64,000 nucleotides of DNA, taken from NCBI RefSeq assembly GCF_000741785.1, contig NZ_JGZP01000014.1:62001-126000 (forward strand), in the 5' to 3' direction. How positions within the stretch are numbered: position 1 is the stretch's first letter; each line of letters opens with the position of its first letter. Source of the DNA: Bifidobacterium stellenboschense. GTDB lineage: Bacteria; Actinomycetota; Actinomycetes; Actinomycetales; Bifidobacteriaceae. Positions 1 to 64,000 of the stretch are shown here, one piece after another. A model generated the notes under the pieces. That model was not told where the DNA came from. It saw nothing but the letters and a program-made list of their open reading frames with translations, and made no database searches. A program made the position numbers and the translations under genes.

Positions 1-287
1 GCCAGAGCGTTAAGCTCGTCGAGGTCTTGGTATTCGTAAACCGTCCAATCAAGACGTTTCAGAAGGCCGTCTTTTTCGAAGTCGTGAATCGCGTATTCGT
101 CGTCGGCACCGTGCCATTGGAACACACGCTCGTCCAGAAAACCGTCGAGCTCGTCCTGCGACACTGGCAACGTAATCCAATCGCCACGCATGAAGCCTGC
201 GTTGTACGCGGCGAGATTAGCGACATAGACACGAATCTCATAAGGGGCGATGTGGGACGGAACGATGGACGTCGGGTTTGATTGCAT
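1..287 (-). CDS. ardA: Antirestriction protein ArdA, N-terminal part (runs off the window)
   Basis: The minus-strand frame starting at the ATG at 287 gives MQSNPTSIVPSHIAPYEIRV, continues with VYVANLAAYNAGFMRGDWI, and later has EYAIHDFE. This is the ArdA pattern: a YVANL.AYN.G opening strand, a W-x-x-LP segment and a conserved acidic E-Y-A-I-H-D segment. Known ArdA proteins mimic bent B-DNA and block type I restriction enzymes, and are carried by conjugative or integrative elements. An AAAGGAACC ribosome site lies just upstream. About 95 residues are visible and the C-terminal half is outside the window. It lies next to the excisionase and integrase of element 1, so it is probably cargo that protects the element on entry. 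Confidence 0.85.
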   Translation of the reverse strand, partial: MQSNPTSIVPSHIAPYEIRVYVANLAAYNAGFMRGDWITLPVSQDELDGFLDERVFQWHGADDEYAIHDFEKDGLLKRLDWTVYEYQDLDELNAL

Positions 288-388
288 GATGGTTCCTTTC
301 GTGAGATGGAGGTGCCTCGGAAAGGCCATCGGCGGCCGGCAGGCCGTTTCGCCCGCGCGACCGCCGATGTCCGCTTATCGTCGCCGTG

Positions 389-631
389 TCAACCTTCGAC
401 GTACTCTTTCAGGGAGCGGTAGGAGATCAGGAAGATGTGCCCCGACTTGCGGGCCTTGATCCTGCCCTCTCGGATGAGCCGATACACGCTCTTGCAGTTC
501 CTGAATCCGAGCAGCCGTGTGGCCTCGGCCACGGTCACGGACAGTGGTTCCAGTCCCGGATACAGGGTCCGTCTTCTGCCGGTCGTCGTGCTGTCGTCTT
601 GCCTGTATGCTTCCAGTGTTCCTCGGGTCAT
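389..631 (-). CDS. Excisionase-like helix-turn-helix protein of element 1
   Basis: This 80-residue protein has the MerR/excisionase-type winged helix pattern: a V-A-E-A-TRLLGF segment, then NCKSVYRLIREGRIKARKSG and a short wing ending in SLKEYV. Small proteins of this kind act as recombination directionality factors or as regulators beside tyrosine integrases. A GAGAGGA ribosome site lies 7 bases before the ATG at 631. It sits 46 bp downstream of the integrase (678-2174), both on the minus strand, so they may be co-transcribed. A shorter homologue lies at 7324-7509 in element 2. The exact role (excision or transcription control) cannot be told from sequence. Confidence 0.8.
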   Translation of the reverse strand: MTRGTLEAYRQDDSTTTGRRRTLYPGLEPLSVTVAEATRLLGFRNCKSVYRLIREGRIKARKSGHIFLISYRSLKEYVEG

Positions 632-677
632 GGGTGTTCCTCTCCATATGGTGTTCTATGTGTCTGTTCATGCCGGC

Positions 678-2174
678 TCAGCCGGTCGAACCGTTCGCCG
701 CGTCCAGCAGTGCGATCGTGATCTCCGTCTGGACCGGTGGGGGCAGGCGGTTCAGGAGCTTGGGCCGCTGCTCCGGCTTGAGCCCTCTGATGACGGCGAG
801 TCGTGCCGCGGGTTCCATGCCGGTGACGAGGGTCGCCAGCTGGGAGAATGCGTCGTCAGTGTTCGTCGCGCCGCCGGCGCGGTCTTTGGGCGCTGGCTCG
901 TGCGCCGGTTCGGTCTCGCTGTGCGGGGCGAGTCCGGCCGATTCGGCTTCGGCGTTCATTCCCGCCAGAATCTTGCCGGTTTCGTCACTGGTGAGGTGTT
1001 GATAGTGCATCGCCGTCCTCACCTGCGTGTGGCCACCCTGCGCCATCACCGCGCGGATGCTGTTCGTGTACGAGGCCGTGCGCGTCAGCGCCCGGTGGCG
1101 CAGGTTGTACAACGGCGGGGCCAGGGCGTCCACGCGCGGTACGGCTCTGCGTGCCCTGTAGTAGGCGTTGCGCAGCGTCTGTGATTTGACGTAGGTGTGG
1201 CTGCGCTGCCCCGTGAACAGCAGGGCCGCGGGCCTGTCGTCCACGAACCTGTCGAGATGCGCTTGGATGACCGGCACGAGCCACGCCGGGATGCGTTCGT
1301 CTCGTATGCTGCCGCGGGTCTTGGGTTTGCCGGCGATGACGATCTTGCTGCCGTCGCGGCTGACCTCTTTCGCGTTCTTGGTGACGTGCACCGTGCCGCC
1401 TTGACCGTCCGCATCGAGTGCGATGTCCCGTCGTTGCAGGGCCAACGCCTCGCCGGGGCGCAGCGCGAGCTGTCCGCACAGGTAGATGGTCAGCGCGAGG
1501 CGCGGCGGCATCGCGTCGTGGATGGCTTTAAGCTCGTCCATGTCGATGTCGACGTATTCGCGGTCGCTGTCCGGTCTGGGCACTCGGATCCGTATCGGGT
1601 TGCGTTCGAGCAGCGTCTGTCCGCTCGCGTCGAGCGGCTTCTCGCACGCCTCGGCGAATATGCCCGACAGAAGCTCGAACACGCGGCGTTTGATGACCGC
1701 GCCCTCGCCTGCCTTGCCGATCCTCATGCTGGCCGCCCATCGTTCGATGTCGTCGGGCGTGATGGAGGCCATCGGCAGCGAGCCCAACACGGGCAGCAGA
1801 TGATCCCGCAGATACTGGCGGTACTTCTCTCGCGTGGTCTCCTCGATGGGTTCGCCGTCTCGTTTGACCCGGTGCTCCACGTAGTCCGTGGCGTACTGGG
1901 CGAACGTGACGCGCCGCGCGAGCCCTTCGTTGCGGGCGACCTCGGGCGGCTTCCAGATGCCCTGCTGGATGGCCCGTTCGGCGTCGTTGAGCCATTTCTC
2001 GGCCTCGGTCTCGAAGCCCTCGGCGAAGCGCTTCGTGTAGTACTCGGGCAGCATGCCCGGCCACTTGTAGTATGCCTCCACGGGAGGCTTGTATTTCGCT
2101 TCGATGTACTTCCGGCCGGATCTGCGGCTCGTCTTCAGTGAGACTGTGCCGAACCGTCTTCTTGCTCTCGCCAT
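678..2174 (-). CDS. Tyrosine recombinase (integrase) of element 1
   Basis: A 498-residue phage-type integrase. An N-terminal arm-binding segment is followed by a SAM-like core-binding domain (about 95-185, with TREKYRQYLRDHLLPVLG) and a catalytic domain. Catalytic candidates are Arg in LRPGEA (about 236), Arg in NLRHR (about 356; the usual HxLR His is replaced by Asn), His in GGHTQ (about 381) and the Tyr nucleophile in HYQH (about 390). An extra tail of about 90 residues follows the tyrosine and resembles the tail of the second integrase (8551-10044): both have a VLRGL/VIRGLKPEQR-type segment. The gene ends 440 bp from the att-like repeat at 2615-2634, the usual place for an integrase reading away from its attachment site. 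Confidence 0.93.
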   Translation of the reverse strand: MARARRRFGTVSLKTSRRSGRKYIEAKYKPPVEAYYKWPGMLPEYYTKRFAEGFETEAEKWLNDAERAIQQGIWKPPEVARNEGLARRVTFAQYATDYVEHRVKRDGEPIEETTREKYRQYLRDHLLPVLGSLPMASITPDDIERWAASMRIGKAGEGAVIKRRVFELLSGIFAEACEKPLDASGQTLLERNPIRIRVPRPDSDREYVDIDMDELKAIHDAMPPRLALTIYLCGQLALRPGEALALQRRDIALDADGQGGTVHVTKNAKEVSRDGSKIVIAGKPKTRGSIRDERIPAWLVPVIQAHLDRFVDDRPAALLFTGQRSHTYVKSQTLRNAYYRARRAVPRVDALAPPLYNLRHRALTRTASYTNSIRAVMAQGGHTQVRTAMHYQHLTSDETGKILAGMNAEAESAGLAPHSETEPAHEPAPKDRAGGATNTDDAFSQLATLVTGMEPAARLAVIRGLKPEQRPKLLNRLPPPVQTEITIALLDAANGSTG

Positions 2175-2451
2175 TGTCCGCCGCCTTCGTGTGGAACGTA
2201 TCGTGGATCGTCTGTGGGGGACCGTGGCTCGTCAGTGAATGACGTAAGGTCCGCGGTCCATCTCCCCAAAACCTCGACCGCCGGCTCCCACGGAGCCGGT
2301 TCTCCATGCGGGGTATTCGACGGGACGATGGCGAACGGTCATATCCCTTCTGGGGATGTGGCTTATCGGAGAAACGACGTGAAGCATGGCGATGCCATAC
2401 GAATGTGATGGAATTGTGATGGCGTGAGTGCGCCCGGGCGACGTGAAAAAC

Positions 2452-2475
2452 GCTCACGTATGCGCTCACGTATGG
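2452..2475. repeat. Two direct copies of GCTCACGTATG between integrase 1 and its att site
   Basis: The sequence reads GCTCACGTATG, then GCTCACGTATG again directly, within the 440-bp gap between the integrase start and the att-like repeat at 2615. Paired short direct repeats here are typical of arm-type integrase binding sites. That function is inferred from position only. The rest of 2175-2614 shows no supportable gene. Confidence 0.35.
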
Positions 2476-2538
2476 CGAGGGGAAAACGGTCCCGCATGGC
2501 CGTTGGCGGAACGGCGACGCCGCCCGCCCAACAGTCCG

Positions 2539-2562
2539 AAAACGTTGCAATTCCGCCGTTTT
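2539..2562. promoter_or_regulatory. 24-bp motif shared with 10193-10216 and 17171-17194
   Basis: A 24-bp block starting AAAACGTTG and ending CGCCGTTTT. It matches 10193-10216 with two mismatches and 17171-17194 with three. The first two copies lie 53 and 43 bp from the att-like repeats of the tandem elements, so an integrase-related role is possible there. The third copy lies upstream of the lysozyme gene. The ends AAAACG and CGTTTT are inverted, as in an operator. Confidence 0.45.
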
Positions 2563-2584
2563 CTCGGCATTCCGGCAACAAAAA

Positions 2585-2612
2585 AGGGCTTCCAGATTTC
2601 TCTGAAAACCCT
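2585..2612 (-). terminator. Hairpin resembling the tRNA-Ser terminator, beside the att copy
   Basis: Read on the minus strand, AGGGTTTTC and GGAAGCCCT can pair (with G-U pairs) and are followed by TTTTTT. The same layout (GCCC..T-rich hairpin) follows the intact tRNA at 10221-10255. This looks like the original tRNA 3' flank displaced by insertion of element 2. Confidence 0.5.
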
Positions 2613-2614
2613 GT

Positions 2615-2634
2615 TGGCGGAGAATACGAGATTC
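2615..2634. repeat. att-like direct repeat (junction of element 1 and element 2)
   Basis: TGGCGGAGAATACGAGATTC matches the last 20 bases of the tRNA-Ser gene including CCA (10259-10278) with a single mismatch. Integrases of this family recombine at tRNA 3' ends and leave such direct repeats. It therefore marks the far end of element 2 and the near end of element 1. Confidence 0.85.
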
Positions 2635-2680
2635 ACAACCATATAGCCCAGAAACGGCGTAATAACGCCGATAACAGGCT

Positions 2681-2714
2681 TACCGCCTAAGTGCCTTACC
2701 GCTTAAATTACCGC
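2681..2714. repeat. TACCGC repeats at the left end of element 2 (putative integrase arm sites)
   Basis: TACCGC occurs at 2681, 2697 and 2709. The pair at 2697/2709 (12-bp spacing) has a counterpart at 10106/10118 with the same spacing, at the other end of the element. The flanking 20 bp match at 16 of 20 positions. Arm-type integrase sites near both att sites are the simplest reading. The interval 2640-2874 has no other recognisable feature. Confidence 0.5.
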
Positions 2715-2874
2715 TCTAGCGCCTGTTCACGGGTTGGAACCGCGCGGCCTCCACCACCGCCCTCAATGCCTCCAACACTAGCAGCAGCGTACACCGCGAC
2801 ATGGCAAGAAGAAGGCCCGGCGCTCGCAAGCAAGCCACCGGGCCAACCCCTCAGCCGAAGGGATTCACGCCGCC

Positions 2875-3254
2875 CTAGCCGCGCACCTTCTCCACCGGGA
2901 TACCCTCATACAGGGCGGTGAGATAGGCGGTAACGGCTCCAAGATCGTCAAGCCATTGTTGCAGCGCGTCCGTCTTGTCGGCGAGCGCTTCCGGTTCCTC
3001 GGCGTCCTCGAACAGCCAATAGGCCGTGTCGCCCGGCTGCATGGTCAGCGACAAGAGCGGTCGCGGGTCGCCTTCCGTCATACAGCTTACGGACGCGGTG
3101 AACGCGAGATTGAACGGCTCGCAAGCGGTCTCGAACAGCAGCACGTCGCCGTGCGGTTCATCCACGCGGACAACCCAGCCGGGCGCGTGGGCCAATTGCA
3201 GCGGGGGGGGGGGGCGATGGTTCCGGCCTTCTCGATGATCTCGCGCGGGGTCAT
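2875..3254 (-). CDS. Unknown small protein, reading frame broken at a 12-G tract (possible phase variation)
   Basis: The natural start is the ATG at 3254, which overlaps the stop of the upstream gene (ATGA), and gives MTPREIIEKAGTIAPPP. After the run of 12 C on the coding strand (3203-3214) this frame goes wrong. The correct downstream frame (LAHAPGWVVRVDEPHGDVLL onward, to the TAG at 2875) would be joined by 10 or 13 C. The protein is about 125 residues, acidic and cytoplasmic-looking, with no family I recognise. The strict overlap with its neighbour argues that the full frame is or was the real gene. Phase variation by slippage and a homopolymer sequencing error are both possible. Confidence 0.6.
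3203..3214. repeat. Homopolymer tract of 12 G inside a coding region
   Basis: Twelve consecutive G lie within the gene at 2875-3254, shortly after its start, where length change switches the frame. Such tracts are classical slippage hot spots. Confidence 0.9.
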
Positions 3255-3442
3255 GCCGTCACCTCCACAAGCCAAGCGGCGAGACGCCGCGCCTGAGCGG
3301 GGTCGAGGTCGGCCACCACGTCGGTGATGCCCATGCAGCCCATGCGGACTTCCAGCCTTCCGGCGCTCGCGGTCAGCTTCAAGGGGCGTCCGGGGTCGGT
3401 CGGGTTGTCGAACGCGAGCGCTTGAACAGTGTGTTTCATCAT
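3251..3442 (-). CDS. Unknown small protein of element 2
   Basis: Starting at the paired ATGATG at 3437-3442, behind an AAGGAACC ribosome site, the frame encodes about 63 residues (MMKHTVQALAFDNPTDPGRP and onward). It contains a segment rich in V-A-D-L-D-P-A-Q-A-R-R-L-A-A-W. No family recognised. Its stop overlaps the start of the next gene (ATGA at 3251-3254), showing translational coupling in a minus-strand operon. A longer upstream extension is possible but has no ribosome site. Confidence 0.6.
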   Translation of the reverse strand: MMKHTVQALAFDNPTDPGRPLKLTASAGRLEVRMGCMGITDVVADLDPAQARRLAAWLVEVTA

Positions 3443-3568
3443 GGTTCCTTCCAGCCGGACGGCAACCACGATAGAATCGGTATTGCTTCCGGCTAATGCT
3501 CTGTTAGGGATTGTGTTATCTGTGAAGCGTCCGGCCCTATGGTGTTCCAGCACCGTGGGGCCATTCTT

Positions 3569-3772
3569 CTACTTGTTGGCTAGGTTCCTCAGATCGTCGC
3601 ACTTGAGGGCGTCGGCGAGCGCTATAGCGCGTTCCAGCGGCATGTTTCGCCAATCCTTCGCGCCGCGCTCATAGGCGCTGATAACCGGCTGGGGGACGCC
3701 GCTTGCTTCGGCTAGCTGCTCTTGCGTTAATCCGGCTGCTTGTCTGAGTTCCTTCAGGGTCATGGGCTTCAC
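3569..3772 (-). CDS. XRE-family (Cro/CI) helix-turn-helix regulator
   Basis: A 67-residue, single-domain HTH_3 protein: LKELRQAAGLTQEQLAEASG forms helices 1-3 and VPQPVISAYERGAKDWRNM the recognition region. Such proteins repress lysogeny or maintenance genes by binding palindromic operators. Immediately upstream (3781-3830) is an AT-rich segment with a perfect 15-base palindrome, the likely operator. It leads the operon that continues with the two small genes at 3442-2875. Confidence 0.88.
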   Translation of the reverse strand: MKPMTLKELRQAAGLTQEQLAEASGVPQPVISAYERGAKDWRNMPLERAIALADALKCDDLRNLANK

Positions 3773-3792
3773 CTCCCTTTTATCTAGTTACA

Positions 3793-3807
3793 TATCTATT
3801 ATAGATA
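3793..3807. promoter_or_regulatory. Palindrome upstream of the XRE regulator (putative operator)
   Basis: TATCTATTATAGATA is a perfect 15-base palindrome in an AT-rich segment 21 bases upstream of the XRE gene start, within the probable promoter. Related half sites TATCTA (3781) and TAGTTAGCTATA (3806-3817) lie on either side. Autorepression by the XRE protein is inferred. Confidence 0.55.
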
Positions 3808-3929
3808 GTTAGCTATATATCCGCAAGTGGTGGGGTGAGTGTCCCTCCCGCCCCGGTCAGGCGCTCCACAGGGCATAGCGCCCATATCCCCCCGCGATTT
3901 TTACCCAAACCGCGAGCAGCCGCACCGGC

Positions 3930-4358
3930 TCACACGTCATCCAAGCCCATAGACGTATCCGCCTCCACGTCCGCCCCGGTCTCGGCGAGCAGATCACCAC
4001 CGCTCTCACGTTCCCGCAAGTCCTCCAAGTCCTTCGCGGTCTGAATGAAGATGCGACTGATAGGCGCGATGTCCCTAGCCTGAGTGGTCTCGTCGTCCAA
4101 GATGCGCCGCAACCGACGCAACACAAGCCTTAGAGCATCCTCATACGATGGCAGCGGGTCGAGCATGTCCATAAACTCGCCCTCGCTCAAATCGGTTTTC
4201 GTATCATGCCGCGTGGCGTTATCCGGCTCCACGCCGTCCGCCTCGGCTTCCGCCTTGCGCTCGCGGTACGCCTTGAACCTACAGGCGTTAGAACAGTACT
4301 TGCGCGGCCTACCGCCACCCTTCGCCACGAACTCGCGGCCACATTCAACGCATTTCAC
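3930..4358 (-). CDS. Zinc-finger protein of element 2 (possible small terminase-like protein)
   Basis: 142 residues. The N-terminus MKCVECGREFV...KYCSNACRFKAYRERK carries CxxC and CxxxC pairs typical of a small treble-clef zinc finger. The rest is helical and acidic (EDALRLVLRRLRRILDDE, then ISRIFIQTAKDLEDLRERE). Proteins of this shape next to HNH nucleases in actinophages are sometimes small terminase or DNA-binding accessory proteins, but I cannot assign that. Minus-strand, between the HNH gene and the XRE regulator. Confidence 0.7.
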   Translation of the reverse strand: MKCVECGREFVAKGGGRPRKYCSNACRFKAYRERKAEAEADGVEPDNATRHDTKTDLSEGEFMDMLDPLPSYEDALRLVLRRLRRILDDETTQARDIAPISRIFIQTAKDLEDLRERESGGDLLAETGADVEADTSMGLDDV

Positions 4359-4476
4359 AACAAATCCCTTCGTATCAACCTTGTGGAAAATTCGGGCGGG
4401 GAGAAAACGGCCCTATGCCCGAGGGGGCCGCGCCGGGGTAGGGGAGGGGCAACCCCCCCTACCCCTTGGCGGTCGT

Positions 4477-4821
4477 CTACCATTCGCCGCTAGTGCTCAG
4501 ATCAAGCGTGGTGAACGGCAGCGAGGTCAACGGCGGTTGCGGCTTGTGTTCGAGTTGGGCGCGCGCGTAGGCGTCCGTCTTGTTGCTCTTGAGCCTGTTG
4601 CAGCGCCTATGCACAAGACGGCAGTTGCTGAAGGCGAGCGGGTCGCCGCCGCGCGACACCGGCACAAGCTCGTCAACCTCGGCGCTCATAGGGTGAGGCG
4701 TCTTCAGCGTCTTGTCTACAGGCTTGCCGCAGATCGCGCACACGTCGTATGCGGCCAACACTCGCTTACGCAGTTGCGAGCGCCGCCAACCGTTGCGCCT
4801 TCTCGGATTGCTGCTAGCCAT
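4477..4821 (-). CDS. HNH endonuclease
   Basis: About 114 residues from ATG 4821 (an ATG at 4827 is also possible; AAGGA lies 9 and 3 bases before them). CAICGKPV and a later HRRCNRLKSNK form the zinc-binding frame, and EVDELVPVSRGGDP...NCRLVHRRCN is the HNH core, with Glu where the first catalytic-region His usually sits, a variant seen in some phage HNH proteins. HNH proteins next to packaging genes nick DNA for terminase; in a satellite they could act in packaging or replication. Lies in the minus-strand operon of element 2. Confidence 0.85.
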   Translation of the reverse strand: MASSNPRRRNGWRRSQLRKRVLAAYDVCAICGKPVDKTLKTPHPMSAEVDELVPVSRGGDPLAFSNCRLVHRRCNRLKSNKTDAYARAQLEHKPQPPLTSLPFTTLDLSTSGEW

Positions 4822-4919
4822 AATCATTAGTCCTTGTCTACTAGATCTAGTCAGTGGCGGGTCGCGAGCGCCGGGGTGGTTCCTCGTCTGCGAGCGCTCG
4901 CCGTCTTGAATGGGGCGGG

Positions 4920-5168
4920 TTACTGTTCGTCGCCGGTGAGCTTGCCCAGTTGGGTGATGATCGCCGCTAGTTGGGCTTGCTGGGTGGCCGCGCGGGCTTC
5001 GTCCAATCGGCCCATTGCGGCTAGCCGCATGTTCAACTGTTCGAGGTTGTCGGCGATGCGGCACATGGCTTCCGTCTTGAGTTGGTCTCGGTGGCGCTCG
5101 CTGTCCTTGTACAGGCCGTGAACGTCGCCCGCGTGCTGGTATTGGTGAAGCATGGTGTCGGTGCTCAT
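4920..5168 (-). CDS. Unknown 82-residue helical protein
   Basis: ATG at 5168 overlaps the stop of the upstream DUF3631 gene (ATGA). The product is alpha-helical and charged (LKTEAMCRIADNLEQLNMRL, then RLDEARAATQQAQLAAIITQ), probably a short coiled coil. No family recognised. Tight coupling to the DUF3631 ATPase suggests a partner or accessory protein. Confidence 0.7.
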   Translation of the reverse strand: MSTDTMLHQYQHAGDVHGLYKDSERHRDQLKTEAMCRIADNLEQLNMRLAAMGRLDEARAATQQAQLAAIITQLGKLTGDEQ

Positions 5169-6739
5169 AGGTTCACGCCTCGCTTCTCCAGTTCCGTGGC
5201 GGTCTTGTTGAGCCACAAGCCGGTGTTCTTGACCTTGCGGACGGCGAGCAGTTGCCCGGTGGTCAGCTTGGCCCAGTCCTTCACGTCGCCGGTGGTGGTC
5301 AGGCTCGCGGCCCACCGCTCCGAGTCGGGCGTCACTTCCGTGGAAGGCGCGGGCGCTTCCGAAGCGGGGGACATGTTGGACGCCATACCCTCATATGAAG
5401 TGTCCAATGTGTCCTTTCCGTCCAAAGCGTCCAGCAAATCGGGTTGCGAACCTTCTCCCATACCCTCTCTAGAAGTGTCCAACGTGTCCAAAGCGTCCAA
5501 TGTGTCCAGCTTCGGCGGTTCCAGCTTCAGCGTCTCCCATATCTTCAGCGTCTTCCACGCTTGGGAGAACGCCGTGAACCGATAGCCGCGTTTGGTGTGG
5601 TCGCGGTTGCGGCTCGCCTCCACACCGGCCTTCTTCAGCATCGAAGCCAAGCGTTTCGAGGTCAGGCGTCCGAAGTCGCCCGCCTGTTCGTCGCCCCATT
5701 GCTTCGGGTCGCTGTAGGCGAGCGCGTCGCACATCTGCTGAGAGCCGACGAACGGCAGCGTGGCCCACTGGGTAGCCCACAATTCCGCGATGTCCTTCAA
5801 CAGGACGATGTGCGGTGAATCGTTGGCAAGCCCCATTTCGGCGTCCGTCTTGGCCTGTTCTACGAACTCGGCAGACAGACGGCGCACGGTGTCCAGCCAT
5901 TCGCCGGACTGGGTTTGAGCGATGCGGGCCAACGGCAACCACACTTCCTTGTACCGGCCCTTGACCGATTCAGGCAGCACCGGGCGCGGCTTGATGGACG
6001 CCTTCGCGCTCGCCGCCCATTCGGGTAGGTCGCGTTTCAGGTCGAGATATTCCGCGTCGTCCTCCTCGATCATCTCCCAGTCGGATTCCTCCACCTCATC
6101 GGTCGGGTAGAGGAACACCGGGATACACCGTTGCCTTGTGTCGGCTGGAAGGTCGGGGTTGTTGCCCGCGAACACGGCGGGCGCGTGCGTGCTCTTGCGC
6201 ACCACCTTCCAACCGTGCTTCTTGTCCGGTTCCTGAATCGTGCGGCTGCCGCCCTTCTTATAGCCGGTGTTCACCACGGCGATGAAGTCGGCGGTAAGGG
6301 GGTTGTCCTTGCGTAGGCTCCTGTCCGCCTCGTCAACGAGCAGCACATAACCCTGATCGGCCAAGTTGGCGAGCAGCGACGCCGAACTGATCGCGCTCAG
6401 CGTCTCGGACTTCGCCCCAAGGTGGGCAATCCATTCCAGCATTGTGGTCTTGCCCGCGCCCGGCATGATGCTTGTCACCAACAGGCGGGGCGTCGTGTAC
6501 AGATCGCGGTAAACCCACGTGTGCATAATCCACAAGGTGAGCATCCTCAGATCGTCGTCGGTCGCCCCCACATACCTTTTCAGCAAGTGGAACATGCGGT
6601 TAGCAAGCTCGCTGGGGTCGAAACCATACCCGCCCTCACTGGACGGTTCGGACGGATAGGACACATTGGACGGATTATTAGGGGTGGGGTCGAACTGGTC
6701 GGCCTCCGGCTCCATGTTCACGGTCGCTTTCTCGATCAT
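5165..6739 (-). CDS. DUF3631 helicase/primase-like P-loop ATPase
   Basis: 524 residues from ATG 6739, which overlaps the previous stop (ATGA). Residues 93-99 (PGAGKTT) form Walker A and about 131-140 (YVLLVDEADR) Walker B. The centre and C-terminal half match the DUF3631 layout found in actinobacterial integrative elements and phages, usually with replication primases. An Asp/Leu/Thr-rich linker follows (LDTLDALDTLDTS, then KDTLDTSYEG), encoded by 9-bp DNA repeats. No separate replication initiator is visible, so this is the best candidate for the element's replication protein. The N-terminal region also contains one of the 31-bp GTCC repeats. Confidence 0.85.
   Translation of the reverse strand: MIEKATVNMEPEADQFDPTPNNPSNVSYPSEPSSEGGYGFDPSELANRMFHLLKRYVGATDDDLRMLTLWIMHTWVYRDLYTTPRLLVTSIMPGAGKTTMLEWIAHLGAKSETLSAISSASLLANLADQGYVLLVDEADRSLRKDNPLTADFIAVVNTGYKKGGSRTIQEPDKKHGWKVVRKSTHAPAVFAGNNPDLPADTRQRCIPVFLYPTDEVEESDWEMIEEDDAEYLDLKRDLPEWAASAKASIKPRPVLPESVKGRYKEVWLPLARIAQTQSGEWLDTVRRLSAEFVEQAKTDAEMGLANDSPHIVLLKDIAELWATQWATLPFVGSQQMCDALAYSDPKQWGDEQAGDFGRLTSKRLASMLKKAGVEASRNRDHTKRGYRFTAFSQAWKTLKIWETLKLEPPKLDTLDALDTLDTSREGMGEGSQPDLLDALDGKDTLDTSYEGMASNMSPASEAPAPSTEVTPDSERWAASLTTTGDVKDWAKLTTGQLLAVRKVKNTGLWLNKTATELEKRGVNL
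5402..5432 (+). repeat. 31-bp [GTCC-N5]x3-GTCC repeat, copy A
   Basis: GTCC occurs at 5402, 5411, 5420 and 5429, exactly 9 bp apart, preceded by ACCCTCATATGAA and followed by AG. Copy B lies 75 bp on; copies C and D are inverted. A partial pair in the opposite orientation (GGAC at 5369 and 5378) lies just before it. The repeat is inside the DUF3631 gene. Confidence 0.85.
5477..5507 (+). repeat. 31-bp [GTCC-N5]x3-GTCC repeat, copy B
   Basis: GTCC at 5477, 5486, 5495 and 5504, each 9 bp apart. Preceded by ACCCTCTCTAGAA, close to the flank of copy A. Inside the DUF3631 gene, where the coding strand reads it as an LDT/LDA linker. Confidence 0.85.
6641..6671 (-). repeat. 31-bp [GTCC-N5]x3-GTCC repeat, copy C (inverted)
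   Basis: GGAC at 6641, 6650, 6659 and 6668. Followed by GGATTATTAGGGGT, which on the other strand matches the ACCCT-type flank of copies A and B. Lies in the N-terminal coding part of the DUF3631 gene, read as NPSNVSYPSEPSS, a different frame and orientation from copies A and B. Confidence 0.85.
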
Positions 6740-7320
6740 GCCGCCGCCTTCCACTCGTCGGCGAGCGCCGCCACGGTCTTATCCCAAGACGCGCCCGCCT
6801 GAGAGGCGATGAACTCTAGGACGTTCCCGCCCCTGTAGTCCAAGCGTCGGGCGCTCGCGGCCATGCGCTGCCGCATGTAATGGAGGTCTTGCCGGTTGCG
6901 GGTCGGCAGCAAGCCGAGCGCAAGCACGCTGTCAATCATCGTGTCGGTCTTGCCGGTGCGGATGATCTTGTGGCCGCGCTTCGGGAACGGCCCGGTGGTG
7001 AGCGTCGTCCGGGCGTCGGCGCACAGCAGCGTGGCGGCTTGCAGCATCCTCAGGGCGGGCAAATCGTCGTTCTTGGCGGTGAACGCTATCGAGGTCGGCG
7101 CAATCCAAGAGGCATAGGCGCACATGGTCAGGCAGCGGGCCGTGTCGATGGCGTCGTGGGTGACGGTCAGCTTGTAAAGGCCATAGGCGGTCTCCAGCAG
7201 ATAGTCGGTGGTGGCCTGAAGCACGTAGCCGGGCGTATTGGGGTCGAAACTCTCGCCTAGAATGGTGATTGAATCCTTGGCCCCGACATTCCCGGTGTTG
7301 GGGTTCTTTTTTGCTTGCAT
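6736..7320 (-). CDS. Unknown 194-residue protein of element 2
   Basis: Starts at ATG 7320 with a ribosome site (GAGGAAT) inside the end of the upstream excisionase gene, and its stop overlaps the DUF3631 start. The sequence is globular and mixed, with an RQRMAASARRL segment and an aromatic C-terminus (ASWDKTVAALADEWK). No motif I recognise. Position between excisionase and the helicase-like gene suggests a role in element replication or control. Confidence 0.7.
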   Translation of the reverse strand: MQAKKNPNTGNVGAKDSITILGESFDPNTPGYVLQATTDYLLETAYGLYKLTVTHDAIDTARCLTMCAYASWIAPTSIAFTAKNDDLPALRMLQAATLLCADARTTLTTGPFPKRGHKIIRTGKTDTMIDSVLALGLLPTRNRQDLHYMRQRMAASARRLDYRGGNVLEFIASQAGASWDKTVAALADEWKAAA

Positions 7321-7323
7321 GGC

Positions 7324-7509
7324 TTATTCCTCCCCCGCGAACTTGCGCACGCTAGAGAGGTTCACAAGGAACGTGTTGCCGACCTTGCGCGCTCTGATCT
7401 TGCCGGTGCGGATAAGCCCGTACACGGTCTTCGTGTCCTTGTAGCCGAGCATGGCCGCGACTTCGGCGGGCTTGGCCGTCAACTGCTGGTATTGAGTACT
7501 GGTACTCAT
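7324..7509 (-). CDS. Excisionase-like helix-turn-helix protein of element 2
   Basis: 61 residues from ATG 7509 (AAGGAAAC ribosome site upstream). The core KPAEVAAMLGYKDTKTVYGL and RTGKIRARKVGNTFLV is the same winged-helix pattern as the protein at 389-631. It heads the minus-strand run xis, 6736-7320, DUF3631, 82-residue protein, HNH. As in other integrative elements, it is the candidate directionality factor and an early regulator. Confidence 0.82.
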   Translation of the reverse strand: MSTSTQYQQLTAKPAEVAAMLGYKDTKTVYGLIRTGKIRARKVGNTFLVNLSSVRKFAGEE

Positions 7510-7762
7510 TGGAAGTTTCCTTACTTCCGGGGCAAGGTGAAGTAACCGTTTCCAGTCCCTCACGGTGCCTGTTGCATCGTTCAACGAGTTTCGACGCCAC
7601 CATGTGATGTCAGGCCCTTCGGCACTTATCGGTTTCGGCCTTTTCGGCCCAGCCCCTCGGCTGTAAATCTTCTACCGGCTTCCGCCGCCCTCGGCTTTCC
7701 GCTTCGGGGTTCGGGCCGTGCGGCCCGGACTGTTGACTACCAATATAACACCACGAAACGGA
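7510..7762. other. Non-coding gap with a GC-rich hairpin, upstream of the excisionase operon
   Basis: About 250 bp without a supportable gene. It contains CGGGCCGTGCGGCCCG (7711-7726), a strong hairpin, and shorter CGGCC repeats. This could terminate the upstream gene at 7763 and hold the promoter of the excisionase operon. Confidence 0.4.
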
Positions 7763-8551
7763 TTATCTAGTACCGGAACGGAACGTAACGCCGTCCTGTT
7801 GGGCCTTGAGCATGACGGGTATCGTATGCCCCTTCATGTTCTGCACCTTGTATTCCTCGGCGTGGTTGGCGTGCGTGGCCGCTACCGTTCTCCAGCCCTT
7901 CACCATGTCAGGTGTCGGCGTCTCGCCGTGCCGCTTGGCCTGATCGTATCGTTTGAACGTGTACCCGGTCGCATACGCGCACCGTGCGAGCATGGACATA
8001 ACCGCCTTGCTGTCGGTCTCTTCCACGCCCTCGATAATCCGGTCTCTGAAGTAGATGAACCGCGAGCGCTCGCGGGTGTCGATGATCTCGCCGCTAATCA
8101 GGTACGTGGAACCGTCTCCGGTCGGCCTCCATTCGCCCTTCCACCACGCAAGCATGAAGTCGTGGTAGATGTCCACGAACGACAGCGTGGCCGATTCCCT
8201 CAACGTGTGCGTCTCTGGTTCCTCATCCTCGCCGGTCGGCTGTAATGCCGACATGCTGATGTCATCGAACACGGCCCCGATCTCGCGCCATAAGGGCGGT
8301 TGCCCTTGAGTGCGCCACTTCAGCGTAGTATCAAACCGCTTCAGGCAGTCATACACCACGTCAAGTGTCTTGTTCAGGTTCTTGGCCTTGTCGTATTCGG
8401 GCTTCATGTCGTTGAACTCTTTACGCCCGCCCCTGAGCATGTCGAGCCACACGGTGAGCGCCAACGCCTCGAAACCGGTCAGCAGCTCCAAGGACTGCAC
8501 GCGGTCGAGCAGTCGCGCCGCCTTCCGCCTGTTCTTGCTGTCGTCCGTCAC
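7763..8551 (-). CDS. Unknown 262-residue protein of element 2
   Basis: GTG start at 8551 overlapping the integrase stop (TAGTG), so translationally coupled. The product is hydrophilic and mixed alpha/beta, with an N-terminal basic segment (KNRRKAARLLDRVQSLELL) and a tryptophan-rich middle (FMLAWWKGEW). No family recognised. Always being translated behind the integrase would fit a recombination accessory or maintenance role, which is inference. Confidence 0.7.
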   Translation of the reverse strand: MTDDSKNRRKAARLLDRVQSLELLTGFEALALTVWLDMLRGGRKEFNDMKPEYDKAKNLNKTLDVVYDCLKRFDTTLKWRTQGQPPLWREIGAVFDDISMSALQPTGEDEEPETHTLRESATLSFVDIYHDFMLAWWKGEWRPTGDGSTYLISGEIIDTRERSRFIYFRDRIIEGVEETDSKAVMSMLARCAYATGYTFKRYDQAKRHGETPTPDMVKGWRTVAATHANHAEEYKVQNMKGHTIPVMLKAQQDGVTFRSGTR

Positions 8552-10044
8552 TATGCCACCGCCTTGATTAGTCCCTGTATGGTGTCAACCTGAACCGTGG
8601 AAGGCAGCAAGGCGAGCACTTGGCCCCGCTGCTCATCGTCCAAGCCCCTGAGCACCGTCAACCTCGGTTCCAAGTCCAGCCCGGCCAAGGCGTCGGCGAG
8701 CGCCCGCGCCTTCTCGTCACTGGACGGATTGGACGCTTCGGACACGTTGGACGGATTATGAGAGGGTGTGGGGTTGTCGGTCTTGGCGGTGTCGGCGCTC
8801 GCCGACGTGCCGCCCATAGAGGCTTCCACCTTCTCCAACAGTCGCCGGTCGGCGTCCTTGCTTGACTGCTGATAGGTCGCCACGGTCTTGATGTTCGTAT
8901 GCCCGCCCAATCGCATGAGTTGGCCCACGGTCGCGCCCTCTTCCGCGTAATGCGTCAAACCGGTGTGCCTCAGGTCGTGGAAGTCCATGCCCTTCAACGC
9001 CGGGATATTCACCGCGTCTATGGCCTTGCTGAAGGCGTTGCGCATGGATTGGCCCCGGACTATGCCGCGAGTGCGCACGCCCGTGAACAACAGGGCCGTG
9101 GGCCGCTTATCCACGTAGGTATCCATGTGCCGCCTGATCTCGGCGACCAACGGGGCGGGTAGTTCGATGTCTCTCTTGCTGCTCGGCGTCTTCGTCTCGC
9201 CCAACACCGCTACCTTATGTCCGTTCTCGCTGATCTCCTTGGCACTTCGGCGCACATGCAGCAGCGCGGGCGTCTTGTCCAGTTCGAGGTCTCGGCGCTG
9301 CAAGCCCAACACCTCGCCTTGCCTCAATCCCAGCGTTCCCGCCAACAGGACGCCAAGACGGAGGTTCGAGGGCATGGCGTCGGCGAGCGCCTGAACCTGT
9401 TCGCGCGTGGCAATCACGTACACGTGCTTAGTGGCGGGGCGCGGCACCTTGAACTGAACCGGGTTCACCTTGATAAGCGTCGTGCCCAATTCATCCAAGG
9501 GGGCGGTGGCCGCTTCGGCCATGATCGCGTCCAGCAGCTCGAACACGTGGCGGCGGATGCTCTCGCCGCGTCCGTCCTTCGTGACGTTCATGCTGTCGTA
9601 CCATTCGCGGATATTCGCGGGCTTGATACTGTTCATGGGCAGATCGCCTAGAACCGGGTTCAGGTAGTCGCGTAGGTATTGCGCGTACTTGTCCTTCGTG
9701 GTCTGCCGTATCGGCCTGTTGTCGCCCTTGCGCCGGTTCTCCACGTACGCTTGCGCGTAATCTCTGAACAGCACCGTACCGCCCGCGTTCCTAGCCTCCA
9801 ACACTTCGGGCGGCTCCCACGCGCCAAGGTCGATAAGGCGTTTCGCCTCGCTCAGCCATGCGTCGGCCTGAAGCTCATAGCCTTCATCGAAGTTCCGGTG
9901 AATACGCGCCGGAAGATGCGGGTAGCGTTCGCGGGCTTCCACCGGTGGGATGTATGAAGCGTCATAGTAGGTTTGCCCGTGCCTGTTGGTCTTCGTCTCT
10001 ACCTTGCCGAACTTGCGGCGGCGATTCTTCACCGGCTTCGCCAT
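8551..10044 (-). CDS. Tyrosine recombinase (integrase) of element 2
   Basis: 497 residues, colinear with the element 1 integrase. Core-binding domain around TKDKYAQYLRDYLNPVLG; catalytic residues Arg in LRQGE (about 240), His and Arg in HDLRHTG (about 357), His in GGHTN (about 380) and Tyr in TYQQ (about 390). A serine/asparagine-rich linker (encoded by GTCC repeat copy D) leads into a C-terminal tail with LTVLRGLDDEQRGQVLALL, paralogous to the tail of integrase 1. The gene starts 215 bp from the tRNA-Ser 3' end. Likely catalyses integration at that tRNA. Confidence 0.95.
   Translation of the reverse strand: MAKPVKNRRRKFGKVETKTNRHGQTYYDASYIPPVEARERYPHLPARIHRNFDEGYELQADAWLSEAKRLIDLGAWEPPEVLEARNAGGTVLFRDYAQAYVENRRKGDNRPIRQTTKDKYAQYLRDYLNPVLGDLPMNSIKPANIREWYDSMNVTKDGRGESIRRHVFELLDAIMAEAATAPLDELGTTLIKVNPVQFKVPRPATKHVYVIATREQVQALADAMPSNLRLGVLLAGTLGLRQGEVLGLQRRDLELDKTPALLHVRRSAKEISENGHKVAVLGETKTPSSKRDIELPAPLVAEIRRHMDTYVDKRPTALLFTGVRTRGIVRGQSMRNAFSKAIDAVNIPALKGMDFHDLRHTGLTHYAEEGATVGQLMRLGGHTNIKTVATYQQSSKDADRRLLEKVEASMGGTSASADTAKTDNPTPSHNPSNVSEASNPSSDEKARALADALAGLDLEPRLTVLRGLDDEQRGQVLALLPSTVQVDTIQGLIKAVA
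8722..8752 (-). repeat. 31-bp [GTCC-N5]x3-GTCC repeat, copy D (inverted)
   Basis: GGAC at 8722, 8731, 8740 and 8749, 9 bp apart, followed by GGATTATGAGAGGGT. Flanks match copy C. Inside the integrase linker, read as NPSNVSEASNPSS. Confidence 0.85.
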
Positions 10045-10079
10045 GACGCGCCTCCCTGATCGTCGGTAAGCCCTTGAGA

Positions 10080-10123
10080 GCGGTAGAGCGGTAAGCCTGA
10101 AACCCTACCGCTCAATTTACCGA
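10080..10123. repeat. TACCGC/GCGGTA repeats at the right end of element 2 (putative arm sites)
   Basis: GCGGTA at 10080 and 10088 and TACCGC/TACCGA at 10106 and 10118. The 12-bp spacing of the last pair equals that at 2697/2709. Integrase arm binding is inferred. Confidence 0.5.
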
Positions 10124-10192
10124 CCATCTTACCCCGGAAAACGGATTAAAACGGGTCATAACGGCGAGCGCCCGAAATGGCGGAACCCGGCA

Positions 10193-10216
10193 AAAACGTT
10201 GAAATACCGCCGTTTT
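10193..10216. promoter_or_regulatory. 24-bp motif, second copy, beside the tRNA att site
   Basis: Begins AAAACGTTG and ends CGCCGTTTT, two mismatches from 2539-2562. Lies between integrase 2 and the tRNA terminator. Confidence 0.45.
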
Positions 10217-10220
10217 GGCA

Positions 10221-10255
10221 ATGAAAAAGCCCTTTTCCTTTGGGTGGGAAAAGGG
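10221..10255 (-). terminator. Terminator of tRNA-Ser
   Basis: On the minus strand GCCCTTTTCC and GGAAAAGGGC form a 10-bp stem followed by TTTTT, directly after the tRNA 3' end. Confidence 0.85.
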
Positions 10256-10258
10256 CGA

Positions 10259-10346
10259 TGGCGGAGGATACGAGATTCGAACTCGTGAGGCTGTTACACC
10301 AACACGCTTTCCAAGCGTGCGCCATAGACCACTAGGCGAATCCTCC
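10259..10346 (-). tRNA. tRNA-Ser (anticodon GGA)
   Basis: An 88-base class II tRNA. Acceptor GGAGGAT pairs with ATCCTCC, discriminator G and encoded CCA. The anticodon stem CACGC/GCGTG holds the loop TTGGAAA with anticodon GGA. A variable arm and TTCGAATC T-loop follow. Its 3' 20 bases are repeated at 2615-2634, so it is the integration site of the tandem elements. Confidence 0.95.
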
Positions 10347-10741
10347 ATGTGTTTCCCTGAACTCCTGAACAAGCAAGCTCAGCACACAATTGAGAGAGAA
10401 TAGCATGGGATTCTCTGATGTGTCCAATCTTGTGCATCGTCGGCGTGTCGCGAGAGCAGCATGAGGGTGTTGCAAGGGTTTGTCGGTGCCGCGCGGCTGT
10501 TGCGCGTGGTCGTAGGGGTGATGATTCGATAGGGCGGAATGTGCAATCGGCGTACCGGTGCATCGCCTGTCATCGCCGTTGATGTTTGTTTCCTGTGTGT
10601 TCCCGCACCTTCGATCGGAGCGTCAGAAGCCTTCCCATTAACCATCATAGAGTGTGAAGGTTAACGGAATGTGGCGGGCCGTCGGCTGGCCGTCAATCGC
10701 GTCTGCGCCGCCGTTCGCCGGGTAGTGAGAGAATAAAGCGC
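10347..10741. other. Intergenic gap between the tRNA and the GlfT1-like gene
   Basis: No supportable gene on either strand. It should hold the promoters of the tRNA (minus) and of the glycosyltransferase (plus). A loose inverted pair TTAACC and GGTTAA lies at 10637-10665. Confidence 0.4.
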
Positions 10742-11812
10742 ATGACCGAAGTGAAGACGACCGCAAACGCCGCGAAGACCGCGAAAACCGCGAAGAAGGA
10801 CCCCAAGACCATCGACAAGCTCGCCATGGTCATCACCACCTACAAGCGCCAGAACCTGCTCGCCACCCTGTTCGAGTCGATTCTCGCGCTCGAGCAGGCG
10901 CCGTGGCGCGTCGTCGTCGTCGACAACGAGCACTCCGACGAGACCAAGTCCATGGTCGAGGACTTCGCCGCCAAGGTCGCCGCGCAGTGGGGCAAGACCG
11001 TCGCCGACCGTTCCGGCAACCAGTCGCGTGTCGTCTACGCGCCGCAGACCGAGAATCTGGGCGGCGCGGGTGGCTTCTCCGCCGGCGTGAAGAAGGCGTA
11101 CCAGCTCGGCGCGGAATGGTTCTGGGTGATGGACGACGACGTCGCCGTCCTGCCCGACGGCATCGCCAAGCTCGCCCCGTGGACCCGCCGCCACGAGGTC
11201 ATCCAAGGCAGCCGCTTCGACTACGATGGCGGCCCGTTCTACTGGCAGTACGATTTCCGCATCGGTCTCGGCATCCCGAACCCGATCGCGCCGGCCGCGT
11301 TCGGTCGCGCCGGATTCCGCACGATGAACACGCTGTGCTTCGAAGGTGGCCTGTTCAACCGCCGCGTCGTCAAGGAAATCGGCCTGCCCGACCCGCGCTT
11401 CTTCATCTACTGGGACGACACGATTTACGGCTACCGTGCAAGCAAGGTCACCGTGCCGATCGTCATCCCCGACGTCGTGCTGCGCCGCACGCGCGAGATC
11501 GGCAACTGGGACATCGCCGGCCTGCGCCAGCTCAACTCCACGTCCGACATGAACCGTTACCACATCATGCGCAACCGCGGCTACATGGCCCGCTACTTCA
11601 TGGTGTACGGCGACTACCGTCCGTTCCTCTTCGGCCTCGGCACGATCGCCACCGCTGCGAAGGAGCTCATCCGCCTCGTCATGGTGGATCGCGAGCATCT
11701 GCGGACCGGCGTCGTCCAGATCGCGAAGGGCTGGTGGGATTCCCGCAAGCTCCTGCACGACAATGCCTGGCGTCCGATGCCGTGCCCGCTTCCCGATGTG
11801 CTCGACGACTGA
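10742..11812 (+). CDS. GlfT1-like galactofuranosyl/rhamnosyl glycosyltransferase (GT2)
   Basis: 356 residues. A GT-A fold is shown by MVITTYKRQNLLATLFESIL near the N-terminus, NLGGAGGFSAG (sugar-nucleotide loop) and WVMDDDVAVLPD, a DDD metal-binding motif; a WDDTIYGYR-type motif follows later. This is the layout of mycobacterial GlfT1, which starts galactofuranan on rhamnose. UDP-galactopyranose mutase, which makes its UDP-galactofuranose donor, is encoded at 51443. The first 20 residues are Lys/Ala-rich. Cytoplasmic or membrane-associated. A strong terminator follows at 11922. Confidence 0.85.
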   Translation: MTEVKTTANAAKTAKTAKKDPKTIDKLAMVITTYKRQNLLATLFESILALEQAPWRVVVVDNEHSDETKSMVEDFAAKVAAQWGKTVADRSGNQSRVVYAPQTENLGGAGGFSAGVKKAYQLGAEWFWVMDDDVAVLPDGIAKLAPWTRRHEVIQGSRFDYDGGPFYWQYDFRIGLGIPNPIAPAAFGRAGFRTMNTLCFEGGLFNRRVVKEIGLPDPRFFIYWDDTIYGYRASKVTVPIVIPDVVLRRTREIGNWDIAGLRQLNSTSDMNRYHIMRNRGYMARYFMVYGDYRPFLFGLGTIATAAKELIRLVMVDREHLRTGVVQIAKGWWDSRKLLHDNAWRPMPCPLPDVLDD

Positions 11813-11921
11813 TTCGAGGCCGATTCAGCGCTGATTGATGCGCGGTGGATGCGGCCAATGTCGGGTCTGATGTCGGGGCGGCTGCGCGATTGGTGATGGC
11901 GCTTGATGGCGGTCAGCCGTT

Positions 11922-11963
11922 AGAAGGGGGTTATGGGGGGTACTCCCCCATAACCCCCTTCTT
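11922..11963. terminator. Strong palindromic terminator after the GlfT1-like gene
   Basis: GAAGGGGGTTATGGGG and its exact complement around a short loop make a stem of about 18 bp, followed by TTATAGTTT. Confidence 0.85.
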
Positions 11964-12367
11964 ATAGTTTGTCCTCTTGAATTATGCGACCGTTTGTTGA
12001 ATTTTCCGGATTTCGTGGCTGGTTGCGCTGTGTGATGTGAACAGTGCGTTGGGTTGGAGTGCGTGGGGTCAGAGCATGCGTGAGGCGGGTGTTAGGGGGT
12101 ATTAAGGGGGTATCTGACGGGGGTGTAACCATGCACCCGGGACGCGGTTCAACCATGCCCCGAGACATGCGTCAACCATCCGCTGAGACTGGGCGGACGG
12201 GGGTGTAACACCTTGCGGAGATACGCCTTGCGGAAATGGATGGCCGTGTTGCGGAGTCCTCGAATCGCGCGGTTTTCTGCGTTTGCCAAGCTCTGGGCAA
12301 GCAGGGAATTTGACGAATTGGTGGTTCGCCGGTAGCTATGGAATAGGGGGTACTCGCCTTAATGGGG

Positions 12368-12498
12368 GGGGTATTGCACGGGGGTAAAACCGAGAAAAGG
12401 TTCCACCGTTTGTCTGCCGGGACGTTGTGACTTTAAGGCTTCGTGCATCCTTGCCGCTGCCTGTTCTACACCCCCGTTTTACCCCCCGTTGCATACCC
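12368..12498. repeat. Imperfect inverted repeat pair (GGGTATTGCACGGGGG type)
   Basis: 12368-12390 (GGGTATTGCACGGGGGTAAA) is the near-complement of 12476-12498 (GTTTTACCCCCCGTTGCATA), about 85 bp apart. The surrounding 11964-12685 has many GGGGGTA and CAACCATGC fragments and no supportable gene. Confidence 0.55.
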
Positions 12499-12685
12499 TC
12501 GTTCTTACGTCATACCCCCGTTGCCCACGACTCCATAGGCGGACGAATACCATCAATGACGACGCAATGGAACGGGCGTAGGCACGTTGCCTCTTCGTTC
12601 CAGCCGTGGTCGCGTTCTCCACGCTTTGCGCGTGCATCGCACATGCTGCAGGTCGGTTACCATCCACAGGGCATGAGCGTGTGAG

Positions 12686-12781
12686 GAATTCAGGAACGTC
12701 GAAACGCGGGAACGTGCGAACCTGGGAATTCGGGAACCTGCGAACTCGGGAATTTGGGAACCCAGGAACCCAGGAACCTAG
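12686..12781 (+). repeat. 8-bp tandem repeat, 12 units (consensus GAACCTGG)
   Basis: Twelve contiguous 8-bp units with no indels: GAATTCAG, GAACGTCG, AAACGCGG, GAACGTGC, GAACCTGG, GAATTCGG, GAACCTGC, GAACTCGG, GAATTTGG, GAACCCAG, GAACCCAG, GAACCTAG. The GAA start is kept in almost every unit. It ends 13 bp before the 21-bp array. An 8-bp period is not compatible with a repeated peptide. Confidence 0.85.
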
Positions 12782-12794
12782 AGGGGGCTTGGAA

Positions 12795-12920
12795 CGTGTA
12801 TGGTTTGCGGTGCTTTGTGCATGGTCGAGCGCGTAATGTGCATGGTCGGAAGGGCAATGTGCATGGTCGGGCGGGTAACGTGTAGGCGAAAAGAGCCGAC
12901 CTGCATGGTGTGGTGCTGAA
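12795..12920 (+). repeat. 21-bp tandem array, six units, left arm of dyad structure 1
   Basis: Six 21-bp units starting at 12795. The core TGTGCATGG or CTGCATGG recurs with its first G of GCATGG at 12798, 12819, 12840, 12861, 12882 and 12903; the unit at 12882 is degenerate. The other half of each unit varies. It is mirrored by an inverted array at 13020-13145. Confidence 0.85.
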
Positions 12921-12960
12921 GGCGCGTTGTCCGGGGTCGTTCACGTCGTGCGACTTCCGC

Positions 12961-12968
12961 GGAATTCC
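12961..12968. other. Central GGAATTCC palindrome of dyad structure 1
   Basis: GGAATTCC centred at 12964.5, exactly midway between the innermost left site (12903) and the innermost right site (13026). The second structure has the same palindrome at its exact centre. Confidence 0.75.
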
Positions 12969-13019
12969 AAGGGTCGTGGTCCTGCCGATAATCGGCGGAA
13001 AGGCTCCCTTCAGAGGCAC

Positions 13020-13145
13020 ACCCTACAGGTTCGAGCTGATGGGCTACAGGTTCGCTCCGTTGCTCTACAGGTTCTTGTCTGGACTATACAGGTATCCGTC
13101 CGAACCGTACAGGAATGTGCTCAAACTATACAGGTTCGGAAACGG
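13020..13145 (-). repeat. 21-bp tandem array, six units, right arm of dyad structure 1
   Basis: CAGGTT or a close variant at 13026, 13047, 13068, 13089, 13110 and 13131, exactly 21 bp apart, each usually preceded by TA. The complement (AACCTGTA) matches the left-arm type core AACCTGCA seen at the second locus, so the arms are inverted. The flanks 13146-13448 hold no supportable gene; GTATATTCCTTC occurs twice at 13320-13350, perhaps near a promoter. Confidence 0.85.
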
Positions 13146-13448
13146 GCGCTATCGCCCGCTGCTTCCAGGACATACTCGCACGTGATTGGCCGGCGTGGCG
13201 GGTATGCCGGGGAGGGAAAAGAGCGGAGATGGGGTTGTGCTGTCTTTCTACACGCTGGTGTGACCGGAATCGTGGGATGGACTACTTTGTGAGGCGAGTC
13301 CTCACGCGACGTTCTCTCTCGTATATTCCTTCGGGCAAGTATATTCCTTCCGACAATCGACTCCGGTTATCCACCGTCTTATGCACGCTCATCCACCAAG
13401 GGCCGGCCCGATTTCACGCCCGCATCCCCAATCGCCTACGCTAAGGCC

Positions 13449-14348
13449 ATGAACGCTGCGACATTATCGACACCATCGACCTCCCTGGGCATTGCGATGA
13501 GGCAATTGGCCCTGAACCGGCTCGATGAGCTGCGCAAAGCCATGGATCTGGCGAATAACCATGGCGTCACATTCGAGTGTGGTCTGATTTCGGCCCTCCG
13601 GCTGCATGGCGTCGAGCTGCCGCTACTGCCACGCAGGGCCCTTGACCTGGAGAAGCTGCACATTGTCGTGGACGACCCCGCGAAGCGGCGCATTTGGAAC
13701 GGCGCGCAATGCCATCTGCTGACCAAGCCCGCGTGGCGTTCCATCCCCCAAGAGCATCGGCGCGAGTATTCACCCACCCAGATCATCGAGGGCGTGCATG
13801 CCACGCATCCGCTGCTGGTCTGGGCTCAGATGGCGCGGATTCTCGACGAGGATGAGCTGACGGTGCTCGCCGACTCGATGATGCGCCGCAACCAGTCCGA
13901 CCCGCATTTCACCCCGGATGATTTCAACGCGCTGCTCGAGATCCTGCCGCCCCGGTTCAAAGGCCGCGCGAAATGCCGGAACGCCATGCGACGCATGCGT
14001 GAGAACACCGACTCCTCGATGGAGACCCGGTTACGCCTCAGATTGGAGGCCGAACCGTTGCCCGAGCTTCGTACATTGCAGGTCAATCATAAAGTAGCGG
14101 TCAATGAGACCGGTGCATCCGTGTACCTGGACATGGCGCTGCCCGATCTGCGTATCGGCATCGAATACGCGGGCCGGCACCACGCCGATCAGTGGAGCGA
14201 CGACGTGTCCCGCCAATCCGCGCTCACCGCGGTCGGTTGGGAGGTGCTGACCGCGCACAATGACACGTTGAAGGATGCCGAACAGTGGCGTGAGTTCCTG
14301 ATCCGGCTGACCGCGCTGGTGCTGAGCCAGCGTCAGCGCCAACGATGA
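13449..14348 (+). CDS. DUF559-like protein with a probable PD-(D/E)xK nuclease fold
   Basis: 299 residues. The C-terminal part has the order SSMETRLRLRLE (Glu helix), VYLDMALPDLRIGIEYAGRH (Asp, then I-x-Y/E strand with D and E) and SALTAVGWEVLTAHNDTL, which is the endonuclease-like fold of Vsr/DUF559 proteins common in Actinobacteria. The N-terminal half resembles the DNA-recognition or antitoxin-like region of AbiEi-type proteins (ALRLHGVELP, then LHIVV). Function is unproven; roles in stress or toxin-antitoxin-like systems have been proposed for the family. An AAGG precedes the ATG closely. It stands alone. Confidence 0.7.
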   Translation: MNAATLSTPSTSLGIAMRQLALNRLDELRKAMDLANNHGVTFECGLISALRLHGVELPLLPRRALDLEKLHIVVDDPAKRRIWNGAQCHLLTKPAWRSIPQEHRREYSPTQIIEGVHATHPLLVWAQMARILDEDELTVLADSMMRRNQSDPHFTPDDFNALLEILPPRFKGRAKCRNAMRRMRENTDSSMETRLRLRLEAEPLPELRTLQVNHKVAVNETGASVYLDMALPDLRIGIEYAGRHHADQWSDDVSRQSALTAVGWEVLTAHNDTLKDAEQWREFLIRLTALVLSQRQRQR

Positions 14349-14448
14349 ACGCCATGTGACCGTCCCGCCGCCGCCGGCTCCGCATGCGCCTATCGTGTCT
14401 TGCGTATCCCAAACCAAGCCAAAACCAAACCTCAGGTAGGCCAAATCC

Positions 14449-15378
14449 ATGTTGTTCCAATCCGGCGCGCTGCTGCTCGCCATCATCGGCCCGTACGCGC
14501 TCAAGCATCTGCACGTGTTCGGCGACCGCGACTACAAGGTGGCGCAGGGCCTCGTGTTCAACCTGACCCTGCCGTGCGCGATCATCCTTTCGTTCGCCAC
14601 GAACAAGCATGACATGCGCATGCTGTGGATCGTGCTGTTCGGCTTCTTCGCGTGCGCCGTCCCGCTGTTCGTCGTCTACGCGGGTTCGCGCGGCGACGAG
14701 CGCAACTACCGTGCGTTCCAGATGCTCAACGCGTCCGGCCTGAATCTGGGCGCGTTCTGCCTGCCTGTGGTGCAGACGTTCATGGGCGCGTCGGCGGGTC
14801 TGCCGGTCATCATGCTGGACATCGGTAACGCGACGGTCGCGACGGCCGGTTCGCTCACGATCACGCGCACGCTGCTGCACATGGACGACAATTTCAAGAG
14901 CCTGCCGATGATCCTGCGTCTGCGCAACATCGCGCGTGATTTCCTCGGTTCGATCAGTTTCGACATCTACATGCTGATGCTCGTGTTCATGTTCCTGCAC
15001 ATCACCATCCCGCGGCCGATCGTCACGCTGATCACGCCGTTCGCCAATGCGAACGCGTTCTGCGCGATGGCGATGATCGGCCTGATGATGGAGATTCCGG
15101 ACAATCGCAAGGACAAGATTGAGCTCGCCAAGGTGATTTCCTGGCGCGCGCTGTTCGGCGTGCTGATTGCGCTCGCCGCCTGGTTCCTGCTTCCGTTCGA
15201 CATGCGTATCCGCGAGATCATCGTGCTTGGCGCGTTCGCCCCGATCACGATTTTCTCGACGAAGTTCACGGACTCCCTGACCGGCAATGCGAAGCTCGCC
15301 GGTTTCTCCCTGACCGTCACCGCCGTCATCTCCCTAATCGTGATGACCGCCCTTCATGCCGCCCTCCCAGGCGCGTGA
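14449..15378 (+). CDS. AEC-family transporter (auxin efflux carrier-like permease)
   Basis: 309 residues with about ten hydrophobic segments. The early GLVFNLTLPCAIILSFATNK is the conserved first-repeat motif (N-x-x-LPC), and the C-terminal half repeats the fold with a FSTKFTDSLTGN segment. Family members export or take up organic acids such as malate; the substrate here is unknown. Located in the cytoplasmic membrane. Ends before a perfect 10-bp stem terminator at 15383. Confidence 0.85.
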   Translation: MLFQSGALLLAIIGPYALKHLHVFGDRDYKVAQGLVFNLTLPCAIILSFATNKHDMRMLWIVLFGFFACAVPLFVVYAGSRGDERNYRAFQMLNASGLNLGAFCLPVVQTFMGASAGLPVIMLDIGNATVATAGSLTITRTLLHMDDNFKSLPMILRLRNIARDFLGSISFDIYMLMLVFMFLHITIPRPIVTLITPFANANAFCAMAMIGLMMEIPDNRKDKIELAKVISWRALFGVLIALAAWFLLPFDMRIREIIVLGAFAPITIFSTKFTDSLTGNAKLAGFSLTVTAVISLIVMTALHAALPGA

Positions 15379-15382
15379 GTGC

Positions 15383-15410
15383 GGAACGTGAGCGCGGTCA
15401 CTCACGTTCC
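15383..15410. terminator. Bidirectional terminator between AEC permease and ATPase
   Basis: GGAACGTGAG and CTCACGTTCC form a perfect 10-bp stem with an 8-base loop between convergent genes. Confidence 0.7.
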
Positions 15411-15448
15411 ACATTTGTGCCTTCACGTTCCGTGCCTGATTGCGTCGC

Positions 15449-16639
15449 CTACTCCAGCAGCCAGTCGATGATGTTGATCTGCTTGATGCCGGCGTGATTC
15501 CCGTTCCCGATGCGGTCCATGGTGAGTAGGGTCTTGGGATGATTGTCGTTGATGGACTGCAATGGTCTGAGTTCTCGGGAGAGCGTGGATTCGTCCATCA
15601 CGCTCAACGAGACCTGGTAATAACGGTCGCCTTGCGGGTCCGGCGTGTAGAAGTCCACTTCGGTGGTGCCTACTTTGCCGATGTGGACGGTTCGGTAGCG
15701 TCGGAGCAGTTCGAGATAGATGACGTTCTCGATGCGGTGGCCGAGGTCGCCGCCGGTCTTGCCGAGGAACCAGAACCGGAACCCGGGGTCTCCCAGATAG
15801 TATTTCTCAAGGGTTTTCAGATAGCTCTTGCCTTTGATGTCGTATCTGTCGGCTCGGAACAGCAGGTAGTTCTCGCGTAGTGCCACGATGTATTCGCCTA
15901 CCGTTGTGGGGGAGATGCCGCGATGGGTTTGTTTCATGGCGTCTGCGATGCCTTTTATGGAGGTGATGTTGCCGACGTTGTCCGCGAGGAATGAGGCGAC
16001 TTCGTCGAATGCGATGGTGTCGATGCGAGGATGACGTTGCGCGATGTCCTTGACCAGGATGGTGTTGAACACGCCGCCCAGATAGTCGGCGATATCTTGG
16101 TCGTGTTCGAGCGTGGCCGCGTATGGCAGTCCGCCGTACAGCAGATACCGGTTGAAGGACTGTTCGGGGGATTCCGATTGGGGACGGGTGCTGCGGTATT
16201 CCTTGAACGACAGGGGGAGCATGCGGAGTTCCACGTATCTGCCGGTGAGTCGTGTGGCCAGTTCGCTGGAGAGCAGGTCCGCGTTCGACCCGGTGAGGTA
16301 GAGGTCCACGTCGTCGCGCACGTAGAGGCCGTCGGCGGTGCGCTCGAATTCGTGTACGTGTTGGATTTCATCCAGGAACACGTAGTTCACGACGCCCGGT
16401 GCCAGACGGGAGACGATGTAATCGTAGAGGGGTTTTGCCTCGGTGGGATAGTCCTCCTCCAGGCTTTCGAAGTTGATGGCGATGATGCGATTCGGGGCCA
16501 CTCCTTTGGCGAGGAGCCGTTCTCGGAAGAGTCTGAGCACGGTGGATTTGCCGCAGCGGCGCAGCCCGGTGATGACTTTGATGACATCTTTGTCTCGCCA
16601 ACGTTCCAGCCAGTCCATGTATGCCGGTCGTTCGATCAT
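15449..16639 (-). CDS. AAA+ ATPase with DUF4143 C-terminal domain
   Basis: 396 residues from ATG 16639 (GGAAGGA upstream). Walker A in VITGLRRCGKSTVLRLF (about 22-35), Walker B in YVFLDEIQHV, sensor-like LTGSNADLLS, then RLTGRYVELRMLPLSFKEY. The C-terminal part (LEKYYLGDPGFRFWFLG...GTTEVDFYTPDPQGDRYYQV) is the DUF4143 nuclease-like domain with an E-V-D-F core. Such ATPases are abundant in Bifidobacterium; function unknown. A homologue lies at 52937-54169. An inverted repeat upstream (16688-16726) may be its operator. Confidence 0.88.
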   Translation of the reverse strand: MIERPAYMDWLERWRDKDVIKVITGLRRCGKSTVLRLFRERLLAKGVAPNRIIAINFESLEEDYPTEAKPLYDYIVSRLAPGVVNYVFLDEIQHVHEFERTADGLYVRDDVDLYLTGSNADLLSSELATRLTGRYVELRMLPLSFKEYRSTRPQSESPEQSFNRYLLYGGLPYAATLEHDQDIADYLGGVFNTILVKDIAQRHPRIDTIAFDEVASFLADNVGNITSIKGIADAMKQTHRGISPTTVGEYIVALRENYLLFRADRYDIKGKSYLKTLEKYYLGDPGFRFWFLGKTGGDLGHRIENVIYLELLRRYRTVHIGKVGTTEVDFYTPDPQGDRYYQVSLSVMDESTLSRELRPLQSINDNHPKTLLTMDRIGNGNHAGIKQINIIDWLLE

Positions 16640-16687
16640 GATGCGGTCGTCCTTCCCCTTATGGATGTCGTCCACTGTGGCCTTCGC

Positions 16688-16726
16688 CAAAACCTATCAG
16701 TTTTCTGATAATTATATAGGTTTTTG
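16688..16726. promoter_or_regulatory. AT-rich nested inverted repeat upstream of the ATPase (putative operator)
   Basis: AAAACCTAT and ATAGGTTTT flank an inner TATCAG/CTGATA hairpin, 49 bases upstream of the ATPase start. The position fits promoter/operator control of the minus-strand gene. Confidence 0.5.
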
Positions 16727-16944
16727 TGAAGTTCTACCGCTTCAGATAGTAGAACTTTCCTCCCTGCACATCGCCATCCCGCCGTCCTGACCGTCACCCC
16801 GCCGTCACCGCCGTCTTCGCCCTGGTCGTGATGGCCCCCTTCGCGCCGCTCTGCCGGGGGACGTAGTGCGCGAGCACATGAGTGCGTGAGCGCGCGTAGG
16901 GCGTAGAGCGAGTAGCGCGTATACCCTCCGCGAAAGGTGGCCGG

Positions 16945-17043
16945 TATATGCCCGTTATTTGCTCCGTAATTGCCTTTTCGGAGCGTCAGGCCCAAGAATC
17001 GTTGGAATTCCGCCAAAATTTTATTTGCCTGGTATTTGCTTCC
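16945..17043 (+). repeat. 11-bp phased repeats (TATTTGC type) around a GGAATTCC palindrome
   Basis: TATATGCCCGT (16945), TATTTGCTCCG (16956), TAATTGCCTTT (16967), then TATTTGCCTGG (17022) and TATTTGCTTCC (17033). All starts are multiples of 11 bp apart. GGAATTCC lies at 17004-17011. The rest of 16727-17170 has no supportable gene. Confidence 0.5.
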
Positions 17044-17170
17044 GTTCGCCGCTTGGAGTGTACGGAGGCCCAGAGGGCGCCGAGAGCCGCCGGGCTCCAC
17101 TCAGAGCACCTTTACCGTCTCGTCTCCCTCCCACCTTATCCGCCTCGCCGGTTAGACTGAACCACGGTTG

Positions 17171-17194
17171 AAAACGTTGCGATTGCGCCGGTTT
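17171..17194. promoter_or_regulatory. 24-bp motif, third copy, upstream of the lysozyme gene
   Basis: Begins AAAACGTTGCGATT; three mismatches from the copy at 2539-2562. Located 146 bp upstream of the lysozyme start, so an operator role is possible here. Confidence 0.4.
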
Positions 17195-17339
17195 GCGTAC
17201 GAGTCCCGCAGGATCCCGATTGGTCTGTGATGGTTCGGCGAGCGGGCGTCGACGTGTGGTGTGCGGCGGACGGCAACGCCGCCACACGCCGGTCGACGCG
17301 ATGATCGGCACGGCAAAGGGTGCGTCAAGGAGTCTGCAC

Positions 17340-19427
17340 ATGGTGGGAAAGAAACGGTTCGGTGCGCTGGCACATGCGGTGGACGCGCTGGAGCAGGTGC
17401 GGGAGCATAGCCCCGCGGAACATGGTCCGGCGGAGCCGCGTATGTCACGTATGGCGCGTGCGGTGCGTGTGACGGTCGCGTCCGTCGCTGCTGCGGCGAT
17501 GCTGGGTGCGGTGTGCGTCGCGCCGGCCAGCGCGCTCGCCGACGTGAACGCGGATGCCGCGACCACCGCTACCGGCGTGGCATCCGGCGCGACTGCGTCC
17601 ACCATAAACGGCGCGCAGTCGACGACCGATGCGTCCGTCGCCGGCGCGACCGTCTCCGCCTTTAAGACGCAGACGGTCGCCGATGCCTCCGATGACGCCG
17701 ACGCGATGCCGGAGAATCCGAACGCCGCCCTGCCGGATAAGGTGTCGTCGGAGATTTCCGATGATGCGACGGTCGTGTCGGAGCAGTATGCGGCGACGCC
17801 CGAGGGCGAGTTGAAGGACATCGAGACGGGTGAAACCGTCACCGATCCGAAGATCGTGGGTACGGAGAGTAAGCAGCCGGATCCGTTGGCGAAGACGGAT
17901 GGCGAGTCGTTCATCCCGGTGAGCGCCGCGGACGTGAAGGAGAAGGTCGCCGCGAACGGCGGTGACGTGAACGCCGACGCCGATGCCACTGACGATGCGA
18001 ATGGCGCGAATGATGCGGATGGTGCCGGCAATGCGGATGGCAACGGCAATGCGGATGCCGGCGCGTCCGGCAACGCCGATGGCGACGCGACGATGCAGCA
18101 GGATGATTCCGCCTCGCAGCAGTCCGTCGACCCGTCCGCACAGCGCCGGAGCGGTGCCGCCGATGGCGCCGCCGGCTCTCGTTCCTCGGTGAAGTTGGCC
18201 GCGCTCCAGAACAACGAGTATGGCGCGCACTGGGGGTCGTACAACGGGACGCAGGCGTTCTTCGACGCGCATAATAACCTGTTCGCCCAGCAGGCGAAGG
18301 GCGTGATCGACGTGTCGACGTGGCAGGGGACGATCGACTGGCAGGCCGCGAAGAACGCGGGCGTCGAGGGCGCGATCATTCGTCTGAGCTTCGGTTGGGG
18401 TAATGGGTTCGACGCGCAGGCGCGCCGCAACATCTCCGAGTGCAAGCGTCTGGGGATCCCGTTCGGCGTGTACGTGTTCTCGTATGCGGAGAGCGCTGCG
18501 GACGGCGCGTCCGAGGGCGCGGACGTGGTGAACCTGCTGCGTCAGGCGGGCGTGAATCCGGGCGACTTGAGCTATCCGGTGTTCTACGACTTGGAGACGT
18601 GGACGTATACGGGGCATAAGAACCCGACGAATCCGAACGTGTACGACGGCATGGTGAACGCCTGGTATGCGAAGCTGCAGGCCGCCGGCTACAGCAATCT
18701 GAGCGTCTACTCGTACACCAGCTTCCTGAACAACGAGCTCAACAGTGCGAGCATCCACGCGAAGACCCGTTGGGTCGCCCAGTACGGTTCGACGATGCAG
18801 TACACCGCGTTCCCCACGAACGATCGCGGTTGGCAGTACACCAGCGGCGGCACCATCAACGGCATCAGCGGCCGCGTGGACCTGAACGCGTTCGGCAACT
18901 ATCAATTCACTCCTGCAGTTCAAATGACTTGGGTTTATCGCTCTGAGGATATTGCTGTCGGAGCGTCGGCCGATTATTCCTCATCGAATATCGATTACAA
19001 ATGGCAAGCGTACAATTTATCCACTAAACGTTGGAAAACAATTGCCGATTGGACGGGTGCGAATTGGGCGAGTTGGGTCGACTCGTTGGGAGACTATTGG
19101 CTTCATCTGGAAGCCCGTGACTCTCGAACTCACAAGATTATCGGATCGCAGACGATCGCTTTCAGGTATGCACCAGGTACCACACGTGTGGCGGCAACAT
19201 ATGCGGGGTGGCAGAACGGCCATGTGCTGCTGGGAGAAAGCTCGAATAATGCGTCCGCCCATTACGAAATGAAAATCTACGATGTGAAACGTAGTAAATG
19301 GGTGCAAGGTTTCAAAGGACAGTGGGCGATTTGGAAGCCTAAGAAGGGTATATATTGGACCCATTATGAGGTATATACTTCCGACGGAAGACTTGCGGAT
19401 ACCAAGACGTATGCGTTCGGTGTGTAG
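17340..19427 (+). CDS. Secreted GH25 lysozyme (N-acetylmuramidase)
   Basis: 695 residues from ATG 17340 (AAGGAG 7 bases upstream; an earlier in-frame ATG at 17193 lacks a ribosome site). A long N-terminal region precedes a signal segment (VTVASVAAAAMLGAVCVAPASALA). Next comes an Ala/Asp/Asn-rich low-complexity linker (about 240-290), then the GH25 domain: KGVIDVSTWQGTIDWQAAKN with the first Asp, and YPVFYDLETW with the catalytic Glu. From about base 18903 the DNA turns AT-rich and encodes two C-terminal beta modules (WVYRSEDIAVGASADYSSSN, later YEMKIYDVKRSKWVQGFKGQ), probably cell-wall binding. It cleaves peptidoglycan outside the cell. Confidence 0.9.
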   Translation: MVGKKRFGALAHAVDALEQVREHSPAEHGPAEPRMSRMARAVRVTVASVAAAAMLGAVCVAPASALADVNADAATTATGVASGATASTINGAQSTTDASVAGATVSAFKTQTVADASDDADAMPENPNAALPDKVSSEISDDATVVSEQYAATPEGELKDIETGETVTDPKIVGTESKQPDPLAKTDGESFIPVSAADVKEKVAANGGDVNADADATDDANGANDADGAGNADGNGNADAGASGNADGDATMQQDDSASQQSVDPSAQRRSGAADGAAGSRSSVKLAALQNNEYGAHWGSYNGTQAFFDAHNNLFAQQAKGVIDVSTWQGTIDWQAAKNAGVEGAIIRLSFGWGNGFDAQARRNISECKRLGIPFGVYVFSYAESAADGASEGADVVNLLRQAGVNPGDLSYPVFYDLETWTYTGHKNPTNPNVYDGMVNAWYAKLQAAGYSNLSVYSYTSFLNNELNSASIHAKTRWVAQYGSTMQYTAFPTNDRGWQYTSGGTINGISGRVDLNAFGNYQFTPAVQMTWVYRSEDIAVGASADYSSSNIDYKWQAYNLSTKRWKTIADWTGANWASWVDSLGDYWLHLEARDSRTHKIIGSQTIAFRYAPGTTRVAATYAGWQNGHVLLGESSNNASAHYEMKIYDVKRSKWVQGFKGQWAIWKPKKGIYWTHYEVYTSDGRLADTKTYAFGV

Positions 19428-19538
19428 ATAGAGTTCCCGGCGAAGGCATCCACGCCACTTCAAGTCATGTGCGAGTCGTTCATTAGATGGCAAGGTTCAC
19501 CGGCATCTGTTGTGGCGTGGCTGACGATGCTGGTGGAC

Positions 19539-20957
19539 CTAACTATGGAATCGTATGCTTTTCAGGAACACTTGCTCATTGTCTGCGATTGCTTTGTTGA
19601 AGTCGGCGTACGTCCATTCGCCAGCGTTACCTGGTTGTTGGGGAATGACGATGCCTCGTATATGCACTTGTTGCGTGTGGGATGACGTGTCGGATTCGCC
19701 GTGTTCGCCATAGAGGTTCACTCCGGAGGCCAATGTGTAGTCCTTTCGCGTTGTTATATCAGCATCGGTCAGCGGGTGGATGAATACGCCATGAGGAGCG
19801 TCGAAGCGGAGCATGTAGGCCAGTATCTGGAATCGGTCATTGCGATTGATATGGGATTTGCCGGACGAAAACTTGGGTGCCCTTTTGTATTTGGCATCGG
19901 CGATAATCCGCGGGTTGCCATCTCGTGAGATGAAGTCAGGGTACACGATGTCGTTGCCGTCTTCAAAGAGATGCTGTGTGCCGTAATTGGCCGTATTATT
20001 TGGATGAAAGAACCGGTCACGCAACAGTGTCGCGACGTATTCCTCCCATAGCCAGGAACCGTCGAATACCAGTCCGTAGATATGATTCCGTTTCCCTTCG
20101 CCGATGGAGATGCGGTGATGCGTGAGAATGTCGAGGCATAGTCGCTGCAGATCCTGGTATCCGGTGTACAACGGGTGTCTCAGCGGATGCGTCGCATTCC
20201 ACGCGATGATATTCCGTCGGTCCTGCAGCCGGTATTGTGGCGTTGATTGGCGAAGATCGCTGACGTGACGTCTGATGTGGGTCACATCGTCAATGGCCGA
20301 TGATTCGAGGATGCCGGCAAGCGGGTGCTGCCGAATATATTCGATGGTGTGCCGAATGAGCTCATTCACCGGATTATCCACGTCGAAGTCGCGGACGGTA
20401 TAGGCGATGTCGCCCGTGAATGGGGTATTGAGCCGGATATGACGGGCGATATCGATGGTGCCGCGGACCCGTGAATCGTTCATCTGCCGACGCACATAGG
20501 TGCGGTACAGGCCTTGTCGGCAGGCTTCGTGCAATACGTATGGGAAGGCGAGCATCATCAGATCGTGGATTGCATCCCGGTCGCTGTATGCATTGGGGCA
20601 TGTGAACACATTGAAATGGAACACCCGTTCCAACATGTAGTGGAGGAAATATGCAGAAGAGTCCTTTTCCGCGAAGCGGGAGTTCATGACGAGTGTCTCC
20701 TTGCTGTCGCTGGTGCTGAGAAACCCCATCAGATTGGTTGTGCGAAAACCCGAATCGGATGCGTCGTCGAAGAACGCTTTCTTCTCACCCGCGGTGGCCG
20801 TCTCTTTCAAAGGGAATATGATGACACCTTTATCGCGCAAACTATCCAGTGTTGTATTCCTCAGCTCCTTATAAATCCTGGAGTTGAGGAATCCTTCGGG
20901 TATTGGGTGTTTTTCCGTTGTGTACGAGGTGTTGTCGATAAGAGAGAATCTGGCCAT
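19539..20957 (-). CDS. mcrC: McrC-family subunit of an McrBC modification-dependent restriction system
   Basis: 472 residues. The N-terminal half has the McrC pattern (GFLSTSDSKETLVMNSRF, RVRGTIDIARHIR) and the C-terminal half the PD-(D/E)xK nuclease: YPDFISRDGNPRIIADAKYK with D, D and K. McrC supplies cleavage and stimulates McrB. It lies 23 bp downstream of mcrB (20981-22417) on the same strand, as in known operons. Ends convergent with the lysozyme gene. Confidence 0.9.
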   Translation of the reverse strand: MARFSLIDNTSYTTEKHPIPEGFLNSRIYKELRNTTLDSLRDKGVIIFPLKETATAGEKKAFFDDASDSGFRTTNLMGFLSTSDSKETLVMNSRFAEKDSSAYFLHYMLERVFHFNVFTCPNAYSDRDAIHDLMMLAFPYVLHEACRQGLYRTYVRRQMNDSRVRGTIDIARHIRLNTPFTGDIAYTVRDFDVDNPVNELIRHTIEYIRQHPLAGILESSAIDDVTHIRRHVSDLRQSTPQYRLQDRRNIIAWNATHPLRHPLYTGYQDLQRLCLDILTHHRISIGEGKRNHIYGLVFDGSWLWEEYVATLLRDRFFHPNNTANYGTQHLFEDGNDIVYPDFISRDGNPRIIADAKYKRAPKFSSGKSHINRNDRFQILAYMLRFDAPHGVFIHPLTDADITTRKDYTLASGVNLYGEHGESDTSSHTQQVHIRGIVIPQQPGNAGEWTYADFNKAIADNEQVFLKSIRFHS

Positions 20958-20980
20958 AGTTATCGTCTATCGGATCAAGA

Positions 20981-22417
20981 TTAATTGGTGGATTGCTTAT
21001 CTTTCAGGAAGTCATCCAGACTAATATTCGAATCGAGCTTCTCGCCGGTGCCGCGCAGATATTCGATGATGAGCGGGCGTAGTTTATCGGACCATAGATC
21101 TTCCTTCGTGAGTTGTCCATCGGCGAGATCGAGGAAGTAGCTGGCGCCGATATGGTAACCACCGTCCAACTTGTAAGAATCCAGTGCGTTGTTGATGTCA
21201 TTCATCAGCGTTTTGGCATCTTCAGCTTTGGGCTTGTCGTTAAGCATGGCTTGGCTATCTTCAGCTGTGATTTCGATGAAGCGGAAGCGGCGGCGCATGG
21301 CGAAGTCGAAGGTATCGACGCTGCGGTCGATGTCGTTCATCGTACCGATGATGTACACGTTGTCCGGAATATAGAATTTCGGGAAGAAGTTGTAGGTATG
21401 GTCGTCGTTCCATTCGCCCTGCTTGGATTCGGGAACGTTGGTATCATGCATATTGGCGTACTGGGTTGTGACTTCACCTTTTTCTCCACGATACCCGGGG
21501 TCGATGGAGAAGAACAGCTCGCCGAAGATTTTGGAGATATCGCCGCGGTTGATTTCGTCAATGACGAAAACGTATTGCTTGCTTGGATTCCTACGTGCCT
21601 TATCGACGAATTCCATGAAGATACCCGGTCGCAGGGCGAATCCGATGTTGTTATTGCCGCGATTGACCGGACGAAGTCCCTCTACGAAATCCGTGTAATC
21701 ATAACTTGGATGGAACTGCACGAAACCGTATTGTTCATTGTCTCCACCGACAGGTTTGCCGGTAATGGCGTGGGCAAGATGCTGGGCGGTATAGGTTTTT
21801 CCCGTTCCCGGAGCTCCGTGAAGAATCACATTACTTGCGGTGACTAACGCCTTTATCTGGGAGGGTAGTTGCCTCGATTCTTTATCTGTAATTGTTGTCG
21901 CAATAGATATTACCGTATTTCCACTTCCAATCGCTTGGAATAGCTGTTGTAGATACAGGCATGCGATGAGCGTTGATCGATGTTTAATATACTTAAACAA
22001 GAGTTCCTTGCCGAGGATAGTTGTCGATTTTCCTTCGGTTTCTTTGGCTTTGTTTTTATTTGCCTCATTTTCCCAATTGTCAAGGCATTTCATCACATTG
22101 CAACCTGGCTTGGCGGAGGCCAATTTGTCAATAATAGAGTCTATGTTTTCCTTGGTTGCAAGTGCTTCCGTTGCTTGCCGGCAGAGCCAAGTTGCTGAAT
22201 GCTCTTCCTTGGCGTTATAGTTCTTGTTTTCTATTCGATATGCTTTAATGAGCGTATCTTCATGATGCTGCTCTAGATATGTTTTCCAAAATGTCGTCTC
22301 GTTTTGTTCTTCGGAGACGTTCCACATTGCTCGTGCTATAAGGTCTCCGGCGGCAATGCCGTCTTTGGTAATGGAGATGGTGAAGGTTATCTGATGCTCG
22401 TTGTTTTTGTCTGCCAT
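20981..22417 (-). CDS. mcrB: McrB-family AAA+ (GTPase-type) subunit of the McrBC system
   Basis: 478 residues from ATG 22417. Residues about 200-420 form the AAA+ motor: ILHGAPGTGKTYTAQHL (Walker A), YGFVQFHPSYDYTDFVEGLR, YVFVIDEINRGDISKIFGEL (Walker B) and IIGTMNDIDRSVDTFDFAMR, the MNxxDRS signature of McrB. The N-terminal 190 residues (TFTISITKDGIAAGDLIARA onward) are not the Escherichia coli McrB DNA-binding domain and look helical; they should set the target specificity. It restricts DNA carrying modified bases. mcrC follows. Confidence 0.9.
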   Translation of the reverse strand: MADKNNEHQITFTISITKDGIAAGDLIARAMWNVSEEQNETTFWKTYLEQHHEDTLIKAYRIENKNYNAKEEHSATWLCRQATEALATKENIDSIIDKLASAKPGCNVMKCLDNWENEANKNKAKETEGKSTTILGKELLFKYIKHRSTLIACLYLQQLFQAIGSGNTVISIATTITDKESRQLPSQIKALVTASNVILHGAPGTGKTYTAQHLAHAITGKPVGGDNEQYGFVQFHPSYDYTDFVEGLRPVNRGNNNIGFALRPGIFMEFVDKARRNPSKQYVFVIDEINRGDISKIFGELFFSIDPGYRGEKGEVTTQYANMHDTNVPESKQGEWNDDHTYNFFPKFYIPDNVYIIGTMNDIDRSVDTFDFAMRRRFRFIEITAEDSQAMLNDKPKAEDAKTLMNDINNALDSYKLDGGYHIGASYFLDLADGQLTKEDLWSDKLRPLIIEYLRGTGEKLDSNISLDDFLKDKQSTN

Positions 22418-22709
22418 GGCTGATTTCCTATATCGCAGGGAATGATACGACTCAGTGTAGCGTGTCTCCATAGGTGTAATCGCGGTTTTTGTCGTGGGAT
22501 GGGCATCGACTGGGCTGCCGTACGTTCGTGCATCTTCTTGCTGGGACAGTTCAACCTAACCGCATGTTTATGGGACGAGGCGCAATGATGCCTGTGTCAA
22601 GTTGAGGTGGGGCCGTTCGGGGTGGTGTCATTATTGGGGATGTGATCCGAGGAGGTCTGCCATGGCGAGGTGTGCAAGGGGTGTCGGCGTGCGGTCGAAA
22701 TGCAACGTG

Positions 22710-22790
22710 CTTGGACTGTGAAGTGGCCTGATTTTTTGTTCCGTCTCACAGTAGAGACGGAACAAAAATCAAGCCACTTCAATCTGTCCA
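22710..22790. repeat. Long hairpin, MITE-like, resembling an IS3-type end
   Basis: 22721-22747 and 22754-22779 are complementary over about 26 bp with one mismatch and one indel, and pairing extends into GGAC/GTCC flanks. Only six bases separate the arms. Each arm (TGAAGTGGC..TTTTTGTTCCGT) resembles the sequence upstream of the IS3 orfA remnant near 32985. Otherwise 22418-22913 has no supportable gene. Confidence 0.55.
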
Positions 22791-22824
22791 CGCAGCAGGC
22801 TGAGAGGTAGGGCTCTGTGCCCAC

Positions 22825-22858
22825 GGAGAGCTGTCTGCCTCCGGCGGACTGAGGGGAC
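22825..22858 (+). repeat. GC-rich hairpin repeat (GAGCTGTC..GGACTGAGG type), copy 1
   Basis: GGAGAGCTGTC, a CCTCCGG hairpin tip and GGACTGAGGGGA. Similar hairpins occur near 56083, 56289, 56507, 62541 and 62992. Confidence 0.5.
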
Positions 22859-22913
22859 CATCAAACCCTCAGGGCTCCTCCTCCCTCGCCTTTCTGAACG
22901 CCGCTTCCTCACG

Positions 22914-23389
22914 GCCGAGTCATTGATATTTAAGTATTTGTTGACTTCGAAGAAGTGGAAGTGGGGACCGATCTGGATGGGTCGGTCGGTGGTTGTTGAC
23001 CACGTCGAGTTCGATGGCGTCCTTGCCTTCGTTGATGGTGAGGTCGCCGTCGGCGAGCGGGTATTCGCCGGGCACGAGCTTTTCGGTCGATTCGATGGGG
23101 TTGTGGATGGGCATGAGCTTCGTGCCGTCGGGGAACGTGGTCTTGACTTCGACGACTTCGAGCGTCTCGGCCACGCCGTCCATCACGTCCTCGCTCTTGA
23201 GCAGCGTGCGACCGTACTGCATGAGTTCGGCGACGGTCGGGCCTTCGTGCGCCCGTTCCACGCGCTCGGAGGAGATCAGCGCGATCGCCTCCACATAGTT
23301 CAGTTTGACGCCCCGAGTCTTGCGGTCCTCGGCGAGCTGCCTCGCCAAGTACGGCATCAGCTTATCGTCTCCCGTGGTGTAAGTCTCAT
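22914..23389 (-). pseudogene. Urease gamma-beta fusion fragment (ureAB), frameshifted and truncated
   Basis: From ATG 23389 the frame reads MRLTPRE, then a one-base shift is needed before [19 protein letters not shown] and [13 protein letters not shown], which is urease gamma. [16 protein letters not shown] ends gamma and [20 protein letters not shown] begins beta. A second one-base shift near 22985 is needed to read [17 protein letters not shown]. The beta subunit then stops short and no ureC follows. Urease needs gamma, beta and alpha subunits, so this copy is dead. It abuts the ISL3 element at 23435. Confidence 0.85.
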
Positions 23390-23434
23390 CAGGCTCCCCT
23401 CGTCGCATTAGCATAAAGGAACAAATAAAGTAGA

Positions 23435-24834
23435 GGCTTCTGCTGTTTTCGTGGGTTAGATCGTCGGTGTTGGTAGTTGGATGTCGAGTCCGCCGCATCT
23501 GAGCATGACGAGCGCGATGAGGTTGTCGACGTGGTGGAAGCCGTAGGCCATGCGGATGGTGACCTTGATTCTGTTGTTGAACGCCTCGAGCCTGGCGTTG
23601 GAGCATCCCAGTTCGATCGTGCGCAGGATGTCGGGACGGCGCCTCCTGATCTTCCTGGAGAGCTCGACGATCTCGGGGATCCGGCTGTGGGACGCCCAGA
23701 ACACCCAGTGGTTCAACTCGGTCCTGGCTTGGTCGAGGGGGTGTCCGAGCAGGGTCCTGAGGAGTTCCTTGAGCTGCCATGAACGGTAGAGCTGGCCCCT
23801 CGGATCCGTGTTCCTCAACGCGTCGAACGCCTCGCTCCGCCTGCCGGTCAGGTCGTCGGGGTTCTTCAGGATGGCGTATTTGACGCCGCGCATGCGCTTG
23901 GCGGCTTCCTCGTCGTGTTCGTGTCTGGTCTGGTTCCACAGGCGTTTCCTGACCTTGTCGAGCGCGCCGGTCATCCAGGAGACGATGTGGAAGCCGTCGA
24001 GCACGCGCTGCGCGTTCGGGCAGTGCTCGGCGACGCATGAGTCGATCCAGCGCGCCCCCCGTCGCCGGTGACGACCCTGATGGACTTCTTCTGCTCGTCG
24101 GTCAGCGGCCGGAAGAACAGGTCGAACACGTCTTTGCCGTACCCGTCGTGCGCCCAGATCACGCGGTGGCGCTCATGGTCGACGACGACGGTCAAATACG
24201 TGTGGCCCTTCCGGTAGCTGGTCTCGTCCACGCCGATCGCGGTGAGCCCGTCGAACGGCGACGGCATCGACGCTTTCAACCGCTCGGCGACCCTATGGGC
24301 GATGTCGCCCGCGGTCCTCCACGCGACATGCAGGAACCCGCTGACGGTCTTCTGGTTGGCGACGGTCATCAGCCACGCGCACTCCGACTCGAAGTCACGC
24401 GTGAACCTCGAACCGGGCTCCGCCCACGGCACCCGGGCGATCACGACCCCGTATTCCGGGCAGTCCACGCGCGGCATCATGGCGACCAGCTCGACCCGCC
24501 AGCAGCCGAAGTCCTGATGCCGCCAGCGGCGCACGCCGCCACCACGGTCATAGCCGCGGCGTCTCCGGCCGCACCTCGAGCATCGGAGCATGCCCTTGCG
24601 CGGGCGCACGCGGATCTCGAGCACGGGCACGGGACGCAGCGGCGAGTCGACGATCCGCGCGTCCTCGACCACCATGTTTTTGACGTTGAGGAGCCGGTTG
24701 AATATGCTGTTCATCAGGCGCTTTGCGGTTGTTTGTTTATCTTGGTCGAAAACATCCTACCCGGAAAGCGCTCTTCTCTTACTCCCTCAACGACTCAACA
24801 ACGAACCCACACCCACGAAAACAGCAATAGCGCC
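23435..24834 (-). mobile_element. ISL3-family insertion sequence (decayed), type 1
   Basis: Terminal inverted repeats: GGCTTCTGCTGTTTTCGTGG at 23435 and its counterpart ACCCACGAAAACAGCAATAG at 24811 on the other side. It contains one transposase gene with a frameshift. No clear target duplication. A lone copy of the same end lies at 32533-32557. Confidence 0.8.
23456..24714 (-). pseudogene. ISL3-family transposase, frameshifted
   Basis: The first part (MNSIFNRLLNVKNMVVEDAR onward) has the zinc-ribbon CSRCG and the DDE start IGVDETSYRKGHTYLTVVVD. The frame breaks at a run of six G (near 24055), where GDGARWID is expected, and resumes with [20 protein letters not shown] and the C-terminal [20 protein letters not shown]. 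Four G (or seven) would restore the frame. About 415 residues in all, full family length. Confidence 0.85.
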
Positions 24835-24883
24835 ATGAAGCATATTCCCTTAGTGAAAACAGTATGTTTCAATTTAAAGACAA

Positions 24884-26602
24884 CTAAGACCTAGAGGGGA
24901 GAATAACCTCCAATAATGCCTTAAAAAGGGGCTTAGCATCTTCAATGAGCGGATCTCCGCTATACCGAACCACAGAATTCGCAACAATTTCCTTTGCTCG
25001 GTTGATTCTGTCTTCACTAGAATCCCCCAATCCAACTTCAAGACAGAAGTTTGCAAATTTATCAGACCATTTAATAGCCGGATTTCTAAATTTATCAGGA
25101 AGAAACTCTCTGCCGAATTCATCAGTCAAAGACTTACAATATACATCTGGATTCAGAGAATTCTCTATTTCATTATCGCCTCTATGAAAACCCATCATAA
25201 AAACATCTCTCTCAGGAAGCAAACCGCTTGCTAATATGGCATCGCGCGTCTGCCTGCCAGCACCATCGTTATCCAGAACAGAAATAATTCTGCAAATGTT
25301 GCTCTTCTGACGTTTAATTTCATTTATCATTACATGCGTCCCACCGACATCTTGAATCACGATATTATGATGCAAAAGATTATTTGCAAATAAAGTACTC
25401 TTCTTTTTTAGAACATTGGAAATAATCCGCACATCAGAAGGCCCTTCAACGAGAACCACAATTTCAGCAGATGACAAATTGTCAGAAACTTGAACCCCAA
25501 GAGATTCGCGAATTTTCGCCAATTTCTGCACAGGCTTGGCTGTACTATTCGCAACAAGAACATTCGAAGACACATCTTCCCTATTAACCATAATTGGATT
25601 ATGCGTCGCAACCAACACCTGCTGAGTATCCGAAAAAATTTCCAGAATTCTCTGCAACTCACGAACTGCATTAGGATGTAAATGAGCCTCAGGCTCATCG
25701 ACTATCAATAAGTAACTATGTGCAGAGGATTTTTCCGTAGACAGCTCTTGCATTAGAGCAAGCGTGAACAAACTTTTAATACCGTCGCCCTTTTGGTCAA
25801 GAGGAGTTAAAAAACCATCATCAATACCAACATCTAGAACGCGGCTGGAAAACGACTCCAAACGATCAGTCAATATATGAACTCGCTTCACCGAAGTCAT
25901 ATATTCACTGACCGAACTCTGAATGGTGCTTTCTATTTCTTCAATAATGGCATTTCTTTTACCATTAATCTCTTCAATCAGTTTATTATATTGAGGATCA
26001 TCAAACAACGACCTCATTTTTATCGACAGCAGGTTATTCAGCAATCTACGAGCTTGCTCTTCCGTCCTAATCGCAGGTACATATATTACATTTATCTTTT
26101 CGGAAATGAATTTAGCTATGCTCTGAGCCTTATTCTCATAGTTCCGCTTACTATTACCTTGTTTTACAATACTAAGAGTGGCCGAATCCCGCCTCAAATC
26201 AATTTGAATAGGCAAAGTGCCGTTTGTTCGAATCCCAGTCGATTGGACAAATTCATCAACTTCAGTTTCATTCAAGCTGAAGGTAATCCTAATGCGCGTC
26301 GCACCGCTTTTATTTTTTTGCTTTGAGAGCGGGAAGTCGAATTCCCAATCATACCCTTCATCCCCCAATGATTGATGCGAAAAATTGTACCTCTTCCATG
26401 GAGAATACACCGATTTACTCCAATCAGAATTTGAGTAATCTGCTCTCAGACGTATTAAATTCATACCGACAACAAGTGCTCTAATGAGGTTTGTCTTACC
26501 TTCATTATTGGGACCAACAAGCGTAGTCATACTACCAATTTTAAATGTAGTCTGTTTCCCAATGGATCTATAATTCGAAACAGACATACTTGCAATCTTC
26601 AT
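24884..26602 (-). CDS. OLD-family ATP-dependent nuclease (AAA + TOPRIM)
   Basis: 572 residues, AT-rich compared with its neighbours. N-terminal SMC/RecF-like ATPase: NYRSIGKQTTF, TTLVGPNNEGKTNLIRAL (Walker A), LLIVDEPEAHLHPNAVREL (Walker B), VATHNPIMV. The C-terminal TOPRIM domain has VVLVEGPSDVRI (Glu) and ISVLDNDGAGRQ (Asp-x-Asp). This is the layout of OLD nucleases and of GajA. No UvrD-like GajB gene is adjacent, so Gabija is not supported; it may act alone like P2 Old. AAGGAG precedes the ATG by ten bases. It lies in the defence island. Confidence 0.88.
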   Translation of the reverse strand: MKIASMSVSNYRSIGKQTTFKIGSMTTLVGPNNEGKTNLIRALVVGMNLIRLRADYSNSDWSKSVYSPWKRYNFSHQSLGDEGYDWEFDFPLSKQKNKSGATRIRITFSLNETEVDEFVQSTGIRTNGTLPIQIDLRRDSATLSIVKQGNSKRNYENKAQSIAKFISEKINVIYVPAIRTEEQARRLLNNLLSIKMRSLFDDPQYNKLIEEINGKRNAIIEEIESTIQSSVSEYMTSVKRVHILTDRLESFSSRVLDVGIDDGFLTPLDQKGDGIKSLFTLALMQELSTEKSSAHSYLLIVDEPEAHLHPNAVRELQRILEIFSDTQQVLVATHNPIMVNREDVSSNVLVANSTAKPVQKLAKIRESLGVQVSDNLSSAEIVVLVEGPSDVRIISNVLKKKSTLFANNLLHHNIVIQDVGGTHVMINEIKRQKSNICRIISVLDNDGAGRQTRDAILASGLLPERDVFMMGFHRGDNEIENSLNPDVYCKSLTDEFGREFLPDKFRNPAIKWSDKFANFCLEVGLGDSSEDRINRAKEIVANSVVRYSGDPLIEDAKPLFKALLEVILPSRS

Positions 26603-26667
26603 TTAAATTTACTCCTTCTATTTTCCAATCCCAAAGCTATGCGTCTCACAGAAAGGCAGAGTCGCTC

Positions 26668-27617
26668 TTAAACGGGGCTATACGGCCCCATGAATCTGGA
26701 GCCGTTGAGGTGGATTATGTGGTCGGGGGTGTCGGCGCACCGGACTTCGGTCTCCCATGCGAGCTGAGCGCAGTAGCGTTGCATGACCGAACGGTTCGGG
26801 AAGCAGGAGACCGGCACCACCTTGTCCCACTGGTCGGCGAACAGATCTGCAACTCGACTTTGCGGGTCACATCCACGGGGCCGTGCGTGCTGGCCGCCTC
26901 CATCAGGAACAACCAGCCGCGTTCACCATCCCATGCAATCACATCAGGCGCTTTCTCCCGCGCCCGAAGCGTAATACCCAACTCATCCATCAGCGCGGCG
27001 TCCACAACGCCATGCTGATGGTCGGTGTCATCGATGAACGCGACCTGACACCCTGGCGCGAATCTCGGCAGCATCTCCTCCACCATCGCCTTGATGAGCG
27101 TGGACTGACCTTGCGGAGACAAGCGGATATCACGGCCGGAAGGCAACGTCACCGGAGTCTTCGGCATATGGCGTCGCTCCTCGGCAAGCGACCGGTACGA
27201 CGTGTGGGCGGTCAGAAACACATCAAGCTCGGAAGAGAACCGCTCCGTACCGTATTTACGAATCACCTTCAGCGCATCATCGGTCACCCGGTAGTTCCAT
27301 TTCGGCGAGTTGATCGGCCTATTCGGCTGATCTGCATTCTCCTCCACGAGTCCCGCGATGACGAACTGGTGCAGCGAGAGTCGTCGGATGGTCTCACGTG
27401 TGTTCGGCTTATAAGCGACACCGAACTCGTCACGAATCCAATCCATAATCGCGCGAGTGCCCAGCATCGGGTTCTCGGCCTTATCCCAAGAATCTCCATT
27501 CCCCAGTTGCAACAATGCGAGAAGCGTCATTGCGCTACGTTCATTGAGCTGCTGGTCACCGAGTTCGAATCGGCGCAGCAGCTCCATGGCCTCGTCGATC
27601 AGCTCGCCTTCGCCCAT
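26668..27617 (-). pseudogene. BsuBI/PstI-family restriction endonuclease, frameshifted near the C-terminus
   Basis: From ATG 27617 the protein matches the family: an N-terminal winged-helix region (TRAIMDWIRDEFGVAYKPNT) and the nuclease part VAFIDDTDHQHGVVDAALMD, GWLFLMEAASTHGPVDVTRK. After KVELQ the frame is lost at about 26843-26849. Shifting it restores LFADQWDKVVPVSCFPNRSV, LAWETEVRCADTPDHIIHLN and a stop at 26668. The lost part is the conserved C-terminal region, so the enzyme is probably inactive. Its start overlaps the end of the methyltransferase gene by 19 bp. Confidence 0.85.
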
Positions 27618-29005
27618 TCGAACAATCCCCCAATCGTCTCGTCAACGAGACTCTGGTCCGGTGCATCGTTGACTGACAGCATACCAGCCAACACGGCGAG
27701 CTGTTGCTTCGACGGGCACGGCATCTGCCTCAGATCCGTGGCGTTGACCTGTGTGCTGCCGGACACCTGTCGATACCATTCGTCGACGATCGACGACGAC
27801 AGCCACAACGTCAGCCCACGTGCGACCGCATCGTCCAGTGGAATCGTCTTGCGCGACGTCCCCTGATGCACGTAATTGAGCTTGTTGTCCACCACGAAAT
27901 CCACATCGCTATTGAGATACGAGGCATAGATGCGGTGCCGCTGCTCCTTCGCGGAGAACCGGTTCACCATGCAGTAGCCGCCAGCGGGCAACACGACATG
28001 CCGATTGTCGGCCGCACCGGTCACCCATTGTGCGCGGTCGCACTCGACCGGATGTTCCATGCGCAGACCATCCTGATTGTCCGCCCAGTACAACGGATGC
28101 CCGCCGACCACCTCGTCATCCGACAGCACATCACGGTTCCGGAACCACACCAGTTTGCCGGTGGACACCCACAATCCCTCGTCGGCCATCGTCTTGAACC
28201 CGGCAAGACGCGCATCCTGCCGTTGGATGCGCAGGATGCGGTCACGCCCCATGCTGAGCGCACGAAGCGCGACCATCTCCTGCGACTGCCGTTCCAGCGG
28301 CGTCGCCGGCGATGCGTCGGGGAACACGGTGACCTTCTTCACCTGCGCGCGCTTCGACACCTTCAGCAGCATGATCTCCTGCAGAATGCCCATATCCTTG
28401 AAATGCTCCTGCCGCGAGCCATACACGACCATCGCGTCCAGACTGCATTCACGCAGCATCCACTTGCGGAAATCCTTGAAATAGTCGCCGTTCATCCACG
28501 ATCGGGGAATGATCGCCACGCACTCACCTCCCGCGGCAAGCGCCTGAATCGCGATGACCAGGAACGCCGTATACAGGTTCGTCACTTTGACGTCGCCACT
28601 GTCCATCGCGATGACGGTCGGAGCGATCTTCTTGTACGGCGGATTGAGAATCACCCTGCTGAAGCGAGGCTCCAACGCGACATCGGAGACCGAATCATTG
28701 AGAACCATGACATCGTCGCATACCTGACGCAACGACGTTTCGGAAGCCCGCGCCAACGCGGCGTCCCGCTCGATGGCGAGCACGCTGCCACCTGCCGAGA
28801 ACCGTTTCGCCGTGACCGCGCCCAGAATGCCGGAACCCGACCCGAGGTCGAGGATCCGCTGCGGCTCATCGGATTCCGTGAACAATCCCACCGCCTGCTC
28901 GGCGACGGGCATGGGCGTCAGAAACTGCTCCCACTGCTGCTGCCGCTCGGGAACAAGCGACGCCGCGGCCTCGTCTCGGATCTGCGCGATGGATTCGGAA
29001 TTCAT
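27599..29005 (-). CDS. Adenine-specific DNA methyltransferase of the BsuBI/PstI-type system
   Basis: 468 residues from ATG 29005 (a TTG at 29035 is also possible). SAM-binding motif LDLGSGSGILGAVTAKRF, then the N6-adenine catalytic motif NPPY in VILNPPYKKI. The C-terminal half (GLWVSTGKLVWFRNRDVL, then YVHQGTSRKTIPLD) is the target-recognition region of Eco57I-like/BsuBI methylases. It protects DNA from the partner nuclease at 26668-27617; since that is frame-broken, it may now be a solitary methylase. Overlapping minus-strand pair. Confidence 0.9.
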   Translation of the reverse strand: MNSESIAQIRDEAAASLVPERQQQWEQFLTPMPVAEQAVGLFTESDEPQRILDLGSGSGILGAVTAKRFSAGGSVLAIERDAALARASETSLRQVCDDVMVLNDSVSDVALEPRFSRVILNPPYKKIAPTVIAMDSGDVKVTNLYTAFLVIAIQALAAGGECVAIIPRSWMNGDYFKDFRKWMLRECSLDAMVVYGSRQEHFKDMGILQEIMLLKVSKRAQVKKVTVFPDASPATPLERQSQEMVALRALSMGRDRILRIQRQDARLAGFKTMADEGLWVSTGKLVWFRNRDVLSDDEVVGGHPLYWADNQDGLRMEHPVECDRAQWVTGAADNRHVVLPAGGYCMVNRFSAKEQRHRIYASYLNSDVDFVVDNKLNYVHQGTSRKTIPLDDAVARGLTLWLSSSIVDEWYRQVSGSTQVNATDLRQMPCPSKQQLAVLAGMLSVNDAPDQSLVDETIGGLFEWAKAS

Positions 29006-29039
29006 ACCCCTCAGGATACCGGCCTTCGGTGTCAACTAC

Positions 29040-29135
29040 TCAGACATCGATGTCGCTCTTCGGACGGTTCGTTCCCTTCGCGCGGGAACCAAACAGAATC
29101 ACCAGTCCCGGATCAGCAGACGACGAGAGAATCAC
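29040..29135 (-). pseudogene. Stub of a minimal nucleotidyltransferase (MntA-like)
   Basis: The minus-strand frame reads VILFGSRAKG then TNRPKSDIDV and stops. G-S-x-A-x-G followed by S-D-I-D is the core of minimal nucleotidyltransferase domains (MntA/HEPN toxin-antitoxin systems). Everything after the first metal-binding pair is missing. It lies directly upstream of the methyltransferase. Confidence 0.65.
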
Positions 29136-29166
29136 GGAATACCGTCACCATCAGGATCGGGGTCTT

Positions 29167-29372
29167 CGTGCCACACAAGGGGTACGGCGGTGAAGTGTGG
29201 CGCATGAACGTGCCACACTCCACCGGAATCGGTGGGTGGGCGCGTGAAGTGGCGTGCCGAAGGGGCGAAAACGTACCACAAAAGCCCGCGAAACGCGGTT
29301 CCGGCAGATAGTGTGGCTCAGGGCCGCGCCACACTTGGGAGGATTCCGCACTTTGCGGGCTTGTGTGGCACG
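29167..29372. repeat. Cluster of AGTGTGGC / GCCACACT inverted motifs
   Basis: GTGCCACAC (about 29168), AGTGTGGC (29194), GTGCCACACT (29210), TAGTGTGGC (29308), GCCACACTT (29326) and TTGTGTGGCACG (29361), with weaker variants between. Several can pair into hairpins. No gene is supportable in 29136-29378. Confidence 0.55.
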
Positions 29373-29378
29373 TCTCTG

Positions 29379-29699
29379 CTATGAGACGGCTTGTGCCGTC
29401 TGTGCTTGATAATACTCGTTCTCGACCTGTTCCGGTGTCCTGTAGCCCAGGGAGGCGTGCAGCCGCTTCGAGTTGTACCATGAGACCCACCGCATCGTCG
29501 CATACTCCAGCTCGGCCACACTCCGGTAGGGTTTGTTGACCCAGATCAGCTCGCGTTTGTACGTGCTGTTCGTGCGTTCCGCCAGCGCGTTGTCGTACGA
29601 GTCGCCGACCGTGCCGGTCGAGGGGAGCATGCCCGCATCAGCCACGTGCGTGGAGTACACGAGGCTGACGTACTGCGAGCCGTAATCCTAGTGATACAG
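29379..29699 (-). pseudogene. IS3-family transposase OrfB, C-terminal fragment
   Basis: The fragment reads DYGSQYVSLVYSTHVADAG, then GDSYDNALAERTNSTYKREL, and ends with YNSKRLHASLGYRTPEQVEN. This is the end of the IS3 DDE domain with its last Asp/Glu region. A TAG interrupts the expected HHSDYGSQY start and the rest is replaced by ISL3 sequence at about 29700. Confidence 0.85.
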
Positions 29700-29933
29700 G
29701 CATCGCGGCCACCAGCTCGACCCGCCAGCAGCCGAAGTCCTGATGCCTCCAGCGACGCACGCCGCCTCCCGGTCTATCCATGGCGTCTCCGCCCGCAGCG
29801 GGAGCATCGGGCCCCTGCGCGGGCGCACGCGGATTTCGAGCACGGGCGTGGGACGCAATGGCGAGTCGACGATCCGCACGGTCTCGACCACCGTGTTTTT
29901 GACGTTGAGGAGCTGGTTGAATATGCTGTTCAT
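29700..29933 (-). pseudogene. ISL3 type 1 transposase, N-terminal fragment
   Basis: MNSIFNQLLNVKNTVVETVR and IVDSPLRPTPVLEIRVRPRR match the start of the transposase at 23456-24714; later residues are degenerate. Joined on one side to the IS3 fragment and on the other to the second ISL3 element. Confidence 0.8.
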
Positions 29934-29959
29934 CAGGCGCTTTGCGGTTGCTTGTTTAT

Positions 29960-31369
29960 GGCTCTTCGGGTGTTTGTGTGGGTGTGAGTCATCTGTCTGG
30001 CTTACTGGTTATTGCGTCCGGGGAGTTTGAGGTTGAGTCCTCCGCATTCGGGCATGACGAGGCCGATGAGGTTGTCGAGTTTGCGGTATCCGTAGCCGAT
30101 CTTGATGGTGGTCTTGATCTTGTTGTTGACGGCCTCGAGTCTGGCGTTGGATAGTCCGCTGTGGATGGTCCTGAGGATGTCGAAGTGGCGTCTGGCGATC
30201 TTCTCGCCGAGCGGGACGAATCCCGGGATGCCTGAGAGGAACGCGTCCGCGGCCCATCGGCGCAGCAGGGGCGCGGCATCCTCCGGCGTCTGTTTGTGAG
30301 GATCATCCTGAGTCGTTCCTTGAGTTTGTACGCCTCCCAGAGGGTCTCGTTGGTGTTCGCCACGCACTCCAATTGCGCCTTCTGGCCGGCCGTCAGGTCC
30401 GATTCGTTCTTCAGCAGCGCCCACCGGGCGCCCTTAATCGGGTCCTTCGCGCCTTTCCCGGCGACGCCTTTCCTCCTCGCCTCGCGCCATGCGGCGGTGC
30501 GGACCTTGTCGAGCGCGTCGGTGGCCCAGCTGACGATGCGGAACCCGTCGAGGATGCGTTCAGCCGTGGGGCACCAGCGGAACGCGCACTCGTCGATCCA
30601 CCGCGCCCCGTCCCCGGTGGCCACCCGGATGGATGCGCGCTGTTCGGGCGTGAGCTCCCGGAAGAACAGGTCGAACACCCTCTCCCCGTGGCCCTGGTGC
30701 ATCCAGATCACGCGCCCGCGGTCGTGGTCGACGACGACCGTCATGTACTTGTGCCCGCGCTTGTAGCTGGTCTCGTCCACGCCGATCGAGCGCAGCCGGT
30801 CGAACAGGCCGGCGCCCTGCCTGGCGCGAAGCTCGTCGGCGACGCGCCGGCAGACCGGCCCCACGCTCTTCCAGTCGATGCGCATCAGCGCCGACACGGC
30901 GCTTCTGGGCGCGTGCACGCTCAACCAGGCGACCTGTCGTTCGAAGTCACGCGTGTATGCGCTTTTCCGTCTCGCCCACGGCACCATCGCGACCGTCACC
31001 CCATGCTCCGCGCAGTCGACGCGCGGTGGCGCGTACTCCAGCAGGAGTTTCGCGCACCCGACGTCGAGATGACGCCAACGCCGCGCGGGCAGACGGTCGT
31101 ACGGCCGGCCATGCCCGCCGCATTCGGCGCACCTGTTCAGGTCCCTCGCGTACGGGCGCACCGGGACGACGGCCACGTCGGCGCCGCCGCGGTCCCGTTC
31201 GATGCGGGGCTTGCCGATCACGACGTTGGCGGGCAGGTTGAGCATGCGCTTGAGCGCGCCGGCTGATATGGTGGGCACAGGCGTTCCCCCTGTTCTTCGG
31301 TTCTATTTCTTGGCGGAAACAAACCTAACAGGCGAACGCCCCTTCCATACCCACCCACGGAAAGGACCC
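29960..31369 (-). mobile_element. ISL3-family insertion sequence, type 2 (decayed)
   Basis: A left end GGCTCTTCGGGTGTTTGTGT and a related right end (complement of ACCCACGGAAAGGACCC at 31353-31369) flank a transposase gene with a frameshift. No clear target duplication. A different subtype from the element at 23435. Confidence 0.65.
30002..31278 (-). pseudogene. ISL3-family transposase type 2, frameshifted
   Basis: MPTISAGALKRMLNLPANVV start; zinc ribbon NRCAECGGHGRPY; DDE region IGVDETSYKRGHKYMTVVVD and VATGDGARWIDECAF. The frame is lost near 30296 at an A-rich spot (LRMILTN, then KQTPEDAAPLLRRW in another frame). The C-terminal SNARLEAVNNKIKTTIKIGY is intact in that second frame. Confidence 0.85.
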
Positions 31370-31503
31370 CGGCAACGACGCCGAGGCCCACAACCTCACC
31401 ACACAAACTGGCGAAGACTCATTTGTTTGTCGCGACGGTTTTTCCGTTTTTGCAGGTAGACTGTGCGTAGCGCATAGGTATGAATAGATAAGAGGAAGAG
31501 AAG

Positions 31504-32529
31504 ATGACCTTCAACACTAGCACACGTGATGCAGGTTTCGCTGCTCCCACGGCGAGCGTTCTCACCGGGCCTATGAACCGGAAGATGCCCACTATCTACT
31601 TTGTGCTTCCCTGCTACAACGAGGCCGAAGGCCTTGAGCACACGGCCGAAGTACTGCTCGCCAAGTACCACAGTCTCGTCAACACCGGCGAAATCAGCAA
31701 GGCGAGCCGCATCCTATTCGTGGACGACGGGTCGAAGGACGCCACTTGGAGCATCATTCGCAAGCTCCACGAATCCGACGAAACCGTGTTCGGCGGGGTC
31801 AAGCTCTCCCACAACCGCGGTCATCAGAACGCGCTGCTCGCCGGGCTGATGACCGCCCTCGCACAAGGCTGCGACGCCGCCATCTCGATGGACGCCGACC
31901 TGCAGGACGACGTCAACGCGGTGGACGAGTTCATCCGCAACTTCAAGAACGGTGACGAGGTCGTCTACGGTGTGCGTTCCGCACGCAAGAAGGACACGTG
32001 GTTCAAGCGCAACACCGCCGAGGCGTTCTACAAGGTATTCGAATGGATGGGTGCCGAAACCGTCCCCGACCACGCCGACTACCGCCTCATGAGCCGTGAG
32101 GCCCTCGACGCCCTCTCCGAATACCATGAGGTCAACCTGTTCCTGCGCGGTATCGTCCCCACGCTCGGCTACCAGACCAGCAAGGTCTACTATGAGCGTG
32201 GCGAACGTGAAGCCGGCGAATCCAAATACCCGCTGAAGAAGATGATCTCCTTCGCCATCCAAGGCATCACCTCGTTCTCTACGAAGCCATTGAGCTTCGT
32301 CACCGGGGCCGGCATCATCTCCATCCTCGTGGCGGTCGCCATGTTCATCTACGTGCTTGTCTCGCTCGGCTTCGGCCACGCCATCGCCGGCTGGGGTTCC
32401 ATGATGATTTCCGTCTGGCTCATCGGCGGACTCATCATGGTCTCCCTCGGCATCGTCGGCGAATACGTCGGCAAGATCTACATGGAATCCAAGCACCGCC
32501 CGCGGTACCGTATCGAGACCACACTGTAG
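31504..32529 (+). CDS. GtrB/DPM1-like polyprenyl-phosphate glycosyltransferase
   Basis: 341 residues. GT-A domain: TIYFVLPCYNEAEGLEHTAE, ILFVDDGSKDATW, AISMDADLQDD (DxD). SHNRGHQNALLAG and PDHADYRLMSREALDAL are family motifs. Two C-terminal membrane helices (PLSFVTGAGIISILVAVAMF and MMISVWLIGGLIMVSLGIVG) match GtrB/ArnC proteins, which load a sugar onto undecaprenyl phosphate. The GtrII-like membrane protein at 33022-34620 is the natural partner that moves the sugar to the polymer outside. It sits intact between IS remnants. Confidence 0.88.
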   Translation: MTFNTSTRDAGFAAPTASVLTGPMNRKMPTIYFVLPCYNEAEGLEHTAEVLLAKYHSLVNTGEISKASRILFVDDGSKDATWSIIRKLHESDETVFGGVKLSHNRGHQNALLAGLMTALAQGCDAAISMDADLQDDVNAVDEFIRNFKNGDEVVYGVRSARKKDTWFKRNTAEAFYKVFEWMGAETVPDHADYRLMSREALDALSEYHEVNLFLRGIVPTLGYQTSKVYYERGEREAGESKYPLKKMISFAIQGITSFSTKPLSFVTGAGIISILVAVAMFIYVLVSLGFGHAIAGWGSMMISVWLIGGLIMVSLGIVGEYVGKIYMESKHRPRYRIETTL

Positions 32530-32532
32530 ACG

Positions 32533-32557
32533 AGAGGCTTCTGTTGTTTTTGTGGGT
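32533..32557. repeat. Solo ISL3 type 1 terminal repeat
   Basis: AGGCTTCTGTTGTTTTTGTG matches the left end of the element at 23435 with two changes. Lies just after the GtrB gene and before the IS3 remnant. Confidence 0.75.
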
Positions 32558-32959
32558 TAGTTGATGGGGCGGGAAAACACCACCTCCCAACGCGGACGCC
32601 AACTTACTAAAACACGCGTCCAGCCGCGCCACGTGCACGATGCGTCCCGCACCGCGCGGCGCGTCAGACGAATCGGCCCCGACATTGGCAACTTGAAACA
32701 CAGCCTTTCTCGGCTCCGCGACTTCGGCGCGCAAGCGTCTCAACTCGGCGGCCGTCTACTCCGCACTGATTGCGGACCACTTCCCGGCCGCCCAGTCGGC
32801 TTTGTTCCGTCACCTGCGCAACGGCTCCGGGGCGATGCCCAGGCTCTGCGCGAACGCGTCCACGGCCTTCGTCTCCGACGAATGATTGGCTCGTGATTCC
32901 TCCAGAAGCCTGAGCGCCCTCGCCTGGAACTCCTTCGTGTAACGGGTCTTTCCGGTCAT
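32558..32959 (-). pseudogene. IS3-family OrfA remnant
   Basis: From ATG 32959: MTGKTRYTKEFQARALRLLE, then AFAQSLGIAPEPLRR, where TGA replaces the Trp codon of the usual LRRW motif, and RNKADWAAG follows. A second in-frame TAG comes after AISAE. The C-terminal part (AAELRRLRAEVAEPRKAV) fades into unrelated sequence. Its orfB partner may be the fragment at 29379-29699. Confidence 0.8.
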
Positions 32960-33021
32960 GTTCCTAGTCTCCCATCAATGAGAAAACACGGAACAAAAAC
33001 AGGTCATATCATGCCTCAATA

Positions 33022-34620
33022 TCAGAAATTGACTATGATGACACCATCCTTTTTGGCCACGCTACCCGGATTCGGCCAGTGGGGCATGGTGGTAGCGTTA
33101 ATTTCGCTTTTTTTGATTTGAGTTTCCGTTGCACCGTTGTAGGAGACACCTAAAACATCGTTCATGAATTGCGTTTTCACACCCGTTCCATGGGCTGTTG
33201 AGAACCCGATTTCGAGCATGGAACGGCCGGTAAGACCGAGCTGGCTTGTGGGATAACAATCCGAGTTGCACTTAGCGGTATGGTTTCCAACGAATACAAC
33301 GGGTTCATTCGGATGCTCTCCAAGACCCAAAGCGTCGATACGTGTTTTAATTTCTTGTGCGGTCAGCACATCTTGGGTAAAAACCACATTCTCGGTATAA
33401 AAAATACGACTTGTGATTAACGCCTGATTCCAACCTATCGCAATGATGAGTACCCATGCCAAAGTTTTTCGTGCATTGATACTGAGCTGGTTCAAAATGG
33501 GGAGTTTGACCTTCTCTACACCTGAAATCGCCATCACAGTAGCGAACGAAAATGCCAAGGGGTAGGTCATTTCTGTACGTACTGAAGGATTCCCGCCCAA
33601 CACAAATGACATGATCATCGGTGAAAGTGCGATAAGGAAGGAGACTACTCCAGCAAAAATGGTAATACGCTTGTTGACTACAAGGATAACCGCTGCAATA
33701 AGAACCACAATCGTAGTGAAGGTGAAGAGAGCGCTATAAAAAATCCCGTTCCCGGAATACAGTTCAATCGCGTGCCTGCCGATATTATGAATTATTGTTC
33801 GGAGCGAATCTTTCCCCCAGTGCGACTGATCGGTGATGTACGCATTGGTTGTTACTCCCTTAATGTGCATCGCTAGAGAGTTTAACAATTTATAGGAAAC
33901 ATAGGAAATTGCGAAAATCAGTATGCTTCCTGCGAGGAATGTCAAGGATTCTCGTTTTGTTTTTTTCACATGCTCTTTATTTGAATAATTAAGGACGAAG
34001 AGGATTGCGGTGCCGGTGATGAAGAATGTTACCATGGCAAGGTACATGGTAAAAGAAACCACGGTGCAGATAATTGCTCCTATAGCAAGGAGCGCTATTT
34101 CTTTTCTTCCGGTGGCGGATAGCGCATTGCTCCATTGCATGAGTGCGACGGCAATCAACGTGCTCGCCACAGATATTTCAGGGCCCAGCAGTAGGAAGCC
34201 AAGCATTTCCGCAAAGATTGGAGAAGCGACGTAAGGTATTATAAAGAATGCCGGTTGTAACGTTCTGGAATTGTCAGGTCGGCAAATCAGATAAGCCCAT
34301 ATGATTGCGGAAATGCCGAAGAACGTGACCATGGTGAAGGAGGCAAGTGCATTATTATATTGGTACACGCCAAAAATTTTTTTTGTAACCACAAGCCCAA
34401 AACGCTCAAGTTCGAACCACGATGTATAAAGCGCCTCCCTATTGTTAATCAAGGCTTGGGTGTCAATGGAAAAAGTATTGCTAAATAATTTTTGCCCAAA
34501 AGCTAGCAACAGGAAAAACATTGAAATGGTGATCTGCCCAACGTATTCTTTGATGAACCGAAGAAAACCGGTTATTGAATACTGATACTTCGTTGGAGAA
34601 ATTTCTGCGGATGCTGCCAT
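33022..34620 (-). CDS. GtrII-like membrane glucosyltransferase
   Basis: 532 residues from ATG 34620 (AAAGG 8 bases upstream). About ten hydrophobic segments between residues 25 and 400, then a C-terminal extracytoplasmic region with NHTAKCNSDCYPTSQLGLTG. The hydrophobic layout and the early FSIDTQALINNREALYTSWF segment fit the GtrII family, which adds a side-chain sugar to a surface polymer from a lipid-linked donor. GtrB at 31504 would make that donor. Lower GC than its neighbours, suggesting transfer. Confidence 0.75.
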   Translation of the reverse strand: MAASAEISPTKYQYSITGFLRFIKEYVGQITISMFFLLLAFGQKLFSNTFSIDTQALINNREALYTSWFELERFGLVVTKKIFGVYQYNNALASFTMVTFFGISAIIWAYLICRPDNSRTLQPAFFIIPYVASPIFAEMLGFLLLGPEISVASTLIAVALMQWSNALSATGRKEIALLAIGAIICTVVSFTMYLAMVTFFITGTAILFVLNYSNKEHVKKTKRESLTFLAGSILIFAISYVSYKLLNSLAMHIKGVTTNAYITDQSHWGKDSLRTIIHNIGRHAIELYSGNGIFYSALFTFTTIVVLIAAVILVVNKRITIFAGVVSFLIALSPMIMSFVLGGNPSVRTEMTYPLAFSFATVMAISGVEKVKLPILNQLSINARKTLAWVLIIAIGWNQALITSRIFYTENVVFTQDVLTAQEIKTRIDALGLGEHPNEPVVFVGNHTAKCNSDCYPTSQLGLTGRSMLEIGFSTAHGTGVKTQFMNDVLGVSYNGATETQIKKSEINATTMPHWPNPGSVAKKDGVIIVNF

Positions 34621-34811
34621 CAATGTTACCTTTCTAATCTCAGTCAACCTTTTCCTTTTCTATCATATCCTCTGCATCGATTGCCTGAGTCAATGTGTTG
34701 CGCATCATTTCGATGAGTTTTTTTTATGTACGCGGCATCGCATTTGCGTTCACTTCATGTCATATGACTATCTGAGCGGTGTGCTAATGTCTGTCTTCCT
34801 TTATCCCTTGA

Positions 34812-35888
<1,077 letters not shown>

Positions 35889-35994
35889 TCGCATAGGGTG
35901 GGGCGAGCGTCTTTCACTCGCCCCACCCTCAGTTGCTTTCAGCGGCAACTCGTTGCAGAAAGTCCAACTTGCAAGCCGTAAACGAGGAGTAATT

Positions 35995-37422
35995 ATGGCA
36001 TTTGAGTTCGAAAAGGAGCTGAAAGTCACGGAAACGAATATTCCGGGACTTTTGGTGTTTGATCTGCCGGTACACGGCGACAATCGAGGCTGGTTCAAGG
36101 AGAACTGGCAGCGCGCGAAAATGACCGCGCTGGGACTGCCGGATTTCGGTCCTGTGCAGAACAACATCAGTTTCAACGCGAAGAAGGGCGTGACCCGCGG
36201 CATTCACGCCGAACCGTGGGACAAATACATCTCCATCGCGACCGGCGCGGTATTCGGCGCATGGGTCGACCTGCGTCCGGGTGAAAGCTTCGGCCAGGTC
36301 TTCACAACCCGTCTTGACCCGTCGAAGGCGATCTACGTGCCGCGTGGCGTCGGCAACAGCTTCCAGGCATTGGAGGACGGCACGGCATACACGTATCTGG
36401 TGAACGCGCACTGGAGCCTCGAACAAAAGAAGACCTACACGTTCGTGAACCTCGCCGACCCGGAACTCAATATCCAGTGGCCCATTCCTCTGGAGGAGTC
36501 GGAGCGTTCCGAGGCCGATCTGCACCACCCGATGCTCAAGGACGCCAAGCCGATGGCGCCGAAGCGCACCATGGTCTTCGGCAGCAACGGCAAGCTCGGC
36601 CGCGCCATCCGCCAATACGCGGAAGAGCACCAGCTGCAAGGGTTCGAATACCACGACACCGATACGTTCGATATCGCCGACCCGGCCGCCTATGAGGGCA
36701 TCGACTGGGACCTGTACGGCACGATCATCAACGCAGCAGCCTTCACGTCCGTCGACGCCGCGGAAACGCCGGAAGGACGCAAAGCCGCTTGGCGGTCCAA
36801 CGTCGTCGGTGTCAGGAACTTGGCGAAAGTGGCGACGGAACACCGCATCACATTGGTGCATATCTCCAGCGATTACGTGTTCGACGGCGACAAGGAAATG
36901 CACGTCGAAGATGAGGAGTTCGCGCCTCTCGGCGTGTACGGACAGACCAAAGCCGCCGGTGACGCATTGGTCGACAACGTGCCACGCCATTACCTGCTTC
37001 GTTCCAGCTGGGTGATCGGCGAAGGACGGAATTTCGTCACCCGCATGCTCGGCCTCGCCAAAAGCGGTGAACACGCCGAGGCTCCCTCCGACCAGTTCGG
37101 CCGGCTTACGTTCACGAGCGATATGGCCGGGGCGATTTTCCATCTGCTCACCAACAACGCACCATACGGCACCTACAATATGACGGGTTCAGGTCGGGTC
37201 GCCAGCTGGTATGACATCGCTACCGCGGTATTCAAGGCGGCCGGCGCCGACCCAAGCCGCATCGTCGCCAATTCCGTGGCGGAATACGCGCGCACGCATC
37301 ATGCCGCTCTGCGTCCGCGCAACTGCTCCCTCAACCTTGGAAAACTTGAGGCTGCAGGTTACCATCCCGCGGATTGGGAAGAACTGCTCGATAATTATCT
37401 GGCGAAGGAGCTGGGCAAGTGA
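35995..37422 (+). CDS. rmlCD: Bifunctional RmlC-RmlD: dTDP-4-keto-6-deoxyglucose epimerase / dTDP-4-dehydrorhamnose reductase
   Basis: 475 residues from ATG 35995 (GAGGAG 5 bases upstream). Residues 1-185 are an RmlC cupin ([38 protein letters not shown] with the catalytic His). From about 190 an RmlD reductase follows ([47 protein letters not shown] with YxxxK). The fusion is common in bifidobacteria. It completes dTDP-rhamnose synthesis. 106 bp after rmlB; its stop overlaps the GTG start of rmlA. Confidence 0.95.
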
Positions 37423-38321
37423 AAGGCATTATTCTGGCCGGTGGTTCCGGCACGCGTCTGTACCCGTTGACGACCGTCACCTCCAAGCAGTTGCTGCCGG
37501 TATACGACAAGCCGATGATCTATTACCCGCTCAGCGTGCTGATGATGGCGGGTATCAGGGACATCCTCATCATTTCCACGCCGAAAGATCTGCCGAACTT
37601 CGAACGCCTGTTGGGTGACGGCTCCCAGTATGGCGTGAACTTTAGCTACAAGGTGCAGCCCTCGCCCGACGGCCTCGCCCAGGCGTTCATCATCGGCGAG
37701 GAGTTCATCGCCGGTGAGCCTTGCGCATTGGTGTTGGGCGACAACATCTTCTACGGCAATGGTCTGGGCAAGACGTTGCGTCGAGCCGCGTCCGTGAAAC
37801 ACGGCGCCACGGTGTTCGGCTATTACGTCGACGATCCGGAACGCTACGGCGTGGTCGAATTCGACGAGAACCATAAGGCCATCTCCATTGTGGAAAAGCC
37901 GGAACATCCCGCGAGCAACTATGCCGTGACCGGCCTGTATTTCTACGACGACCGCGTGACGGACTTCGCCAAGCAGGTGAAGCCATCCGCCCGTGGCGAA
38001 TTGGAAATCACCGATCTCAACGAAATGTACCTCAAGGACGGTTCCCTTACCGTTCAGACGCTTGGACGCGGCTATGCATGGCTGGACACCGGCACCATGG
38101 ACTCCTTGTATGAGGCCGGTGAATTCGTGCGTACGGTGCAGCGTGCGCAGGGTCTGCCTATCGCGGTCGCCGAGGAAATCGCGTTCGAGAACGGTTGGAT
38201 CTCCCGCGACGAGCTGATGGAAGCCGCCGTCAAGTATGGGAAGTCGCCATATGGGCAGCACCTGAAGAGCGTGGCGGAGAACAAGATCATCAGCAGGCCG
38301 TCGGATGACCCGCAGCAGTGA
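37419..38321 (+). CDS. rmlA: Glucose-1-phosphate thymidylyltransferase
   Basis: 300 residues from a GTG overlapping the rmlCD stop (GTGA). [20 protein letters not shown] is the nucleotide-binding signature; [28 protein letters not shown] and [19 protein letters not shown] are standard RmlA motifs. It makes dTDP-glucose, the first step of the rhamnose pathway. Full family length. Confidence 0.96.
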
Positions 38322-38349
38322 GTAAAGTGAACGTGGAAGGTAAATGATT

Positions 38350-39186
38350 ATGAGCAAAACAATACTGGTCACCGGAGCCGGCGGTTACATCGGTCGCCAC
38401 GTCGTCAAGGCGTTGCTGGATGCGGGACAGAAGGTCATCGCTTCCGATCTGCGCCTGAACGATGTGGACGATAGGGCCACGAAGATCGAGGCGAACATCT
38501 TCGAACCGGATGACGCACTGTTCAGCAAGCTCGGTTCCCCCGATGTCTGCCTGCACATGGCATGGCGGGACGGCTTCAAGCACAATTCCGACAACCATAT
38601 GGGCGATCTTTCCAACCATTATCGGTTCATCAAGACGATGCTCGACGGTGGGCTGAAGCAGATCGCCGTGATGGGAACCATGCATGAGGTCGGCTATTGG
38701 GAAGGCGCCATCGACGAGAACACGCCTTGCCACCCGGCCTCCATGTACGGCATCGCCAAGAACGCCCTGCGTGAGGCGACTTTGATGCTCGCCAAAGAGC
38801 ATGACGCGGTGGCTCAGTGGATTCGCGCCTACTACATTGTGGGCGATGACGCTCGCGGCAACTCCATCTTCTCCAAACTGCTGCAGGCCGCGCATGAAGG
38901 CAAGCCCACGTTCCCCTTCACCACGGGCAAGAACAAGTACGATTTCATCAACGTCGACGAGCTCGCCCGACAGATCGCCGCCGTAGTGTCCCAGGATGAA
39001 GTGAACGGCGTGATCAATTGCTGCACAGGTGAGCCGATCACCCTCGCCGAACGAGTGGAAAAGTACATCAAGGACAATAACCTGAATATCAAGCTCGATT
39101 ACGGTGCGTTCCCCGACCGCCCATACGATTCTCCGGGCGTGTGGGGCGATGCCACGAAGATTCGGCGGATTCTCGCTTCCCGCTGA
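38350..39186 (+). CDS. NAD-dependent epimerase/dehydratase (deoxysugar reductase candidate)
   Basis: 278 residues from ATG 38350 (AAGG nine bases upstream; ATG 38344 possible). An extended SDR with TILVTGAGGYIGRHVVKALL and YGIAKNALREATLML (YxxxK). TGEPITLAERVEKYIKD near the end is typical of sugar epimerases. In this operon it may act on the dTDP-4-keto-rhamnose branch, for example making 6-deoxytalose, but the substrate is not shown by sequence. 28 bp after rmlA. Confidence 0.75.
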   Translation: MSKTILVTGAGGYIGRHVVKALLDAGQKVIASDLRLNDVDDRATKIEANIFEPDDALFSKLGSPDVCLHMAWRDGFKHNSDNHMGDLSNHYRFIKTMLDGGLKQIAVMGTMHEVGYWEGAIDENTPCHPASMYGIAKNALREATLMLAKEHDAVAQWIRAYYIVGDDARGNSIFSKLLQAAHEGKPTFPFTTGKNKYDFINVDELARQIAAVVSQDEVNGVINCCTGEPITLAERVEKYIKDNNLNIKLDYGAFPDRPYDSPGVWGDATKIRRILASR

Positions 39187-39200
39187 TTGATGCACAATTG

Positions 39201-39240
39201 AATGAGGCGGTGTCCATATCGTAATGGACACCGCCTCATT
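39201..39240. terminator. Bidirectional terminator after the rml operon
   Basis: AATGAGGCGGTGTCCAT and its exact complement around ATCGTA form a 17-bp stem between convergent genes. Confidence 0.9.
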
Positions 39241-39256
39241 GTGTATGTGTTATGGA

Positions 39257-40318
39257 TTATTTGGCGGAACCTCGTACGAACATCCGGCGCACATAGGCAA
39301 GAGTCGCCTTGTTGAGACGCAACAGCAGGACAGAGAGCGCCATGATAATCATGAAGTCGACGATGAACAATATATAGGCATTCGCCATACCCATATGGGC
39401 GAAATCCAACTTACTGAACACCTGAATGATTACCTGATGATGAACCAGGAAGATCGGATATGAATACTTCGAAATCGATCCGACAACAACGCGAACCGGT
39501 TGTATATTAATCCACTGGGCAATCCACACCAACACAAGGAAGAACAATATGCCCACCACGGTTACCGCGATATTGCCGGTCAGGGGATGGAATATCTGCT
39601 GAAGCGCGAGTACAACGATGGAGCCTGCTCCGATGTAATGAGGCACCTGCTTGATGTATTTGACGAAATACATGCCGAACAACAGCTCAGGCAAGCGAGT
39701 GGTGAGAAGAAGATCCTTCGGCATACCATGCAACTGCAGATTAGCCGCAAGAGTAATCGCATAGCAGGCCAGTGCAATTCCCGCGGTCCAGAATGGGAAT
39801 CTCTTCACGCCCCAGCGCAGCAAAGGGAAGAAGATATAGAAGATGATGATGAATCCAAGGAACCATTCGCCCAATGTGTAGAATGTCGGAATCGCGGCAT
39901 TGGCTAAAAACCCGTCAACAGCCAATAGGGAGAATATCAAGCTCCACTTCGGGGCCTGTGCTTCGACGATGGCTCCGTGACACAAAAACAGGTATGCATT
40001 TGCAATGATGAAAGCGACCCAGAACATAGGGTAAATCGCCTTGAATCGCTTCCAATAGAATGTACGCAAATCCAAATGCTCAGGCTCATCATGCGTATAC
40101 ATCAACGCGGCACCCGAAATAATGAGGAACAGTGAAACGCCAAGGCCGCCGATATAAATACCGAATGGTTGATTGACGAGTATCGGATGCTGCGTCAAAA
40201 AAGGATTGTTGAAATGCGTAATCACAATCAGCACGGCTGCAAGAGCACGCACCAAATCCAAATAGAAGAGTCTCGGCCTATGGGTTTTGATAGGAGCCTG
40301 AGTCTGAGACGTCGTCAC
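39257..40318 (-). CDS. Acyltransferase family 3 membrane protein (OafA-like)
   Basis: 353 residues with about ten hydrophobic segments. The start RLFYLDLVRALAAVLIVITH carries the conserved R and His of the family, followed by LGVSLFLIISGAALMYT. Members O-acetylate (or acylate) sugars of surface polymers from the cytoplasmic side. Overlaps the RgpF gene stop/start by 4 bp, so it belongs to the minus-strand operon that runs from about 45784 to here. Confidence 0.88.
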   Translation of the reverse strand: MTTSQTQAPIKTHRPRLFYLDLVRALAAVLIVITHFNNPFLTQHPILVNQPFGIYIGGLGVSLFLIISGAALMYTHDEPEHLDLRTFYWKRFKAIYPMFWVAFIIANAYLFLCHGAIVEAQAPKWSLIFSLLAVDGFLANAAIPTFYTLGEWFLGFIIIFYIFFPLLRWGVKRFPFWTAGIALACYAITLAANLQLHGMPKDLLLTTRLPELLFGMYFVKYIKQVPHYIGAGSIVVLALQQIFHPLTGNIAVTVVGILFFLVLVWIAQWINIQPVRVVVGSISKYSYPIFLVHHQVIIQVFSKLDFAHMGMANAYILFIVDFMIIMALSVLLLRLNKATLAYVRRMFVRGSAK

Positions 40319-42210
40319 TTCTTATGCTCCTTCCGTTCCAGCTGGTGCTCATGTGCTTTGACCAAAGTCGGGCCGATCACGGGTGTCCTCTTAATGATGT
40401 TCTTGACGATACGCAACACCGTATTGCGGAAACGCTTGCCTTCGGCAACCGCGACCGTGGTTTGGAAGAGGTTCGGCCGAATCCACGGATCGGTAACCGA
40501 CTTGGTCATTTCACGAAGTTCGTACGAGAGATTCGTAAGCTCGATTCTGGCGAATCGATCAGAGAAGATATACGCCGAATAGTAGCCGTTGCCTTGGGGA
40601 ACATAGCCATAGGCCCGCTCGATGAAATGCAGCATAGTGCCATCAACCTTGTTCGGCTCTGGTGGGAAATCCTCATATTTCCATTCACGATCCAACAGTC
40701 CGTGGAAGGCCTTCGGACGGAACCAGAACATCGTTCCCATAGGCGCGACAGGTTCCTTCATCACATCAAGTGGAATGTTGTCGAAGCCGAGATCTTCGAG
40801 GATCTTCTTCGTTCCCTCGAAATTAGGTCCCCACGGGAACGTGTAGCTGGGGAAGTAGTCGGCATGGTTGGGAGGTGTGGGCATGGCGATGCCGAGACGC
40901 GGATTGTCTTCAAACAGCTTGACCACGTTGCTCACGTACTCTTTCGAGGCAAGAATGTTCTCGAAGCATTTGTAGGCGAAACCATCACCAATGCTATAGG
41001 GCGAGAGCTGCGTCACCTTCTTATCATGGGCGAAGCATACGTAGTCATATTGCATGAGATCCTTGCCGCCGCCAATCAACAGCGCGCTGACATCACGGCC
41101 GCGGTTCTGAATCAGACGCACATCAACATGGTACGGCAATCCGCTGCAGCGGCTCTCGACCACATGCTTGTTCTCTTCCGAACCGACGGTGATGATCACG
41201 TCGCAGCCTTCAGGCATCGATCGAATATAGCCAATGGTTTTGTCGAGCAGATCCATGTAATACACGTGAATCACTAATGCGATGCGTCGCTGTTGAGGAA
41301 TCGAGACGCCCATTGACTGTGGCAATACATAGTCGAGATGCAGATTCTTCTGCAAATCAGCCATATTCATCGTGCGAATGGCGTTCTGCCAAATCAGGTC
41401 GGTGTCGTAATCGGTATGGTCACGGAGATACTCGAAAAGATCGAGTGCGGCGTTGCCGACCGCCTGTGTCATAACGTCACGATACTCGTGGAAGAAGGAA
41501 CGACGCTTGAAAATCGGGCAGCGCTTTTCCGCCACCAAAGTTTTCGCAGCATATGTGATGGGGCCAGAGGAGAACCCCTCCAGATCGTCCGTGTTCACAT
41601 ACACGTCCCATTTGAATCCCTTATCAGCGAAACGCTTGGTGAACAGCGACTCGTGAAGACCGACCGAGTCGAAGTAGTTGTTGATTGCCGGCATATTATC
41701 CCAATACTCGCGGAACGCCTGACTGGTGTGCAGACTCTTGCGGTAGGCGTGGAAATGCGATTGGATGTGCTCGGGGAGATAGCCGAAAGGACTGCGTCCA
41801 AAGGGATCGTTCGGTACCTTATGGAATTTGGTAATGCCCCAGAAGTCCAGATCTCGCTGATCCATTGCTTCGAACATTTCAGCGAACGGGTAGACCGGGC
41901 CCATGATAGTCGCATTGAACAATACGATTTCGTCGAACTCCGAGAGTTTGTCCCAACCGTAGGAGTCCAGAGCGGTTTTATACGCCCACACGTCAAAGCC
42001 TTTGTTCTCGCGAACGATGAGCTTATCGGTGTAGGTCAGAAATGTAGCCCGACCTTCCTCATTCAGCTTGCCGTTGACTACAATGGCCATTTCGGAGAAG
42101 AACGGCTTGAACCCATTCAGCAGTGTTGGAACATAATCATCTACTACGCCATCTTTATCGTAGAAGAAGAAAATGCCCAAGCGTTTGCAGGTGTCTTCGT
42201 GAATACGCAT
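40315..42210 (-). CDS. RgpF-family rhamnan synthesis glycosyltransferase
   Basis: 631 residues. Matches the RgpF domain (PF05045 type): RLGIFFFYDKDGVVDDYVPT, RENKGFDVWAYKTALDSYGW, VLFNATIMGPVYPF, and in the second half RRIALVIHVYYMDLLDKTIG, LIQNRGRDVSALLIGGGKDL and APMGTMFWFRPKAFHGLLDR. In streptococci RgpF extends rhamnose-containing wall polysaccharide in the cytoplasm before ABC export. It uses dTDP-rhamnose from the rml operon and lies next to wzm/wzt-like genes. Confidence 0.9.
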   Translation of the reverse strand: MRIHEDTCKRLGIFFFYDKDGVVDDYVPTLLNGFKPFFSEMAIVVNGKLNEEGRATFLTYTDKLIVRENKGFDVWAYKTALDSYGWDKLSEFDEIVLFNATIMGPVYPFAEMFEAMDQRDLDFWGITKFHKVPNDPFGRSPFGYLPEHIQSHFHAYRKSLHTSQAFREYWDNMPAINNYFDSVGLHESLFTKRFADKGFKWDVYVNTDDLEGFSSGPITYAAKTLVAEKRCPIFKRRSFFHEYRDVMTQAVGNAALDLFEYLRDHTDYDTDLIWQNAIRTMNMADLQKNLHLDYVLPQSMGVSIPQQRRIALVIHVYYMDLLDKTIGYIRSMPEGCDVIITVGSEENKHVVESRCSGLPYHVDVRLIQNRGRDVSALLIGGGKDLMQYDYVCFAHDKKVTQLSPYSIGDGFAYKCFENILASKEYVSNVVKLFEDNPRLGIAMPTPPNHADYFPSYTFPWGPNFEGTKKILEDLGFDNIPLDVMKEPVAPMGTMFWFRPKAFHGLLDREWKYEDFPPEPNKVDGTMLHFIERAYGYVPQGNGYYSAYIFSDRFARIELTNLSYELREMTKSVTDPWIRPNLFQTTVAVAEGKRFRNTVLRIVKNIIKRTPVIGPTLVKAHEHQLERKEHKK

Positions 42211-42222
42211 GATTCGATTCTC

Positions 42223-42573
42223 CTAAAAATAAATCATTTGCGAGATTTGATACGGGATATTGAGAATATTGAGGTATGTCCTGACAGGACGCCTGATAAC
42301 TCGTCTCTGCAAGCCCTCGTTTTGCTGCTGAAGCTCGTGGATTATCTGACGCAGTTGTTCGACATCATGGGCATAGGATTCCGAACGCGCTTTGAACAGC
42401 GTGACGAGGTCAATATTCGTCTGCAACGCTTCTTCCAATTCATGTTGGCGCTGCAATAGACGACCGCACTGATCCTGCCGTTCGAAATATGCCTGAGTCA
42501 TATTCGATAGTTCGACGGATGTTGGTACCGGAGCAGGGGAGGCTGTTCGTTCTCCATCGATGAATGCATACAA
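42223..42573 (-). pseudogene. C-terminal remainder of the pyruvyltransferase-type protein (coiled coil)
   Basis: 116 residues. The frame runs open upstream as SHAFDFSNIQSRIDAHFDAL and then YAFIDGERTA, so it continues the gene at 42498-43649 after a frame change near 42630. It encodes a coiled coil (RLLQRQHELEEALQTNIDLV, then DVEQLRQIIHELQQQNEGLQ) and a hydrophobic end (TYLNILNIPYQISQMIYF). On its own it has no convincing ribosome site. Confidence 0.6.
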
Positions 42574-43649
42574 GGCATCGAAATGCGCGTCGATGCGTGA
42601 CTGAATGTTGGAAAAATCAAACGCGTGTGATAATCCATGGCATTCTGCACGGTCGCCTTCAGCAGCTTTGCATCGGTGACATAATAATCATCGAAGCCAA
42701 GCAGATGATAGAGATCCTTTGTTTTCTTCGTTTGTTGGTAATCGAAACTGACGATTGTCTTGCCGAAAACTGAAGCGGTGACCGAGCCGTGCAGACTCGT
42801 ACCGATATACAGGTCGCAGTTGGCGAGAATGCCGATGATCTGCAGTAACGAAAGCGGCTTATCCGGTAGCAGTGCTTCAAATGGAAGCGCTGCGCTGATT
42901 GAGCGCAAAGCGTTTTCATCACCGTGGGTATAAGCCAGTGGCAGCAGCACCACACGGTAGCCCGCGTCGTGAACCGTGTTAAGCGTATCGACCACATCGG
43001 CAACGGCATCTTCGGGAATAAACCGATTGCAATGGAACACGGCGTAGTGGCCCAGTTCCGGGAACACCTCTTCCTTCGCTGCGTTCAGTTGTTGCTGTGA
43101 AGCTATCGATTTCAGGGAGAAGCCGGTATCCGGTACAAGATGAATGCGAGCATCATCAATGTCGATATCGCGTAGCACATCGGCAGAGAATTCGTTTCTC
43201 ACGCTGATATAGTCAACGCCATCGATGAGCATATGTGCCGCATCGGCGCCTGAATCGAAGACGAATGGAATGCCCGGGGCGTTCCACAGCAGCGGTACCC
43301 CATACTTCAATTTCATGAATGAGGGAATCATCCACACTTTATCCATCGGATACTGGGTGAATGTCGTACTGGAGAAATCGCGTTTCTGTCCGAAACGATG
43401 CCAGTGGATGATTTCACCGCCTCCGACGATAATCGCATCAAACGGATGTTCCTGATGCATATGCTCCAAATCGTCCAGCGAATGTACCAGAGAGTTTTCC
43501 ACAAAACTCTCCTGGGCCTCGAACGGGGAGAACAGCACCACTTCGCCTTGATATCCTCGTCGTGTCAGCTCGTTCCGGCATACTAGTGGGAACAGATGAT
43601 CGCCATAATTCGGGATGTCGAACACTCCGCAAAGCGCTATACGAGACAT
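42498..43649 (-). CDS. Polysaccharide pyruvyltransferase family protein (C-terminus altered by frameshift)
   Basis: 383 residues in this frame. GVFDIPNYGDHLFPLVCRNE near the start, AIIVGGGEIIHWHRFG, YISVRNEFSADVLRD and GTSLHGSVTASVFGKTIVSF are the family motifs (PF04230). The enzymes transfer pyruvate from PEP to sugars. The last about 27 residues are out of frame compared with the natural continuation (see 42223-42573). The catalytic domain itself appears complete. Minus-strand operon with RgpF downstream. Confidence 0.85.
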   Translation of the reverse strand: MSRIALCGVFDIPNYGDHLFPLVCRNELTRRGYQGEVVLFSPFEAQESFVENSLVHSLDDLEHMHQEHPFDAIIVGGGEIIHWHRFGQKRDFSSTTFTQYPMDKVWMIPSFMKLKYGVPLLWNAPGIPFVFDSGADAAHMLIDGVDYISVRNEFSADVLRDIDIDDARIHLVPDTGFSLKSIASQQQLNAAKEEVFPELGHYAVFHCNRFIPEDAVADVVDTLNTVHDAGYRVVLLPLAYTHGDENALRSISAALPFEALLPDKPLSLLQIIGILANCDLYIGTSLHGSVTASVFGKTIVSFDYQQTKKTKDLYHLLGFDDYYVTDAKLLKATVQNAMDYHTRLIFPTFSHASTRISMPCMHSSMENEQPPLLRYQHPSNYRI

Positions 43650-43684
43650 GTCGGTTTCCTCCTGTAGCTCTTACTCGTTCACCG

Positions 43685-44944
43685 CTACGCAGTGATGACG
43701 GAGAACTGCATGGCCGTATCATTGAGTATGCCGTTCTCGCCGTTATGCTCGTTACGGATTGCAAAATACGCGCAGTTGTCGTCATTGGTGAAGGCGACAT
43801 ATTCGATACGGTCCGCATCGTCCTTGTCGTCCACACGCAAAGTGGCGAACAGACGGTATTCGCCATTGTTCATCAGATTCAATGGGATGGAGAAATGAAC
43901 CGTATGATGACCAGGCTGGATGGGAGTCCCCTTGCCGTTGGTCTGGCTATCGATGTCGTAGACCTGACCGCCGCGGCGCGCGTCTTGGAGAATGACGCCG
44001 AGATAGGCGGGAACCTGCTCGTTGAACTGATACTCGATGTCGAAATCGTAGTCCTGCGAGCCGTCCACAATGGTGTTCCCGTGGTTCAGCACCTTAAGAA
44101 CGGGGACGCGGGAGTTCAAGCCGGTGGGATGCTTGTGCTCCTGCTTGGACTGGGTCTGGAAAATGGTATTGTGCTGTGCGTTCTCCAGACTGTATTGGTC
44201 CGCGACCTTTTTGGGATCACCGGATTCGGCCACATAGCCTTCCTTGATGAGTACGGCCTTGTTGCAGTATCGCTTCATTGATGCCATGCTATGGGTCACC
44301 AGAATCACCGTTTTGGACGGATCCTCTTTGACGCTTTTGAAGAACTGGTCGCACTTCTTCTGAAATGCCTCATCGCCCACTGCGAGCACCTCGTCCAGCA
44401 CCAGAATATCGCCCTGCGCCTTGATCGCCACGGAGAACGCGAGACGTACCTGCATACCGCTGGAGTAGTTCTTCAGTTTCTGATCCATGAAATCACCCAG
44501 TTCGGCGAATTCCACGATGTCATCATACATGGCATCAACTTGCGCATGGCTGAAACCGAGCAACGCACCGTTGAGATACACGTTTTCACGACCGGTCAGT
44601 TCCGGATTGAAACCGACACCCAACTCGATGAACGGCACCAATTTGCCGTTGACTTCGACCGAACCGTGTTCCGGCTGATAGATTTGCGAGATGATTTTCA
44701 ACAGCGTTGATTTGCCGGAGCCGTTGCGTCCGACAATACCGAAGAAATCGCCGCGATGCACTTCGAATGAAATATCGTTGAGTACGTGCTGCTCCGTGTA
44801 CCCTTTAATGCCTTTCGTCCAATTAAGGAACGCCATTTTCAGTCCGGTAGCCTGTTCGGTGGGAAGCCTGAAGGACTTGGATACATGGTCGACACGCAGC
44901 ACGACATCGCCGTCGCTCATCACGTTTTGTTGCATATCAGTCAT
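43685..44944 (-). CDS. Polysaccharide ABC exporter ATP-binding protein (Wzt/TagH-like)
   Basis: 419 residues. Walker A FFGIVGRNGSGKSTLLKIIS, signature KNYSSGMQVRLAFSVA and Walker B DILVLDEVLAVGDEAF define the ATPase. The C-terminal 170 residues (NHGNTIVDGSQDYDFDIEYQ onward) form a beta-sandwich like the Wzt sugar-recognition domain, which binds the finished polymer's end. It works with the permease at 44948-45784, 3 bp upstream. Confidence 0.93.
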   Translation of the reverse strand: MTDMQQNVMSDGDVVLRVDHVSKSFRLPTEQATGLKMAFLNWTKGIKGYTEQHVLNDISFEVHRGDFFGIVGRNGSGKSTLLKIISQIYQPEHGSVEVNGKLVPFIELGVGFNPELTGRENVYLNGALLGFSHAQVDAMYDDIVEFAELGDFMDQKLKNYSSGMQVRLAFSVAIKAQGDILVLDEVLAVGDEAFQKKCDQFFKSVKEDPSKTVILVTHSMASMKRYCNKAVLIKEGYVAESGDPKKVADQYSLENAQHNTIFQTQSKQEHKHPTGLNSRVPVLKVLNHGNTIVDGSQDYDFDIEYQFNEQVPAYLGVILQDARRGGQVYDIDSQTNGKGTPIQPGHHTVHFSIPLNLMNNGEYRLFATLRVDDKDDADRIEYVAFTNDDNCAYFAIRNEHNGENGILNDTAMQFSVITA

Positions 44945-44947
44945 GGT

Positions 44948-45784
44948 CTACAGTACCTCCGCGAATCGGGCACTATGCTTGCGGAACACTGTGATTCCGG
45001 CGAATAGAATAACTACGGTCAAAATATATGGAAGAATCGAAAGCACCGGGGAACCCACAAACGTCCATACGGTAGGTATGTCCTCAGGAGACAGCAGGTT
45101 GTGGCGCACATCCATAATCGCCTGCGTGCTGGGGACCATCATCATATATTTGGCCGCCCAAGCGAATTCCGGTGCACGCTGACCCACCATGCTTATTGGG
45201 TAGATAATCGGGGTGGCGTAGAACATCGCCTGCATCAGTACTTCCCAAATATGAGCCACATCACGGAAATATACGTATAAGGTGCTCAACAGCAAAGCGA
45301 TTCCGAGGGCAAGCAGATACAATTGAAGGATGTTGAGCGGTACCAGCAACAATCGCCATGTGTAGTGGGCGTGGGAGAAGAATCCGAAGCAGATGACGAC
45401 TACCAGATTGATGCCAAGGGAAATCATCGATCCCATGGTGTTCGACGCCACAATGATGTAACTGGGGAAATGGACCTTACGCATCAAATCACCGCGGTCG
45501 ACGATGCCACGCATGCCCGTGGTGGTCGCCTCATTGAAGAACGACCACAAGCAGGTGCCGCATAGCAACGAGATGGCGAAAGTCGGAGTTCCATCCGAGA
45601 ACTTCAGGAATCGGACGAACACCACATACATCACCGCAAACAGCATCAACGGTTTAAGAACCGACCAAGCCATGCCCAGGAACGACCCTTGATACCGGAG
45701 CTGGAAGTCGGTTTTCACCAGTTCCTTGAACACAACCAGCGAATACCGGTATTTGGACTTCAATCGTTGTAGAGGATTACCCAT
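44948..45784 (-). CDS. Polysaccharide ABC exporter permease (Wzm/TagG-like)
   Basis: 278 residues, six hydrophobic segments. LVKTDFQLRYQGSFLGMAWS is the conserved ABC-2 N-terminal motif of O-antigen/teichoic acid exporters; NLVVVICFGFFSH and LLLSTLYVYFRDVAHIWEVL lie in the middle. Moves lipid-linked polymer across the membrane with the ATPase that follows. Confidence 0.93.
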   Translation of the reverse strand: MGNPLQRLKSKYRYSLVVFKELVKTDFQLRYQGSFLGMAWSVLKPLMLFAVMYVVFVRFLKFSDGTPTFAISLLCGTCLWSFFNEATTTGMRGIVDRGDLMRKVHFPSYIIVASNTMGSMISLGINLVVVICFGFFSHAHYTWRLLLVPLNILQLYLLALGIALLLSTLYVYFRDVAHIWEVLMQAMFYATPIIYPISMVGQRAPEFAWAAKYMMMVPSTQAIMDVRHNLLSPEDIPTVWTFVGSPVLSILPYILTVVILFAGITVFRKHSARFAEVL

Positions 45785-45914
45785 AGTAACGACAGTATAG
45801 CAAGGGACGGGTATCTGCCGCTGGGATGCCCCGGCCCGTCGTGCAAGAAGAATGTTCGGTTAGCGAGACAAGGATTGTGCCGGATAGGCATAATCCTGTT
45901 CGAAATAACGCTCG

Positions 45915-48281
45915 CTACTTCACATCGAAGAAAGTGGTGTCGTCGGCCAGGTAGTTCTTGCCGGCGGTCATGTCGTACTGGACGAGACGGTACTCCTTGA
46001 GCAGCTGCTTTTGTTCCTTGGAGAGGCTCCTGCGCCTGATGGGATTGCCGTTGCCGTCCAGATACGTGGTGGACGTGTCATCGGCGAATCCGCCCGCGCC
46101 GAGTACCAGACGCTCCACGGCAGGCAGATCGGCGCGCACGGCGGACAGGAACTGCAGATACGGGGAGATCTTCGCGTTCATGTGCTCGCTGGCCAGCGTC
46201 ATGAAATAGTTCGGCGACGTGTAGTTCGTGTTGGCCGTGGCAGGATCGAGCTTTACGCCGGAACCGGCCGCGCCGGACGCCTGGTTCGACCAGATGAAAT
46301 AGTCGGTCTCGTGCAGGGCGAGCGTGTTGTTCTTGTCCGATGCGGCGGTCACGTAGTCGCCGGAGAGATGGTCGCCGTAGAAGATCACGGTGACCGGCTT
46401 GTCCATGGCGTTCAACTGATTCAGGAAATCCGCCGTCGCCTGATCGGTGATGTTCACGCCCTTCATGTACGTGTTCACCGCATAGCGCTCGTCATCCCCA
46501 AGATTCTCGGAGACGTTCGCCCAGTCGAACTGATTGTCGCTATACCAGCCGCTGTGCGGGGAATGATTCTGTATCGTGACCAGCTGCAGGAACTGCGGAT
46601 GCTGTTCCTTGTTGACTTGATCGATTACGTTCTGATAAGCAGCCGCATCGCTCACATACGGGTTGCCGTCGATCGTGTCCTGATGGGCGATGGCCGGGGC
46701 GCTGTCCAACGTATAGAGGTGGTCGAAACCGAACTTCTTGTAGACCGAATCGCGCAGATACATGTTTTTGTAATACGGGTGGAACGCGGTGGAGCCGGTC
46801 TTGCCGTAGTGCGCGTTCCAAATCTGGTTGAACGAGTACGGGCTCTTTTGATGGGGGACGAGCTCCTGGTACATGGACTGCATCGAATCGTCGAACAGCG
46901 CGAGGTCCAGACCGGTCAGCGTCTGGTATTCGATATTCGCCGTCCCCCCCCCGTAACCGGGGGAGAGCATGAGGCCGGAGGTCGTGGAATCCTTGACGGC
47001 ACGGATGTTCGGCATCGGATCTTCAAGTACGCTGATGCCGGGTACGCGCGTCGGATCAGAGAACGTCTCCGACAAAATCATGATGACCGTGCTGTCGGTG
47101 AGATTGTTCACGCGCGTCCGGTTCGTGGTCTGCGCCTGCTTGGCGTACTTCTTCGCCAGCGCCTCCATCGTCTCCCGATTGTAGCCCTCCGGCTTGTCCA
47201 TGATCTTCGGATGCGTGAGACGAAGGAAGTTGATCGCCGCGCCGTTGTTCGTCGCGTCACCGGTAACGCTCCACGGCTGCGGAGAGTCGCCCCAGCTTTT
47301 CGCCCACTCATACCACCACGCGCCGGGAATGCTCAACGTCCACGTGAACGAGCACAGCAGCGCGATGCTCGTTCCGGCGGCGACGAGACGTGTGACATTG
47401 CCCGCGATGGTCTTCACATTGCGGAAAGGGCGCCACCAGTGGAACGGGATTACGCAGCGGCGGCCATCCACGAGCTGGAGAACCAGACAGATCACGGTCA
47501 GCCAGACGAGCATCGTGATCGTGCCGTCGACCAGCGGCTGGCTGTCCTCCGGAATGAACGAGGCGATTTCGCCGCCATTGCCGCTGAAGATGAAACTCAG
47601 GTCCGAAGGGATGATCGGCTCGTTGCGCAGGTCCATCTTGATGCTGTTCGCCACTGCGTACACGCTCATCACGATTGCAAAGACGGCCGTCGCCACCCAG
47701 AACCGGTTCAGTACGAATACGAGCACCAGATAAATCATGCCGAGTGCGCAGAAGTTGAGTAGCCAGTTGAGCTTGATGGTGTCGTCTGTGCCGTCGCCCG
47801 ACAGCCACATCTGCGCGACGAAGCGCGTCAACTGGCCGTTCACGCTGTTGAGGGCCTTCGTGGTGTCGTCCACCGCGTTCGAATCGTCGTACGAAGGCTC
47901 CGAGTACATGCCCCACTGGATGAAGATCGTGGCGGCGGCGGTCATCAGCGCCATGACGACGACGTACAGGGTGTACGGGCACTTCGGGCGTTTCCTCCAC
48001 AGGTCGCGCAGTGGTTTGAGTGCCGCGAGCAGCAGTCGGATCGGAGGATTCGTGACGGCGACGAACGCGTCCGAAGCCGTGATGGACGCGATGGAGGCAA
48101 TCATGGCATCGGACGCGGCATCGGTTATGGTCGTATGCGTGCGGCGCCTGAAATCGACGGAGCCAAGCATCGCGGGATGTGTGGATACGACCAGATGCTC
48201 GGCCTCCGTCGGCTGTTTCTGCTCCACGGAGACGACGTCCACGCCCTTGCCCTGATTCTGTGGTTCGTCCACGTGCTCCAC
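45915..48281 (-). CDS. LTA-synthase-family membrane sulfatase/phosphoglycerol transferase
   Basis: 788 residues. A long charged N-terminus is followed by five hydrophobic segments (for example YTLYVVVMALMTAAATIFIQ and MIYLVLVFVLNRFWVATAVF). The extracellular domain starts at TVIMILSETFSDPTRVPGIS (metal-binding Glu). It has a catalytic Thr in GYGGGTANIEYQTLTG and the metal site VTVIFYGDHLSGDY, as in LtaS-type enzymes. It probably adds glycerol-phosphate to a wall polymer outside the cell. A run of seven C/G at 46946 does not break the frame. Confidence 0.88.
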   Translation of the reverse strand: MEHVDEPQNQGKGVDVVSVEQKQPTEAEHLVVSTHPAMLGSVDFRRRTHTTITDAASDAMIASIASITASDAFVAVTNPPIRLLLAALKPLRDLWRKRPKCPYTLYVVVMALMTAAATIFIQWGMYSEPSYDDSNAVDDTTKALNSVNGQLTRFVAQMWLSGDGTDDTIKLNWLLNFCALGMIYLVLVFVLNRFWVATAVFAIVMSVYAVANSIKMDLRNEPIIPSDLSFIFSGNGGEIASFIPEDSQPLVDGTITMLVWLTVICLVLQLVDGRRCVIPFHWWRPFRNVKTIAGNVTRLVAAGTSIALLCSFTWTLSIPGAWWYEWAKSWGDSPQPWSVTGDATNNGAAINFLRLTHPKIMDKPEGYNRETMEALAKKYAKQAQTTNRTRVNNLTDSTVIMILSETFSDPTRVPGISVLEDPMPNIRAVKDSTTSGLMLSPGYGGGTANIEYQTLTGLDLALFDDSMQSMYQELVPHQKSPYSFNQIWNAHYGKTGSTAFHPYYKNMYLRDSVYKKFGFDHLYTLDSAPAIAHQDTIDGNPYVSDAAAYQNVIDQVNKEQHPQFLQLVTIQNHSPHSGWYSDNQFDWANVSENLGDDERYAVNTYMKGVNITDQATADFLNQLNAMDKPVTVIFYGDHLSGDYVTAASDKNNTLALHETDYFIWSNQASGAAGSGVKLDPATANTNYTSPNYFMTLASEHMNAKISPYLQFLSAVRADLPAVERLVLGAGGFADDTSTTYLDGNGNPIRRRSLSKEQKQLLKEYRLVQYDMTAGKNYLADDTTFFDVK

Positions 48282-48412
48282 CTGTTCCTATCCGGCAACG
48301 TACCGGCACATTGTAAACGCAGGTTCAGGACGAATTCACTCGATGTTCACATGACCTCGGCCGTATGACCATATACAGAATCCCAGCAATTGTCTGAATC
48401 GTTCGGGCAGAA

Positions 48413-48841
48413 TTATTCAATTGCACGCGCTGCTGCGTGGTCGAAGGTCAGCCGTGGCAGTTGCTCCCATTCGGTAGCATCGGAAGGGACGTATTCAAAC
48501 AGTTCGGCGCCGTTGTGCTCGAGTCGGTGGAGCATGTGTCCGTTATTGAGGATTATTTTCAACGACGGGTTGATTTCAGTCTCTTCGTCCTTGAATGCTT
48601 CGTCGTAATTCTCGCGTGCGGCGGTCATCGCATACTCTTCCCAGACGGTTCTTCCCGTCTCCCCGTTGACGGTGAACACGACGGCTTCTACCGCCTTGCT
48701 CGACTGCTTCCACGTTGCAAGGAGTCCAGCGTTTTCTTGAGTGGATTCACGGTGTGTCCACCCATATGGCGCCCTTTCTGTCCCTAGACAGCCCTGCTCT
48801 GAGACTGTCACGTTGCTTGGAAGATAGCACACGTAATTCAA
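48413..48841 (-). CDS. Unknown 142-residue acidic protein
   Basis: The protein-like part is TWKQSSKAVEAVVFTVNGET, MTAARENYDEAFKDEE and HNGAELFEYVPSDATEWEQL. No family recognised. The start is uncertain: ATG 48841 has no good ribosome site. A frame on the other strand (48437-48787) overlaps it but has a less natural composition. Confidence 0.45.
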   Translation of the reverse strand: MNYVCYLPSNVTVSEQGCLGTERAPYGWTHRESTQENAGLLATWKQSSKAVEAVVFTVNGETGRTVWEEYAMTAARENYDEAFKDEETEINPSLKIILNNGHMLHRLEHNGAELFEYVPSDATEWEQLPRLTFDHAAARAIE

Positions 48842-48980
48842 CCTATTCTTGGAATGTCATTTGTTTTGCCACAAGCAAAATCGTTGTCGTGCGATCTCTG
48901 GCATAGTCATACTCAGGCAAACAAGATGCCTCTGTATTATGAGAATCGATTCAAAGCCAATAAAATTGCTGTAGCTGGTT

Positions 48981-50225
48981 CTATTGTTTTGTCGGCAAAG
49001 GAGCGGCTGTATGTCGATTGAGTGAGAAGAGGATATTGTCGACCCGTTTCAATAATTCATCATAGGTAATGATATCGGATATGTCGGAATAGCGCCGCTT
49101 CATAATTTCAAAATCTGCACGCTCTTCTTGTGATAAATCGTCGCGTCCTATCAGGACTATTCCTCTTGGATTTGTCAGATTCAGCTTCATATCATCGGGG
49201 ATTTGAGAGGAATATTTGGTGCCTAATAACTGTTCCCCGCTGGCTCCCCACCGAACAAGATTATGAAGATATTTTTCCGTTTGCATGATTGCACCTTCGG
49301 TTTCATGCCCTAAAAGATAGTTATCTCTGTAGCGGCCTCTTCTGACAAGGGAATGTGCAAACGGTTTCTTGATTTCCAATACGTCGATAAAGCCGTTTGC
49401 ATCGACCAAGAGCATATCAATGCGCCGTTGCGACGACTCGGTTGATATTGAATCAGGTATGGTGACCTGATTGATTAAGGTGATATATTGTGGATAAATT
49501 AATAAGAATAACTTTGACACCTCAGTCTGCCATGTCGCTTCGGGATAGCTGTCCGCGTCGGCCAGCATAGCTTTCAGCGTATCGCGGATGTAGACAAATT
49601 TTGATGTTTCCATCTCCGTAAGCGTTGAGGGAAGGGCTGGGGTAGTGGGGACTGTTGTTTTTCTGCGTATCCTACGCCAAGCGGCCTCAAGTCGTTGCTC
49701 TGTATCAGGTTTGCAGGGAATGTAATCCGATATCGCTCGTGCTATGCAGGCCTCAGAATACCGGCGTAAAATATTTCGTGTAGGGAACTGCGAAAGCAAT
49801 TCGAGAAAGATCTGCTTCGGAATTGCGTTTTCCGAGCTTCCCCCTATAATAATTGGCCCATCGATAATGCTGTCTATTTTGGCGAATATGGATATATTGT
49901 CTACGGTAGTAAATAGCTTTCTTTCGAGTCTAATGTCGTTGGAGATTAGTAAATCATGATGAAGTTCAAGTATGTGCGCATTGATTTTATAATACTCTCC
50001 CTCGATTGTTCCGATTTTGAAATAAGCAGTGTCGTCATATTCATCGTTGATTTCAGGAGTGTCTTCCAGATTATATTTATCTGCTGCTGCAAATGAAAAA
50101 GTTCGCGCAATGGTGATAATGCCGCTGTTGGACAGTCTTTCGGCAATCCAATCTGTTCCATTGATTGGAGAATAGGCAAGTATTATATTGTTGTTTATAA
50201 CAATAAATCTAATGCTAGTGGTCAT
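48981..50225 (-). CDS. sduA: Shedu-type anti-phage nuclease (SduA, DUF4263)
   Basis: 414 residues from ATG 50225, AT-rich. The C-terminal half is the DUF4263 nuclease: TEVSKLFLLIYPQYITLI (Glu), RRIDMLLVDANGFIDVLEIK (D...E-x-K), HETEGAIMQTEKYLHNLVRW (Q), then NPRGIVLIGRDDLSQEERAD and RYSDISDIITYDELLKRVDN. Shedu is a single-gene defence system in which this domain nicks DNA. The N-terminal 200 residues are the variable sensing part. It interrupts the polysaccharide locus. Confidence 0.9.
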   Translation of the reverse strand: MTTSIRFIVINNNIILAYSPINGTDWIAERLSNSGIITIARTFSFAAADKYNLEDTPEINDEYDDTAYFKIGTIEGEYYKINAHILELHHDLLISNDIRLERKLFTTVDNISIFAKIDSIIDGPIIIGGSSENAIPKQIFLELLSQFPTRNILRRYSEACIARAISDYIPCKPDTEQRLEAAWRRIRRKTTVPTTPALPSTLTEMETSKFVYIRDTLKAMLADADSYPEATWQTEVSKLFLLIYPQYITLINQVTIPDSISTESSQRRIDMLLVDANGFIDVLEIKKPFAHSLVRRGRYRDNYLLGHETEGAIMQTEKYLHNLVRWGASGEQLLGTKYSSQIPDDMKLNLTNPRGIVLIGRDDLSQEERADFEIMKRRYSDISDIITYDELLKRVDNILFSLNRHTAAPLPTKQ

Positions 50226-50250
50226 GACCAATCATATCTTCCACTATTGC

Positions 50251-51291
50251 TTATTGCATGTTCTTGATTTTATGGTCGTAGACGTGCTTTTCGAGTAGGC
50301 GGATGTGCTGGGTGACGGCGCACTCCAGACGTTGCTTACGCGTGATTTTGCCGAGCAGTTCGTTGAGTTCCGCTTGGTCGGCGGTGTGCTGCGTCTGGCT
50401 TTCCGGGGTGCGGAAGTCGGGGGCGGTGCGCTGCTCGTTGACGGCGCCGACCATCGTGTAGTAGCTGCGCATCGGCAGGATTCCCTTGTCCAGGCAGAGG
50501 CGGAAGTTGTGGGCGCCGGCGGCGAAGTTGTCATGGTAGAAGCCGAAGCTGCGCTCCTTGTGCGTGACGGAGCCGGCGGATTGCAGCCAATTGTACAGGT
50601 TCACGTTCAGGTCGACGACCTTCTTCATGCGCGAGTACAGGTCGCCGGCGACCATCACGTCCTGCGCGTACATGCCCTCCGGGAAGCGCACGCCGTCCCA
50701 CAGTTCGCGACGGTACAGGCGGCACCAGTTCGCCTCGTTGAAGTAGCGGGCCTCCGTGCTGTGGCCGAGCTTGTCGCCGATCAGTCGCAGGCTCTTGCAG
50801 AACACGGTCTGGTAGGCGCGCAGCGGCTCGGTGAACACGGTCACGTGCGCCGGCTCGGCCGCGCCTTCCGCCGCCTCCGCGGCCACGTCGTCGATCTGCG
50901 AGACGCCGAACTGGCGCCACCGCGCCTTGCTCATGTCCGCGCCCGTCGAGAGCAGCGCATGCAGCAGCAGTTCGATGTTGCGCCGGTCGAGGATGTCGTC
51001 GTTGTCGGCGAACGCGATGTACGCGCCGTGCGCCGCGTCCAATCCCGCGTTCTGCGCCTTCGCGATGCCGCCGTTCTTCTGATGGATCACGCGCACGCGG
51101 TTGTCGCGGCGCTGGTAGTCGTCCAGAATGCGCGGGCTCGCGTCCGTCGCGCCGTCGTCGACGAGGATGACCTCCAGATGCGGGTACGACTGGTGGAGAA
51201 TCGAATCCACGCAATACCGCAGATACTCTTCAGCGTTGTACACCGGCACGATGATGGAGACAAGCGGATGCTGCGTGGAACCCTGCGGCAT
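50251..51291 (-). CDS. GT2 glycosyltransferase
   Basis: 346 residues from ATG 51291. LVSIIVPVYNAEEYLRYCVD, VILVDDGATDASPRILDDYQ, HQKNGGIAKAQNAGLDAAHG and YIAFADNDDILDRRNIELLL (DxD-type) are GT-A motifs. ALAGxD is absent; the acceptor is unknown. The C-terminal quarter is helical and Gln-rich. Divergent from glf (51443), so both may be controlled from the same 150-bp gap. Confidence 0.9.
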   Translation of the reverse strand: MPQGSTQHPLVSIIVPVYNAEEYLRYCVDSILHQSYPHLEVILVDDGATDASPRILDDYQRRDNRVRVIHQKNGGIAKAQNAGLDAAHGAYIAFADNDDILDRRNIELLLHALLSTGADMSKARWRQFGVSQIDDVAAEAAEGAAEPAHVTVFTEPLRAYQTVFCKSLRLIGDKLGHSTEARYFNEANWCRLYRRELWDGVRFPEGMYAQDVMVAGDLYSRMKKVVDLNVNLYNWLQSAGSVTHKERSFGFYHDNFAAGAHNFRLCLDKGILPMRSYYTMVGAVNEQRTAPDFRTPESQTQHTADQAELNELLGKITRKQRLECAVTQHIRLLEKHVYDHKIKNMQ

Positions 51292-51442
51292 GATGGAATC
51301 GGGCCTTCCCGTGAAAAACAATATTGTGTGGACACGTCCAGTATAACGAGAGATACGTCGGGCACGTCGGTGAGGAATTCGCAATATAGCATGCTCGGTA
51401 GGATGGTACGAAACGCACATGGACGGTGAAAGGTTTGAAGCC

Positions 51443-52639
51443 ATGGTGGATAATACGCTGGAGAACAAGTACCCGGATCTGGTGATCGTGGGCGCGGGCC
51501 TGTTCGGTCTGACGGTCGCGCAGCAGGCGGCGGAGCACACGGGCGTGCGCGTGCACATCATCGACGTGCGCGATCATATCGGCGGCAACGCGTACTCGTA
51601 CTTCGACGAGGAGACGGGCGCGGAGATCCACAAGTACGGAGCCCACCTGTTCCACACCTCCAACAAGCGCGTGTGGGATTACGTGAACCGTTTCACCGAG
51701 TTCACCGACTACGTGCACCGCGTGTACGCGACGCATGACGGCGTCGTCTACCCGCTGCCGATCAACCTGGGCACGATCAACCAGTTCTTCGGCAAGGCGT
51801 ACACGCCGGCCGAGGCGCGCGCGGTGATCGAGGAGCAGGCCGGCGAGCTGGCCGGCACCGATCCGCAGAACCTCAACGACAAGGGCATCCAGCTGATCGG
51901 CCGCCCGCTGTACGAGGCGTTCATCAAGAACTATACGGGCAAGCAGTGGCAGACCGATCCCTCGGAGCTGCCCGCGTCGATCATCAAGCGCTTGCCGGTG
52001 CGCTTCAACTACGACAACCGCTACTTCAAGGACACGTGGGAGGGTCTGCCGAAGGACGGCTACACGAAGTGGATGGAGCGCATGATCGACGATCCGCGCA
52101 TCACCGTGGAGCTGGGCATCGACTTCTTCGACGAGTCGCAGCCGTACAACAAGAAGGCGCTGCAGGCGGCGGGCGTGCCGGTCGTGTACACGGGTCCGAT
52201 CGACCGCTACTTCGACTACGAGCTGGGCGATCTCAAGTGGCGCACCGTGAACTTCAAGGAGGTCCGCTACGACGAGGGCGACCACTTCGGCTGCCCGGTC
52301 ATGAACTTCTCCGACGCGGACGTGCCGTACACCCGCGCCATCGAGTTCAAGAACTTCAACCCGGAGCGTCGCGAGCAGCAGAACCCGAACAAGACCGTGG
52401 TGTGGGAGGAGTACTCCCGCTTCGCCGAGCGCGGTGACGAGCCGTACTACCCGATCAACACGGACGCCGACAAGAAGCTGTACGCCGAGTACGAGGCGAA
52501 GGCCAAGGCCGAGCCGAAGACCGTGTTCGGCGGCCGTCTCGGCACGTACAAGTACTACGACATGCACAACGTGATCGACACCGCCCTCACCGCCTATGAG
52601 GAGCAGGTCGCCCCGCTCCTCGCCGATTCGGCCAAGTAG
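51443..52639 (+). CDS. glf: UDP-galactopyranose mutase
   Basis: 398 residues from ATG 51443 (GAAAGG upstream; the ATG at 51419 is less likely). FAD motif DLVIVGAGLFGLTVAQQAAE, then VHIIDVRDHIGGNAYSYFDE, HKYGAHLFHTSNKRVWDYVN and RPLYEAFIKNYTGKQWQTDP, with RYFDYELGDLKWRTVNFK. It converts UDP-galactopyranose to UDP-galactofuranose. This is the donor for the GlfT1-like enzyme at 10742. Confidence 0.96.
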   Translation: MVDNTLENKYPDLVIVGAGLFGLTVAQQAAEHTGVRVHIIDVRDHIGGNAYSYFDEETGAEIHKYGAHLFHTSNKRVWDYVNRFTEFTDYVHRVYATHDGVVYPLPINLGTINQFFGKAYTPAEARAVIEEQAGELAGTDPQNLNDKGIQLIGRPLYEAFIKNYTGKQWQTDPSELPASIIKRLPVRFNYDNRYFKDTWEGLPKDGYTKWMERMIDDPRITVELGIDFFDESQPYNKKALQAAGVPVVYTGPIDRYFDYELGDLKWRTVNFKEVRYDEGDHFGCPVMNFSDADVPYTRAIEFKNFNPERREQQNPNKTVVWEEYSRFAERGDEPYYPINTDADKKLYAEYEAKAKAEPKTVFGGRLGTYKYYDMHNVIDTALTAYEEQVAPLLADSAK

Positions 52640-52650
52640 GCCGGTTATGC

Positions 52651-52700
52651 GATGACTGTCTCCTTGGTCCGAATTCCGCCGGGCCAAGGAGACAGTCATC
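52651..52700. terminator. Terminator after glf
   Basis: GATGACTGTCTCCTTGG and its exact complement, 17-bp stem with a 16-base loop. Confidence 0.85.
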
Positions 52701-52895
52701 ATTGCAGTGCGCTCAGATCCACGGTGAACGGCAATGTCGCCGGCAGCTGTTCGGGGGCGATGAACGTGCTGTGCCTTGCGTCTCAGCGTGTCTTGCCGCT
52801 TTTCCGTGAATGGGTGTAACGTTTTTCTCTTTTTGCGAGGTGCAATCGTAACGTTTTGCGGAATGGGGCGTGATTGCATGGATGTATTGTTTTCT

Positions 52896-52935
52896 CCGCC
52901 TCCTTATTTTCAGTATACTGAAAATAAGGAGGCGG
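52896..52935. promoter_or_regulatory. Perfect 40-bp palindrome containing the ribosome binding site of the second DUF4143 ATPase
   Basis: The 20 bases 52896-52915 are exactly complementary to 52916-52935, centred on GTATAC. The right arm holds AAGGAGG (52926-52932), four bases before the ATG at 52937. In RNA the site would be hidden in a 20-bp stem; in DNA it is an ideal dyad operator. Confidence 0.9.
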
Positions 52936-52936
52936 C

Positions 52937-54169
52937 ATGGTTGTGGATTATATTGCACGTGAGAAACTGATGTCTGCGCTGGAGAGTCACCGGAATACGC
53001 CCGAAATCAAGGTGCTCACTGGTGTTCGTCGCTGCGGCAAGAGCACGCTGCTGGATCGGTATGCGCAATCATTGCTGGATCAGGGGCTGCCGGAGCGCAA
53101 CATCTACCATCGTCGCTTCGACTCCTTCGATACGCCCATCGGGTACTCCGCCACGGACCTGTACGACGATCTCCGCCGTGCGTTTGACACCGCCGGGTCG
53201 GGGCCGTTCGTCGTGCTGCTTGACGAGATCCAGGACGTGCCCGGCTGGGAGCAGGTCGTGCGGCGGTTGCACACACGCGCCGACACGGACGTCTACATCA
53301 CAGGATCGAACGCAAGACTGCTGTCCGGCGAACTCGCCACGTACCTGACCGGACGATACGTCGAAATCCCCGTGTACCCGCTGTCCTACGACGAATACGC
53401 GACGCATATGGCGAAACGGCGGCCCGGCGCGAGCGAGGATCTGCTGTTCGCCGACTACATGATGTTCGGCGGCATGCCGGGCCTCTACGCAACCGGAACC
53501 GTCGAACCGGACCGCGCGCGGGCAGGCGAGGTGCTCGACGCCGTCTACGAGTCCGTGGTGGTCAAGGACGTGGCGCGACGTTACGGCATCCGCGACCTCG
53601 CGACGTTGGAGAAGCTGAGCCGGTACCTGTTCGCGACCTCCGGCAACCTGTTCTCCACCAACAATGTGGTGAACACGCTCAACAGCGCCGGACTAAAGGT
53701 GACATACGCCACCGTCGACAACCAGATCGACGCGTTGGAGAAGGCGTTCATCGTATACGGGTGCGAACAGTCGCGCATCCGCGGGCGGCAGCTGCTGCGA
53801 CCGCAACGCAAGTACTATCCCGTCGACAACGGGTTCCGCAACCTCGCCAACGGCTTCAACGGGGCGGACCGTGGCGCGCAGCTCGAAGGCATCGTCTACA
53901 TGGAGTTGCGCAGACGCGGCTGGAACGTGACCATCGGAGCGTTGCCGGGCGGCGAAATCGACTTCGTGGCGCGGCGTGGCGCGGAACGGCAGTATATTCA
54001 GGTCACGTTGAACATGACGGAGGAGCAGACGCGCGAACGCGAGTTGACGCCGTTGCGCAAGCTCGACGACGCATTCCCGCGGACCGTGCTCACCCTCGAC
54101 CGGTTCAGCGAAGGCGTCACCGAAGAGGGAATCCGCATCCTCAACGCGATGGACTGGTTACGGAAGTGA
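52937..54169 (+). CDS. AAA+ ATPase with DUF4143 C-terminal domain (second copy)
   Basis: 410 residues. VLTGVRRCGKSTLLDRYAQS (Walker A, about 25-45), FVVLLDEIQDVPGWEQVVRR (Walker B), YITGSNARLLSGELATYLTG and RYVEIPVYPLSYDEYATHMA. The C-terminal domain has YYPVDNGFRNLANGFNGADR and GGEIDFVARRGAERQYIQV, the DUF4143 nuclease-like core (E-I-D-F). Same architecture as 15449-16639. Function unknown. Preceded by a 40-bp palindrome that overlaps its ribosome site. Confidence 0.9.
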   Translation: MVVDYIAREKLMSALESHRNTPEIKVLTGVRRCGKSTLLDRYAQSLLDQGLPERNIYHRRFDSFDTPIGYSATDLYDDLRRAFDTAGSGPFVVLLDEIQDVPGWEQVVRRLHTRADTDVYITGSNARLLSGELATYLTGRYVEIPVYPLSYDEYATHMAKRRPGASEDLLFADYMMFGGMPGLYATGTVEPDRARAGEVLDAVYESVVVKDVARRYGIRDLATLEKLSRYLFATSGNLFSTNNVVNTLNSAGLKVTYATVDNQIDALEKAFIVYGCEQSRIRGRQLLRPQRKYYPVDNGFRNLANGFNGADRGAQLEGIVYMELRRRGWNVTIGALPGGEIDFVARRGAERQYIQVTLNMTEEQTRERELTPLRKLDDAFPRTVLTLDRFSEGVTEEGIRILNAMDWLRK

Positions 54170-54276
54170 CGACGGGGCTTTTGCCCGCCGGAAACAGCCG
54201 AACCGAAACCGGGCATAATGATCGGAGCGGATTCGGCTCTTTTCTTTGAAACAAACTGACGGTAAACTCGCGGGCT

Positions 54277-55836
54277 ATGTCTGACGAGAAGAGCACAAGC
54301 AGTATGGGCGCGGCCGGCGCGCCCGGTAGTAGTAACGCCGGCGCCTCCACCGGTACCTCCTCCACCTTGGAATCCGTCGAATCCCTCGACGCCGGCAACG
54401 AGATGGACCGTGGCCTCAACAACCGCCACGTGCAGTTCATCGCCATCGGCGGCACCATCGGCACCGGCCTGTTCCTCGGATCCGGCAAATCCATCGCCCT
54501 GACCGGCCCGAGCATCGTGTTCGTGTACATCGGCGTCGGCCTCGTGATGTTCATGCTGATGCGCGCCATCGGCGAGATGATGTACCGCGACCCGAGCCAG
54601 CACACGTTCATCAACTTCATCACCCGCTACCTCGGCAACGGGTGGGGCAAGTTCGCCGGGTGGTCGTACTGGATCGTGCTCGTGCTCATCGGCATGACCG
54701 AGATCACCGCCGTATCCACGTATTTCATCACGTTCTTCAACACGTTCGACATCGACCTGACGCCATGGAAATGGCTCATCGAACTCGTGTTCCTCGTCGT
54801 GCTCGCCACCATCAACCTCATCGCCGTGAAAGCGTTCGGAGAAGCCGAATTCTGGTTCTCGATGATCAAGATCACGCTGATCTGCGCGATGATCGTCACC
54901 GCCGTCGTCATGGTCATCGTCGGCTACCACTACGGCGCGGTGCACATCCCCGGCCACGACGGCGTCTCGCCCGCCGGCACCGCCAGCCTCGCCAACCTGT
55001 TCCACGACTTCTCCATCGCGCCCAACGGCTGGCTCGCATTCCTCATGAGCTTCCAGATGGTGTTCTTCGCCTACGAGGCCATCGAATTCGTCGGCGTCAC
55101 CGTGTCCGAAACGCAGAACCCGCGCAAGGTGCTGCCGAAGGCCATCAACGAAATCATCATGCGCATCCTCATCTTCTACGTGGGCGCGCTCGTCGCCATC
55201 ATGTGCATCGTGCCGTGGACCTCGTTCACGCCGAACAAGGACGGCTCCTTCGCATCCCCGTTCATCATGGTGTTCCAGTACGCCGGACTCAACTGGGCAT
55301 CCGCGCTCGTCTTCTTCGTCGTCATCACCGCCGCGTCGTCGTCGCTCAACTCGCTCCTCTACTCGGCCGGACGCCACCTCTACCAGCTCGCGAGCGAATC
55401 CGACTCGCCCGCGTTCTCGAAGATCGGCGTCGTGTCGAAACGCCGCGTGCCGGCGCGCGCGATCCTGATCTCCGCCGCATGCGTGCTCATGTCGCCCGTC
55501 ATCAACGCGTTCCCGCAGGTGCACAGCGCGTTCGTGCTGTTCTCGTCCGCATCCAGCGCGGTGATCATCTTCATCTATATTCTGACGATGGTCGCGCACC
55601 AGAAGTACCGTCGCTCCGCCGACTTCATCAGCGACGGATTCATCATGCCCGCGTACAAGTTCACGAACACCTTCGCCATCGTGTTCTTCGTGTTCATCTA
55701 CGTGACGCTGTTCCTCGCGTCCGACACGATCGGCTCCGGCATCGCCGGACTCGTGTGGCTCGCCGTGTTCGGCGGCTACTGCCTGCTTCACGACCGGTTC
55801 CAGAACCGTGACCTCAAGGCCGCGTTGCGGCGTTGA
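54277..55836 (+). CDS. APC-family amino-acid permease
   Basis: 519 residues. A Ser/Gly/Ala-rich N-terminal tail of about 45 residues, then the family signature LNNRHVQFIAIGGTIGTGLF and GSGKSIALTGPSIVFVYIGV. About twelve membrane segments. A central GWLAFLMSFQMVFFAYEAIE and QNPRKVLPKAINEIIMRI are typical of the AAT/GABA permease subgroup. Probably imports an amino acid; the substrate is not assigned. Followed by a terminator at 55883. Confidence 0.92.
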   Translation: MSDEKSTSSMGAAGAPGSSNAGASTGTSSTLESVESLDAGNEMDRGLNNRHVQFIAIGGTIGTGLFLGSGKSIALTGPSIVFVYIGVGLVMFMLMRAIGEMMYRDPSQHTFINFITRYLGNGWGKFAGWSYWIVLVLIGMTEITAVSTYFITFFNTFDIDLTPWKWLIELVFLVVLATINLIAVKAFGEAEFWFSMIKITLICAMIVTAVVMVIVGYHYGAVHIPGHDGVSPAGTASLANLFHDFSIAPNGWLAFLMSFQMVFFAYEAIEFVGVTVSETQNPRKVLPKAINEIIMRILIFYVGALVAIMCIVPWTSFTPNKDGSFASPFIMVFQYAGLNWASALVFFVVITAASSSLNSLLYSAGRHLYQLASESDSPAFSKIGVVSKRRVPARAILISAACVLMSPVINAFPQVHSAFVLFSSASSAVIIFIYILTMVAHQKYRRSADFISDGFIMPAYKFTNTFAIVFFVFIYVTLFLASDTIGSGIAGLVWLAVFGGYCLLHDRFQNRDLKAALRR

Positions 55837-55882
55837 CGCCCGTCATGTCGCCGTTTGTGCGGTGTTGCATGAGTGGGAGTAT

Positions 55883-55920
55883 GGAAGCCCGCCCGGTGGT
55901 TCCCACCGTGGCGGGCTTCC
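55883..55920. terminator. Terminator after the permease
   Basis: GGAAGCCCGCC and GGCGGGCTTCC pair around CGGTGGTTCCCACCG, itself a hairpin. The gap 55921-56610 has no supportable gene, only the hairpin repeats noted separately. Confidence 0.85.
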
Positions 55921-56082
55921 GTGTTCGTTGCGTGGGTGCGCACGTCACGTGTGTCACGTGTAAGCGCTGACACGTCCGGGAAAGAGGGCAGATTCTGTAT
56001 GAGATTTCACAGTGTGACACGCCGTCCGCTGGTGGTTGCGGCCGCGGGAAGCACGCTGGTGCCGGAAGAGCTGGTGATGACC

Positions 56083-56122
56083 ACCCCCAATCGGCTACGC
56101 CGACAGCCCCCGCCAGCGGGGG
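56083..56122 (-). repeat. GC-rich hairpin repeat, copy 2
   Basis: ACCCCCAATCGGCTACGCCG then ACAGCCCCCGCCAGCGGGGG. Same design as the other copies: a variable GC hairpin beside a CCCCC/GGGGG hairpin. Confidence 0.5.
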
Positions 56123-56288
56123 CCGAGAAACGGGCGACGGTGGCGGCGCTGTTGCGGCGGCCACTGCGACTGGCGGTGGTGTGCGGACGGTGCGGAGCAC
56201 GGGAGGCGCGCACGACACCCACCCTGACCCCGACCTCGGCGACCAGCTGCGCGACGTCAGCGACTAGGAGAGCGGTACTGGCTTTGCG

Positions 56289-56331
56289 CCCCCTTTAGGG
56301 GGAGCTGGCGGCCGCAGGTCGACTGAGGGAG
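56289..56331 (+). repeat. GC-rich hairpin repeat, copy 3
   Basis: CCCCCTTTAGGGGGAGCTGG, a GGCCG tip and GACTGAGGGAG. Confidence 0.5.
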
Positions 56332-56506
56332 TATCCGGACCTCAGTCCGGCCGTGAAAATCGGCCCTCTCTAACGGGACATCGCCGTCAAGCAAACGCCA
56401 GCGGCGTTTGTAGGCGATGTGCGAGCCGGCCGGCGAGCTGATATATGGTCAGCCGAAGGCTGTCCATAATTGTCGGACGGTTGGCCCGCGTAGAGATCTG
56501 ATTCCT

Positions 56507-56553
56507 GGCCCCCTCTGACGAGGGGGCTGTCCGCGGAGCGGACTGGGGGAGAG
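56507..56553 (+). repeat. GC-rich hairpin repeat, copy 4
   Basis: GGCCCCCTCTGACGAGGGGG, then CTGTCCGCGGAGCGGACTGG and GGGAGAG. Confidence 0.5.
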
Positions 56554-56610
56554 ATAGCCGGAACGTGCCGTTTGCAGCAGTTGCCGTCCGCCACGCCATC
56601 AGATACGATT

Positions 56611-57837
56611 TCAGACGTGAGGAAGATCGTTCTCCTCCGGTTCGTCTTCGTATTGTTTGATAGCAATATGCAATTTGTTTTGCGCTCTGCAGATTAAATC
56701 GTGAATCAACATGGGGTTATTCTCTTGGAATGTATCCAAAGAATCCAATGCGCTATGGGCATAATCTGAATCCTGTCGAGAGGAAATGGTAAATGAAAGA
56801 TTTCGCATGACTTGGGATTCCGATGCGACTATGGAATATAAAAGAAGGAAATTGATGAAACCAAATTCTATGCGGTCCATATTTCTGATAGTATTGATTG
56901 TGATTGGCGTATCGTCATTCATTGATTTGATGACATAGGCAACGTCATCGGCTTTGAAGAAATGCGAAATTCTTGTGTTGAATATATAGTTGCCGATATA
57001 GGAAACGGTGTTATCAATGTCGGTGGATAACATGTCATATGTTATAACGTTTAAGTGGTTATAGTATTGCCTGTAAAAAGTAGCAATCTGCCTTTCACTT
57101 GAATGGGTCCGCATATCATGGGCGCACTGGAAAATTGCATCGCAAAGGATGCCTTTGGATGGAAGATTGTCAAAAATCGCTTCAACGATAATGGGGCTTC
57201 TATTGTTTTGCGCAATTTGCAGGAGGCATTGTTCGAGCGCTGTGCCAAAGAGTTCGCTGGGTAACCTGTCTATCCATCTTGAGGCCTCATGCGCATTTTC
57301 CCAAGAGTGGTTTGTGAGGATATCGGTTATGAGTCGAAGTGTATTTGCGCGTAGCTCTTGACATGTTTTCTCGTCTTCGGTGTAGTCGTAGAGCGTAGAG
57401 TTCGTAGTTTGTACCGCTTCTATAGCTTCTTCGATATTGTCGCTCATTGTGACGATGCGGTTAGCTGCTGTCGTGACAAATAATGCCATTTGGTTTATTC
57501 TGTTTGTGGTATCTCCATGAAAGAAGTTAATATGATTTCTGTCAACTGGAAGCGGATGACCATAGATAAGGTCTTTGCACTGTGTCGGATGTTTCGAACA
57601 TATGTCAAGCCATAGTTGTAAATCTGCATTGCGCTCTACCTTGCTTAAAACGAGTATTTTAGTAACCTCTGTATCTTCCGATTGCTCAAGCGCGGAAGAC
57701 ATCATTGAATCAAACAATCGCCACTTACTTAATGTATAATCTCGAAGATTGGCAATCTTTTTGCTTATGGTTTTCGTAGATTGCCATGGACTTTTGGCTG
57801 AAAAAAAGATTGTAGAGGTTAAAATACCTAATTTCAC
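56611..57837 (-). CDS. Unknown protein, probably the cytoplasmic continuation of the membrane protein at 57725-58693
   Basis: Up to 408 residues in this frame, AT-rich, hydrophilic and largely helical (KILVLSKVERNADLQLWLDI, then TTAANRIVTMSDNIEEAIEA). No family recognised. It overlaps the upstream gene by 113 bp. The segment IANLRDYTLSKWRLFDSMMS reads naturally from the upstream frame if one A is removed from CAAAAAG near 57765. So this may be one gene of about 690 residues that is frameshifted (or translated by slippage), or an independent gene starting at ATG 57705. Confidence 0.6.
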   Translation of the reverse strand: MKLGILTSTIFFSAKSPWQSTKTISKKIANLRDYTLSKWRLFDSMMSSALEQSEDTEVTKILVLSKVERNADLQLWLDICSKHPTQCKDLIYGHPLPVDRNHINFFHGDTTNRINQMALFVTTAANRIVTMSDNIEEAIEAVQTTNSTLYDYTEDEKTCQELRANTLRLITDILTNHSWENAHEASRWIDRLPSELFGTALEQCLLQIAQNNRSPIIVEAIFDNLPSKGILCDAIFQCAHDMRTHSSERQIATFYRQYYNHLNVITYDMLSTDIDNTVSYIGNYIFNTRISHFFKADDVAYVIKSMNDDTPITINTIRNMDRIEFGFINFLLLYSIVASESQVMRNLSFTISSRQDSDYAHSALDSLDTFQENNPMLIHDLICRAQNKLHIAIKQYEDEPEENDLPHV

Positions 57838-58693
57838 TAAGGACTATATTCCAGTAGGTGACTTGATCGGACGTTGTGAGGAATTTTCTTGCGAACCGGT
57901 CTATTGGATTAGTTTGGCCCGTTTTTATATATTGTGAGTAATGATATACGTAATTGTTTTTATATGCCTTCTCGATTTGATACTCCGCATATTGTTGAGC
58001 GATTTTTGAAGAATCGCCTCTAATCCAAAGTAAGGAAAGACAGCCGTTGACTGTTAATAGGAGACATAGTACGCAAAAACAGTATAGAGATGTCCATAAA
58101 TAGAACAATGGGGATTTGGTGTCAAATTTCAGCAGTCCAGATTTTGCTATTAGGGAGGGCATTTTGACTGTTGAGGAAATCGGTAATATGTAAAGAAGTG
58201 TGAGTGCTATTCCAAATGTTTTGGATTGAATGAGTTGAAAACCTATATGCTCATTGAGCAGTATTTTACTTCGATTGGACATGAGGTAGGTGTCATTGTC
58301 ATTGTCCTTGACGAACGAGTTAATGAATGAGATTGATAGCGAAATTAGTGCTGTCAGCCCCATGGTGAATTGCAATGTGCTTTGAAGATAACGTTCGTCT
58401 GATGGCAGTATTTTATCAAATACTACTTTTGGAATATCTGTAATTACGGCTGCTGTGATGCAAAATATAAAAATAGCCCTAATGTTCATATCGGATAATA
58501 TATATTTCATTCTGGCGTAGAATTTATATCTTCTCAGTCCATTAATGCAATATGCCGTATTTCGCATTATTTCTTTAATAAATGGAATGAAGATGCATAG
58601 GAAAATAAATGGTGAAATTATTTTCACATACTCGGGGAGTGAAGATAGTCCTTGTATCATTAATTTAATGACTTGTGATAGATTGTTTATCAT
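57725..58693 (-). CDS. Unknown multi-pass membrane protein
   Basis: 322 residues, AT-rich. At least four hydrophobic segments: ISPFIFLCIFIPFIKEIM, IRAIFIFCITAAVITDIP, FTMGLTALISLSISFINSFV and LFYLWTSLYCFCVLCLLLTV. The C-terminal 100 residues are soluble. No family recognised. It lies 26 bp downstream of the larger membrane protein at 58720-60753 and overlaps 56611-57837, forming a three-part minus-strand cluster. Confidence 0.7.
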   Translation of the reverse strand: MINNLSQVIKLMIQGLSSLPEYVKIISPFIFLCIFIPFIKEIMRNTAYCINGLRRYKFYARMKYILSDMNIRAIFIFCITAAVITDIPKVVFDKILPSDERYLQSTLQFTMGLTALISLSISFINSFVKDNDNDTYLMSNRSKILLNEHIGFQLIQSKTFGIALTLLYILPISSTVKMPSLIAKSGLLKFDTKSPLFYLWTSLYCFCVLCLLLTVNGCLSLLWIRGDSSKIAQQYAEYQIEKAYKNNYVYHYSQYIKTGQTNPIDRFARKFLTTSDQVTYWNIVLSEIRYFNLYNLFFSQKSMAIYENHKQKDCQSSRLYIK

Positions 58694-58719
58694 ACTTTCA
58701 ATACTTCATTCGTTTTTGT

Positions 58720-60753
58720 TTATTGATTTGGGAGGTTTTGAGGTGCTATGAGGCGAAGGACGCCGTAAATCAGTAGCCATAATCCTAAGATGACGCACAG
58801 TGCCGAAGCGCAAAAGAACGGGAGGATGATTAGGCCGTCCGCATTATTGGCGGCACAGAACGCGCACAATGCTGCTATTACACTCAATACTATTATAGCG
58901 ATTTTCCTCAGCCAGCCCATCTCGGTGCGAATCAGCATCCCCGCAATCACCGCTGCGATGGCGAATCCGACTGTGACTCCAGCGACTATCTTAGGGTGCT
59001 GATTCGTATACTGAATGAAAGACAATTGTGAATTGCCGCACGTGACGTTATACAGCATCCACAGCTGGAACGGCAAAAGAGACAATGCCGAATACCGTGG
59101 AATGCGGAGCATCCTAGTCGCCGTGCTGCTCTCATCACGTGGCGCGATGAAGAACGTGACGCCGAGCTGGGCGAGTATCATCGTGCGGAACAGGATGCCG
59201 GCTGGAGTGTTGGGCAGCGCTGTGGCCGTTGTGGTGGACGGTGACAGAATTGTTACCGTTGTTAAATGCGTCAACGATGCATACAGCACCAATAGCACCA
59301 TTTGAATGGCGAAGAACGTCACCATTGGAATGATGTTACGGAGACGGGGAATCAGCAGTCCGGAGACGTAGGTGATACGTTCCGGCGCATCCTCCGGCTC
59401 CTCGTCATCGTGTTCCCGCATGTGCAGTGACGTGAAGAGCTCCGTATCGCTGATGATGCTTTGTTCATCGCCTTCGTAATGATCACGTACGAGAACAGGA
59501 CGTACATCCTTGGCGAAACGATGAACCAGAAATGTGGATGAGCGTAGCCATATGTACGGCTTGTTGAATTCCCTGAACAACATCATGGCGAGGGTGATTC
59601 TGCCGGCTTTGACGACGAATGCGCGGACGGAGGCAAGACAAGACTTGAAGCCGGCGATTCTGCCGGCTTTGTTCTCGGACTGGGTGCCGGGTCTCGGTTT
59701 TGGTGCCGTTTCCTGGTCTATCGCCTTATTGATTTGATGGATCTCATCTCGTACGCCGTCCAATCGTTCGTATCGTGAAAGAGTGAACTGATATGTGCGT
59801 CTTCCGGACGTCTGTGCGGGAATGAAGACAAGAACGGGATAATGCTCCTTGAATTGTTGCAATAGATCCTGATACTGAAACAAGATGGACAGACGATACT
59901 TCAGATCGTCCAGATTTTCGGCGCTCTGCTGCGCCGCGTTGTGATGGACACAGTCGCCTCCGAGCAGTGGACCATTCGGAGCCTGCAGAATCCTTTTAAA
60001 CTCTGTTTCTCGTCGATTTGGCGCCACGGTCCCATAACGGTCTTCCTCATAGTGCCGTATCGCTCCCAGCGCGTCCTTATCCTTTTCCTTATTGGCCGCG
60101 TCCTTCCAAGCGGCCACACTGTCCGCAGATATCAGATAGTTGTCATCGAGATGCCAGAAAAACGCATCGAAATCGGCATAGGACCGTTCTATCTGCGCAT
60201 TCCTGTCTGCCGTCGGCAGGTTGCCGCCCAGATTGAAAATGTGGTCCCAGCCATGGTAGATCTCATTGAGTTCCCCGACCGGCAGCTTCTTGTGATAGCT
60301 GAGTTCGTATCTTGCGGAAAGGAAATACGCGGCAATTAATGCGGCGAAAGCATTATTGGCTCCGCGGTGCGTCATATATGAGCCATCGCCGTCGGAAGCG
60401 CACATATAGTCGGTGGCGACGTACCTTCGAATAAGAAGCAGCGGAAGAGGAACCAGCTCGCCCTCGTCGAGTCGTCCCAAACCGCAATCCTGTGCAATGC
60501 CCTGCACGACAGACCAATCGATTTCGAATGTCCAGGTTTCATCCTGTCGGCCCAGATTGCTGATATCGATGGTACGGCGCTGCTGTTTCAGCCAAGGCCG
60601 CTCCCTATCGAACGGAACATGTCTGTCGCTATAACGGAGACACTCATCCACTTGCAGCCTGTATAGGAACTCCATTTCCTTCGACGACAGCAACGACTGG
60701 CAATGCTCGGACATGTATTCTCCGGAAGCAAAATGCTCGAATTGGGCGACCAT
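58720..60753 (-). CDS. Unknown large membrane-anchored protein
   Basis: 677 residues from ATG 60753 (AGGAGG 4 bases upstream). Residues 1-430 are soluble and acidic, with aromatic-rich motifs (YHGWDHIFNLGGNLPTADRN, YADFDAFFWHLDDNYLISAD). The C-terminal 200 residues hold about six membrane helices (MVTFFAIQMVLLVLYASLTH, FCASALCVILGLWLLIYGVL). This large soluble domain plus membrane block is not a family I recognise. First gene of the cluster. Confidence 0.75.
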   Translation of the reverse strand: MVAQFEHFASGEYMSEHCQSLLSSKEMEFLYRLQVDECLRYSDRHVPFDRERPWLKQQRRTIDISNLGRQDETWTFEIDWSVVQGIAQDCGLGRLDEGELVPLPLLLIRRYVATDYMCASDGDGSYMTHRGANNAFAALIAAYFLSARYELSYHKKLPVGELNEIYHGWDHIFNLGGNLPTADRNAQIERSYADFDAFFWHLDDNYLISADSVAAWKDAANKEKDKDALGAIRHYEEDRYGTVAPNRRETEFKRILQAPNGPLLGGDCVHHNAAQQSAENLDDLKYRLSILFQYQDLLQQFKEHYPVLVFIPAQTSGRRTYQFTLSRYERLDGVRDEIHQINKAIDQETAPKPRPGTQSENKAGRIAGFKSCLASVRAFVVKAGRITLAMMLFREFNKPYIWLRSSTFLVHRFAKDVRPVLVRDHYEGDEQSIISDTELFTSLHMREHDDEEPEDAPERITYVSGLLIPRLRNIIPMVTFFAIQMVLLVLYASLTHLTTVTILSPSTTTATALPNTPAGILFRTMILAQLGVTFFIAPRDESSTATRMLRIPRYSALSLLPFQLWMLYNVTCGNSQLSFIQYTNQHPKIVAGVTVGFAIAAVIAGMLIRTEMGWLRKIAIIVLSVIAALCAFCAANNADGLIILPFFCASALCVILGLWLLIYGVLRLIAPQNLPNQ

Positions 60754-60896
60754 GCCCCCTCCTTTCCTCATACGCTCCCCTTTTTTTCCAATTGGGAGGC
60801 GCATGACCGCGGCGACTTCTGCGCTGATACATAGGCTTCTCTGCCTATTGGGTGTTGATGGGTGCTGATGAGCACCGATGCCTAGACGGTCACCGT

Positions 60897-60943
60897 CTCA
60901 TTGAGTGGCATGCCGCAGACAAGGTGACATACCGCTCAATGAG
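60897..60943. promoter_or_regulatory. Inverted repeat upstream of the membrane-protein cluster
   Basis: TCATTGAGTGG and CCGCTCAATGA match at 10 of 11 positions, about 22 bp apart, 145 bp upstream of the gene start at 60753. The spacing suits a dimeric regulator or a weak terminator for the small gene at 60970-61206. Confidence 0.5.
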
Positions 60944-60969
60944 TATCTGTGTGCTGCAGGGTCTTCCCG

Positions 60970-61206
60970 CTACAGAGTCTTGTACGCGTTGAACGGCAGT
61001 TTTGCGATTTCCTCTCCACGCTTCCTACGGATGCGCACTGTCTCGATGCAGGAATCCAACAAACCGGATTCATCAGTGCTTCGCCGAGTCATGGGTTTCG
61101 GCGTAGTTGTCTGATTGTTCGACACGGTCGCATACTTCAATCCCGGACGATAATGCTGGCTCCGCTGCCACCGGCGCATAGGGTTGGTGATTCCTGAAGT
61201 GGTCAT
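60970..61206 (-). CDS. Small basic protein of unknown function
   Basis: 78 residues from ATG 61206 (GGGGAAAGAG upstream). Arg/Thr-rich: MTTSGITNPMRRWQRSQHYR, then SCIETVRIRRKRGEEIAKLP. No family recognised. Located upstream of the membrane-protein cluster on the same strand. Low confidence that it is expressed. Confidence 0.4.
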   Translation of the reverse strand: MTTSGITNPMRRWQRSQHYRPGLKYATVSNNQTTTPKPMTRRSTDESGLLDSCIETVRIRRKRGEEIAKLPFNAYKTL

Positions 61207-61392
61207 GGTCTCTTTCCCCGTCATACGTGTCTTTAAAATTAAGACTCGAGGATACCACAACATATGGGCAAAATTGATAACATAAGCGATTCTTCATCTT
61301 TATGCAAGGTTGCGGGATAGACGGCGTGTCGTTGCCTTGCTTGGCGGTGCTCTGGGGGTGCTTGGCGAGCCGAACTGTGCGATGATGGGAGC

Positions 61393-62409
61393 ATGAGTGC
61401 AATTGCAGTGAAGCAGGGACAGCAAGAACCGCAGGAACGGCAGGAGTTAGGCGGTGAATCGCCGAATATCGTTCGGTTCGCAGGGAAGGCGCGCGTGCCG
61501 CGGCTCGGCATGGGGACGATGGCGCTCGCCATCGAAGGGCGGCCCGACCGCGAGACCGCGATCGCGACGATTCACGCCGGACTCGACGCGGGCGTGCGGT
61601 ACCTCGACACTGCATGGTCGTACTATCTGCCGTCGGCGCTGGGAGTGGACGGCACGGGGGGGCCGGGCGACTTCGGGTATGGCGAGAAGCTCGTGCGCGA
61701 CGCGCTCGCCACATGGGACGGGCCGCGCGACGAGGTGCTCGTCGCCACGAAGACCGGATATCGGCGGACGATCGAGGTGCCGGGCGAGGACGCGGCGCCC
61801 CGTCAGCATTTGCAGGCGGAGGGGAGCCGGTACGGGTGGATGGCGGATTCGCGGCCGGAGACGATGATTCGTGACGCGAAGGAATCCGCGCGGCACCTCG
61901 GTGTGGACGCGCTCGACCTGCTGTATTCGCACGGGCCGGACCCTGCCGTGCCCTACGAGGACCAGGTCGGCGCACTGAAGACGCTGCTTGACGAAGGCGT
62001 GATCCGCTATGCGGGCATCTCGCGCGTGAACAACGAGCAGATCGACGTGGCGCGTCGGATTCTCGGGAGCAAGCTCGTCGCCGTGCAGAACCAGTTCTCG
62101 CCGTCGCACCCCGATCCGGAGCACACGATGGAGCATTGTGCTTCGCTCGGGCTCGACTTTGTCTGCTGGTCGCCGCTCGGCGGGTTCCTCGACCCGTTCG
62201 ACAGCCACGCCTACGACCCGTTCCGCGCGGTCGCCGCGGCGCGTGGCATCTCCTACCAGCGGGTAGTGCTCGCATGGGAGCTCACGCGCTACGGCCGGCT
62301 GTTCACCATCCCCAGCGCCCGCAACCCGCACGAGATCCGCGACTCCTTCGCCGCGGTCGACCTGCAGTTGTCTGACGAGGAACTGGCGACGCTCGCGGCG
62401 TTGGACTGA
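61393..62409 (+). CDS. Aldo/keto reductase
   Basis: 338 residues. A (beta/alpha)8 reductase with the catalytic set visible: Asp and Tyr in VRYLDTAWSYYLPS, Lys in VLVATKTGYRR and His in LDLLYSHGPDPA. FTIPSARNPHEIRDSFAAVD binds NADP near the C-terminus. It reduces carbonyls with NADPH; the substrate is unknown. Stands alone. Confidence 0.9.
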   Translation: MSAIAVKQGQQEPQERQELGGESPNIVRFAGKARVPRLGMGTMALAIEGRPDRETAIATIHAGLDAGVRYLDTAWSYYLPSALGVDGTGGPGDFGYGEKLVRDALATWDGPRDEVLVATKTGYRRTIEVPGEDAAPRQHLQAEGSRYGWMADSRPETMIRDAKESARHLGVDALDLLYSHGPDPAVPYEDQVGALKTLLDEGVIRYAGISRVNNEQIDVARRILGSKLVAVQNQFSPSHPDPEHTMEHCASLGLDFVCWSPLGGFLDPFDSHAYDPFRAVAAARGISYQRVVLAWELTRYGRLFTIPSARNPHEIRDSFAAVDLQLSDEELATLAALD

Positions 62410-62540
62410 GGCCCGGTGGCGATGGCTTGGTGACGACCGGGCTAATGGGCGCAGCTGAATGGGTGTGGCATGCTCCTTGCTCCCTGATGTAGGGGGGCTG
62501 CCTCGACTCGCGCCGTTGGGGCGTGGGCACCGTGGACTTT

Positions 62541-62594
62541 GCTCCCCCACGGATGTGGGGGGAGCTGTCCGGCCTTCGGCCGGGTTGAGGGGGA
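62541..62594 (+). repeat. GC-rich hairpin repeat, copy 5
   Basis: GCTCCCCCACGGATGTGGGG then GGAGCTGTCCGGCCTTCGGC and a GGTTGAGGGGG end. A weaker related unit precedes it at 62481-62530. Confidence 0.5.
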
Positions 62595-62632
62595 ACCGGG
62601 CTACGGCCCCTAGACGCATGACCGTTTTCCGT

Positions 62633-62737
62633 GCGAACCTGCATGGTTTGACGGCGAACCTGCATGGCTTTGGTCCAAACCTGCATGGTTCGGACCCGAA
62701 CCTGTAGGAATTTGAGCCGAACCTGCGGGGTCGGGCT
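62633..62737 (+). repeat. 21-bp tandem array, five clear units, left arm of dyad structure 2
   Basis: AACCTG at 62636, 62657, 62678, 62699 and 62720, exactly 21 bp apart; the core AACCTGCATGG is best kept in the first three. A sixth, very degenerate unit may start at 62612. The rest of each unit varies. Confidence 0.88.
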
Positions 62738-62782
62738 TGGTGGATGGACCTTTCCGGGATGTTGTGCTGATTCAAGAACGGC

Positions 62783-62790
62783 GGAATTCC
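62783..62790. other. Central GGAATTCC palindrome of dyad structure 2
   Basis: Centred at 62786.5, the exact midpoint between the innermost left (62725) and right (62848) sites, and part of a longer GCGGAATTCCGC palindrome. Confidence 0.8.
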
Positions 62791-62841
62791 GCGGATTATG
62801 CGTTGCTCAGTCGAGGGTGATCGCCCTGTCTTCAGGAGGGG

Positions 62842-62957
62842 TGTACGCAGGTTCGCGGAATAAACCTACAGGTTAGGTGCGAAATCCTGCAGGTTGCATC
62901 ATGATTTATACAGGTCCCGCTCCAGACCGTGCAGGTTCGGGGAGAACCGTGAGGGTT
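62842..62957 (-). repeat. 21-bp tandem array, five clear units, right arm of dyad structure 2
   Basis: CAGGTT/CAGGTC at 62848, 62869, 62890, 62911 and 62932, exactly 21 bp apart. A degenerate sixth (GGGTTTCG) lies at 62953. Inverted relative to the left arm. Confidence 0.88.
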
Positions 62958-62991
62958 TCGTCTCGCGCCTGACGTGGGGTTCCGCGTGATT

Positions 62992-63042
62992 GCCCCCTCA
63001 GTCCGCCTGGCGGCGTCCAGCTCCCCCGCAGGGGGAGCGGGG
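62992..63042 (-). repeat. GC-rich hairpin repeat, copy 6
   Basis: CCCCCTCAGTCCGCCTGGCG then GCGTCCAGCTCCCCCGCAGG, in the opposite orientation to copy 5. Confidence 0.5.
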
Positions 63043-63063
63043 AAGGATTCGCGTCTGCCCGGG

Positions 63064-63115
63064 GGGGAGCTAGGAAGGAACCGTACCTACACCGAGGGGA
63101 GCTAGGAAGGAACCG
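63064..63115 (+). repeat. Direct repeat of 20 bp, 32 bp apart
   Basis: GGGGAGCTAGGAAGGAACCG occurs at 63064-63083 and 63096-63115. No gene in 63116-63315. Confidence 0.8.
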
Positions 63116-63315
63116 CGCTTACCTCCGCAAATAAGAAAACGGCACGAACCATGATTACGAGCTGAACAACCACTGCGCGTACCCCCATACGTCTGCTGTG
63201 ACGTTGTGGGCCCGTAATGCTGTACCTCTTGACTGATTCGTGCCGTCTGAAATTATCGATTGGTGTGTGGGTGAGCCGGCACCGGTGTTCAGCCGCTGCC
63301 GACTACTCGGCTATC

Positions 63316-63450
63316 TCAGCTGTGGGAACGGCTGGTGGCGGTGTACTGGAATGCGCCGTGCACGAGCGCGGCGGTGAAATGCATGCCGCACATGCCGGCC
63401 TCTTCCGCTTCATGCGTGCATCCTGCGATACTGCATAGATTACGAGTCAT
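63316..63450 (-). CDS. Small zinc-finger-like protein (44 residues)
   Basis: From ATG 63450 (paired ATGATG, with AAGGGG just upstream): MTRNLCSIAGCTHEAEEAGM then CGMHFTAALVHGAF. Cys-x4-Cys, then Cys-x2-His is the pattern of short zinc-binding proteins found in Actinobacteria and phages (C..GC...G.C..H). No function can be given. It stands alone in a gene-poor gap, divergent from the MarR gene at 63835. Confidence 0.55.
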   Translation of the reverse strand: MTRNLCSIAGCTHEAEEAGMCGMHFTAALVHGAFQYTATSRSHS

Positions 63451-63834
63451 CATGTTCCCCTTCCTTGGGCCTTCAGCTTCCGTGCCGTGGTGGCCGCCAG
63501 CCTCCGTGCCAACGTTTCAGCGTCCAATATACGCTCGATATCGTCCAAAATCTAGGAAAGTGGGTGGTTGTGTAAGCTATGTCACATTTAAATAACGGTT
63601 TTGGGCGTGTCGAGATAGTTTGTCTGCTATTTCGGGTTGTTGGCTGAGGCTTGGCGCAGTGCGTGTCGGCGAGGTTGGGAATTGGGGCGTTGCCGGCGCG
63701 TGTTCGGCGCGTATTTGGCGCGTGCCGGTGGGAGGGGAATCGTCGTCATCCGAGTTGTTTGCGGGGTAAATTGTTGATAGTGAGAGATATATTGGTTGAG
63801 AAAATGGGTGAAGTGCGCAAGGAAAGGGACGACG

Positions 63835-64000
63835 ATGGGGTTTGAGGAAGAAGCAGTGGAGGAGCTGTACTCCAAAGTGTGGAGTCATCGGTCCGCGATG
63901 CAGCGCGAACTCAACCGCGGCGCCCACGGCGAGGTCTTCGCACTCCGCCAGCTCGCCTTCCACGGAGAGATGACGCCGTCGAAGCTGGCCGAATTGCTGC
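63835..64000 (+). CDS. MarR-family transcriptional regulator, N-terminal part (runs off the window)
   Basis: From ATG 63835 (AAGGAAAGG upstream): MGFEEEAVEELYSKVWSHRS, then GEVFALRQLAFHGEMTPSKL and AELL at the window edge. The helix and start of the winged helix-turn-helix (G-E-M-T-P-S-K-L-A-E-L) fit MarR regulators, which often control efflux or stress genes next door. About 55 residues are visible. Confidence 0.75.
   Translation, partial: MGFEEEAVEELYSKVWSHRSAMQRELNRGAHGEVFALRQLAFHGEMTPSKLAELL

Follow-up and report, generated by a model that had tools for sequence, protein, structure and literature searches.

Mirror-image arrays of phased short units in Bifidobacterium stellenboschense and a candidate DUF559 nuclease partner

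Mirror-image arrays in the window and across the genome

The window analysed here, a 64-kb stretch of a Bifidobacterium stellenboschense contig, holds two structures of the same build. The flagged one (62594-62952) consists of two inverted half-arrays with a 21-bp step that flank the palindrome GGAATTCC, while its twin, structure 1, lies upstream of a gene whose product we propose as a trans-acting partner. Their features, in window positions, are the following.

62594..62731, + strand: left half-array of the flagged structure, AACCTG starting at 62636, 62657, 62678, 62699 and 62720, plus a weak outer unit
62783..62790, no strand: central palindrome GGAATTCC of the flagged structure, inside the wider centre AACGGCGGAATTCCGCGG
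62830..62835, + strand: inner motif CTTCAG of the flagged structure, 18 bp inside the innermost right unit; left counterpart degenerate
62842..62946, - strand: right half-array of the flagged structure, CAGGTT starting at 62848, 62869, 62890 and 62932, degenerate CAGGTC at 62911
12793..12909, + strand: left half-array of structure 1, with six positions from 12793 to 12898, of which five score as units; adjoins the DUF559 gene
12916..12921, + strand: inner motif CTGAAG of structure 1
12961..12968, no strand: central palindrome GGAATTCC of structure 1, in the reverse-complement context ACCCTTGGAATTCCGCGG
13008..13013, + strand: inner motif CTTCAG of structure 1
13020..13145, - strand: right half-array of structure 1, six units starting at 13026 to 13131
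13449..14348, + strand: gene of the proposed trans-acting protein (299 aa), 298 bp from the structure 1 array

The mirror-image array at the flagged site is real, and all five clear left AACCTG sites that an earlier note had placed at 62636-62720 with a 21-bp step were found. Of the five clear right sites it had claimed, four are perfect CAGGTT, but the unit at 62911 is degenerate. A matrix scan added a weak outer unit on the left, starting at 62594, and scored no further unit on the right. The centre of GGAATTCC (62786.5) coincides with the midpoint between the inner units, exactly as had been stated. The inner distance is equal in both structures, 128 bp from start to start (12898 to 13026; 62720 to 62848), and the claimed identity of spacing holds, but the value of 123 bp given for it had mixed two registers. 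Moreover, the spacers, which had been described as otherwise unrelated, do share elements: CTGAAG/CTTCAG recurs 18 bp inside the inner units, on both sides in structure 1 and as an intact right copy only in the flagged array, and the centre is a common motif. An Rfam search of positions 62000-63500 returned a sole match, far under its gathering score.

Other repeats were observed next to the arrays. By eye, repeats of the GCTCCCCC/GGGGGAGC type lie on either side of the flagged array (62500-62580 and 62995-63110), and further short tandem repeats, including some with a 24-bp period, lie just outside the arrays at 12684-12790 of the window and at several B. aesculapii loci. Elsewhere in the window there are two related tyrosine integrase genes (678-2231 and 8551-10044; Pfam match for the first one), and the stretch between them has the look of an integrated plasmid or phage. 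Beside a polysaccharide-type gene cluster, at 23456-24172 and 29989-31302, there are matches to ISL3-family transposases, probably fragments.

Genome-wide copies, which the earlier note had proposed to count, were sought with a pattern search and a half-array sequence model (R1), and amount to 17 loci in B. stellenboschense, each with both halves. The arrays have up to six units a side, and unit conservation falls sharply beyond the sixth position on both sides. Measured directly (n = 17), the inner distance is 128 bp in eight arrays, 129 bp in one, 149 bp in two, and 118, 139, 151, 191, 242 and 456 bp in one each; the two arrays of 149 bp and that of 191 bp also come to 128 bp once degenerate in-register inner units are counted. 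Selection on spacing, as the earlier note had argued, is therefore supported by the 9 of 17 arrays at 128-129 bp, by the three more in register and by several locus-specific spacings kept across species, but its strict fixed-spacing form fails under the refuting condition set in that note: the remaining five arrays have inner distances of 118, 139, 151, 242 and 456 bp, and in several arrays the palindrome at the centre is imperfect or missing. Within the range of 118-456 bp, the deviations lean to one helical phase (Rayleigh p 0.0023 at a period of 10.5; 0.0007 to 0.055 across the five periods tried), in a test on 11 distinct spacing values hand-listed from three species.

The genome contains 10 runs of three AACCTG copies with a 21-bp step, versus 0 for the backward-read pattern, and the B. 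stellenboschense position matrix gave one one-sided chain and no inverted pairs on 1.2 Mb of a genus relative; the mirror-image array is not a product of chance. We also considered an RNA hairpin or a guide-RNA array and rejected both, as the spacers of mirrored units do not covary: they are no more complementary to each other than other pairs (0.38 versus 0.36 in B. stellenboschense; 0.31 versus 0.33 in B. aesculapii), which argues against a hairpin.

The centre is roughly palindromic, about AACGTTGGAATTCC, a 14-letter motif that was picked after the arrays had been seen and was scored as the best match within 60 bp around the midpoint. Scores of at least 9 were reached in 14 of 17 arrays of B. 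stellenboschense, 7 of 11 of B. aesculapii (a sample of its 24 arrays with two of the 15 related copies described below), 6 of 8 of B. platyrrhinorum and 6 of 6 of B. lemurum and the genome G062, versus 7-16% of random pieces from the same loci. The CopA array and a few others have no AACGTTGGAATTCC-like centre.

Most arrays are intergenic, and 5 of the 17 overlap long ORFs, three of which carry Pfam domains (L044, Rce1-like; L054, DUF58/TgpA; L055, FtsX) and two of which were named from sequence reading (L047, CopA; L048, PxpB-like). The sampled genes neighbouring arrays have no common theme, and DUF559-type motifs are not enriched near arrays in general. Neighbours of 12 of the 15 B. stellenboschense loci fetched, and of the window, match all round the B. 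lemurum chromosome, of which 40% was sampled, and this lends no support to the distribution around origin and terminus raised in the earlier note; the test is weak, since placements are sometimes single-gene or conflicting. In the same sampled 40%, dnaA-like motifs and dif gave no match. Two of the arrays (L053 and L052, on one contig, C31) border a stretch with type I restriction-modification genes in it, and in a comparison with L100/L254 of B. platyrrhinorum the outer flanks match and the inside differs.

Arrays in related species and the adjoining DUF559 gene

At E 1e-4, R1 matched 3 of 112 genus genomes. A further model trained on three species, R2, found 38, 48 and 21 half-arrays in its training species and one weak match each in G018, G064 and G007; negative results of R1 and R2 exclude solely arrays with the units of those species. 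Weak matches that another search gave in G007 and G016 were set aside, as they looked like coding chance. Four close relatives (G094, G051, G098 and G097) have no arrays of the units known so far, apart from one chance-like match in G097. In B. aesculapii DSM 26737 (G042) we count 26 loci, of which 24 are two-sided arrays and two lie at contig ends, besides four additional places with half-array matches; 15 of the 24 two-sided arrays have core and unit spacers in common and hence are related copies. The 21 half-array matches of B. platyrrhinorum (G086) group into 13 places, eight of them two-sided, and a pattern search gave two extra places on contig C10; its arrays are looser, with fewer units and a mixture of 20- and 21-bp steps.

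A viral origin was rejected: the two-sided pattern occurs 0 times in viral contigs, where the one-sided pattern gave 114 stretches, and none of the 80 loci examined has an inverted partner. A plasmid origin was rejected as well, the flagged array being without a match in plasmids. Across the wider genome contigs, the two-sided pattern occurs in 16 stretches, 15 in B. aesculapii and one in an Opitutaceae MAG, which looked like an unrelated repeat and was discarded.

The unit differs between species and is fairly uniform inside each of them. Several loci have spacings common to three species (CopA, 242/242/242) but a different unit in each; at the W1 locus the B. aesculapii spacing is 140, not 128. 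Other neighbourhoods are also common to species, but with the array to one side of the genes in one genome and to the other side in another, hence not every array stands at an identical place. The same loci and spacing with a species-specific unit imply a trans-acting partner, as a species-wide change of unit would need a trans factor.

One case of a shared position within a gene is the following.

L047 5830-6287, L091 and L101: CopA half-arrays, same place in three species

Read in frame, each half encodes 7-residue repeats inserted in a CopA loop of its own, and the gene's own codons, a conserved stretch, lie between the two loops. The inserts are found in B. stellenboschense, B. aesculapii and B. 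platyrrhinorum and are absent from seven other aligned species, among which G043 carries a different one. In a periodicity scan of 30 CopA loci, lag-21 identity was 0.67-0.74 in the three array species and did not exceed 0.52 in the remaining 27. The three array species do not form one clade in the CopA tree, thus losses or transfer are needed. In a small sample, codons at the CopA centre agree at 12-15 of 15 shared residues among the three, versus 6-7 of 12-14 with array-free relatives. Neither simple insertion nor simple gene conversion accounts for halves that bracket native codons.

The earlier note had also suggested looking for a co-occurring family of DNA-binding proteins, for which the DUF559/Vsr-like nuclease encoded beside structure 1 is the candidate. 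The N-terminal part of the 299-aa protein is weakly AbiEi-like, and a DUF559/Vsr/I-Bth0305I-like nuclease domain spans residues ~187-296; Pfam reports DUF559 and MTES_1575 only. The predicted nuclease fold is confident and Vsr-like, with the EDxHD catalytic residues matched, and catalytic-type residues are invariant (21 of 21). Read by eye, the window genes that adjoin the DUF559 gene are a permease-like ORF and one for an AAA/DUF4143-like ATPase, with no AbiEii seen there.

At the W1 locus of three species, the protein encoded beside the array (13449-14348 in the window) is 62-67% identical between species, versus 91-95% for its neighbours. Among the matches listed for the 112 genus genomes, orthologues with 65-100% identity occur in the three array species only, and 44% full-length homologues in B. 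lemurum (G071) and G062 (95% identical to each other), others being weaker or partial; the four close relatives have no full-length homologue among those matches. An array lies upstream of the gene in all five genomes measured and, by eye, in G039. In B. lemurum and G062 this array is two-sided, with the unit CGGGCGGTT, a 20-bp step and a similar centre, hence dispersed CGGGCGGTT arrays were predicted in both genomes. In a search of ten genomes, B. lemurum gave 43 matches, which fall into seven two-sided sites (five of these sites had previously been seen in the 40% chromosome sample), and G062 gave 18, which fall into four sites (three two-sided); the eight other genomes gave 0, as did the backward control. 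By one rule, the inner spacing of these arrays is 122 in five of seven views (two being the same locus), and 90 and 134 otherwise. The unsupervised 21-bp scan, R1 and R2 had missed the B. lemurum arrays because of their different unit and 20-bp step. A second two-sided array type was observed in B. lemurum (L300, 13050-13210), with the unit GTTGGCAC, a 20-bp step, two units a side and the centre GGAAAACCAGTG.

In G039, one array lies upstream of a 39% homologue, with the centre AAAGCCCAGAATTCCAACGTTTC and CTTCAGG (by eye); an exact pattern search found no second array there and gave single matches in G023 and G097, with one control match each in G000 and G042. Among 24 loci of more distant DUF559 homologues (L350-L373), no convincing array came up (best score 0.49, at L358), but the scan used also overlooked L345 and L349 and gave L344 just 0.53; hence, the gene-array rule is not shown for DUF559 in general. 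One-sided periodicities were noted beside L366 (24 bp) and L373 (21 bp). Since the three nearest species share descent and B. lemurum and G062 are close kin, these cases represent only two to three independent lineages. The association between the DUF559 gene and the arrays is well supported. We found no description pairing DUF559 with such arrays in a literature search that covered mainly open-access papers.

A two-part system and its rivals

We suggest, with a probability of roughly 0.55, that the array belongs to a two-part system, in which it would be the dispersed, non-autonomous DNA element and an inherited EDxHD/Vsr-like (DUF559) nuclease the partner. One part would be the nuclease gene with one array upstream, and the other the one to ~30 copies of a symmetric element that runs from up to six direct units through CTGAAG, a palindromic centre of about AACGTTGGAATTCC and CTTCAG to up to six inverted units. 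The protein would load on the 20-21-bp units, all on one DNA face, and the nuclease would act at the centre of the array; breaks repaired from other copies would spread the element and keep its copies alike. Unit and protein would thereby evolve jointly, in the way of REPINs and their RAYT transposases. What the sequences show is a protein gene linked to arrays whose unit is private to the species; that the protein binds them and cuts at their centre, that repair makes the copies and that the host has any benefit is what we infer, and the most likely working mode would be REPIN/RAYT-like, an inherited nuclease with dispersed cognate arrays. Against this two-part reading, a nuclease that cuts the chromosome at 17 places would be toxic if not kept under tight control, and the conserved loci also fit a stable host function.

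The main rival, which we consider unlikely though still worth serious thought, is that the DUF559 protein is mainly architectural or regulatory: it would bind the arrays, form phased nucleoprotein complexes and organise the chromosome or control neighbouring genes, its nuclease fold being secondary. Sampled neighbours without a common theme, no clustering at origin or terminus (in the weak test above) and catalytic-type residues that never vary (21/21) all speak against it, and for chromosome architecture it would be odd that the four close relatives have neither a full-length homologue nor known-unit arrays. That an ordinary transposase moves the arrays, as MITEs or satellites, with the DUF559 gene as a passenger, seems improbable. 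Their dispersal and the core and unit spacers common to 15 of 24 two-sided B. aesculapii arrays would fit, but by eye there are no common terminal repeats or clear outer borders, arrays stand at orthologous loci of different species, and rve transposase PF00665, the one transposase family searched, is absent from the B. stellenboschense genome; furthermore, the DUF559 link recurs with another unit in B. lemurum and G062, where it predicted genome-wide arrays. Ends of the Tn7/Mu/IS21 type were likewise rejected, PF00665 giving 0 matches in B. stellenboschense and in G098 and 2 each in G042, G086, G094 and G051.

Plasmid parC consists of two short-repeat arrays around a spacer, and the layout of our arrays resembles it. 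Nonetheless, we regard centromere-like or partition sites (ParABS, ParMRC) or SMC loading sites as very unlikely, given that the B. stellenboschense genome has one ParB-family ORF (in two stretches), that SMC_N match numbers are similar in array and other genomes, and that the B. lemurum counterparts of array neighbours are spread right around the chromosome. Extra ParB_N matches occur in G042, G086, G094, G051 and G098 and none extra in G097 and B. lemurum; ParABS was rejected, as no ParB-family member is specific to array genomes. Finally, 21 bp equal seven codons and 5 of the 17 arrays lie at least partly in long ORFs, as coding repeats might, but the reading of chance, minisatellite artefact or coding repeats is already refuted by the empty backward control, the absence of inverted pairs from the 1.2 Mb of a relative, the mirror symmetry, the conserved inner motifs and the orthology across three species.

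Returning to the two-part system, we see somewhat less than even odds that it represents a new bacterial class, selfish or domesticated, in which an EDxHD/DUF559 nuclease reads its own mirror arrays, breaks their centre, copies them by repair and builds half-arrays in-frame around host sequence (CopA), with a private co-evolving code in each species. If the two-part reading is true, bifidobacteria would possess another chromosomal protein with a private dispersed site family, beside RAYT/REPIN and classic transposases. As unit and protein version are both specific to the species, alignments may allow the specificity code to be read. Nucleases requiring a long phased array could be learned from the DUF559-array system, and the change of fixed-number, fixed-phase arrays at many loci at once becomes testable.

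Comparison with known systems

The Porphyromonas gingivalis MITE with an internal minisatellite, as described in an excerpt of its source (PMC4596501), is also a dispersed short element with tandem repeats, but that excerpt mentions neither a mirror array pair nor a nuclease partner. An excerpt on the family of the EDxHD homing endonuclease I-Bth0305I describes long targets bound by a dimer (PMC3943268). The catalytic-domain fold and the EDxHD residues are predicted for the DUF559 protein too; in contrast, no intron or intein was seen around the DUF559 gene, the protein has ~290 residues and another N-terminal part, and its targets would be dispersed arrays of ~380 bp. Unlike Vsr, the very short patch repair endonuclease, the DUF559 protein is linked to arrays, and unlike the AbiEi antitoxin of type IV toxin-antitoxin systems, to which its fold match is weak, it has a nuclease domain.

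REPINs adjoin the RAYT gene and match their own RAYT. The corresponding traits are present here: a gene with an adjoining element, dispersed copies (none in G039) and joint sequence change. According to the excerpted account in PMC8049555, REPIN/RAYT systems comprise a single-copy protein gene and dispersed non-autonomous elements, with two inverted halves around a spacer and vertical inheritance, and the DUF559 system, too, pairs a single gene with dispersed inverted-half elements. The same account gives 69-235 REPINs for E. coli (PMC8049555), versus ~1-30 copies in the DUF559 system; moreover, the partner here is an EDxHD/Vsr-like nuclease with no HUH tyrosine transposase domain, and each half is built of up to six units of 20-21 bp, where a REPIN joins two short REPs in one hairpin. 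Hence, the DUF559-array pair stands outside the REPIN/RAYT family, as both enzyme and element differ, and it looks like an undescribed, self-contained genetic system.
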